This document shows, piece by piece, positions 1 through 38,812 of a DNA stretch of 38,812 bases. Position 1 is the first letter of the stretch; every line of letters starts with the position of its first letter. Source of the DNA: Collinsella sp. TF05-9AC (GTDB lineage: Bacteria; Actinomycetota; Coriobacteriia; Coriobacteriales; Coriobacteriaceae); contig NZ_QSSH01000008.1 of the NCBI RefSeq assembly GCF_003438495.1, positions 41,566 to 80,377 on the forward strand. The letters are read 5' to 3'. A program made the translations under genes and the position numbers. Below the pieces are notes generated by a model. That model saw only the letters and a program-made list of their open reading frames with translations. It had not been told where the DNA came from and made no database searches.

Positions 1-3
1 AAA

Positions 4-150
4 CAAAACTATGCCGGTTTACGGGGCTGGAGAGTGAACCCCCGACCAAGCCGAAAATCGCGAAACCAAAACCGACGGCTTGCGGTTTTTCAAAAATAGC
101 GGGTATGGATGAGGGCTCTGACTTCAGCCCCGTAATCCGGCATACTTTTG
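4..150. repeat. Palindromic MITE-like element, copy A
   Basis: The ends at 4-28 and 126-150 are 25-bp inverted repeats with two mismatches (left arm begins CAAAACTATGCCGG, right arm ends GGCATACTTTTG). The centre holds a smaller hairpin, AAAACCG (68-74) with CGGTTTT (83-89). A second copy lies at 7439-7592. Similarity between the copies continues past the right end (AAATGGCA, then GTAGCAGCC) to about 174. There is no coding capacity, so this is a non-autonomous element or a structured RNA/DNA repeat. It may extend left beyond the window. Confidence 0.75.
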
Positions 151-177
151 AAATGGCACCATATCCGTAGCAGCCCC

Positions 178-213
178 TGATTCCCCGGGGACGGAGGAAA
201 GTGGGTCATTTTT
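178..213. repeat. Short repeat with CCCCGGGGACGGAGGAAA core, copy 1
   Basis: This 36-bp block matches 7359-7394 at about 31 of 36 positions, including the shared core CCCCGGGGACGGAGGAAA. The ends can pair (TGATTC with GGGTCA, with G-U wobble; the second copy pairs perfectly as TGATCC/GGATCA). It resembles a REP-type extragenic palindrome. Confidence 0.5.
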
Positions 214-257
214 GCCTGATGGCTCCGAGTCGCACCCGTTTTCCTGCGAAAACGCCG

Positions 258-372
258 TGTCTCAACTTTGGTGAGACATTTGTCTCACGCCCAAAACCGA
301 ATCTGGAACATGTGTCACCTGCCCTAATTGTGTCTCATTCCGTAACTTTAGGCTGATGCAAGGTCTGAGACC
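258..372 (+). promoter_or_regulatory. Adhesin upstream region with repeated TGTCTCA heptamers
   Basis: The heptamer TGTCTCA or its complement occurs at 258-264, 272-278 (inverted), 281-287 and 331-337, with a related TGAGACC at 366-372. The first two form a perfect inverted repeat with a 7-bp spacer. The cluster lies directly upstream of the adhesin start at 390, where operator sites would be expected. The remaining upstream sequence (214-257) shows nothing else. No clear sigma-A promoter could be fixed. Operator function is inferred. Confidence 0.4.
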
Positions 373-389
373 GCGAGAAGGGAGACACG

Positions 390-905
390 ATGAGCAGGTA
401 CACGAGGGGTCTCTTGGCGGTGATACTGGCCGTAGTGCTGGTATTGCCAGCCGCAGCATTCGCCATGCTGCCCGAGGCCAACGCCAGGTCCAGCACAGGA
501 ATGGATGGACCGACGGCGAGTGAAAAGATCGTCGACTACGACACCAGCGACCACTGGAAGTACTGGGCCGGCGGCATTGACGGCAAGGAAACTACAACTC
601 AAAACGTCGGCCGAATTTGGACCGACAAAACGGTCAAGAAAACCGGAGAAGGCGAAAAGTCGGATTTCCTGACCACGCTGTCTGCCATCTCTTCGACATC
701 CGATACAACGATTTCCGGCAAGCCGCTCGACATCGTGATGGTGCTGGATGCTTCTGGGTCGATGGATGACCCCATGGGTAAGAGCGACAACACAAAGCGT
801 ATCAAAGCGCTAAAGAAGGCCGCCAATGGCTTTATTGACACCATTGCGGAGCAGAATGCAAAGATTTCGGACGAGTCCAAGCAGCACAAGGTCGCCATCG
901 TATAG
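390..905 (+). CDS. N-terminal fragment of VWA adhesin (signal peptide plus half VWA domain)
   Basis: This is the 171-residue product that would be made if the TAG at 903 is read as stop. It carries the export signal (charged MSRYTRG, then a hydrophobic core LLAVILAVVLVLPAAAFA) and the first half of the VWA fold with the metal-binding DASGS motif. It ends after strand HKVAIV. It lacks the second half of the MIDAS site (the downstream Thr and the FTDGS aspartate) and any wall anchor, so it should be secreted and misfolded or released. It is best regarded as the 5' part of the interrupted gene. Confidence 0.6.
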   Translation: MSRYTRGLLAVILAVVLVLPAAAFAMLPEANARSSTGMDGPTASEKIVDYDTSDHWKYWAGGIDGKETTTQNVGRIWTDKTVKKTGEGEKSDFLTTLSAISSTSDTTISGKPLDIVMVLDASGSMDDPMGKSDNTKRIKALKKAANGFIDTIAEQNAKISDESKQHKVAIV

Positions 906-917
906 TTTTCGGGCGAT

Positions 918-3900
918 ATGACTAATCAGGTCGGCAACGGCACTTATCGCAAAGGCGGCTACACCTACAACTACTCGCAGACCATGAAGGATCTGACGCT
1001 CTGCAGCAAGGGCAAAGGTAAAGGTGCGGAGAACCTAAAGAGTACGGTCAACTCCATCAGTCCTGCCGGTTCCACGCGCGCCGACTATGGCTTGGAGCTG
1101 GCTGATGAGCAATTTTCGTCTGATCGTGCTCGTGCCGACGCCAAGAAGGTCGTCGTCTTCTTCACCGATGGTTCACCTACGAGTTCAAGTGGATTCCAGG
1201 CAAGTGTTGCCAATAGCGCCATCAAAAGTGCCAAGAGTCTCAAGAATAAAGGCTCCGACATTTATACGATCGGCATCTTTGACGGCGCAGATCCCAATGC
1301 CGTCCCCACGGCTAGAGACACAAGCAATGAGAACAAGTTCATGCATGCCGTGTCGAGCAATTATCCCGACGCAGAATCGTATACGAGCGATATGCTTGGC
1401 ACACGTGCGGAAAACGCCAATTACTACAAGTCGGCAACCAACGCCGCTGAGCTCGAGAAGATCTTCGAAGAGATCTCGGGAAGCATTATCAAAGCCGGTT
1501 ACCCGACCGAAGTTCATGACGGCTATGGCGAGCATGAGTCCGGCTACATTACGTTCACCGATAGGCTGGGCGACTTTATGCAGGTCGACGACTTTACGTC
1601 CATCGTGTACAACGGCGAGACGTTTGACAAGCCGACAAAGAAGCCCGAAGGCAATGTCGACACTTACAAATTTGCGGGTGCCGCTGCGAACCTGGTCATC
1701 ACCGTTCAACATGCCGAAGAGGGTAAGCCTCAGGCCGGCGACATCGTAACGGTCAAGATCCCCGCGTCTCTGATTCCGCTGCGCCACTTTAAGATCACCG
1801 ATGGTGTGCTTACGGTCGACGAGACTGGGCCCATCCAGGTGAACTACACCTCGAGCGTTAAGAAAGACGCGCTCAATAACCTGTTTACGCCCGAGAGTGT
1901 ACCGGGGCTCGAGGACTACATCAAGAGCAATGTGACCACCACGGAGAACGACTCAAAGACCGTTAGCTTCTACGCGAACAAGTGGAACCGCGGCCAGCTG
2001 GGCGATACGATCGCGAACTTTGAGCCCGCCGATTCCAACCGCTACTACTATTTCCAGAAGAATACCCCCATTTACACGGATAAGGACTGCAAGACGCCAG
2101 CGAAGGACCAGCTCCCGCTGGCTGCCAAGGGCTCCTATTACTACAAGGATGAGTTTGAGGTAGCGGGCGAAGGCGGCAAGGTTGAATCCAGTACTGCCGT
2201 TATCGAGTTTACCGGCGAAGACGCCGCGAGCTCTGAGGGCGCCTTCGTGCGCGACACGAGCGGAAACCTGTCGTTCAAGAAGGGAACCGCACGCCTTGCC
2301 TTTATTGACGAGCTCCACACCACCAAGGAGCGCGTGGGTGGTAACCCCACCGGCACCGCGACCGACGTGCTCAACCCCAAGTGGAACAACAACGCCACGG
2401 AGGTTGACGTTCACCTGGGCAACAACGGCAAGATTAGCTATAAGTTGACGCCGGCAACGGTGGATACCAAGGCCGACTTTGGCTTGACCAAGGTGCTCGA
2501 GGGCCGCGACTGGACGGATACCGATGAGTTTAAGTTTGAGCTCTCCGCGACGTCCGAGAACGACGCTCCGATGCCTGCGCGCACTGACGCGACCGTGCGC
2601 AATGGCGATACGACCATCGATTTCGGTAAGATTACCTACAACAAGCCGGGCGAGTACACCTATGAGGTCCGCGAGGTCGCAGGCAAGCTGGGTGGCATCA
2701 CCTACAGCGATTACGTCGCGAAGATTACCGTAAAGGTAACCGTCGATACTGCCGGAAAGCTGACGGCTGAGGTCACAAAGCCCGAGGACAAGGTGTTCAC
2801 CAATACCTATAGCGCCAAGACGGAAACCCCGCTGACTCTTGAGGCCACCAAGACGCTCTCAGGGCGTCCGATGGCCGATGACGAATTCAAGTTTGCATTG
2901 AGCTATGCGGGGCACGACGAGGCTCTGCTAGAGACCACCAACAAGGGTGGCAAGGTTGAGTTCGGTCCGCTGACGTACACGACCAAGTCGCTCGCCAAGC
3001 TGGTCAAGGAAGACAAGGCATCGTTTGATGTTAGCTCAGGCAAACCCACGTGGACCATTCATTACATCGCTGCCGAGCAGATCGGCGAGCTGCCCGCGGG
3101 CGTGAGCGCTACCGTGTCGGCAATTGACGCGTATGTGACCGTTGTCGACAACGGCGATGGTACCCTGACGGCGACGGCTGTCTACGGCGACGCCGGCAAC
3201 AAGTTTGTGAACGCCTACACTGCCGCACCCGTCAAGGCATCGCTTGTGGGCAAGAAGAATCTGCAGGTTTCCGACGGCCTGACCCCGGCCGACATTACCG
3301 GCAAGTTCACCTTTACCGTGACCGGCGAAGAGGACGCGCCTATGCCTGCGAGCACGAGCGTGCACAACGACGCCGACGGCAAGGTCGACTTTGGCGAGAT
3401 CACCTTTAAGCTCGACGACCTTAACAATGCTCTGGGCGAGAAGCCCGAGAAGCGCGAGCACACCTTTACCTACACCGTGACCGAGTCCGGCGAGGTCGCT
3501 GGCGTGACCAACGACGCCAAGCTGTCGCGCGAGGTTTCCTTCACCGTGACTGATAACGGCAAAGGTAAACTGAGCGTATCCCGTAACGCGGACGGCGATG
3601 CGGCATTTACGTTCACCAATGCCTATAACGTGAAGCATATCGAGAAAAGCGTTACCGACCAGGTCATCGCGACCAAGGTCCTGACCGGACGCGACCTCAA
3701 GGACGGCGAGTTCTCCTTCGAGCTCGTCGAGGGCGGCAAGGTCGTTGCCAAGGGCACCAACGCCGCCGACGGCAAGATTGCAATGGACAAGATCACCTAC
3801 GACAAGCCCGGCAAGCACACCTACACGCTGCGCGAGGCCAAGGGTAATGTCGCCGGCATTACCTACAGCACCGCCGAGTACACCATCGTGACCACCATCA

Positions 3901-6900
3901 CCGACAACGGTGACGGCACGCTCAACGCTACGCATGAGCTGAAGGGAGCCGGCGAGGCGAAGTTCAACAACAGCTATAAGCCGAACCCCAACGAGTTCAG
4001 TGTCACCGACCAGATCACCGCGACCAAGGTTCTGACCGGTCGCACGCTCAAGGACGGCGAGTTTAGCTTCAAGCTCGTCGAGGGCGACAAGGTCGTTGCC
4101 AAGGGCACCAACACTGCCGATGGCAAGATTGCAATGGACAAGATCACCTACGACAAGCCCGGCAAGCACATCTACACGCTGCGCGAGGTCAACGGCGGAA
4201 CCACCAGCAAGGGCATTACCTACAGCGATGCCAAGTTCACCATCGAGACCACCATCACGGACAACGGCGATGGCACCCTCAAGGCCGAGCATGTCCTGAA
4301 GGGCGCCACGCCTGCGACCTTCGAGAACACTTACAGCGTGACCCCGACCGATGCAGACCTCGACTTTGGCCTGAGCAAGGCCATCGACGGTCGCGAGTGG
4401 ACGGATGGGGACGAGTTCAGCTTTACCATCACCGCCCCCGACGGCACCCCGCTGCCCAATCCTGCAACCGTAACCGTGAACAAGCGCGACGCGAAGGACG
4501 GCATCGCCGCCATCAAGTTCGGCAAGATTCGCTACACGGCTGCCGGAACCTACAAGTACGAGATCCGCGAGAACGCGGGCAGCACGGTCGGCATGACGTA
4601 TGACGAGCATGTCGCGACCGCCGAAGTGACCGTGACTGAGAACGGCGAGGGCAAGCTGATCGCCAACGTCGCCAAGAAGGAAAACGGACGCTTTACCAAC
4701 ACGTACCGCACTGAGCTCAACTACACCGCGGCCGGCGGCCTCAAGCTCAGCAAGACCCTCTCCGGACGTCCCATGACCGAGGGCCAGTTCACCTTTACCG
4801 TGACGCCTGCCGACGAGGCTTCGGCCAACGCACTTGGCCTGCTGCCCGGAGCCAACGAATTCAAGTCCCCCGCGACGGCAGAGGGAACGGTCGGCCTGAT
4901 TGACATCCTGGCCGGTCATGAGGTCAAGTTTACGCAGGCTGACGCCGGTAAGACCTTCAAATACACCGTGGCCGAGAAGAACGACGACCAGCCCGGCTAC
5001 ACCTACGACGACGCTGTCCGCACCGTGACAATCGCCATCGCCGACGACACCGCCGGTACGCTCACCGCCACGACGACCGTTTCTGGCGGCCCCGAGGGCA
5101 CGCTGGTGACCGAGTACAAGACTGGTGCCGCTGCGGTCGGCAGCGCCGTGGTCCCGTTCGTCAACAGCTATAGCGCTACGACTAACACGACTGGTGGTGA
5201 AGCCGCTCAGGTCGTTGCCACCAAGACCCTGACCGGTCGCCCGATGGCCGACGGCGAGTTCTACTTTGGCATCGCCTACGCAGGCGAGAAGGAAGCCATT
5301 GAGGGCACGTGCACTACCAACGTTAATGGGCAGGTAAGCTTCGGTTTCCTGCATTACACCACCGAGATGCTCGCCGACCTGGTGAATGCCAAGCGCGCTA
5401 TCCGCACCGATAAGGATGCCAGGCTTGCATGGACTATCGGTTACACCGCCTTCGAGTTCACGCCGCAGCTCGCGGCCAAGGGCATCACGGCCGAAACGCC
5501 GAGCTTTAGCTTTAAGGTCATCGTCGTCGATAACGGCAACGGTACCCTGACGGCGAAGCCTGTCTACGACGGCATCAAGCCCGAGTTCAAGAACGTCTAC
5601 GGCGCCGATGCCGTTGATGCCGCGCTCGCCGGCACCAAGAAGCTCCAGGCCGCCGAGGGCCTGACCCCGGCCGACATCGCGGGTAAGTTCACCTTCACCG
5701 TGACCGCCGACGAGGCGGGCGCCCCGATGCCCGAGTACGCGACCGCAACCAACGACGCGGCCGGCAACGTGGACTTTGGCAAGATCCACTTTACGCTCGA
5801 TGATCTCAACCGCGCCCTGGGCGTGACGACCGATGCGACCGATAAGGCCGAGGCAGACGAAGCTGACGAAGCCGAGGCCGACGAGGCAGAGGCTGAAGAG
5901 GCCGACGTCGACGCTGATGCCAACGCCGACGAGTCCAGCGACGAGTCCGAGTCCGCAGCCCCCACCGCTCCGCGCTCGCACACCTTTACCTACACGGTGA
6001 CCGAGTCCGGTAGCGCCCCTGGCGTGACCAACGACGCCAACGCCACGCGTAAGGTTTCCTACACCGTGACTGACGACGGTGCCGGACATCTGAGCGTCAA
6101 GCGCGAAGGCGTTGACCCTGCGGCTTTCACGTTCACCAACACCTACAGCGTGACGCCCGTCGATTCGTACGTGACCGATCAGGTCAAGACGGTCAAGCGT
6201 CTGACCGGACGCGACCTTGCAGCTGGCGAGTTCACGTTTGATCTGCTTGAGAACGGCGTGGTTGTCGCGAGCGGCACCAACGACGTCAACGGCAACGTTA
6301 CGCTGAGTCCGATCCACTATGAGGCGCCCGGCACGCACACGTACACGCTGCGCGAGGCTTGCCCCAACGCGCTCGGCCTGTACAAGGGCGTCACCTATGA
6401 CGGCGCGACCTACACCGTCGTGACCACCGTCTCCGACAACGGCGACGGCACGCTGACCGCGACGCACAAGCTCGAGGGAACCACCGAGTCGGCTGGCTTT
6501 ACCAACAAGTATCACGCCATGCCCACGCAGGTCTCCATCGGCGCGATCAAGGTGCTCGAGGGACGCGAGCTCAAGAAGGACGAGTTTAGCTTTAAGCTCG
6601 TTGGCGAGGACATCGAGTCCACCGTCACCAACGATGCCGACGGCAAGATCAACTTCGACAAGTTCGAGTACGACGAGCCCGGTACGTACGTCTACACCAT
6701 CAGCGAGGTCAAGGGCGACGAGACCGGTATGACCTATGACAAGTCCGTCTTTACCGCGACCGTCAACGTGGTCGACGGCGGCGAGGGCAACCTCAAGGCG
6801 AGCGTCGCCTATACCAAGGGCGACAAGAGCGTCGAGGGCATCGTGTTTAACAACACGTACAAGAAGCCCGAAACGCCCGTGCCGACGCCCGACCCCGGCA

Positions 6901-7046
6901 CGCCCAAGACCGTGACGAATATCGTCAAGACGGTCAAGGGTTTCCTGCCTACTACGGGTGACCAGCAGGCAGCCGCGCTGCTCATGGCGTTTGTCGTCGC
7001 CATGTCCGGCGTCGGTGCCCTGATCTGGGGCATCCGTAAGCGCTAG
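918..7046 (+). CDS. C-terminal part of adhesin: VWA remainder, eleven FctA-like domains, LPTTG anchor
   Basis: This is the 2042-residue open frame downstream of the amber codon. The ATG at 918 has no Shine-Dalgarno sequence before it, so it is an annotation start and not a convincing initiation site. It opens with the rest of the VWA domain (FSGDM, ADYGLEL, FFTDGSPTS), followed by a roughly 300-residue linker rich in Tyr and Asp. Eleven domains then run from nt 2476 to about 6862. Most contain a Lys in (T/S)K.L.GR, a Glu in (R/T/S)E[VAS] and an Asn in F.N.Y, the triad used for Lys-Asn isopeptide bonds in Spy0128-like pilins. Domain 9 carries an acidic insertion. The end is LPTTGDQ, a membrane helix and KR. 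Confidence 0.65.
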   Translation: MTNQVGNGTYRKGGYTYNYSQTMKDLTLCSKGKGKGAENLKSTVNSISPAGSTRADYGLELADEQFSSDRARADAKKVVVFFTDGSPTSSSGFQASVANSAIKSAKSLKNKGSDIYTIGIFDGADPNAVPTARDTSNENKFMHAVSSNYPDAESYTSDMLGTRAENANYYKSATNAAELEKIFEEISGSIIKAGYPTEVHDGYGEHESGYITFTDRLGDFMQVDDFTSIVYNGETFDKPTKKPEGNVDTYKFAGAAANLVITVQHAEEGKPQAGDIVTVKIPASLIPLRHFKITDGVLTVDETGPIQVNYTSSVKKDALNNLFTPESVPGLEDYIKSNVTTTENDSKTVSFYANKWNRGQLGDTIANFEPADSNRYYYFQKNTPIYTDKDCKTPAKDQLPLAAKGSYYYKDEFEVAGEGGKVESSTAVIEFTGEDAASSEGAFVRDTSGNLSFKKGTARLAFIDELHTTKERVGGNPTGTATDVLNPKWNNNATEVDVHLGNNGKISYKLTPATVDTKADFGLTKVLEGRDWTDTDEFKFELSATSENDAPMPARTDATVRNGDTTIDFGKITYNKPGEYTYEVREVAGKLGGITYSDYVAKITVKVTVDTAGKLTAEVTKPEDKVFTNTYSAKTETPLTLEATKTLSGRPMADDEFKFALSYAGHDEALLETTNKGGKVEFGPLTYTTKSLAKLVKEDKASFDVSSGKPTWTIHYIAAEQIGELPAGVSATVSAIDAYVTVVDNGDGTLTATAVYGDAGNKFVNAYTAAPVKASLVGKKNLQVSDGLTPADITGKFTFTVTGEEDAPMPASTSVHNDADGKVDFGEITFKLDDLNNALGEKPEKREHTFTYTVTESGEVAGVTNDAKLSREVSFTVTDNGKGKLSVSRNADGDAAFTFTNAYNVKHIEKSVTDQVIATKVLTGRDLKDGEFSFELVEGGKVVAKGTNAADGKIAMDKITYDKPGKHTYTLREAKGNVAGITYSTAEYTIVTTITDNGDGTLNATHELKGAGEAKFNNSYKPNPNEFSVTDQITATKVLTGRTLKDGEFSFKLVEGDKVVAKGTNTADGKIAMDKITYDKPGKHIYTLREVNGGTTSKGITYSDAKFTIETTITDNGDGTLKAEHVLKGATPATFENTYSVTPTDADLDFGLSKAIDGREWTDGDEFSFTITAPDGTPLPNPATVTVNKRDAKDGIAAIKFGKIRYTAAGTYKYEIRENAGSTVGMTYDEHVATAEVTVTENGEGKLIANVAKKENGRFTNTYRTELNYTAAGGLKLSKTLSGRPMTEGQFTFTVTPADEASANALGLLPGANEFKSPATAEGTVGLIDILAGHEVKFTQADAGKTFKYTVAEKNDDQPGYTYDDAVRTVTIAIADDTAGTLTATTTVSGGPEGTLVTEYKTGAAAVGSAVVPFVNSYSATTNTTGGEAAQVVATKTLTGRPMADGEFYFGIAYAGEKEAIEGTCTTNVNGQVSFGFLHYTTEMLADLVNAKRAIRTDKDARLAWTIGYTAFEFTPQLAAKGITAETPSFSFKVIVVDNGNGTLTAKPVYDGIKPEFKNVYGADAVDAALAGTKKLQAAEGLTPADIAGKFTFTVTADEAGAPMPEYATATNDAAGNVDFGKIHFTLDDLNRALGVTTDATDKAEADEADEAEADEAEAEEADVDADANADESSDESESAAPTAPRSHTFTYTVTESGSAPGVTNDANATRKVSYTVTDDGAGHLSVKREGVDPAAFTFTNTYSVTPVDSYVTDQVKTVKRLTGRDLAAGEFTFDLLENGVVVASGTNDVNGNVTLSPIHYEAPGTHTYTLREACPNALGLYKGVTYDGATYTVVTTVSDNGDGTLTATHKLEGTTESAGFTNKYHAMPTQVSIGAIKVLEGRELKKDEFSFKLVGEDIESTVTNDADGKINFDKFEYDEPGTYVYTISEVKGDETGMTYDKSVFTATVNVVDGGEGNLKASVAYTKGDKSVEGIVFNNTYKKPETPVPTPDPGTPKTVTNIVKTVKGFLPTTGDQQAAALLMAFVVAMSGVGALIWGIRKR
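2476..6862 (+). repeat. Eleven tandem FctA/Spy0128-like domain repeats
   Basis: Approximate domain starts are nt 2476, 2836, 3229, 3652, 4002, 4350, 4735, 5203, 5608, 6160 and 6526. Domains 4 and 5 are almost identical at DNA level in their central part (AAGATTGCAATGGACAAG onward), which suggests recent duplication or conversion. Domains 2-3-4 resemble 8-9-10 in order and type, and domain 1 resembles 6, so there is a higher-order duplication with a period near 2.4 kb. Confidence 0.8.
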
Positions 7047-7059
7047 GCGCACTGACAGC

Positions 7060-7158
7060 GCCCGGGGCCAAGGGCCCCGGGCCGCTGGCGGGGAGCCAAA
7101 ACATAGCCCCCACCCCACCCCCAGCCGCCACGGAGGCGTCTCCCTTCTCCGTGGCGGC
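7060..7158 (+). terminator. Two hairpins after the adhesin gene
   Basis: The first hairpin is a 10-bp perfect stem, GCCCGGGGCC (7060-7069) with GGCCCCGGGC (7073-7082), loop AAG, no T tract. The second is a 12-bp perfect stem, GCCGCCACGGAG (7124-7135) with CTCCGTGGCGGC (7147-7158), followed by ACTTTTG. The second is the more plausible transcription terminator. Confidence 0.6.
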
Positions 7159-7198
7159 ACTTTTGTGCGCGGGGGAGGAGAGCGCGCCACAAAACCGG

Positions 7199-7332
7199 CC
7201 CATCTACTACGTTTAACTGCCTATCCCCGACCATGCCGAAAAGCTCGGAAACAAAACCGCAGGTAGAACGCCTGCGGTTTTGTTCAAAACGAGGGTGTGG
7301 TCGGGGGTATCGAACCAAACGTAGTAGATGGG
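7199..7332. repeat. 134-bp nested palindromic element
   Basis: The outer arms CCCATCTACTACGTTT (7199-7214) and AAACGTAGTAGATGGG (7317-7332) are a perfect 16-bp inverted repeat. An inner arm pair (CCCCGACCA with TGGTCGGGG) and a central perfect 13-bp hairpin (ACAAAACCGCAGG 7251-7263, partner 7271-7283) are nested inside. The central hairpin followed by T residues could also terminate transcription. It has the same architecture as the 4-150/7439-7592 elements but different ends. No coding capacity. Confidence 0.65.
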
Positions 7333-7358
7333 TCGATTTCGTGGCGAGCGCTGCCAAA

Positions 7359-7394
7359 TGATCCCCCGGGGACGGAGGAAAACGGATCAATTTT
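7359..7394. repeat. Short repeat with CCCCGGGGACGGAGGAAA core, copy 2
   Basis: Second copy of the block at 178-213. Here the ends TGATCC and GGATCA are perfectly complementary. It sits between the two larger palindromic elements downstream of the adhesin. Confidence 0.5.
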
Positions 7395-7438
7395 GGTCCC
7401 GCGGGGCTTGCGGAGGCCCCCGCGCGGGGCTGCCCGAA

Positions 7439-7592
7439 CAAAACTATGCCGGTTTACGGGGCTGAGTCGCGAACTCCCAACCATGCCGACATTCGGGAAA
7501 ATAAACCCGCAGGTAGACGAGTTGCCATTTTGCGGAAAACGAGAGCATGGACGGGGTTTCCAGGTTTAGCCCCGTAAACCGGCATAGTTTTG
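7439..7592. repeat. Palindromic MITE-like element, copy B
   Basis: The terminal inverted repeats at 7439-7463 and 7568-7592 are perfect over 25 bp and match those of copy A at 4-150. The interior differs between the copies except for the short central hairpin region. Similarity continues beyond the right end to about 7617 (AAATGGCA, then GTAGCAGCC). With copy A in the same orientation upstream, the two elements bracket the adhesin gene. Confidence 0.75.
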
Positions 7593-7652
7593 AAATGGCA
7601 TTAAATCGGTAGCAGCCATTTAGCTATGCTGGGGCGGTCGGCCGTTGGTTGA

Positions 7653-8282
7653 TTACCCTCGCAGGTAGGCGATGGCGATTTGGGTGCGGTTGCGCAGGCC
7701 CATTTTGGCCAGGATCGAGCTGATGTGGTTTCGCACCGTGCCTTCGCCCATATAGGCGGTGGCGGCAATCTCCTTGTTGTCGAGGCCGCGGGCAATGAGC
7801 TCGGCGACCTCGAACTCGCGGTCGGTCAGGGCCGCAAAGGCTGCGGGGCGGCGGGGCGTGCCGGCCTCGGCGCCCGTCCCATCAAAATCGACATCCTCGA
7901 TTGCCTTGCCCTCCAGCACGCGCTTGCCATCCATGACCTGCGCCAGCGCTGGCGGAATGGCGGCGACATCGGTCTTGATCAGATAGCCGCGGGCGCCCAG
8001 CTTGAGCGCCGACACAATGTACTCGTCATCAGAAAACGTGGTCAGGAACACCACGCGTGCTGCGGGGTCGCGCTCAAGGATCTCGCGTGCCGCCGAAAGT
8101 CCGTCGCGCCCCGGCATCTGAATGTCGAGCAGTGCGATATCGGGCGCGTGCTCAGCGTAGAGCGCCACCGCGTCGTTGCCGTTGGCGCCGGTACCCACCA
8201 CCTCGATCTGCGGCTGGGCACCCAGGATGATCTTGAGCGAATCGACCACCAGGCGGTCGTCGTCGACAACGATGAGCCTCAT
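7653..8282 (-). CDS. NarL/FixJ-family response regulator
   Basis: This 209-residue DNA-binding response regulator has an N-terminal receiver domain with acidic pocket D7-D8-D9, phosphoacceptor D53 in LLDIQMPG, the switch threonine in FLTTF and a conserved Lys in YLIKTD. It ends in a LuxR-type helix-turn-helix (LTDREFEVAELIARGLDNKEIA, TVRNHISSILAKMG). Its ATG overlaps the stop of the upstream kinase gene in an ATGA arrangement, with GGAGATGAGG as ribosome binding site, so the two are translationally coupled. The likely target is the divergent ABC exporter operon starting at 9635. That is inferred from the neighbourhood and from family members that control drug or lipid exporters. The stimulus is unknown. 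Confidence 0.93.
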   Translation of the reverse strand: MRLIVVDDDRLVVDSLKIILGAQPQIEVVGTGANGNDAVALYAEHAPDIALLDIQMPGRDGLSAAREILERDPAARVVFLTTFSDDEYIVSALKLGARGYLIKTDVAAIPPALAQVMDGKRVLEGKAIEDVDFDGTGAEAGTPRRPAAFAALTDREFEVAELIARGLDNKEIAATAYMGEGTVRNHISSILAKMGLRNRTQIAIAYLRG

Positions 8283-9424
8283 CGGTCCTCATCTCCTTGC
8301 GGTTTGGGAACGGTGGCAAACACGCGCCAGCCGCCGGCGCCGACACGCGGGCCGGCGGTGAAGGTGCCGCCAAGCGCCTCGACGCGCTCGCGCATGGAGG
8401 CGAGCCCCATGCCTTCTGCGACGTTGCTGCTGCTCGCCGGGGTCGCGTCCGCGCCATCGTCGGTAACGATGAGCTGGTAAAACGACGGATGCTCCATGCA
8501 CCGTACGGTAATGGTTTTGGCATGGGCGTGGCGCATGGCGTTGGAAAGCGCCTCGCGCAGGACCGCCGCAAAGCAGTTGGCGACATTTGCGGGCGCATGC
8601 TCGGCCAAAGCTTCAAGCTCAACCTGCGGGCCGCCGTCCGAGCGTGCGCCTTCAACGATGCAATCGAGCTGTACGGAGAGGTCGACGGCGTTGTCGTTGA
8701 GGGCGTGGACGCTGGCGCGTACGAGCTGGAGCGCCTCGTCAACCGTGCGTTTGACGTCGGCAAAGTCGGCGGCAATCCTGGGCTCGTTGGCGTGGACCAC
8801 GCGCAGGGCCTCGGTCTGCAACGAAGCACGCGTGAGCTGGTGGCCGACGTTGTCGTGAATTTCGCGCGCGATGCGGGCGCGCTCGGCCAGGGTCGCAAGT
8901 TCGACCTCATAGTCCTGGCGATCGGCGAGGTCGCGGTTGCGCGCTTCGAGCGCGAGGGCTCGTTCCTGCAGTTCGTCGCGGGTACGGCGCATGCGCTGCT
9001 GCTCGCGTTCCAACTGGGCGGTGCGTAGCGATAGCAAGGTGGCGGCAACCGAAAGGATGGCGGTCAGCAGGAGCGTTCGGGCGGTAAGCGCGTCGGTGCG
9101 AAGGTCCGCGATGAGCGCAAAGGCAAAGACGGAGCCAATGCCCAGCGCGACCCAGGCGTGCTCACGGCGCACGCGCCGCGCGATGTCATAGAAGGCGAGA
9201 GGCGCAAGCGGCACAAACGGCGGTACGAAAACTGCCGCGATGATGTAAACGTAGCTCGCGGTCTCGCTCGCACGGCGGGCGCGGTTTCCCTGTGCGACCT
9301 CGGCCAGCGAGGTGGCAATAACGCCAAGGCAAAACGCCGCGACCAGGCGAGCGTCCACAGCAAGACCCACGGCGGCCGCAATACAGCACGCCAGCACGAT
9401 CGATTTGTCGAAAAGCCTGTTCAT
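8279..9424 (-). CDS. NarL/DesK-type sensor histidine kinase
   Basis: This 381-residue membrane sensor has about five hydrophobic segments in residues 8-135, a coiled-coil stretch (about 136-180) and a HisKA_3 dimerisation domain with phosphoacceptor H190 in ARIAREIHDNVGHQL. An HATPase_c domain follows (N box REALSNAMRHA, G1 box VTDDG, G2 box EGMGLASMRERV). It should phosphorylate the regulator encoded immediately downstream. The frame is open further upstream, but the ATG at 9424 (MNRLFDKSIV) directly precedes the first membrane helix. No Shine-Dalgarno is present; a TACAAT box lies only 6 bp before this ATG on the minus strand, which would suit a leaderless mRNA. There is no large extracellular domain, as in intramembrane-sensing kinases of exporter modules. 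Confidence 0.9.
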   Translation of the reverse strand: MNRLFDKSIVLACCIAAAVGLAVDARLVAAFCLGVIATSLAEVAQGNRARRASETASYVYIIAAVFVPPFVPLAPLAFYDIARRVRREHAWVALGIGSVFAFALIADLRTDALTARTLLLTAILSVAATLLSLRTAQLEREQQRMRRTRDELQERALALEARNRDLADRQDYEVELATLAERARIAREIHDNVGHQLTRASLQTEALRVVHANEPRIAADFADVKRTVDEALQLVRASVHALNDNAVDLSVQLDCIVEGARSDGGPQVELEALAEHAPANVANCFAAVLREALSNAMRHAHAKTITVRCMEHPSFYQLIVTDDGADATPASSSNVAEGMGLASMRERVEALGGTFTAGPRVGAGGWRVFATVPKPQGDEDR

Positions 9425-9430
9425 ACGGGT

Positions 9431-9436
9431 ATTGTA
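9431..9436 (-). promoter_or_regulatory. Possible -10 box of the kinase-regulator operon
   Basis: The minus strand reads TACAAT six bases upstream of the kinase ATG at 9424, which would place transcription start at or near the start codon. No good -35 box was found at standard spacing. Confidence 0.3.
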
Positions 9437-9634
9437 CGCGAAGCCGCGCGTGGTGGAGGGGCTGCCTGCGCAACCGTGACATTCCTCCCGTGCGGCAAAG
9501 CGGCGTCGATCGCTCGCGCGAGCGGGGGTTTCGCCTCCGCCCCCTCGCACTCGTGACAAAGCTCACTGGCGCGCGTCGGCGGCTCCTGCGATGATGCAAT
9601 CGTACCGGGCCGCAATCAACGGAAGGGCCACCTC

Positions 9635-10573
9635 ATGACAGACATCATTCACGTCGAAAACCTCGTCAAGCGCTACGACGATCTTATCGCGCTCGACCAC
9701 TTTAACCTGAGCATCGCCCCCGGCGAGATCTTTGGCCTGCTGGGCCCCAACGGCTCGGGCAAGACCACGTCCATCAACTGTATTCTGCAGCTGCTCGCCT
9801 ACGACAAGGGCACCATCGAGCTGTTCGGCGAGCCCATGACGCCCGCCCGCTACGACCTCAAGCGCCGCATCGGCGTGGTGCCGCAACAGGTGGCGGTGTT
9901 CGACGAGCTCACCGTGCGCGAGAACATCGACTATTTCTGCAGTCTCTACGTCAACGACCGCAAACGCCGCCGCGCGCTGGTGGACGAGGCGATTGACTTT
10001 GTCGGCCTGGGCGACTTTACCAAGTTTCGCCCCGGCAAGCTCTCGGGCGGCCTGGCGCGTCGTCTCAACATTGCCTGCGGCATCGCGCACAAGCCCGAGC
10101 TCATCTTTTTTGACGAACCCACGGTGGCGGTCGACCCGCAAAGCCGCAACGCCATCCTGGAGGGCATCTGCCGCCTGCGCGACGAGGGCGCCACGGTGGT
10201 GTATACCAGCCATTACATGGAGGAAGTCGAGCAGATCTGCAGCCGCATCATGATCATGGACGGTGGGCGCGTGCTGGCGCAGGGCACTAACGACGAGCTC
10301 AAGCGCATGATTCAGATGGGCGAGAAGATTGTAATCGAGGTCGGCGAGGTTCCGAGTGCGGCGCTCGGTGCCGTCGCAAGCCTGCCGCACGTTCTGGACC
10401 TTTCGGCAACGGCGGGACAGCTCACGTTTTCGTGCGAAGCGAGCCCGCACAACCTGACGGACATTCTCGATGCGCTGCGCTCGCATGACGTGCCGCTCGG
10501 CCGCATCTATTCCGAACCGCCGACCCTCAACGACGTGTTCCTCGAGATCACCGGCCGCGAGCTGCGCGACTAG
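9635..10573 (+). CDS. ABC transporter ATP-binding protein (ABC-2 exporter)
   Basis: This 312-residue ATPase of the DrrA/CcmA-like exporter type has Walker A GPNGSGKTTS, a Q-loop in VVPQQVAVFDEL, the signature LSGGLARRLNIACG, Walker B LIFFDEP and the D-loop/H-loop (VVYTSHYMEEVEQIC). The C-terminal ~90 residues form the accessory domain seen in this class. It would energise the two membrane proteins encoded directly downstream (10583 and 11757). The start ATG at 9635 follows GGAAGGG. It is divergent from the kinase gene, with a 210-bp intergenic region that probably holds the regulator's binding site. The substrate (antibiotic, lipid or peptide) cannot be read from the sequence. Confidence 0.93.
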   Translation: MTDIIHVENLVKRYDDLIALDHFNLSIAPGEIFGLLGPNGSGKTTSINCILQLLAYDKGTIELFGEPMTPARYDLKRRIGVVPQQVAVFDELTVRENIDYFCSLYVNDRKRRRALVDEAIDFVGLGDFTKFRPGKLSGGLARRLNIACGIAHKPELIFFDEPTVAVDPQSRNAILEGICRLRDEGATVVYTSHYMEEVEQICSRIMIMDGGRVLAQGTNDELKRMIQMGEKIVIEVGEVPSAALGAVASLPHVLDLSATAGQLTFSCEASPHNLTDILDALRSHDVPLGRIYSEPPTLNDVFLEITGRELRD

Positions 10574-10582
10574 GGGGCGGCC

Positions 10583-11770
10583 ATGTTCAACACCATCATC
10601 ACCACGGTCAAGACGCTGCTGCGCCGGCCGAGCACGTGGGTCTGGGGCGCTCTCTTTCCTATCGCGCTTTCCACGATGTTCATGTTTATGTTTGCGAACC
10701 TCAGCTCCGACGGCACGGTCGACCCGGTGCCGGTTGCCGTCGTGGCGGACGAGGCCTGGGATGCCTCGACCTTTAAGGATGTGGCAGCTTCGCTTGCCAA
10801 GGCAGGCGACGACCAGCTGCTCGATGTGAGCGAGTACGAAGACTTGGCTGTCGCGCGCAAAGCGCTCAAGGCCGGCGAGGTCGCGGGCATCTATACGGTT
10901 GATGCCGCGGGCACGCCCAGGCTCACGCTGCTGTCGAGTTACGACAGCTCGCGCGCCTCGTCGGTGCTCACCGACCGCAGCATCCTTGAAACGGTGGCAA
11001 GCTCGTATACGCAAAATGCCGAGCTCATGGCCCAGATTGCTCAAGATGACCCGGCGGCGCTCGCCGACCCGGAGGCGGTTGCGCGCGCTCTGTCACTCGA
11101 GGGCGGAACCCGCCGCGTGAGCCTGACTCGTGCCACGCCCGATGGCACGGTTATCTACTACTACGCGCTCTTTGGCCTGGTCGCGATGATGTCTGCCGAG
11201 TTTGCCGCCTTGAGCGTCGTCGATTTGCAGCCTAATCTGTCGGGCCTTGGCGCGCGCCGCTGCGTGGGCGGTCTTTCCAAGACGGCATCGCTGGCCGGTA
11301 TCTTTGTGGGCTCGTGGCTGGTTTCCTTTGTCTCGATGACGATCGCGATCGGCTACGTGCGACTGGTCGTGGGCGTCGACTTTGGCGGTCGTGAAGGGCT
11401 GTGTCTGGTGGGCGGCGCCGCTTCCGCGCTAGCCGCCACGGGCTTGGGGCTCTTTGTGGGCACGCTTCCCGTTAAAGGCGGCAAGGCGTCCAAGTCGGGC
11501 ATCCTCACGGGCTTTGCCACCACGTGCGCCCTGTTCGCCGGCCTCTACGGCGAGCCGGCGATGGCGCTTGCCGGCGACGTCGCCCGCGCCTGCCCGGCCG
11601 AGTGCTGGCTCAATCCCGTCAAGCTTATCTGCGACATGTTCAACCGCCTGTATTTCTTTGAGGACCTGGGCCCCTTTGCCGTTCGCGCCGGCGCGCTGGT
11701 CCTTATGGCGCTGCTGTTCGTTGTCGCCGACACGCTGATCTTTGGAAGGAGCCGCTATGAGCACCTTTAA
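10583..11770 (+). CDS. ABC-2 family permease, first subunit
   Basis: This 395-residue membrane protein has an N-terminal helix (WVWGALFPIALSTMFMFMFA), an extracytoplasmic domain of about 170 residues and a C-terminal membrane part with about five helices (IYYYALFGLVAMMSAEFAAL, LVSFVSMTIAIGYVRLVVG and others). This is the YhgE/ABC-2 layout. It starts nine bases after the ATPase stop with GGGGG as ribosome binding site. Its 3' end overlaps the next permease gene by 14 bp. It presumably pairs with the second permease as a heterodimeric channel. Substrate unknown. Confidence 0.88.
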   Translation: MFNTIITTVKTLLRRPSTWVWGALFPIALSTMFMFMFANLSSDGTVDPVPVAVVADEAWDASTFKDVAASLAKAGDDQLLDVSEYEDLAVARKALKAGEVAGIYTVDAAGTPRLTLLSSYDSSRASSVLTDRSILETVASSYTQNAELMAQIAQDDPAALADPEAVARALSLEGGTRRVSLTRATPDGTVIYYYALFGLVAMMSAEFAALSVVDLQPNLSGLGARRCVGGLSKTASLAGIFVGSWLVSFVSMTIAIGYVRLVVGVDFGGREGLCLVGGAASALAATGLGLFVGTLPVKGGKASKSGILTGFATTCALFAGLYGEPAMALAGDVARACPAECWLNPVKLICDMFNRLYFFEDLGPFAVRAGALVLMALLFVVADTLIFGRSRYEHL

Positions 11771-12962
11771 GACCGCGCTTCGCATGGCGCTGGCGCACCC
11801 GTTCTACCTGCTCATCTACACGGTGTTCATCTCGCTCATGGGCGTATTCATCGCGGCCTCGGTGAGCTGGAACTCGTCGCAGCTTACCGAGTACAAGCCC
11901 TACGACGCCAACGTGATCGTGGTCGACCGCGACAATAGCGACCTTTCGCGGGCGCTCACCAAGCACCTGGGCTCACGCTTTGAGCTGGTCACGGGCGTTG
12001 GCGACGATACGTACGATCTTGCGGACGCGCTTTCTAAGAGCAACAGCGCCAAGGGTAGCGCCGACTGCGTGTTCTTTATCCCGGAGGGGTTTGAGGACGA
12101 TCTCGTTGCAGCCGCCCGCGCGGGGGAGTCCCTGCCCAAGCTCGATGTGACCTACGGTGCCGGCACCATGGCGGCGGCGCTTTCGTCTGCCGAGGCCTCG
12201 CGCTGGATCTCGCTCGCGGGCGCTGCGGCGGCGCTTGAGCCCACTGCCTCTGACGGCGACGTGGCCAAGGCCGCCGAGTACGCCGCCGCCAAACGCGCCG
12301 AGGTCCAGATCGAGCAGGTCAAGGTCGACTCGACCGCCGCCGCGACGCTCGAGTCGTACTTCAACTTTGGCGCGTACGCGATTATCTCGTCGGTCATCGT
12401 GTCGGTGGGTCTGGTGTTCTCGGGCATGAACAAGCCCGAGCGCGTTCGCCGCATGGACGCCGGCCCGGTCTCCGAGCGCCAGCGCTCGCTTGCCGTGTTT
12501 GCGGCCGCCGCCGTGCTCACCGTCTGTATTTGGTTTGTGTCGAGCATGATGGGCGTTGTGGGCTTTGCCAGCGAGGTCGCCGAGGTTGGCGTGGGCCGCG
12601 TGTGCCTGGCGCTGGCGGCGACGTTTGCCTTGGCGTGCACGCCCCTGGCCGTTGGCTTTACGCTGTCGAGCCTGGGTGCGCGCGAGGAGTTGCTCAACGG
12701 TGTGGGTAACCTGCTCGGTATGCTCATGACGTTTTTGGGCGGTGCCTGGATGCCACTGTCGCTCATGGGGTCGGCCGTGCAGACCGTGGCGCACTTTGTG
12801 CCGACGTATTGGGTGAACGATGCGATCGGCAAGGCGCTTGCGTCGGACCTGACGTCTGCCGTGCTGGGCGACATTGCCTGCGACCTGGGCGTCACCGTGC
12901 TCTTCGCCGCCGCCATCGCCGCCGTAGGCCTAGCCCTCACGCACACCAAATCCCACGCCTAG
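11757..12962 (+). CDS. ABC-2 family permease, second subunit
   Basis: This 401-residue protein has the same layout as its neighbour: an N-terminal helix (FYLLIYTVFISLMGVFIAASV), an outer domain of about 180 residues containing an Ala-rich helical stretch, and four to five C-terminal membrane helices ending in TVLFAAAIAAVGLALTHTKSHA. The ATG at 11757 is preferred over the in-frame ATG at 11742 because GGAAGGAG lies 5 bp upstream. The gene overlaps the end of the first permease, so the two are translationally coupled. The operon ends here; REP-like palindromes follow 20 bp later. Confidence 0.88.
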   Translation: MSTFKTALRMALAHPFYLLIYTVFISLMGVFIAASVSWNSSQLTEYKPYDANVIVVDRDNSDLSRALTKHLGSRFELVTGVGDDTYDLADALSKSNSAKGSADCVFFIPEGFEDDLVAAARAGESLPKLDVTYGAGTMAAALSSAEASRWISLAGAAAALEPTASDGDVAKAAEYAAAKRAEVQIEQVKVDSTAAATLESYFNFGAYAIISSVIVSVGLVFSGMNKPERVRRMDAGPVSERQRSLAVFAAAAVLTVCIWFVSSMMGVVGFASEVAEVGVGRVCLALAATFALACTPLAVGFTLSSLGAREELLNGVGNLLGMLMTFLGGAWMPLSLMGSAVQTVAHFVPTYWVNDAIGKALASDLTSAVLGDIACDLGVTVLFAAAIAAVGLALTHTKSHA

Positions 12963-12981
12963 CCACCTAGCCATCGGGTAC

Positions 12982-13138
12982 TCATTGGGGACAGACTTAA
13001 ACGACCAAGAGTAGTCATTGGGGACAGACTTAAACGACTAGTCATTGGGACAGTCTTTGCCGATCTACCGCTTCGCCGGCTGGGTTGGCAAGGACTGTCC
13101 CCATTTGCCGGCAGGAAAGGAACGTCCCTAACTGCCGG
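12982..13138. repeat. Cluster of REP-like GGGGAC palindromes
   Basis: The block GGGGACAGACTTAAACGAC occurs twice as a direct repeat (within 12982-13005 and 13015-13038). A hairpin follows with arms GGGACAGTCTTTGCC (13047-13061) and GGCAAGGACTGTCCCC (13087-13102), then a third palindrome with CCGGCAG (13108-13114) and CTGCCGG (13132-13138) enclosing AACGTCCCTAA. Related units lie at 16626-16654, 25045-25076 and 28881-28926. This layout fits REP/RAYT-type extragenic repeats; no transposase is in the window. Confidence 0.65.
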
Positions 13139-13191
13139 GTGACTAGTTTGAAATAAATGCCATATGTCGCGCAAAAATAGTTCGCCTGGGT

Positions 13192-13197
13192 TTACTA
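13192..13197 (+). promoter_or_regulatory. Possible -10 box upstream of the MacB-like ATPase
   Basis: TACTAT sits 30 bp upstream of the start at 13228 in an AT-richer stretch (13141-13200) that contrasts with the REP cluster before it. No convincing -35 box is present at 16-18 bp spacing. Confidence 0.3.
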
Positions 13198-13227
13198 TAG
13201 CCCTAGAAAAGTAGCAGAAGGCTAACA

Positions 13228-13953
13228 ATGGGGGATAGTATGGCGACGAAGCAAGCCTACGTCCAGGTTAAGGACCTCAAAAAACACTACGGCGACGGCG
13301 ATGCGCGCCTGACGGTACTCGATGGCATCGACGCGTCCATCAACCGCGGCGAGATCTGCGTCATGCTGGGTCCCTCGGGCTCGGGCAAGTCGACCTTTCT
13401 CAACCTGATCGGCGGCCTGGAGGATGCCGACGCCGGCTCTATTCTGGTGGACGGCTGCGACCTCACCACGCTCAACGCCGCCGACCTGGGTGAGTATCGC
13501 CGCCGTGAGCTGGGCTTTGTCTTCCAGTTCTACAACCTGGTGCCCGATCTCACCATCAAGGAAAACATCGAGGTCACGGCGCACCTGTCCAAAAACCCGC
13601 TCAACATTGACGAGCTGCTGCGCTCGCTGGGCCTCTATGAACATCGCAACAAGTTCCCGCGCCAGGTCTCGGGCGGCCAGCAGCAGCGTTGCGCCATCGG
13701 TCGCGCGCTCGTCAAAAACCCGGGCCTGCTGCTGTGCGACGAGCCCACGGGTGCGCTTGACTATAAGACGTCCAAGGAAATCTTGCAGCTCATGGAAGAT
13801 GTCAACCGCACCTACGGCTGCACCATCATCATTGTCACCCACAATGCCGCCATCGCCCGCATGGCCAATCGCGTGCTGCGCCTGCGCGACGGGCGCATCG
13901 TCGAGGACGAGCTCAACGAGTCGCCCGTTGCGGCTGCCGAGCTCGATTGGTAG
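13228..13953 (+). CDS. MacB/LolD-type ABC transporter ATP-binding protein
   Basis: This 241-residue ATPase has Walker [10 protein letters not shown], a Q-loop ([19 protein letters not shown]), the signature [15 protein letters not shown], Walker [13 protein letters not shown] and H-loop IIIVTHN. The LVPDLT and EPTGALD wording is typical of ATPases that power FtsX/MacB permeases. These act by mechanotransmission and handle antimicrobial peptides, lipoproteins or cell-wall signals. The 888-residue permease gene starts 8 bp after its stop. Two starts are possible: ATG 13228 (AGAAGG 6 bp upstream) and ATG 13240 (GGGGGA 4 bp upstream). The first is used here. No two-component system adjoins this pair. 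Confidence 0.92.
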
Positions 13954-13961
13954 GCGGCGCC

Positions 13962-16628
13962 ATGACACCTCTCGCAAAACGTCTCCCGCGCGAGCTGCGC
14001 CGCAATATCGGCAAGTACCTGGGCATCTTTTTGCTTATGTGCGGAAGCATCGCTCTCACCTCGGGCTTTTTGCTCGCAGCGCATTCCATCGGCTGCCTTA
14101 TCGACGACATGCGCGATGCGTACACGATTGAGGACGGCCGCGTGACCACCTCCTTCGAGGCTACCGACGACCAGCTCAAGGCCGCCGAGGATGCCGCCAG
14201 TGACGTCGGCGGCGTCACGCTCTATAAGAATTTCTCCATTGACGCCGTCATCAAAAAGACCGCCGGCGACGATGGCACCAAGCGCACGCTGCGCACCTAT
14301 GCGCACCGCACCAAGGTCGATATCGCGTCCTACTGTGAGGGCAAGGAGCCCAAGACGGACGATGAGGTGGCCATCGACCGTGTCTTTGCCACCAACAACG
14401 ACCTTGCCGTGGGCGATGAGGTTGAGCTCGAGGGCCGCACCTATACCATTTGCGGCATCATGACCCAGCCCGATAGCCAGGCGCTGTTCCTCAACAATTC
14501 GGACTTTACGGTGAACACCATCACGTACGGCGTGGCCGAGGTCACCGATGGCGGCTTTGCCGCGCTCGAGGATGCCGGTGGCGCACCCGCCTACACCTAC
14601 TCCTTCACCTTTACCGATCGCGACCTCCCCACCGCGGACCGCATTGACGCCGAGCAAGATATGGTCGAGGCGCTGACCGACGCCGATGCGCGCGTGGACG
14701 ATCTGATCGACGCCGATTCCAACCAGGGCATTGGCTATGCGCGCGACGACGTGGACGGCGACTCTATGATGTGGATGACGCTGCTCGACATCATCATCGT
14801 GATCATGGCGTTTGTCTTTGTGGTCCTTACCGACGCCACCATCGAGGAGGAGAGCGCCATCATCGGCACGTTGCTCGCCAGCGGCTATCGTCGACGCGAG
14901 ATCGTGCTGCACTACCTTGCGCTTCCCGCTATCGTGGGCGTGGTCGCGGCGCTTTTGGGCACTGCGCTCGGAGTTGTGTTCTTTACCGAGCCCATGCGCA
15001 GCCTCTATTACGGTTCGTACAGCCTGCCACCTTTCCAGGTGTACTGGAGCTGGGAGATCTTTGTGAAGTGTGCCGTGGTTCCCGCCGCCGCGCTCATTCT
15101 CATCACGCTGGTGGGCCTGCTTCGCAAGATGGGCAAGACGCCGCTGCAGTTTCTTCGCCACGAGGCGAGCGGCAAATCGGGCACCAAGCGCGGCTTGCAG
15201 CTGCCGGAGCGCATGGGTTTTGTTTCCCGCTTCCGCCTGCGTATCTTCCTGCGTAACCTGGGTAACTTCGCCACGCTCTTTGTGGGCATTGCGTTTGCCT
15301 CGCTGCTGATGCTCTTTGGCCTGGCGATCCTGCCCACGATGACGCACTATGCGGACAACCTCGAGACAAGCCTGGTCGCCGAACACCAGTACACGCTCAA
15401 GGCGCCGCTGGAGCTCGAGGGCACTGCCGAGGAGCGCGAGCAGTGGTCGGCACTCGAGCGCCTGCAGTCGGTGGACGGTGCGCTCCTCACCGCCGCCCAA
15501 GATGCCGATGACGAGCTTGACGACGTGGCCGATGCGGCGCAGACGGCAGCTGATGCCGTGACCGCATCTCCGTCTGCCGAGAGCCTGGCCGCAGTGCAGG
15601 ACGCGCTCGCCAAGGTCCAGGACAAGAAGGATGCGCTTTACGCGCGCCTTGACGATCTTGCCGATGCCCTCGGCTGCAACCGCGACGAGGCTATCGACCT
15701 GATCGACAAGGCCTCTAAGATCGACACTGACAACGACGACATTCACCCGGTTAACACGACCGATAACGGTGCAGACAAGATTGCGCAGACCGAGAAATAT
15801 GCCGTTTACCAGCTGCAATACGACCGCGGCGATGGTAATGGCGAGGAGACGATTTCCGTCTACGGCATCTCGCCCGATTCGCGCTATTGGAAAGACCTCA
15901 ACGTTGGCGATGGGCGCGTCGTCTTTGGCGGCGGCCTGCTCGACAAGTTTGGCTGGAGCGAGGGCCAGAAGGTCACGCTCATCGACAAGTACGAGGGGGA
16001 GCATTATTCCCTTGAGTACGCGGGCAAGGACTGTGCCTGGGGCTCCAAGTCGGACATGAATATCTATATGAGTATCGACGACTTTAACGAGCTGTTCGGC
16101 AACGACGCCGCCTACTTTAACGGCTATGTGAGCGACGAGAAGCTCGACCTCGATGCTCGTTACTTTGCCGGCGACACCACGCCCGACGACATGCGCGCCG
16201 TGGGCGACCAGTTCATCGGCATGATGAGCAAAATGATCGGCATGATGGTCGGGCTCGCGGTGTTTATCTTCCTGCTGTTTATGTACCTGCTGACCAAGGC
16301 GGTGATCGACCACAGCGCCCGTTCGATCAGCTACATGAAAGTCTTTGGCTATCGCGATAGAGAGATCTCGCATCTGTACATCCGCTCGATCACGCTGTGC
16401 GTGGCGGTGTCGCTCGTGCTGAGCCTGCCGGTGATCATCGGCTCGCTCACGGCCATCTTCCGCTCGATGCTGCTCGCCTACAACGGCAATATCGAGATCT
16501 ACGTGCCCGCTTGGTCTATGGCTGCATGCGTCGGCATTGGCTTTGCGACCTACCTGGTCGTGGCACTGCTGCACACGCGCTCCATCAAGCGCGTCAGCCT
16601 GGCCGAAGCCCTCAAGGTGCAGGAGTAG
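13962..16628 (+). CDS. FtsX-like ABC transporter permease, large
   Basis: This 888-residue membrane protein has an N-terminal helix (residues about 15-40) and a periplasmic-type MacB domain of about 220 residues. Three helices with an FtsX core follow (MMWMTLLDIIIVIMAFVFVVL, LPAIVGVVAALLGTALGVVFF and one more). After a second single helix comes a further extracytoplasmic region of about 280 residues that includes a heptad-like Asp/Ala-rich stretch, probably a coiled coil (nt about 15500-15720). A last three-helix FtsX core closes the protein. It works with the ATPase encoded upstream. The ATG at 13962 is chosen over a TTG at 13947 that would overlap the ATPase stop. The coiled-coil insert suggests a peptidoglycan- or partner-contacting role, which is inference. 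Confidence 0.9.
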   Translation: MTPLAKRLPRELRRNIGKYLGIFLLMCGSIALTSGFLLAAHSIGCLIDDMRDAYTIEDGRVTTSFEATDDQLKAAEDAASDVGGVTLYKNFSIDAVIKKTAGDDGTKRTLRTYAHRTKVDIASYCEGKEPKTDDEVAIDRVFATNNDLAVGDEVELEGRTYTICGIMTQPDSQALFLNNSDFTVNTITYGVAEVTDGGFAALEDAGGAPAYTYSFTFTDRDLPTADRIDAEQDMVEALTDADARVDDLIDADSNQGIGYARDDVDGDSMMWMTLLDIIIVIMAFVFVVLTDATIEEESAIIGTLLASGYRRREIVLHYLALPAIVGVVAALLGTALGVVFFTEPMRSLYYGSYSLPPFQVYWSWEIFVKCAVVPAAALILITLVGLLRKMGKTPLQFLRHEASGKSGTKRGLQLPERMGFVSRFRLRIFLRNLGNFATLFVGIAFASLLMLFGLAILPTMTHYADNLETSLVAEHQYTLKAPLELEGTAEEREQWSALERLQSVDGALLTAAQDADDELDDVADAAQTAADAVTASPSAESLAAVQDALAKVQDKKDALYARLDDLADALGCNRDEAIDLIDKASKIDTDNDDIHPVNTTDNGADKIAQTEKYAVYQLQYDRGDGNGEETISVYGISPDSRYWKDLNVGDGRVVFGGGLLDKFGWSEGQKVTLIDKYEGEHYSLEYAGKDCAWGSKSDMNIYMSIDDFNELFGNDAAYFNGYVSDEKLDLDARYFAGDTTPDDMRAVGDQFIGMMSKMIGMMVGLAVFIFLLFMYLLTKAVIDHSARSISYMKVFGYRDREISHLYIRSITLCVAVSLVLSLPVIIGSLTAIFRSMLLAYNGNIEIYVPAWSMAACVGIGFATYLVVALLHTRSIKRVSLAEALKVQE

Positions 16629-16654
16629 TCATTTAAGAACGTCCCCAATGACTA
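16626..16654. repeat. REP-like palindrome at the permease stop codon
   Basis: TAGTCATT (16626-16633) and AATGACTA (16647-16654) are perfectly complementary around TAAGAACGTCCCC. The left arm includes the stop codon of the permease gene. The same unit recurs after the gene ending at 25045. Confidence 0.6.
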
Positions 16655-16664
16655 GGTGCCGTAC

Positions 16665-16695
16665 TTGACTTTAACTCTGCTTTAACTGGTACCAT
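16665..16695 (+). promoter_or_regulatory. Promoter candidate for the DUF362 gene
   Basis: TTGACT (16665-16670) and TACCAT (16690-16695) are separated by 19 bp. The spacer is slightly long, but the -35 box is good and the region lies 44 bp before the start codon. Confidence 0.4.
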
Positions 16696-16738
16696 CCTCT
16701 TATGTCTGTAACGCCATATAGACCGAGGGGATAGATCT

Positions 16739-17944
16739 ATGACCGCAACTGCACCCGCAGCACCCGCTAAGGTGTACTTCACCAACCTGCGCACGCATGC
16801 TCGCGAGAGCCAGCTCGACAAGCTCAAGCGCCTCATTCGTCACGCCGGTATTGAGCAGATCGACTTCGAGAACAAGTTCGTCGCCATCAAGATTCACTTT
16901 GGCGAGCTGGGCAACCTGAGCTTTTTGCGCCCCAACTACGCCCGCGCCGTCGCGGACGTGGTGAAGGAGCTGGGCGGCAAGCCCTTCCTCACCGACTGCA
17001 ATACGCTCTACGTCGGTAGCCGCAAAAACGCGCTCGAGCACATTGACACCGCCTACCAGAACGGCTTTACCCCGTATGCCACGGGCTGCCAGGTCATCAT
17101 CGCCGATGGCCTCAAGGGCACCGACGAGGCGCTCGTCCCGGTCGAGGGCGGCGAGTACGTGCACGAGGCCAAGATCGGTCAGGCGCTCATGGATGCCGAT
17201 ATCGTGATCAGCCTCACCCACTTTAAGGGTCATGAGCAGGCCGGTTTTGGCGGCGCCATGAAGAACCTGGGCATGGGAGGCGGCAGCCGTGCCGGCAAGA
17301 TGGAGCAGCATGCCGCCGGCAAGCCGAACGTCGCGGCCGAGCACTGCGTTGGCTGCCGCGCCTGCGAAAAGATCTGCGCGCACAACGCTGTCTCGTTCGA
17401 CGACACCCGCGAGCGCGAGCTTGCCAACGGCAACACCCGCACGGTTCACGTCGCTGCCATCGACCACGATCGCTGCGTGGGCTGCGGACGCTGCATTGCG
17501 GCATGCAACCAGGACTGCATCAAGCCCGGCTATGACGCCGCGGCCGACGTGCTCAACTGCAAGATCGCCGAGTATACAAAGGCCGTTGTCGACGGCCGCC
17601 CGAGCTTCCACATCTCGCTTGCCATGGACATCAGCCCCAATTGCGATTGCCATCCCGAAAACGACACGCCTATCGTCAACGATATCGGCATGTTTGCGAG
17701 CTTCGACCCGGTCGCCATCGATCAGGCCTGCGCCGATGCCGTCATGGCATCCGAGCCGCTGCCCAACACCGAGCTCACCGATAGCGCGGCCAAGATGGAG
17801 CACAACCACGAGCATCTGGAGGGCGAGCAGGCCAAGGATCCCTTCTGCATCACGCATCCCGACACCGACTGGCGAGTGTGCATCGCGCATGCCGAGAAGA
17901 TCGGCCTGGGCACGAGCAAGTACGAGCTTATCGAGGTCAAGTAG
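16739..17944 (+). CDS. DUF362 domain protein with two 4Fe-4S ferredoxin clusters
   Basis: This 401-residue, probably cytoplasmic iron-sulfur protein contains the DUF362 domain in an N-terminal part (residues about 10-195; VAIKIHFGELGN, FLTDCNTLYVGSRKNA, ISLTHFKGHEQAGFGGAMKNLGMG) and a C-terminal part (ISPNCDCHPENDTPIVNDIGMFASFDPVAIDQA). A bacterial ferredoxin insert lies between them with CVGCRACEKIC and CVGCGRCIAACNQDC, enough cysteines for two 4Fe-4S clusters. The family is common in anaerobes, and its reaction is not established, so no specific redox reaction is claimed. The start follows GAGGGG with an 8-bp gap. It is a single-gene unit ending at a bidirectional terminator shared with the convergent hydrolase gene. 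Confidence 0.93.
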   Translation: MTATAPAAPAKVYFTNLRTHARESQLDKLKRLIRHAGIEQIDFENKFVAIKIHFGELGNLSFLRPNYARAVADVVKELGGKPFLTDCNTLYVGSRKNALEHIDTAYQNGFTPYATGCQVIIADGLKGTDEALVPVEGGEYVHEAKIGQALMDADIVISLTHFKGHEQAGFGGAMKNLGMGGGSRAGKMEQHAAGKPNVAAEHCVGCRACEKICAHNAVSFDDTRERELANGNTRTVHVAAIDHDRCVGCGRCIAACNQDCIKPGYDAAADVLNCKIAEYTKAVVDGRPSFHISLAMDISPNCDCHPENDTPIVNDIGMFASFDPVAIDQACADAVMASEPLPNTELTDSAAKMEHNHEHLEGEQAKDPFCITHPDTDWRVCIAHAEKIGLGTSKYELIEVK

Positions 17945-17991
17945 CGCCTAGCTATTGGACAAAATAAGCGCCTTTGTAGCGTAAGTTGAGC

Positions 17992-18031
17992 AAAAGCCGC
18001 CCGTGAGCACAGCGCCCACGGGCGGCTTTTT
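17992..18031. terminator. Bidirectional terminator between convergent genes
   Basis: AAAAGCCGCCCGTG (17992-18005) and CACGGGCGGCTTTT (18017-18030) form a perfect 14-bp stem with an 11-nt loop, and A/T runs on both sides allow termination in both directions. It lies between the DUF362 gene and the minus-strand hydrolase gene. Confidence 0.9.
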
Positions 18032-18107
18032 GGAAGTGCGAGGAAAATCGAATAGCGCCGACCACAAACCGATTTTTGGCAACAAAACCCCAGACGTTGC
18101 TTTTTGC

Positions 18108-19073
18108 CTAAAAGTGCTCGTCGAGGAAGTTATTGACTGTGTTCCAGTAGAGCTCGGGGTCAACTTGCGCACTCTTGGCGTGGGTGGCGCCATGGATAGT
18201 GAGCTTTTGCTTGACCTTGCTGGCGCACGTGTCGTAGTTTTGGTCGAGCATGCTGTACGGTACAAAGGTGTCCTGGTCGCCGTGGATAAACAGCATGGGA
18301 ACTGTCGCGTGTTCGAGTTGCTCCACACTGCTCGCCTTATGAAAGTCGTAGCCTGCGCGCACGTTGCACACTAAGTTTGCTACATCGAGCAAGGGAAAGC
18401 TGGGCAGGCCGAACACGTCCTTGAGCTGCAGAGAAAACTCGTCCCAAACACTCGTATAACCGCAGTCCTCGATAATGCATTTCACGTTTGCGGGCAGAGA
18501 TTCCCCCGCGACGTTCATGGCGGTTGCCGCACCCATCGACTCGCCAAAGACCAGGATGCGCGCCTCGGGGTCAGCCTGAACGATTCGCTCGATCCATGCG
18601 ACGATGTCGAGGCGCTCGGGCCAGCCCATGCCGATATAGTCGCCGCCGGAGCGCTCGTGGGCGCGGGCGGCGGGTGCGAGTACGTTCATGCCGCGGTCGT
18701 GGAATCGCTTGACGTATCGGGCCATACCGATGGGCTCGTTGGTATATCCATGCAGGCAGACTGCGTAGTCGTGCGTGCTCTCCGACGCAGCAAAATACCA
18801 GGCGGCGAGCTCAGTCCCGTCGTCCGCGGTGAGGCTGCTGCTCTCGCGGTTCTCTTTAAACCACGCCCGCGCCTCGCCCTCCTCGGCGTCCATCTGCTCG
18901 CCCTTTTCGGCGTCCTTGCTGTCCTGCATCATCTTCATGGTGTAGGGCGCTTGGGGATTCAGGGCAAAGTCGAACAAGAAGTTGCCGGCAAACCCCAACA
19001 GCGCGACAACGAGCACCAGCGCAACGACGCCGGCTATCTTGAGCTTTCGATGGGAACGTGCGTTTTGAGACAT
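18108..19073 (-). CDS. Membrane-anchored alpha/beta hydrolase
   Basis: This 321-residue protein has a short basic N-terminus and one hydrophobic helix (residues about 12-36), so the catalytic domain probably faces outward, anchored to the membrane. The fold shows an oxyanion region in LHGYTNEP, nucleophile S179 in GESMG, acid D268 in HGDQDTFVP and H298 in GATHAKS, a complete catalytic triad. It resembles the uncharacterised S9-like/BAAT-like hydrolases common in Firmicutes and Coriobacteriia. Natural substrates (esters or peptides) are unknown. It stands alone on the minus strand and is bounded downstream by the shared terminator. Confidence 0.9.
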   Translation of the reverse strand: MSQNARSHRKLKIAGVVALVLVVALLGFAGNFLFDFALNPQAPYTMKMMQDSKDAEKGEQMDAEEGEARAWFKENRESSSLTADDGTELAAWYFAASESTHDYAVCLHGYTNEPIGMARYVKRFHDRGMNVLAPAARAHERSGGDYIGMGWPERLDIVAWIERIVQADPEARILVFGESMGAATAMNVAGESLPANVKCIIEDCGYTSVWDEFSLQLKDVFGLPSFPLLDVANLVCNVRAGYDFHKASSVEQLEHATVPMLFIHGDQDTFVPYSMLDQNYDTCASKVKQKLTIHGATHAKSAQVDPELYWNTVNNFLDEHF

Positions 19074-19194
19074 AGGAAGCTTTCCTATAAGATGTTAATA
19101 CATCAACATTTAATGCAAGCGCATTATGGACGTTCGCCGTTGATGCGTCAACAGGCAAAGAATGGGTAAACAAAGGGTCACGTATGGTGCAAAT

Positions 19195-19224
19195 TTCGCA
19201 CGTACCTAGACGCTTTGATATAGT
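19195..19224 (+). promoter_or_regulatory. Promoter candidate for the hemolysin III gene
   Basis: TTCGCA (19195-19200) and TATAGT (19219-19224) with an 18-bp spacer lie about 35 bp before the start codon. The -10 box is good and the -35 box is weak. Confidence 0.4.
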
Positions 19225-19259
19225 GTTGAGAACTCTTTACGTTGGAGGATGTAACCGGC

Positions 19260-19943
19260 ATGTCCGATTCGAGCGACAGTTCTAAGCCGCGACCCAAGAC
19301 CGCGGCCGTTCCACACTACACGGTGGGCGAGGAGATCATGAACTCCGTCACCCATGGTGTCGGCTGCCTGCTGGGTATCGCGGGCCTGGTGCTCCTGATC
19401 GTATTCGCTGCCCTGCGCGGCGGAGGCCCGGCCCACATGGCCGCGGCGATTGTCTATGGTGTCAGCATTATTCTCGAATACCTAGCCTCCACGCTCTACC
19501 ACGCGATTCAGCCCGCGCGCGCCAAGCGCGTGTTTCGCATCATCGACCACAGCTGCATCTACCTGCTCATAGCCGGCAGCTATACGCCGTTTTGCCTCAT
19601 CACGCTCGCAAACGACGGCGGCGCTGTGCTGTTCTTTGCCGTATGGGCCATCGCCATCATCGGCATTGCCCTCGAGTGCTTCCTGCGCGAGCGCCAGCCA
19701 CATTGGGTAAGCGGCGTGGTCTATCTGCTGATGGGCTGGCTCGTCGTCTTTAAGCTGCCCGAGCTCGTGTCGCTGCTCAACCCCGTGGCACTTGCCCTGC
19801 TCGCTGTCGGCGGCGTGTGCTACACCGTGGGCGTGCCGTTCTACATCGCCAAAAACGTGCGCTACCTGCACAGTGTGTTTCACCTGTGGGTGCTCGCCGG
19901 CAGTATCTTCCAGTTCATGGCGGTGATCCTCTTCGTAATCTAG
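19260..19943 (+). CDS. Hemolysin III / PAQR family membrane protein
   Basis: This 227-residue protein has about seven transmembrane helices. Conserved family features are visible: NSVTHGVGCLLG at the first helix, STLYHAI and RIIDHSCIYLLIAGSYTPF in the middle, and HSVFHLWVLAGSIFQFMAV at the end, supplying the His/Asp residues that bind zinc in PAQR proteins. The family is named after a Bacillus cereus hemolysin but is mostly thought to act in membrane homeostasis; hemolytic activity should not be assumed. ATG 19260 is used. TTGGAGG at 19242 holds the ribosome binding site, so the in-frame TTG there is unlikely as start. Confidence 0.93.
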   Translation: MSDSSDSSKPRPKTAAVPHYTVGEEIMNSVTHGVGCLLGIAGLVLLIVFAALRGGGPAHMAAAIVYGVSIILEYLASTLYHAIQPARAKRVFRIIDHSCIYLLIAGSYTPFCLITLANDGGAVLFFAVWAIAIIGIALECFLRERQPHWVSGVVYLLMGWLVVFKLPELVSLLNPVALALLAVGGVCYTVGVPFYIAKNVRYLHSVFHLWVLAGSIFQFMAVILFVI

Positions 19944-20053
19944 CGACCACGCCTGCGCGCCCGCGTCCTTGTTTGGGCGCCGGTGCAATTGCCGTATCCG
20001 CCGTCAACGTTTTAATCCGACGTCCCGAATCTTGGAGGTTCGAGAAACTCCCG

Positions 20054-21427
20054 ATGGACATAACCATCTCCCTTATCACCACCCTCGTTTTGACCCTCAT
20101 CAACGGCTACTTCTCTATGTCCGAGATGGCGCTCACCACGGCCAAGCGCGCCGTGCTGGAGCACGAGGCCGAGGAAGGCGACAAGCGCGCCGAGCATGCC
20201 ATTAAGCTAGCTGCCGACTCCGACCAGCTGCTCGCCACCATCCAGGTTGCCATTACGCTCGTGGGCTTCGCCTCGTCCGCCGTCGCCTCGACGAGTCTGT
20301 CCGACCCGCTCGCCACGTGGCTCATGAGCTTTGGCATCGCGCCGCTCTCCGCCATCGCGCGCGGCCTGGCGCCGGTCATCATTACCGTCGCGGTCGCCTT
20401 CGTATCCATCGTGATCGGCGAGCTCGTCCCCAAGCGCATCGGCCTGGCCAATGCCGAGGGCGTGTCCAAGCAGGTCGTGGGCCCGCTTTCCGTGTTCCAG
20501 AAGATCGCCCGTCCGCTCGTGTGGCTGACTGGCGCTTGCTCCGATGGCCTGGCCCGCATCCTGCGCATCAAGAGTGCCGACGACCGCCAGAACGTCTCGG
20601 AAGAAGAGATCAAGTACATGGTCTCGGAGCAGGACGACCTGCTCGACGAGGAAAAGCGCATGATCCACGAGATCTTCGACCTGGGCGACACCGTTGCCCG
20701 CGAGGTCATGGTGCCGCGCGTGGACACCACCATGTGCGAGGACGACGAGACGGTCGCCGACGTGCTGTCCACCATGCGTCAGACCGGCTTTAGCCGCATC
20801 CCCGTCTATCACGAGGATCCCGACAACGTTGCCGGCATCGCGCACATCAAGGACCTGATCCAGCCTGCGCTCGATGGCAAGGGCGACCAGCCTATCGCCG
20901 GGTTCTTGCGCGACGCGGCCTTTGTGCCCGATACCAAGGATATCCTGCCGCTGCTGTCCGAGATGCAGACCTCGCACGACCAAATCGTGGTCGTCGTGGA
21001 CGAGTACGGCGGTACGGCCGGCATCATCACCATCGAGGACATCGTCGAGGAGATCGTGGGCGAGATCGAGGACGAGTTCGACCCCGACAACAAGTACCTC
21101 ACGCGCCTTTCGCGCCGCGAGTGGCTCGTCGATGGGCGTTTTTCGTGCGATGACGCGATTGAGCTTGGTTGGCCGCTCGAGGAAAGCGATGATTATGAGA
21201 CCATCGCCGGCTGGATTTTGGAGCTTTGCGACTCGGTGCCCGACATCGGAGAGGTGTTTGAGGTTGCAGGGTACAAGTTCAAGGTGCAGTCGATGCGTGG
21301 CCAGCGCATCTCGCTCATCCGCGTGATCGCTCCGGCCGAAACCGATAAGAAGGATTCCGAGTCTTCGGCAGAGAAGCCGGCGACGTCGGGTGCGGGCTCT
21401 GTGGATCCGCATGATGGCGACGAGTAG
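20054..21427 (+). CDS. CNNM/CorC-type transporter-like protein (DUF21, CBS pair, CorC_HlyC)
   Basis: This 457-residue protein has a DUF21/CNNM membrane domain (residues 1 to about 190, with NGYFSMSEMALTTAKRA and PLSAIARGLAPVIITVAVAFVSIVIGELVPKRIGLANAE). A CBS-domain pair follows (EVMVPRVDTTMCEDDETVADVL, FSRIPVYHEDPDNVAGIAHIKDL, VVVVDEYGGTAGIITIEDIVEEIVGEIEDE), then a C-terminal CorC/HlyC domain. Family members are linked to Mg2+ or other divalent cation efflux and to membrane integrity. This gene lies 4 kb from a Mg2+ uptake operon. ATG 20054 is the only sensible start, yet the nearest GGAGG (20034-20038) is 15 bp away, an unusually long gap. Confidence 0.92.
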   Translation: MDITISLITTLVLTLINGYFSMSEMALTTAKRAVLEHEAEEGDKRAEHAIKLAADSDQLLATIQVAITLVGFASSAVASTSLSDPLATWLMSFGIAPLSAIARGLAPVIITVAVAFVSIVIGELVPKRIGLANAEGVSKQVVGPLSVFQKIARPLVWLTGACSDGLARILRIKSADDRQNVSEEEIKYMVSEQDDLLDEEKRMIHEIFDLGDTVAREVMVPRVDTTMCEDDETVADVLSTMRQTGFSRIPVYHEDPDNVAGIAHIKDLIQPALDGKGDQPIAGFLRDAAFVPDTKDILPLLSEMQTSHDQIVVVVDEYGGTAGIITIEDIVEEIVGEIEDEFDPDNKYLTRLSRREWLVDGRFSCDDAIELGWPLEESDDYETIAGWILELCDSVPDIGEVFEVAGYKFKVQSMRGQRISLIRVIAPAETDKKDSESSAEKPATSGAGSVDPHDGDE

Positions 21428-21451
21428 GGCAAGGAAGAGTAGGGGAGAGTT

Positions 21452-22285
21452 ATGGCAGGCCTGTTCAACATCCTTAAGGTCACCGTCAGCGAGGACAAGA
21501 TCTGCGCGCATGTGCTGGTGAACCCCGGCATGCCGCTCATGACCTCGGAGGATATCGAGGCCACGGCGCGCGTGTATTACCTGGTGCCGGCGATTGCCAA
21601 GCACCTGTGCCTGGGTGATTCCGGTCGCGAGTTCCAGGACTGCATGGGCCAGACCGAGCTTTGCCATCTGCTTGAGCATGTGACGGTCGAGCTCATGAAC
21701 GAGACCGGTCTTGCCGGCAGCATTTCGTGCGGCCGCACGCGCGTAAGCGAGCACGACGAGCGCGTCTTTGAGGTTGAGCTTTCGTGCCCCGACGACGCGC
21801 TGGCCATCGGTGCGCTGTCGTCGGCAACCTTTATGATGGACTGGGCGTACCTGCACGCCGACCAGCCTGCCCCCGACGTGGAGGGCACGGTCGCGGGCCT
21901 GCGCAACCTGGTACTGGGCATGCGCGCCGAGGCCGAGGGCAAGGATCCTCACGAGGCCGTCGCCGCTGCGAACGGCGAAGATGCTGCCGAGGACGAGGGC
22001 GCTGACGAGGGCGATGTGCCGGTCGACGCCGAGCCCGTTGCCGATGCGACCGCCGAGCCCGTTCCCGCCGAGCCCCAGGGCGTCCCCAACTTTGACGACG
22101 AGCCCCAGGTGGCGATTGATACCGAGGGCGCGGTTGCCGAGAACCACGAGGCCTCCGCTGCCGTCTTTGGCGGTGCTGCGACGGTTCCGGCAGGACCTGC
22201 GCATGAGGGCGGCCTGCCGCTCGTGGACGGCGCCGGCGAGGACCCGGGTGCCACGGTGGCCATGCCGGCTATGCCCCAAGAGTAG
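21452..22285 (+). CDS. Stand-alone protein resembling the cyanophycin synthetase N-terminal domain, with acidic tail
   Basis: This 277-residue protein has two parts. Residues 1 to about 150 carry the pattern of the N domain of cyanophycin synthetases: LGDSGREFQDCMGQTELCHLLEHVTVELMNETGLAGSI followed by CGRTRVSEHDERVFEVEL, comparable to the family's GHVLEHVALELQ...AG...FGRTR...Y.VV series. The ATP-grasp and Mur-ligase domains that do the chemistry in cyanophycin synthetase are absent here and nearby. Residues 150-277 are a low-complexity Asp/Glu/Ala/Pro tail, probably disordered. It starts 25 bp after the CNNM gene with GGGGAGAG and is likely co-transcribed with it. The homology is by motif reading and the function is unknown; a substrate-docking or regulatory role would be guesswork. 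Confidence 0.7.
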   Translation: MAGLFNILKVTVSEDKICAHVLVNPGMPLMTSEDIEATARVYYLVPAIAKHLCLGDSGREFQDCMGQTELCHLLEHVTVELMNETGLAGSISCGRTRVSEHDERVFEVELSCPDDALAIGALSSATFMMDWAYLHADQPAPDVEGTVAGLRNLVLGMRAEAEGKDPHEAVAAANGEDAAEDEGADEGDVPVDAEPVADATAEPVPAEPQGVPNFDDEPQVAIDTEGAVAENHEASAAVFGGAATVPAGPAHEGGLPLVDGAGEDPGATVAMPAMPQE

Positions 22286-22364
22286 GCCTACGCGTTTATC
22301 ACCATCACGTACCTGCGCCTTTGCCGTACGCAGATGAGCGGAGCGGCAAGTGATGCGCTGCGGG

Positions 22365-22370
22365 TATAAT
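22365..22370 (+). promoter_or_regulatory. -10 box upstream of the YtxH gene
   Basis: A perfect TATAAT lies 52 bp before the start at 22422. The -35 position (22342-22347) has no TTGACA-like sequence, so strength is uncertain. Confidence 0.5.
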
Positions 22371-22421
22371 GGACAGCATTCAAACGGTGGGCACCGACGT
22401 GCCTGCAGGAGAGGAATGATC

Positions 22422-22811
22422 ATGGGTAAGACTTTCAGCTTTGTCTCCGGCGCACTTTTTGGTGCCGCTGCCGGCGCTATTGTCGGCGTTGCTCTGGCCC
22501 CGCGCTCGGGCGCCGAGACCCGCGCCATGGCTGCCGATATCGCCAACGACGCCTGGGACAATATGCGCGACACCTACGAGCACAGCGCCGAGGAGGCCCG
22601 TGCTGCGGTGAATGACTTTGGCCCGATGGTCGACGCCAAGACCGATGACCTGCGCGCCAAGGTCGACCTGGCCCGCGAGCGCATGGACCAGCTGCGCGAG
22701 CAGCTCAACGACGCCATTTCGGGCGGCAACGTGACGCCTGCCGCCGACGTCGTGGTCGAGAACGCCGTCGAGGCTGATACCGAGGCTGCGGAGCCCTCGA
22801 CCGAGGCATAA
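22422..22811 (+). CDS. YtxH domain-containing protein
   Basis: This 129-residue small protein begins with a glycine/alanine-rich membrane helix (FSFVSGALFGAAAGAIVGVALAPRSG), the hallmark of YtxH proteins. A charged, helical amphipathic segment (AADIANDAWDNMRDTYEHS... DLRAKVDLARERMDQLREQL) and an acidic tail follow. YtxH proteins are linked to envelope or general stress in Gram-positives; their biochemical role is not known. The ATG at 22422 has GGAGAGG 7 bp upstream; ATG 22416 overlaps that site too closely. The stop overlaps the next start (TAATG), so it is translationally coupled to the PRC-barrel-like gene. Confidence 0.88.
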   Translation: MGKTFSFVSGALFGAAAGAIVGVALAPRSGAETRAMAADIANDAWDNMRDTYEHSAEEARAAVNDFGPMVDAKTDDLRAKVDLARERMDQLREQLNDAISGGNVTPAADVVVENAVEADTEAAEPSTEA

Positions 22812-23566
22812 TGCGCGCCGGGGATTTTGTCGGCGCCAAGATCTATCGCAAGCCTACCGAGGACAAGCGCACCAAAAAGGACGGCACGCCGCGCAGCCCT
22901 AAAAAGCTCGGAAAGATTCACTTTCCGGTCTTTACTCCGGGCGGTACGCGCGTGGTCGGCTTTATGGTCCGCCAGTCCGATATCGCGGGCATGATCGAGC
23001 GCCCCGACCGATTCGTAGCGCTCGACGCCATTGGTGTCTACGAGGGCGCCATCGCGGTCGATGACGTCAAGGGCACCTACGATGCCGCCGCCGCCAAGCG
23101 CCTCGACATCAACCTGGACGATTGCATCATCTGGGTCGGTATGGACGTGCGCACGGAATCGGGCGACGTCGTGGGCTATTGCTCGGACGTGGAGTTCAAG
23201 CCACGCTCGGGCATCGTGCAGGCATTCTATGTGACCGCCGGTGCTGCTTCGAGTGTTTTGGTTGGTGACACGCAGGTGCCGCCGACGATGCTGCGCGGCT
23301 ATGCGGACGGCGCGATGATTGTTTCGGACGAGGTCAAGTCGCTCGGGTATTCGGGCGGCGCCGCCGCAAAGGCTGCCGAGGCAAGCGTCGTGGTGGGCGA
23401 TAAGGTCAAGAAGGGCGCCAAGGTGCTCGATGACAAGGGATCGGTTGCCGTGGACAAAGGCAGTCGCGCACTGGGCAAGCAGCTCGGCAAGACGCGCGGC
23501 ATGTTCAAGGCCTTTAAGGACGAATACCAAAAGGCGAGCGGAGGCTCGTCAAAAGCTACAAAATAG
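22811..23566 (+). CDS. PRC-barrel-like protein
   Basis: This 251-residue soluble protein has beta-rich segments of PRC-barrel character: GAKIYRKP and KLGKIHFPVFTPGGTRVVGFMVRQSDIAGMI near the N-terminus, and DCIIWVGMDVRTESGDVVGYCSDVEFKPRSGIVQAFYVTAGAAS in the middle, followed by a Lys/Ala/Gly-rich helical tail (residues about 180-251). PRC-barrel domains act as small adaptor folds in RNA processing, photosynthetic assembly or ion-transport proteins. Here the partner is unknown. Its start overlaps the YtxH stop, so the pair is expressed together. A perfect-stem hairpin follows at 23588-23617. Confidence 0.75.
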   Translation: MRAGDFVGAKIYRKPTEDKRTKKDGTPRSPKKLGKIHFPVFTPGGTRVVGFMVRQSDIAGMIERPDRFVALDAIGVYEGAIAVDDVKGTYDAAAAKRLDINLDDCIIWVGMDVRTESGDVVGYCSDVEFKPRSGIVQAFYVTAGAASSVLVGDTQVPPTMLRGYADGAMIVSDEVKSLGYSGGAAAKAAEASVVVGDKVKKGAKVLDDKGSVAVDKGSRALGKQLGKTRGMFKAFKDEYQKASGGSSKATK

Positions 23567-23587
23567 CGACGTACCAAATGATGGGAG

Positions 23588-23617
23588 GCAAGCCGGAGAC
23601 CTGTTGCTCCGGCTTGC
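23588..23617 (+). terminator. Hairpin after the PRC-barrel-like gene
   Basis: GCAAGCCGGAG (23588-23598) and CTCCGGCTTGC (23607-23617) form a perfect 11-bp stem with an 8-nt loop. The sequence after it (TGTGTTTA) is only weakly T-rich, so termination may be partial and the next gene may receive readthrough. Confidence 0.55.
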
Positions 23618-23638
23618 TGTGTTTATGGGGGAGGGCAC

Positions 23639-25045
23639 ATGCGCCAAAACGGATCCAACTTAAACGGGCGTTCGGGTGCGCGTCCGACGGCGCGCCGCGA
23701 CCTGGGGCAGCTGCCCAGCGGTCAGCGCAAGCGTCACCGTAAGCCCGGCGCGATGTATCTCAACCATAGCCGCGGCTTTAGCGGCCGCAGCGCTCGCATC
23801 GGCAACAGCCGTACGCCCCGTCGTTCGTCTCGCTTGCCCTATGCGCTCATTGCCGTGGGTTGCGCACTCGTGCTGTTTATCGCTGCCGTCGTGGGCTACG
23901 TCAACCGCAGTGTGGACGTGGAGCTCAACGGCCAGAAGACCGCGGTGCGTGTGGGCTCTACGCTGCAGAATCTCATCGACGACCAGGAGTTGACTGACAC
24001 CTACGACGCAGGCGACCTGCTGGCCGTCGATGACAGCGTGCTCAAGCGCCATGGGGGCGAAAAGCTGTCGGTGAAGGTCGACGGCAAGCGCGTGAAGCAG
24101 GGCAAATGGGATAGCCGCGAACTTGAGGGCGGCGAGAAGGTGACGGTCAAGGATGGCCGTAACATCTACGAGAAGCACGAGGTTCAGGCTACGGTTATCG
24201 AGCCCAAGCTCAAGGTCGAGGGTACGGGCGCTATCGAGTATGTGCAGACGTGGGGTGTCCAGGGCCGCTCCGAGGTGTGGGTTGGTGAGCAGTCGGGCAA
24301 GACGCAAGACCGCGGCGAGGTTGTGCCCGCCACCGATTGCGTCGTTGCGTGCGCCAGCGTGGCGCCCAAGGGCAACAAAAAGTACGTGGCGCTGACGTTT
24401 GACGAGGGTCCGAGCGGCGCCACCAAGCAGATCCTGCAGGTGCTCAAGGAAAAGGGCGTCACCGCGACGTTCTTCCTTTCGGGCGATGCGGCCGAGGCCT
24501 CGCCTGCCACGGCCAAGGCGATTGTCGATGCCGGGTGCGAGATCGGATCCAACAGCTACAGCGACGATTCGCTCAAGGGTCGGGACCGTGAGGCGGTACG
24601 CGAACAGATCACGAAAGGCACCGATGCGATTAAGTCGGCGACCGGCGTGAAGACGATGCTGCTGCGTGCTCCCTACGCTGCCTTTGACGAGCAAAACTGG
24701 ATTGATGCGATGGACCTGGTCTCCGCCGTGGTCTCGTGGAATATTGACTCGGGCGACTGGCTGCTCAACGGTGCCGACGAGCAAGTCTCGACGGTGCTCG
24801 ATTCGGTGACGCCGGGCAATATCGTGCTGCTCACCGATAGAGACGAATGCGCCGAGCAGACACTCGAGGCGCTGCCGCAGATTATCGACGGCCTTGTCGC
24901 CGACGGCTACAAGATCGTGACGCTCAGCGACCTGGTCAAGACAGACACGTCGCTGAGCAAAAAGCTCACCTCGTTGACGAAGGTCGCCATGCCCAAGGAC
25001 GCCGTGTTCCCCCAACTTGCCGAGGACGACGACACCACAGAGTAG
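23639..25045 (+). CDS. Polysaccharide deacetylase-like membrane protein with degenerate active site
   Basis: This 468-residue protein has a basic cytoplasmic N-terminus (1 to about 74), one membrane helix (about 75-97, YALIAVGCALVLFIAAVVGY) and a DUF348/G5-like region (VDVELNGQKTAVRVGSTLQNLIDD, later GGEKVTVKDGRNIYEK). The NodB fold follows from residue about 248. NodB motif 1 reads TFDEGP (D255 kept, metal Asp changed to E256). Motif 2 reads GSNSYSDD where HTYSH is expected, so both metal-binding histidines are lost (N305, D309). RAPY and DSGDW are kept. Motif 5 reads IVLLTD with T399 replacing the catalytic histidine. It is therefore probably a non-catalytic envelope protein that binds glycan or another ligand. 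The start follows GGGGGAGGG. Confidence 0.85.
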   Translation: MRQNGSNLNGRSGARPTARRDLGQLPSGQRKRHRKPGAMYLNHSRGFSGRSARIGNSRTPRRSSRLPYALIAVGCALVLFIAAVVGYVNRSVDVELNGQKTAVRVGSTLQNLIDDQELTDTYDAGDLLAVDDSVLKRHGGEKLSVKVDGKRVKQGKWDSRELEGGEKVTVKDGRNIYEKHEVQATVIEPKLKVEGTGAIEYVQTWGVQGRSEVWVGEQSGKTQDRGEVVPATDCVVACASVAPKGNKKYVALTFDEGPSGATKQILQVLKEKGVTATFFLSGDAAEASPATAKAIVDAGCEIGSNSYSDDSLKGRDREAVREQITKGTDAIKSATGVKTMLLRAPYAAFDEQNWIDAMDLVSAVVSWNIDSGDWLLNGADEQVSTVLDSVTPGNIVLLTDRDECAEQTLEALPQIIDGLVADGYKIVTLSDLVKTDTSLSKKLTSLTKVAMPKDAVFPQLAEDDDTTE

Positions 25046-25076
25046 TCATTGGGTAGTCGTTTAAGAACGTCCCCAA
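25045..25076. repeat. REP-like unit at the deacetylase-like gene stop
   Basis: The block TTAAGAACGTCCCCAA (25061-25076), preceded by AGTCG, repeats the unit at 16627-16648, and TAGTCATTGGG at 25043-25053 repeats its border. As there, the repeat abuts the stop codon of the upstream gene. Confidence 0.6.
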
Positions 25077-25156
25077 CAGCTATGTCACGGATGCGTCAGC
25101 GTTTGGTATGCCTGCAATGTGCAGCGCATAAATTCGATGCCGCAGGGCGATGCTGA

Positions 25157-25165
25157 TGCTATAGT
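25157..25165 (+). promoter_or_regulatory. Extended -10 promoter of the Mg2+ transport operon leader
   Basis: TGCTATAGT is an extended -10 element (TG, one base, TATAGT). Transcription starting about 7 bp downstream (near 25172) would give a 5' leader of about 205 nt before the start codon at 25377. Confidence 0.5.
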
Positions 25166-25171
25166 TACTGC

Positions 25172-25376
25172 GGTTAATGAGGGTCAAGAGAAAGGTTACA
25201 GGTGAAATCCAAACCTCGACCATACAGTCGATGACCCCATGCAGGTGCTATTTGCGCATGCACGGGGTGTAAGCGTCGAGCGGCGTGCCGCCCGCGCATG
25301 CGTATACATATCAAACAATCCACGGATAGCGTACCCGTCTGGCCGCGGTCCGCAGGAATAATGATGGGGAGCACCA
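25172..25376 (+). ncRNA. Structured 5' leader RNA with three-way junction, candidate riboswitch
   Basis: Three perfect helices meet at a compact junction. P1 is GGGTCA (25181-25186) with TGACCC (25232-25237). P2 is AGGTT (25193-25197) with AACCT (25212-25216), capped by a loop containing GGTGAAATCC. P3 is CGAC (25217-25220) with GTCG (25227-25230), capped by CATACA. A mutually exclusive hairpin can form from ACCCC (25234-25238) and GGGGT (25264-25268) through a long stem with TATTT loop, and this takes over the 3' strand of P1. Such competition is typical of riboswitches. The consensus of the M-box Mg2+ riboswitch was looked for and not recognised. The downstream genes suggest a Mg2+-related signal. 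There is no oligo-T terminator, so translational control is more likely. Function is inferred. Confidence 0.5.
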
Positions 25377-27221
25377 TTGAATTATCTGAGTGAGATGCTC
25401 AAATTGCCGGTCTTGGACGTCGACGGCGAAAAGCTCGGCGTGGTCAACGATTTTGGCATTGCTACCGGCGAAGTTTTTCCGCACGTGACGTCGCTCGCGT
25501 TCCGCGGTCCCGGCAAGACGCCGTTTATGATCAGCTGGCGCAAGTGGGTCGACCGTATCGACGAGACGGGCGTGTACCTCAAGACGTCGGCCACCGAAAT
25601 CCGCTTTTCGTACCTGCAGCCGACCGAGCTGCTGCTCGCGCGCGATGTTCTCAACAAGCAGATCGTCGACACGCAGGGCATGAAGGTCGTGCGCGTAAAC
25701 GACATCAAGTTCTCCATGTCGGGCGAAAACCAGCTGCGCCTGCTGGGTGCCGAGGTCGGTGCCCGCGGCCTGCTGCGCGCGATTAGCCCCGCGCTCGAGC
25801 ATGTCGTCGAGGGCTTTATGAAGCATCTGGGCAAGCCGCTCAGCGAGGACATCATCGCCTGGTCCTACATGGACCTGCTCGACCGCTCGACCAAGAACAT
25901 CCAGCTCTCGGTGTCGCACAAGACGCTCGGCGAGCTGCACCCTGCCGACATCGCCGACATTATCGAGCAGCTCGACCCGCGCCTACGTGCGCAGGTGTTT
26001 GCGCAGCTCGATACTGCCCAGGCCGCCGAGGCCATCTCGGAGTTCGATGACGATGAGCTTATGACCGAGATGCTCGAGGGTCTGTCCGACACCGACGCAT
26101 CGTCGATGCTGGCCATGATGGACCCGGACGACGCCGCCGATCTGATCGACGAGCTCGATTACGAGAAGGCCGAGAAGCTCTTGCGCCTGATGGGCGTCAA
26201 GGAGGAGAAGGCGATTCGTAATCTGCTGGGCTACGAGGACAACACCGCCGGCCGCATCATGACCTCGGAGTTTGTCTCCCTGCCTGCTACGGCAACGGTC
26301 GGTGACGCCATCGAGGCGATTCGCGAGCTCGACGAGGACTTCGAGAGCGTCTACTACGTCTATACCGAGGATCCGAGCGGCATGCTGACCGGCGTGCTTT
26401 CGCTGCGCACGCTGATCGTAGCCGACCGCGACGCCACGCTGGGTCAGCTGGCCTATCGCGACCTGGTCTATGTGTCGCCCGACGAGGACCAGGAAGACGT
26501 GACGGACGAGATGACCAAGTACGACCTGGTTGCCATCCCTGTCTGCGACGAGAACCGTCATATCCTGGGTATCGTGACCTTTGATGACGCCATGGACGTT
26601 ATCGCCGAGGAGCACCAGGAGGACCTGCAGATCGCAGGCGTCGGCTCGGGCGATAGCGCGTCCGACGACTCGACGAATGTGCTCAGCTGGTTCGTGCATC
26701 GCCAGTACTGGGTTGTCGTGTGGGGCATTGCCTCGTGCATCATGGCAACGGTGCTGGGGACGGCGCTCGGCTCCGCGCATCTGGTGGTGTTCCCCATGTG
26801 CGCCATGCCGCTCGTGCTGCTGGCGGCCTCGCGCATGGTGTCGTTCGTCAAGAACTACTTCCTGGAGTATGACGGTCACGATGACGAGCCCAAGCCGTAT
26901 CTGGGGTTCTTCTTCCAGAGCACGGGCATGGGCCTGATCCTGTCGCTCGTGACCTACCTGTGCGCCCAGCTGGTGCGCACCGCCGCGTTCCCCGACGCGC
27001 CCATGTTTGAGGAACAGCTCTTTACCGGCTGCTTTAACATTGCGGCCATCGTCTGCCTGATTGGCAACATGAGCGCCGTGATTTACCTGATGGTGCTGTT
27101 CTGGCGTGACGAGCATGACCTCAACACGTCGGGCACCGCCATGAACGTTATTGCCGTCATGATCTCGTGCGTAGCGTACTGCGCCGCTGCGGTGCTGCTC
27201 ACCATGTCGGTCATGGGTTAG
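25377..27221 (+). CDS. PRC-MgtE_N-CBS-membrane fusion protein, Mg2+ transport related
   Basis: The 614-residue product has an N-terminal PRC-barrel-like region (8 to about 130; KLPVLDVDGEKLGVVNDFGI, LLLARDVLNKQIVDTQGMKVVRVNDI). An MgtE_N superhelical domain follows (about 180-300; HPADIADIIEQLDP, DPDDAADLIDELDYEKAEKLLRLM), then a CBS pair (about 305-430; AGRIMTSEFVSLPATATVGDAI, VTFDDAMDVIAEEHQED). Five membrane helices from about 441 close the protein. MgtE_N and CBS domains sense intracellular Mg2+ in MgtE channels. The membrane part lacks the GGN.GNQS signature and the conserved NPL...SD segment of true MgtE pores. It may be a divergent channel or a regulator of the co-transcribed NRMT transporter. 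The start is TTG with GGGGAG 5 bp upstream; an in-frame stop lies just before it. Confidence 0.85.
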   Translation: MNYLSEMLKLPVLDVDGEKLGVVNDFGIATGEVFPHVTSLAFRGPGKTPFMISWRKWVDRIDETGVYLKTSATEIRFSYLQPTELLLARDVLNKQIVDTQGMKVVRVNDIKFSMSGENQLRLLGAEVGARGLLRAISPALEHVVEGFMKHLGKPLSEDIIAWSYMDLLDRSTKNIQLSVSHKTLGELHPADIADIIEQLDPRLRAQVFAQLDTAQAAEAISEFDDDELMTEMLEGLSDTDASSMLAMMDPDDAADLIDELDYEKAEKLLRLMGVKEEKAIRNLLGYEDNTAGRIMTSEFVSLPATATVGDAIEAIRELDEDFESVYYVYTEDPSGMLTGVLSLRTLIVADRDATLGQLAYRDLVYVSPDEDQEDVTDEMTKYDLVAIPVCDENRHILGIVTFDDAMDVIAEEHQEDLQIAGVGSGDSASDDSTNVLSWFVHRQYWVVVWGIASCIMATVLGTALGSAHLVVFPMCAMPLVLLAASRMVSFVKNYFLEYDGHDDEPKPYLGFFFQSTGMGLILSLVTYLCAQLVRTAAFPDAPMFEEQLFTGCFNIAAIVCLIGNMSAVIYLMVLFWRDEHDLNTSGTAMNVIAVMISCVAYCAAAVLLTMSVMG

Positions 27222-27229
27222 GTGGTCGC

Positions 27230-28492
27230 GTGCAAAATACCAAGCAAAAGTCGGGCACCAAGCAAAAGTTGACCATCGCGGCCATCTTTGGCGCTATGGG
27301 TCCCGGTCTGCTGGCGGCGCTTTCGGGCAATGACGCTGGCGGCATTGCAACGTATTCCAGCGCGGGCGCCAGCTATGGCTACAAGATGCTCTGGATGCTT
27401 CCCGTCATGACTGTGCTGCTCATCGTGACGCAGGAGACCGCGGCGCGCTGCGGCTGCGTCACGGGCAAGGGCTTGGCATCGCTCATTCGCGAGCGCTTTG
27501 GCGTGCGCAAGAGTGTACTTGCTATGGCGGCGCTGTTGATCGCCAACACGGCTGTGACCATTTCGGAGTTTGCGGGCATCGCGAGTGGCCTTGCTCTGTT
27601 TGGCGTTCCGGCGAGCATCTCGGTGCCGTTGGTGGCGCTGCTGGTGTGGATGCTTACCATGTCGGGTAGTTTCCAGCGCATCGAGAAGATTCTGCTGCTG
27701 GTGAGCTGCGTGTTCGTGACCTATATTGTCGCCGCGTTTATGGCTGGCCCCAACTGGGGTGAGGTCGCGGTCGACCTGGTCGTGCCTAACATTCAAAATG
27801 ACCCCAGCTACGTGTCGCTCGTGGTCGCGACGATCGGTACCACCATCGCGCCGTGGATGATTTTCTTGGCGCAGAACAACGTGGTCGATAAGAACGCGGG
27901 CGAGGACGATATCGTGCTGCAGCGCATCGATACCGTGAGCGGCTCGCTTGCTGCCGATGTCATTGCCGGCTTTATTATCATCACGACTGGTACGGTGTTG
28001 TTCCCGGCGGGTATTCAGATTAGCGACGCTGCCGACGCCGCCCGTGCGCTGGAACCTATCGCGGGTCAGTGGTCCACGGTGCTGTTCGCCTCGGGCCTGG
28101 TCGCCGCGAGCTTCTTGGCTGCCTGCGTGCTGCCGGGCGTTACGTCCAGCGCCATCTGCGAGGCATTTGGCTGGGAGCGCGGCGCCGATCGCAGTTGGGA
28201 CGAGGCTCCGGTCTATCGCGGCATCATTACAGCCATTATCGGTATCTCGGCCGTGCTGGTGCTCATGCCCGGCGTCGATCTGTTCCAGATCATGATGACC
28301 TCGCAGGTCATCAACGGCGTGCTGTTGCCTGTGGTTCTGGTGTTCCAGGTGGTTATCGCCGCCGACCGTCACATTATGGGCGCCAACCGCAACGGCCGCG
28401 TGTGGAACGTGCTCACGTGGGCGACCATCGGCGTGATCACGGTGCTGACGATCGTCATGTTTGTGCTGCAGGCGATGGGTTACAGCGCTTAA
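27230..28492 (+). CDS. NRAMP-related (SLC11/NRMT-like) Mg2+ transporter
   Basis: This 420-residue membrane protein has about eleven helices. The first-helix metal motif of NRAMPs, DPGN, reads D35-A-G-G38 here (GNDAGGIATYS). The sixth-helix MPH motif reads A207-P-W (GTTIAPWMIFLAQNNVVDK). Loss of the metal-binding methionine is a trait described for NRMTs, the Mg2+-transporting branch of the SLC11 family characterised from Eggerthella, a related genus. Mn2+/Fe2+ selectivity is therefore unlikely. The GTG start at 27230 follows AGGTGG and comes 9 bp after the PRC-MgtE_N stop, so the two are one operon. A strong terminator follows at 28512. Confidence 0.88.
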   Translation: MQNTKQKSGTKQKLTIAAIFGAMGPGLLAALSGNDAGGIATYSSAGASYGYKMLWMLPVMTVLLIVTQETAARCGCVTGKGLASLIRERFGVRKSVLAMAALLIANTAVTISEFAGIASGLALFGVPASISVPLVALLVWMLTMSGSFQRIEKILLLVSCVFVTYIVAAFMAGPNWGEVAVDLVVPNIQNDPSYVSLVVATIGTTIAPWMIFLAQNNVVDKNAGEDDIVLQRIDTVSGSLAADVIAGFIIITTGTVLFPAGIQISDAADAARALEPIAGQWSTVLFASGLVAASFLAACVLPGVTSSAICEAFGWERGADRSWDEAPVYRGIITAIIGISAVLVLMPGVDLFQIMMTSQVINGVLLPVVLVFQVVIAADRHIMGANRNGRVWNVLTWATIGVITVLTIVMFVLQAMGYSA

Positions 28493-28511
28493 CGCTCTTT
28501 TTAGCTTCCGG

Positions 28512-28545
28512 ACAGGCCGCAGCAATGAGCAGCGGCCTGTTTTTT
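28512..28545 (+). terminator. Rho-independent terminator of the Mg2+ operon
   Basis: ACAGGCCGC (28512-28520) and GCGGCCTGT (28532-28540) form a perfect 9-bp stem with an 11-nt loop and are followed by an uninterrupted T run to 28545. Confidence 0.93.
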
Positions 28546-28574
28546 ACTTGTTATAGGGGGTTAGTTATATGGCA

Positions 28575-28804
28575 GTGGGCAAAATATGCCAAAAATGAGT
28601 ACTGTTGCTAAGGCGATGGCATTTATGTGCAAGAAGATAATGTACACAATCTTGAGTGTGTTCATTAATGTTTGCCACAACAGGCTCTAATCCAGCTAGG
28701 TTGGCCGCTTTAGTGGTTTGCATGGGTCGCTCGGACGCCATTTTGGGCGGTTTTGCCTGCTACTAAAATGGTAGCAGTACTCATATTTGCCCTTTTTTGC
28801 CCAC
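28575..28804. mobile_element. 230-bp MITE-like element with 34-bp imperfect inverted ends
   Basis: The left end (28575-28608) begins GTGGGCAAAA and contains ATGAGTACTG. The right end (28771-28804), read on the minus strand, begins GTGGGCAAAAAAGGGCAAAT and also contains ATGAGTACTG. The interior is richer in A/T than flanking genes and has no credible gene. No target-site duplication was recognised. It resembles a MITE but is not related to the elements beside the adhesin. Confidence 0.5.
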
Positions 28805-28826
28805 GACCCCTTGGCATGTTGTTGCG

Positions 28827-28867
28827 AAGCCGCCCCCGGACTGGAATTGACAGCCCGGGGGCGGCTT
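28827..28867. terminator. Strong stem between the MITE-like element and the acyltransferase gene
   Basis: AAGCCGCCCCCGG (28827-28839) and CCGGGGGCGGCTT (28855-28867) form a perfect 13-bp stem with a 15-nt loop. It probably terminates the minus-strand acyltransferase transcript, although the T tract is short on either strand. Confidence 0.6.
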
Positions 28868-28880
28868 TCACTTGTCGCGG

Positions 28881-28926
28881 GAGTGTCCCAAGGGGCCGGC
28901 ATAGAAGGAGTGTCCCTAACTGCCAG
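28881..28926. repeat. REP-like GTGTCCC unit
   Basis: GGAGTGTCCC occurs as a direct repeat (about 28880-28889 and 28907-28916). The segment 28895-28926 (GCCGGCA...TGCCAG) matches the palindrome at 13107-13138, including TCCCTAACTGCC. It abuts the stop of the minus-strand gene. Confidence 0.5.
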
Positions 28927-28927
28927 A

Positions 28928-31144
28928 TTACTTGTCGGTGTCTAGCTTGTGCGGCTTGAAGGCGAGTGCGTTGACGAGTGCGTCGGTGGCGGACTTGACG
29001 GCTGCCGGCTGCGGGTCGTTGACGTGGTCCTCGGGGTGCACGGGCAGGTCCTTCTTGACCGCGTCGTGGATCAAGTTGAGATGCTCGGTCACGCCGGTGG
29101 TCGATAGATGCGTGCCATCGCCGTCGAACAGGTCATTTCGGTTAGCGCTGTATCCGTACCAGTCGACAACGCGCACGTTCTTGTAGCGCGTGGCAGCGTT
29201 GGCAATGGCCTGGTTGGTCGAACCAACCCACGGCTGCGGGCTGCGCGTGTTTACAAACACCACGATGCGCTTGTCTCCGGCATGGGACATGATGGCATCG
29301 ATCTGGTCGTCGGTCACCAAGCCGTTGGTGCCCAGGGCAAAGACCACGATTTTGCCGGCAAGGTTCTGCTGGATATAGCCCTCAAATGTCGCACGGCCTG
29401 CATCGAATTGGCGGCCCTTTTCGGCATCGATGTGGCTGTGCGGGAACACGCCATCAAAGGAGTCCACGGCGCGCAGTGACACGGAGTCACCGATCATCAG
29501 CAGGTCGTAGGAGCCGTCCGCGAAGCCGTCGTTGTCCTTGTCAGTGTCGTCTGCCGCTTGCTGGTCCTTAGGCGTGGCGTTTTTGGCTTCTTTGTTGAGG
29601 ACTTCGGCACCTTCGCCGCTGAGTGCAGACGTCTCGGGCACAAAGATCAAGCCGCCCAGTGCAACGACCAGTACGACAGCGCAGGCGGCGCAAACGGGAA
29701 TATGCGCGCGCACCCAATTGGCAGGCGTGGTGGTGCCATCGCGGAACTCGGAGACGGTGCGTCCGAAGACGCCCTTCCTAAACGGCGTCTCGATAAAGCG
29801 GTAGGAGCACTCGGCCACGGCGACCACCAGCAGTACCTGCAAAATGTACTGCCACCAGGGCGTATCGTTGATGTTGGCGACCGGGTTCATGAGCAGCAAC
29901 AGCGGATAGTGCCACAGGTAGATGCTGTAGGAGCGCTTGCCAACCCATACGAGCGGCTCGGCGGATAGCGCGCGGGCCACCATTCCCTGGGGCTGCACGC
30001 AGGCCGCGATGACCATGAGCGTAAGGATGGAGCACAGCAGCGTGCCTCCGCGATACTGGAATGCCGTGTAGCCGTTGGTGAGCGCGACCATGGCGGCAAG
30101 GCCAACCAGGCCCACGACGCCCAACACATCGATGGATGCGGGTGAGGACCAAAAGCGTACGAGCGCGCTCGGCTGGGCTGGGGCAGTCTCGGCTGCGTTG
30201 TCGGCCTTCGTACCCTGTTTGTTCTCGGCATTCTTTCCGTGCCTGGCGGCGCCAACCAGGCGGTCGAGCCCCAGACGATGCGCGAGGCGCACGGGCGCCA
30301 GGTCGCGATCGGGGATAAAGGCCATCCAGGCGCCCAGCAGCAGCGAGAACACGCGGGTGTCGGTGCCGTAGTACACGCGGCTGGGGTCGGCGGCGGGGTT
30401 GTAAAGCACCATCATGGCAAGGGCGGATACCGCGGCGAGGCCCAGAACCACGCGGCGCGTGTTGGGCTTGCTCACATGCATGGATACCATGGCAAACAAC
30501 AGTGGCGGCCAAATCAGGTAGAACTGTTCCTCGATGGCAAGCGACCAAAAGTGCGTGAGCGGCGAGGGGTCGCCCAGAGCATTGAAGTACGAGACGTTTT
30601 GGGTAATCTGCCACCAGTTGTTGAAGAACAGCAGCGACGGCAGGATGTCGGGGCGCATCTTGGTGAGCATCACGTGGTTAAAGATAGTGCACAGCGCGCA
30701 GGTTACAAACACTACCGTTACCACGGCGGGGACCAGGCGACGGATGCGGCGAATCCAGAAGCTCTTGAGGTCGATGCGTCCGGTCTTAGCGACTTCGTTG
30801 AGCAGCAAGCGCGTGATCAGATAGCCCGAAAGCACAAAGAAGATCGTGACGCCAAGCAGGCCGCCCTGAGCCCACGTGAGGTTAAGGTGATAGAGCACCA
30901 CCGCGACGACGGCGAGCGTACGCAGACCGTCGAGTGCAGGGATGTAGCGGGACTTGGGGCGAGCAGACGTTTGCTCCGCGGCGGGAGTGTTGGCGCGGCC
31001 CGCGTTGTTGGCAGAAGCGCGACGGGGGCTCGCGGTGCGTCGCGGTTCGTTGGCACGGCGTTCGCCCTTCACGCGTTCGTGCGGCGCCGGCTCGTTGCCC
31101 GTGCGGCGTCGACCGCGCGAGCCCGATTGCGAGAGTTGTTCCAT
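28928..31144 (-). CDS. OafA/OatA-type membrane acyltransferase with SGNH domain
   Basis: This 738-residue protein has a basic, low-complexity N-terminus (about 1-65). An acyltransferase-3 domain of about ten helices follows (YIPALDGLRTLAVVAVVLYHLNLTWAQGGLLGVTIFFVLSGYLITRLL, then RIRRLVPAV, FWSLAIEEQFYLIWPPLL and YSIYLWHYPLLLLM). A linker (about 530-575) leads to an outer SGNH/GDSL-like domain with MIGDSVSLRAV, ALGTNG and the DGTHLS Asp/His pair. This layout matches OatA and related proteins that move acetyl groups from the cytosol to cell-wall glycans, with the SGNH domain making the final transfer. The exact acceptor (peptidoglycan or another surface polymer) is not clear. It is a single minus-strand gene with a weak GGATG ribosome site. 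Confidence 0.9.
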   Translation of the reverse strand: MEQLSQSGSRGRRRTGNEPAPHERVKGERRANEPRRTASPRRASANNAGRANTPAAEQTSARPKSRYIPALDGLRTLAVVAVVLYHLNLTWAQGGLLGVTIFFVLSGYLITRLLLNEVAKTGRIDLKSFWIRRIRRLVPAVVTVVFVTCALCTIFNHVMLTKMRPDILPSLLFFNNWWQITQNVSYFNALGDPSPLTHFWSLAIEEQFYLIWPPLLFAMVSMHVSKPNTRRVVLGLAAVSALAMMVLYNPAADPSRVYYGTDTRVFSLLLGAWMAFIPDRDLAPVRLAHRLGLDRLVGAARHGKNAENKQGTKADNAAETAPAQPSALVRFWSSPASIDVLGVVGLVGLAAMVALTNGYTAFQYRGGTLLCSILTLMVIAACVQPQGMVARALSAEPLVWVGKRSYSIYLWHYPLLLLMNPVANINDTPWWQYILQVLLVVAVAECSYRFIETPFRKGVFGRTVSEFRDGTTTPANWVRAHIPVCAACAVVLVVALGGLIFVPETSALSGEGAEVLNKEAKNATPKDQQAADDTDKDNDGFADGSYDLLMIGDSVSLRAVDSFDGVFPHSHIDAEKGRQFDAGRATFEGYIQQNLAGKIVVFALGTNGLVTDDQIDAIMSHAGDKRIVVFVNTRSPQPWVGSTNQAIANAATRYKNVRVVDWYGYSANRNDLFDGDGTHLSTTGVTEHLNLIHDAVKKDLPVHPEDHVNDPQPAAVKSATDALVNALAFKPHKLDTDK

Positions 31145-31331
31145 AAAACATCATCCAATGACGAGAATAATCAGCACGCCTTCATTGTAGCTGCCTGCCC
31201 CTGTGAATGCTTGCTGCTGGCGCAAGCTCAAGCGCGCGTCCACATCAAAGTGAACTAAAGTTATAGGGGGTGCGAGAGTGCACGATCGACGGCCGGCGGT
31301 GGGCATAAGGCCCGCAGATGAGGAGGTTTCC

Positions 31332-32327
31332 ATGGCAGATTGCGGCATCGTTGCGGTGTTCGGCAGCATGAACATGGATCTTTCGGTGGCGTGCGAGCGC
31401 ATGCCGCGTGCGGGCGAGACCGTCGGCGGCAGCGGGTTTATCACCAACGCCGGCGGCAAGGGCGCTAACCAGGCCGTCACCGCCGCGCGCATGGGTGCGC
31501 GCACGTGCATGATCGGCGCTGTTGGGCGTGATGCCTTTGGCGATGCGCTTGTGGCGGGGCTCCAGGATGCCGGCGTGGACTGTGACTTTGTAGTGCATCG
31601 CGATGACGTGGAGACGGGAACGGCGACCATCATTCGCTGCGAGGGCGACAACCGCATCATACTGTCACCGGGCGCCAACCATGCGTTTGCGGGCGCGGAC
31701 GTTGCCTGCGCGTTGAGGCGTCTGGTGGCCCATGAGCTCGACGGCGACGCCAGCGAGATTGCCTCGGCTGTCGGAAGCGTCTTTATCGCCCAGGGCGAAT
31801 GTGACCTTGCAGCGACGGCCGAGGCGCTCGTTTGCGCTCACGAGCTGGGGTTCTATACGGTCTTTAATCCAGCTCCTGCCTGCGAGTTGCCTGCGGAGGC
31901 CTGGCCTGCGGTCGACCTGGTCTGTCCCAACGAGACTGAGTGCCAGGTGCTGACGGGCATCTTGCCCGCGGATGATGCGAGCTGCGTCGCGGCGCTCAAT
32001 GCCCTGCTCGCCAAGGGTGCCGGAGCTGCGGTCATCACGTTGGGCGGCGCCGGGTCGGTTACGCTCGGCGATGACGGCGAGCCGCTGCGCATGCCGGCGC
32101 TCTCGAGCACGTTGGTCGATACGACGGCCGCGGGCGATACATTTATCGGTGCGCTTGCCGCGGCTCGTCTGGAGGGCCTGCCGCTCTTTGAGTGCATGGC
32201 GGCGGGTGCACGCGCCTCGGCGGTGACGGTGTCGCGCCTGGGCGCACAGCAGTCGATTCCCACGCGCGCCGAAGTTGATCGCGTGTTTGATTTAGACGAT
32301 TTGGTACAAGACGGAGAAGCGGAGTAG
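31332..32327 (+). CDS. rbsK: Ribokinase (PfkB family)
   Basis: This 331-residue cytoplasmic sugar kinase phosphorylates ribose to ribose 5-phosphate. PfkB signatures are present: GSMNMDLSV at the N-terminus, NAGGKGANQAVTAARMG (signature 1), NETECQVLTG, and DTTAAGDTFIGALAA with catalytic base D269 (signature 2). Length is slightly above the usual ~310. The ATG at 31332 follows AGGAGG with a 5-bp gap; an upstream in-frame ATG at 31278 lacks such a site. The nucleoside hydrolase gene starts 5 bp after the stop. The pair suggests recovery of ribose from nucleosides; other PfkB substrates such as deoxyribose cannot be excluded. Confidence 0.88.
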   Translation: MADCGIVAVFGSMNMDLSVACERMPRAGETVGGSGFITNAGGKGANQAVTAARMGARTCMIGAVGRDAFGDALVAGLQDAGVDCDFVVHRDDVETGTATIIRCEGDNRIILSPGANHAFAGADVACALRRLVAHELDGDASEIASAVGSVFIAQGECDLAATAEALVCAHELGFYTVFNPAPACELPAEAWPAVDLVCPNETECQVLTGILPADDASCVAALNALLAKGAGAAVITLGGAGSVTLGDDGEPLRMPALSSTLVDTTAAGDTFIGALAAARLEGLPLFECMAAGARASAVTVSRLGAQQSIPTRAEVDRVFDLDDLVQDGEAE

Positions 32328-32331
32328 AGCA

Positions 32332-33306
32332 ATGGCAATCAAGAAGCTGATCCTTGATCTGGATATGGGTGTGGACGATGCGATGGCGCTTGCCTATGCC
32401 ATCGCGAGCCCCGAGGTGGAACTCGTGGGCATTACCACATGTTTCGGTAACGTGCGTGTCGACCAGTCGGCACATAACTGCCTGGCGGTGCTCGATCTGT
32501 TGGGTCGTCCCGAGGTGCCGGTGTACCTGGGCGCCGATCGTCCCATCAAGGCGACCGAACCCTATACGCCGCCGGCGTCCACGACGCTCATCCACGGCAA
32601 GAACGGCATTGGCGGCGCAAGCGTGCCCGCGTCGCCCTACGAGCCGGTGGGGGCGACGTCGGCCGATGGTAACGCCGCGGTCGATTACCTGATCGATGCC
32701 GCGCGCACCTATGGCCCCGACTTGGTCTATGTGGCGACCGGTCCGCTCTCCAACCTGGCGCTCGCCCTTGAGCGCGACGCGGCGGCGATGATGTCCATCG
32801 GCCGCGTGGTCGTGATGGGCGGTGCCCTGACCGTGCCCGGCAACGTGAGCGCCGGTGCCGAGGCCAACATGGCGAGCGACCCCGAGGCCGCTGACGCCGT
32901 GCTGCGCTCGGGCCGCAAACTCACCATGGTTGGTCTTGACGTGACGCATCGCGTGGTGCTGACGCGCCGCGACATTGCCGGTTGGACGGGCTCGGGCACC
33001 ATGGCCGGTTGCGCGTTTGCGAGTATGGTCGAGCACTACATTGGCTCGTACGAGATGAACGCCCCCTACCTGGGCGGCTGCGCGCTGCACGATCCGCTTG
33101 CCGTTGCCGTGGCGATTGATCCCACGCTCGTGGGCGCACTTGGTTGCAACTTGCGCGTCGACCTGCTCGGCGAGTATCGCGGCCGCACTATCTGCGACGA
33201 ACACCGACTGTCCGACCCGGATAAGAGCGCGCTCGTGGCGCTCACCGTGGATGCCCCGCGCTTTCTGTCCGAGTTCAAGGCGCGCATGGCCCGCATCCTA
33301 GGCTAG
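32332..33306 (+). CDS. Inosine-uridine-type nucleoside hydrolase
   Basis: This 324-residue hydrolase splits the N-glycosidic bond of ribonucleosides into free base and ribose. The Ca2+-binding DxDxGxDD motif is intact near the N-terminus (D9, D11, D15, D16 in LDLDMGVDDAMAL). Other family landmarks are TTCFGNVRVDQSAHN, VATGPLSNLALAL, VVVMGGAL with PGNVSAGAEANMASDPEAA, and H253-D254 in ALHDPLAVA. It is translationally close to the ribokinase, which would consume the released ribose. No transporter gene is in this pair. Base specificity (purine, pyrimidine or broad) cannot be read from the sequence. Confidence 0.92.
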   Translation: MAIKKLILDLDMGVDDAMALAYAIASPEVELVGITTCFGNVRVDQSAHNCLAVLDLLGRPEVPVYLGADRPIKATEPYTPPASTTLIHGKNGIGGASVPASPYEPVGATSADGNAAVDYLIDAARTYGPDLVYVATGPLSNLALALERDAAAMMSIGRVVVMGGALTVPGNVSAGAEANMASDPEAADAVLRSGRKLTMVGLDVTHRVVLTRRDIAGWTGSGTMAGCAFASMVEHYIGSYEMNAPYLGGCALHDPLAVAVAIDPTLVGALGCNLRVDLLGEYRGRTICDEHRLSDPDKSALVALTVDAPRFLSEFKARMARILG

Positions 33307-33344
33307 GCTCGGGATCGAAGCACGCCCATCTGCTCGATGTGGCC

Positions 33345-33409
33345 GCTGGCGGGCCGACATCTACCGTTCGCCAGCCCGATGGTCCCCGGGGCGGGGAGAG
33401 CGCTATAAT
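33345..33409 (+). promoter_or_regulatory. Inverted repeat and -10 box upstream of the licT leader
   Basis: GCTGGCG (33345-33351) and CGCCAGC (33369-33375) form an inverted repeat that may end the nucleoside hydrolase transcript or serve as an operator. A perfect TATAAT lies at 33404-33409; its -35 position is poor. Transcription from here would read straight into the antiterminator switch at 33424. Confidence 0.5.
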
Positions 33410-33423
33410 GAATTCTGCATCTT

Positions 33424-33453
33424 GGATTGTTACTCCTGTGTGGAGGCATGCCC
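33424..33453 (+). promoter_or_regulatory. Ribonucleic antiterminator (RAT) site 1
   Basis: The 30-nt sequence begins GGATTGTTAC and ends GGCATGCCC, with an upper stem CTCC/GGAG. It matches the RAT consensus bound by BglG/LicT-type proteins in length and layout. It precedes the gene for such a protein. Confidence 0.75.
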
Positions 33454-33469
33454 AAGAGCAATACAACAC

Positions 33470-33526
33470 GGATTGTTACGTAAGGCATGACCGCAATAGC
33501 ACTGCTATTGGCTATCATGCCTTTTT
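33470..33526 (+). terminator. Second RAT-like site overlapping an intrinsic terminator
   Basis: A second GGATTGTTAC (33470-33479) is followed after 3 nt by AGGCATGACC, giving a shortened 23-nt RAT. Its 3' half is also the left arm of a terminator: AAGGCATGA (33482-33490) pairs with TCATGCCTT (33515-33523), with an inner CAATAG/CTATTG stem and a T run after it. Binding of the antiterminator to the RAT would block the terminator, letting RNA polymerase enter the licT-PTS-glucosidase operon. Confidence 0.8.
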
Positions 33527-33555
33527 CTGTGAGTGTTCTTGAAAGGAGGTTCACC

Positions 33556-34395
33556 ATGCTTGCAATTAAAAAGCTTAACAACAACGCGGTTCTTTGCCGT
33601 GACGGACAGGGGCGAGATGTCATCGCCATGGGCAGGGGCGTCGGTTTCGGCGGAGATTTTCCTCGAGAGCTCCCTCTTTCTAAAATCGAGCATACGTTTT
33701 ACGACATTGATCCTAAAGGACAAGATGTCATGAGGGATCTTCCCTCGGATATCGTGATGTTTGCGGCGAAAGTTATGGACATCGTTGCCAACGAACTGCC
33801 CTACGACCTCTCGACCAATGCGACGCTGTTCATGGCTGATCACCTGTCGTTTGCCGTTGCGCGAGCCCAAAAGGGGGTCCGCATCGCGATGCCTCTTGCC
33901 TATGAAGTGCGGGAGACGTATCCGAAGGAATACAAGGCTGCCCAGTTTATCGTCATGCGACTCGAGAAGGAGCTCGGAGAGCGGCTTCCCAAGGATGAGA
34001 TTGCCAGTATTGCGATGAATCTCGTGAACGCACGGGTTGTTGAAGCCGTCAAAGCCACGGCCGAGCCCGCAAAGCAGTTCGACGATATGCTCGAGGACGT
34101 TATCGAGATTCTCGAAAGCGATTTCCGCATTATTGTCGACCGCGATTCCTTTGATTTCACCCGCTTCGCCACGCATCTGCGGTACCTGTTCAAGCGCATT
34201 CAAGCCGGCGAGTCGCTGAACAGCGCCAACATGCAGATGTACAAGAACTTTCGTGAGGAGTTTCCGCAGTTGGCAGAGTGCGTGAAGCATATCGGTTCCT
34301 ATTGTCGTGAAACGTGGGACGCCACGCTCTCCGAGGAGGAGGAACTCTATCTGATGATCCATCTCAACCGGATCATCTCCAAAAAAGAATTGTAA
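33556..34395 (+). CDS. licT: LicT/BglG-family transcriptional antiterminator
   Basis: This 279-residue protein has an N-terminal co-antiterminator RNA-binding domain (AIKKLNNNAVLCRDGQGRDVIAMGRGVGF) and two PRD domains regulated by PTS phosphorylation. The expected PRD histidines are H96 (MADHLSF), H207 (RFATHLRYL) and H269 (YLMIHLNRI). The second PRD1 position holds Asn155 (SIAMNLVN) where LicT has His. Without sugar it is inactive, and when the PTS is busy with beta-glucoside it becomes dimeric and binds RAT RNA. It is the first gene of the operon, so it controls its own synthesis through the leader at 33424-33526. The ATG follows AGGAGG; an upstream in-frame ATG lies inside the terminator hairpin. 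Confidence 0.92.
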   Translation: MLAIKKLNNNAVLCRDGQGRDVIAMGRGVGFGGDFPRELPLSKIEHTFYDIDPKGQDVMRDLPSDIVMFAAKVMDIVANELPYDLSTNATLFMADHLSFAVARAQKGVRIAMPLAYEVRETYPKEYKAAQFIVMRLEKELGERLPKDEIASIAMNLVNARVVEAVKATAEPAKQFDDMLEDVIEILESDFRIIVDRDSFDFTRFATHLRYLFKRIQAGESLNSANMQMYKNFREEFPQLAECVKHIGSYCRETWDATLSEEEELYLMIHLNRIISKKEL

Positions 34396-34465
34396 CCCGT
34401 AGCCATTCGGGGCATGACCTTTGCCGATTCGAACAGTAAGCCAAGATTGTGCAAAGGAGCCAATG

Positions 34466-37479
<3,014 letters not shown>

Positions 37480-37532
37480 TAACGTTAAGATGGACAAATG
37501 CGCCCGTTGGGGGAATAGTCGCGCCACTTTGC

Positions 37533-37559
37533 TTGACAACAGGCTAAACTAGCTAATAA
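37533..37559 (+). promoter_or_regulatory. Promoter candidate of the LacI-family gene
   Basis: A perfect TTGACA (37533-37538) is followed by TAATAA (37554-37559) at 15 bp, or by ATAAAC at 17 bp. It sits in an A/T-rich island about 100 bp before the start codon, separate from the preceding operon. Confidence 0.5.
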
Positions 37560-37661
37560 ACATTTACTCTTCTGTTTAGATTGAATTTGCGGTCGTTTAG
37601 TTGCCGAGCCACGGGGCGGTCAAGCCACGATGCTCGGCCGCGACCGATGCTAGGGGGAACG

Positions 37662-38672
37662 ATGGCTAAAGCAAGCGTCCGCGAGATCAGCCGCATTACC
37701 GGCTTTTCGCCCGCAACCGTGTCCAACGCGCTCAACCGCAAGCGCAGCGTGAGCGAGGAGACCGCCAAGGTCATCCTGGAGTGCGCGCAGTCGCTTGGCT
37801 ATCAGCAGTCGACGCAGCTCGAGAGCATCCAGTTTGTGCTTGCGCGCAAGACGGGCGCCATCCTGGACGAGAGCACCTTCCATCCCGCGGTCATCGAGGG
37901 CGTGGAGCGCCAGGCGCGTCGCCACGGCATGAGCACGAGCTTTGTCTCGCTCGACTTTAGCGACCTGGACGCCGTGCGCCCGCAGGTCGAGGGCCTGATC
38001 GCCGACCCGTCGGCCGCCATCGTGCTGATGGGTACCGAGCTGGGCGAGGAGGACTACGCCCTGTTCGCCGACGCTGCCGCCCACCTGATTGTGCTCGACG
38101 GCTGGAGCGATCGCCAGTACTTCGATGCCGTAGTCATCGCCAACACCGATTCGGTGCTGCGTGCCGTGGATTACCTTATCGAGAAAGGCCACAGGCAAAT
38201 CGGCTATCTGGCGGGCGACCTTCGGATCCGCAACTTTAAGGACCGCGAGCGCGGCTATCGCCAAGCGCTTGAGGACGCGGATCTTGAGGCCAACCCGGCA
38301 TGGCACGTCACGCTGGGTACCACGCTCGAGGGCGCTTATCACGACATGGGCGTGTGGCTCGACAACGTCTCGCGCGACGATCTGCCGACGGCTTTCTTTG
38401 CCGAGAACGACGTGCTCGCCGTGGGCGCCATGCGCGCGTTCAACGAGCACGGTATTCGCGTGCCCGAGGATGTCTCGATCATCGGCTTTGACGACCTGTC
38501 TTTGGGCGCCTTCTCCAACCCGCCGCTCACCACGGTGCATGTTCCCAAGCACGAGGTGGGCGAGATCGCGGTGCGTCGCCTGGTGGGCAACATCCGCAAC
38601 CCCAAGAGCTATACCTGCAAGACGGCCGTGTCGACCTACTTTGTCGAGCGCCAGAGCGTGTGCGAGATCTAG
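37662..38672 (+). CDS. LacI-family transcriptional regulator
   Basis: This 336-residue DNA-binding regulator has an N-terminal LacI helix-turn-helix and hinge (SVREISRITGFSPATVSNALNRKRSVSEETAKVILECAQSLGY). A periplasmic-binding-protein-like effector domain follows (FHPAVIEGVERQARRHGM; AVDYLIEKGHRQIGYLAGDLRIRNFKDRERGYRQAL; FAENDVLAVGAMRAFNEHGIRVPEDVSIIGFDDL; TTVHVPKHEVGEIAVRRLV). The effector should be a sugar or related small molecule. It has its own promoter candidate and a terminator right after it, so it is monocistronic. Its targets may lie beyond the window or include the neighbouring beta-glucoside operon, which already has LicT control. ATG 37662 follows AGGGGGA. Confidence 0.92.
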   Translation: MAKASVREISRITGFSPATVSNALNRKRSVSEETAKVILECAQSLGYQQSTQLESIQFVLARKTGAILDESTFHPAVIEGVERQARRHGMSTSFVSLDFSDLDAVRPQVEGLIADPSAAIVLMGTELGEEDYALFADAAAHLIVLDGWSDRQYFDAVVIANTDSVLRAVDYLIEKGHRQIGYLAGDLRIRNFKDRERGYRQALEDADLEANPAWHVTLGTTLEGAYHDMGVWLDNVSRDDLPTAFFAENDVLAVGAMRAFNEHGIRVPEDVSIIGFDDLSLGAFSNPPLTTVHVPKHEVGEIAVRRLVGNIRNPKSYTCKTAVSTYFVERQSVCEI

Positions 38673-38735
38673 GCGAAGAAAACGCTGGGGCGCAGGGCGG
38701 CAAAGCTCGCTAAGGCAGCCATATCTAACGCTACT

Positions 38736-38764
38736 AAGAGAGGGTCCTTCGGGGCCCTCTTTTT
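38736..38764 (+). terminator. UUCG-capped rho-independent terminator after the LacI-family gene
   Basis: AAGAGAGGGTCC and GGGCCCTCTTT pair around a TTCG tetraloop closed by C-G (38747/38752), with one G-T wobble, and run into TTTTT. This is a strong intrinsic terminator. Confidence 0.92.
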
Positions 38765-38781
38765 GTTCAAGACTTTAGTCT

Positions 38782-38802
38782 GCTGGCCGCGCAGCGGCCA
38801 GC
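38782..38802. terminator. Second stem at the window end
   Basis: GCTGGCCGC (38782-38790) and GCGGCCAGC (38794-38802) pair perfectly over 9 bp with a 3-nt loop and are followed by TTTAAA. It may terminate a gene arriving from beyond the right edge or act as a back-up for the preceding terminator. Confidence 0.5.
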
Positions 38803-38812
38803 TTTAAACCAC

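Follow-up and report, generated by a model that had tools for sequence, protein, structure and literature searches.

The leader studied here lies in a window of 38,812 nt (the whole stretch of DNA that was analysed) from Collinsella sp. TF05-9AC. It occupies window positions 25172-25376, folds as a whole with a z-score of −2.70, and ends where the first of two genes on the same strand begins. The features of the locus, in window coordinates, are as follows.

25157-25165, + strand: promoter-like extended −10 element, TGCTATAGT, recognised by eye; transcription would begin near 25172
25181-25186, + strand: 5′ strand of helix P1, GGGTCA, pairing with 25232-25237
25188-25195, + strand: Shine-Dalgarno sequence (SD) of the upstream open reading frame (uORF), GAGAAAGG; a similar sequence precedes most listed uORF starts
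25193-25197/25212-25216, + strand: helix P2
25202-25234, + strand: uORF (leader peptide), GTG start, VKSKPRPYSR*, with in-frame conservation across families
25217-25220/25227-25230, + strand: helix P3
25232-25237, + strand: 3′ strand of P1, TGACCC, which holds the uORF stop codon and is common to hairpin A (pairing, covariation)
25234-25268, + strand: hairpin A, whose 5′ arm carries the anti-SD (z −3.83 and cross-family permutation)
25244-25249, + strand: anti-SD, GGTGCT, which pairs with 25370-25375 in the MFE fold and covaries across families with the gene SD and spacer
25366-25375, + strand: SD and spacer of the PRC-MgtE_N gene, GGGGAGCACC, complementary to the anti-SD
25377-27221, + strand: PRC-MgtE_N-CBS protein, 614 aa, TTG start (PF03448, PF00571, PF05239)
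27167-28492, + strand: Nramp family protein, candidate NrmT-like Mg2+ transporter (an ORF whose start may be 27236, not 27167)

The two downstream genes had been taken for Mg2+-transport genes, and Pfam agrees: the first encodes PRC, MgtE_N and CBS domains and the second an Nramp protein, with a PF01566 match of 296 bits spanning 27236-28489. The nearest named relatives are Collinsella aerofaciens and Collinsella sp., at 98-99% identity over the protein. The Nramp partner gene fits a Mg2+ role because NrmT-type Nramp proteins carry Mg2+ and, in Clostridium, accompany MgtE_N genes under M-boxes, according to PMC4072509. Two genes upstream of the leader, a 251-aa protein at 22811-23566 has no Pfam match.

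The original prediction proposed a new riboswitch for a metal or related ligand, transcribed from an extended −10 promoter and lacking a recognisable M-box consensus. The −10 element is visible by eye, but a consensus scan that also requires a −35 element finds no promoter in the leader region. The search against Rfam likewise returns neither an M-box nor any other known class: no family reaches the gathering threshold anywhere in the window, and none appears at 25046-25400 even at E ≤ 10. An attenuator working through an intrinsic terminator downstream of the uORF was ruled out, since a search for a GC hairpin followed by a T run finds no + strand terminator-like site in 25040-25400. BLAST with the leader gives a match in 30 of 58 related genomes, which is more than chance, and in 29 of those 30 loci the motif was located by pattern, ahead of the PRC-MgtE_N gene.

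The original prediction had also singled out a conserved-looking GGTGAAATCC loop. The sequence is conserved, but it is the start region (GTG AAA TCC) of the uORF, which reads GTG AAA TCC AAA CCT CGA CCA TAC AGT CGA TGA and whose TGA stop codon falls inside the P1 3′ strand. The same reading frame recurs across the class. Leaders were sampled via the PRC-MgtE_N gene itself, so that presence of the uORF was no condition of sampling. The gene is present in 340 of 396 genomes; upstream regions were taken from 108, near-identical Collinsella and unlisted genomes being left out, and to these were added 80 loci from three families and 30 genomes from others. L185 and L190 (duplicates of L311 and L312) and L340 (no gene start) were dropped before the count of 216.

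A uORF is found in 206 of these 216 leaders, 178 by a strict pattern and 28 by eye. Shuffled leaders fit the strict pattern 0.5 times on average and 3 times at most (50 rounds), random 300-nt windows of the sampled loci, leaders included, fit it in 140 of 4000 cases, and PRC-MgtE_N homologues of other classes in 0 of 11. Of the 28 uORFs that the pattern misses, 3 have an extra codon, 6 replace Ser with another residue, 4 lack P-x-S, 13 have a longer end and 2 lie further upstream. The ten leaders scored as misses are L126, L170, L235, L256, L311, L315, L336, L337, L338 and L339, among which L235, with just 55 nt of upstream sequence, and L256, whose gene is partial, lack usable sequence and were retained. 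Six extra pattern matches (L199-L204) were considered as second copies of the element; L203 lies outside long ORFs and the other five inside them, and not one can be read as a uORF of this kind.

The uORF spans 6-14 codons across families, with frame, start, SD and stop retained, and its end lies some 50-280 nt before the PRC-MgtE_N gene. The peptides of the families, designated f1 to f17, are listed below.

f1 (Collinsella and kin): VKSKPRPHSR*, VKPKPRPHSS*
f2: LKVRKSKPHSM* and similar
f3: LKPRPHSMC*
f4: VDDFSHSH*
f5: MKPRPHSR*
f6: VNDHPHSSDHIHKP*, VSGLDHPHSC*, VNEHPHSN*
f7: VKPRPHSS*
f9: VKPHQPRSK*
f10: VKPHKPHST*
f11: VKPHSTQPR*
f12: VTPSSP*, VTPFSP*, VRPFSR*
f15 and f17: mostly VKPHSP*

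Many f5 leaders read ATG AAA CCT CGA CCT CAC AGT CGA TGA. In two f11 leaders, L317 and L330, the usual TAG stop has become CAG and the uORF is three codons longer; by eye, the P1 3′ strand has shifted along with the new stop (ATCGAG/CTCGAT and ACCGAG/CTCGGT).

Codon usage within the uORF is uneven. Specifically, the Pro codons vary synonymously (CCT 133, CCA 44, CCG 12, CCC 5), as do those for His (CAC 126, CAT 22) and Lys. The Ser of P-x-S, at 25226-25228 in the window, is AGT in 193 of 194 uORFs, the single exception being AGC in L257, and the R-P motif has CGA for its Arg in 107 of 107 leaders (f1, f3, f5 and f7). In six window genes AGT accounts for 8 of 164 Ser codons and CGA for 5 of 140 Arg codons, and the AGT share in PRC-MgtE_N genes is 9/560 in f2, 11/523 in f12 and 55/613 in f6. 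AGT and CGA are thus near-invariant in the uORF yet rare in genes, which argues for selection on codons or bases beyond the peptide alone; a peptide model alone leaves the near-invariance of AGT unexplained. Furthermore, in six f5 leaders Ser is swapped for Arg or Cys with GT retained (CGT, TGT), which hints at a need at the level of bases.

The pairings P1, P2 and P3 and the competing hairpin, here called hairpin A, are all present as originally positioned. The isolated element at 25178-25240 folds at −18.0 kcal/mol (z −2.74; 2 of 200 shuffles equally good), and 25232-25270, which includes hairpin A, at −21.7 kcal/mol (z −3.83; 0 of 200). P1 joins a strand lying at or close to the uORF SD to bases of the uORF stop and just behind it. 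Hairpin A excludes P1, because both use the same post-stop strand. Pairs were counted in 32 of 35 f1 leaders, omitting L111, L115 and L116 (extra codon), in an alignment in which MAFFT puts the P1 5′ strand wrongly in some rows. Two P1 pairs are changed on both sides, one being C-G in 16 and U-A in 9 of 32 leaders and the other U-A in 21 and C-G in 3, while no P1 pair holds in all 32 rows, the failures numbering 3 to 7 per pair. The stop codon tracks the P1 5′ strand in f1, with TGA beside GGGTCA in 19 of 35 leaders and TAA beside GGGTTA in 6. Elsewhere P1 has other bases (GGGTCAT/ATGACCC in f5, GGGCTA/TAGCCC in f6, GGACCT/AGGTCC in f12; f2 is non-uniform), and the position of its 5′ strand differs between families.

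The covariation test set for the helices therefore came out unevenly: P1 has compensatory change, but support is absent for P2 and P3. P2 is paired in only 61% of f1 cells: two of its five pairs are open in 23 and 24 of the 32 sequences, and a double change occurs once, in a single sequence. Of the four P3 pairs, three never vary and the other fails in 9 of 32. An aptamer junction of P1, P2 and P3 was accordingly rejected, P2 and P3 being unsupported in this 32-sequence alignment. Taken jointly, the three helices reach a number of paired cells matched by 3 of 500 shuffles and a covariation score matched by 2 of 500; their double-change pairs and pair types are no better than shuffles (401 and 442 of 500 reach them), and with a slide of −3 the count of double-change cells is 12, compared with 13 in the true register.

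Permutation, shuffle, stop-codon, ribosome-block and SD-spacer analyses all start from 202 leaders (195 used in the shuffles, 199 with the ribosome block and 191 for SD-spacer pairing). In a cross-family permutation of 60 rounds over 21 families, with up to 8 leaders from each, no round was as good as the true combination for P1 (−10.6 versus −8.1, sd 0.4), for hairpin A (−15.2 versus −12.1, sd 0.5) or for the anti-SD:SD pairing (−16.5 versus −12.3, sd 0.8). The hairpin proposed to capture the 3′ strand of P1 thus has a counterpart in other families. Examples of anti-SD complementarity are GCCGTCTCC with GGAGACGGC in L316 and GGTCTCCTCC with GGAGGAGACC in L237. Pairing with the SD-spacer extends beyond the core (1.51 versus 0.73; 0 of 300 rounds as high, 191 leaders); within families, 0 of 300 rounds are as high in f5 and 6 in f2, and the test is not significant in f1, f6 and f12 (149, 213 and 18 of 300). 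Against dinucleotide shuffles, support for the pairings is moderate: of 195 leaders, those in which no more than 5% of shuffles equal the true pairing number 42 for P1, 98 for hairpin A and 113 for anti-SD:SD.

The M-box (RF00380) reappears in relatives. It is found in 22 of 59 class genomes, including 15 of 15 of f12, and in 0 of 23 genomes of f1, f2 and f5 (Infernal, stricter filters); none occurs at E ≤ 1 in 16 scanned loci of f1, f2, f5 and f6. The orthologous PRC-MgtE_N gene is preceded by it in L258, L262 and L277 of a first set, in 13 of 20 loci of a second set, and in L331, L332, L335 and L336 among the next 20, where L298 belongs to another class. Nineteen in-class loci carry both elements, with the uORF between the M-box and the gene. 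Loci of f3, f4, f7 and f11 have the uORF and no M-box at the gathering threshold, and L336 is the reverse of the Collinsella case, with an M-box ahead of the gene and no recognisable uORF. A known riboswitch other than the M-box was also sought and set aside, as 20 other loci gave just M-box, tRNA and sub-threshold noise.

The uORF is thus more widely kept, and the M-box is distributed patchily, a pattern compatible with its loss on the way to Collinsella. That sister families carry an M-box in front of the shared uORF and gene is the best evidence that the leader may answer to Mg2+. Two further observations concern the region upstream of the uORF. In L320, positions 1249-1277, between M-box and uORF, hold a hairpin CCCCTG...CAGGGG followed by TTTTT that by eye resembles an intrinsic terminator; a terminator scan with loops limited to 8 does not list it. 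In L206, L216, L333 and L334, tRNA genes lie upstream of the leader, and the transcript may therefore begin in a tRNA unit there.

What comparison brings out is a uORF, a strand predicted to pair either as P1 or within hairpin A, and an anti-SD able to pair with the gene SD. A conserved cis-regulatory leader ahead of the Mg2+-transport operon is therefore real, as originally predicted, but its reading as an aptamer is unsupported: the leader is probably no new metal-binding RNA but a very short class-wide coding sequence; translating it appears to flip the RNA between folds that conceal or expose the ribosome-binding site of the transporter gene. We propose a translational attenuator run by a leader peptide, with wiring like that of mgtQ, a different peptide and probably a response to low Mg2+, and give this reading a probability of roughly 0.6. 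Where the uORF is idle or promptly finished, P1 would form and hairpin A would lose its base, and the freed anti-SD would then mask the gene SD (OFF). A ribosome lingering early in the uORF would block P1, so that hairpin A could hold the anti-SD and leave the gene SD open (ON). Low Mg2+ would hamper ribosomes on a uORF of slow codons, the candidate slow features being the rare AAA, CCT/CCA, CGA and AGT codons and the Pro-containing peptide, and the transporter would therefore be made when Mg2+ is short. From these comparisons, control of the PRC-MgtE_N gene by the uORF plus a fold switch is highly likely; Mg2+ is the likely signal; and that early lingering means ON, by analogy, could fall either way.

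Static folding with a ribosome footprint blocked, applied to 199 leaders and run without a shuffled control, bears on this sign. With the modelled ribosome at the uORF start, the gene SD opens in 98 leaders and closes in 36; the corresponding figures are 72 and 48 at mid-uORF, 41 and 97 at the penultimate sense codon, and 90 and 65 at the stop codon. The model thus leans towards the proposed sign with the ribosome early on the uORF, but is mixed at the stop. For the window leader the modelled SD opening energy is nearly flat across ribosome positions (3.9 to 4.3 kcal/mol), with no switch in static folding.

Other readings account for parts of the same evidence. The uORF keeps rare Pro, Arg and Ser codons, as would an attenuator that senses starvation for Pro, His, Ser or Arg through tRNA, with Mg2+ involved merely indirectly, and the Salmonella mgtP leader does respond to charged tRNA-Pro (PMC8092293). 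However, several families keep only one Pro before the last residue, Arg and His are not universal (VTPSSP*), and the upstream M-box in other families points to Mg2+; we consider such sensing unlikely. A metal or ligand riboswitch in which the P1-P2-P3 junction is the aptamer and the uORF incidental would explain the good fold of the single sequence (z −2.74), the covariation of P1 and the hold on AGT and CGA at the nucleotide level. It becomes very doubtful given the lack of support for P2 and P3, the synonymous variation of Pro, His and Lys codons, and the enclosed stretch, which ranges between 6 and 14 codons in length but keeps an open frame, a start, an SD and a stop, something at odds with a compact aptamer core. 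Simple translational coupling, in which uORF ribosomes open the gene start or re-initiate there and nothing is sensed, would need the uORF and anti-SD alone, and a modelled ribosome at the uORF start does open the SD more often than it closes it; a distance of about 50 to 280 nt to the gene, together with codons and two mutually exclusive folds that are strongly conserved, makes this a poor prospect. A working micropeptide, such as a transporter subunit or a trans regulator of the kind proposed for mycobacterial Rv1805A, would fit peptide conservation within families, but with as few as six codons and almost fully different peptides between families it is extremely improbable.

A leader-peptide attenuator of the kind we propose has relatives among known systems. 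In Salmonella, mgtQ is an 8-aa uORF ahead of mgtB whose leader, with the uORF as region 1, folds either as 1:2 and 3:4, with the RBS masked, or as 2:3, with the anti-RBS sequestered, and the Mg2+ transporter is translated more when ribosomes slow on the uORF (PMC8092293). The leaders described here resemble it in placing a short uORF before a Mg2+ transporter gene and in having sequences able to form exclusive folds, one of which would mask the RBS; unlike them, mgtQ uses Asp/Glu destabilisation and sits within an operon (PMC8092293). The uORFs here are mostly free of Asp and Glu (f6 has Asp), mostly contain P-x-S with AGT, and occur class-wide in the 5′ leader of another gene family. In Salmonella and E. 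coli, the Pro-containing leader peptide mgtL of mgtA senses low Mg2+ through its translation and acts on transcription elongation. The likeness is a Pro-containing peptide before a Mg2+ transporter; the peptide is different, and SD masking is indicated here.

The nearest Actinomycetota case found among the matches listed is the mycobacterial pe20 M-box leader, which has uORFs and an anti-SD translational platform, and whose uORF2 (Rv1805A) is described as mycobacteria-specific (PMC12810186). It is likewise an Actinomycetota Mg2+ leader with uORFs and an anti-SD, and other families of our sample do have an M-box upstream; unlike it, the window has no M-box.

By eye alone, KPRPHSR resembles the conserved C-terminus PRPPHPRL with which apidaecin traps release factors at stop codons (PMC11549390), a resemblance to type II PrAMPs. 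Unlike apidaecin, the peptides here are bacterial, nascent and 6-14 aa long, and the likeness is missing in families such as the one with VTPSSP*. Drosocin stands beside apidaecin in this comparison. The uORF peptides might even be class-wide minimal arrest peptides, down to fMet-Lys-Pro-His-Ser-Pro, with Mg2+- and AGU-dependent stalling and possibly a release factor held at the stop in apidaecin style, so that the terminating ribosome would be the Mg2+ sensor and, in the Collinsella line, would have replaced an ancestral M-box; we regard this as improbable.

Four uORF peptide strings led to no paper in the open-licence literature, and the matches listed there on leader peptides, Mg2+ transport and Coriobacteriia relatives show no description of such a uORF family. 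If true, our proposal extends the short list of known Mg2+ controls based on translation by a leader-peptide family that is class-wide and undescribed, and does so in gut bacteria where the matches listed show no such control. The six-codon forms with a near-invariant rare codon would be unusually small material for the study of translational sensing. Furthermore, some lineages have an M-box and a uORF on the same gene and others the uORF alone, a natural experiment in which one can therefore ask whether a ribosome can replace a metal riboswitch.
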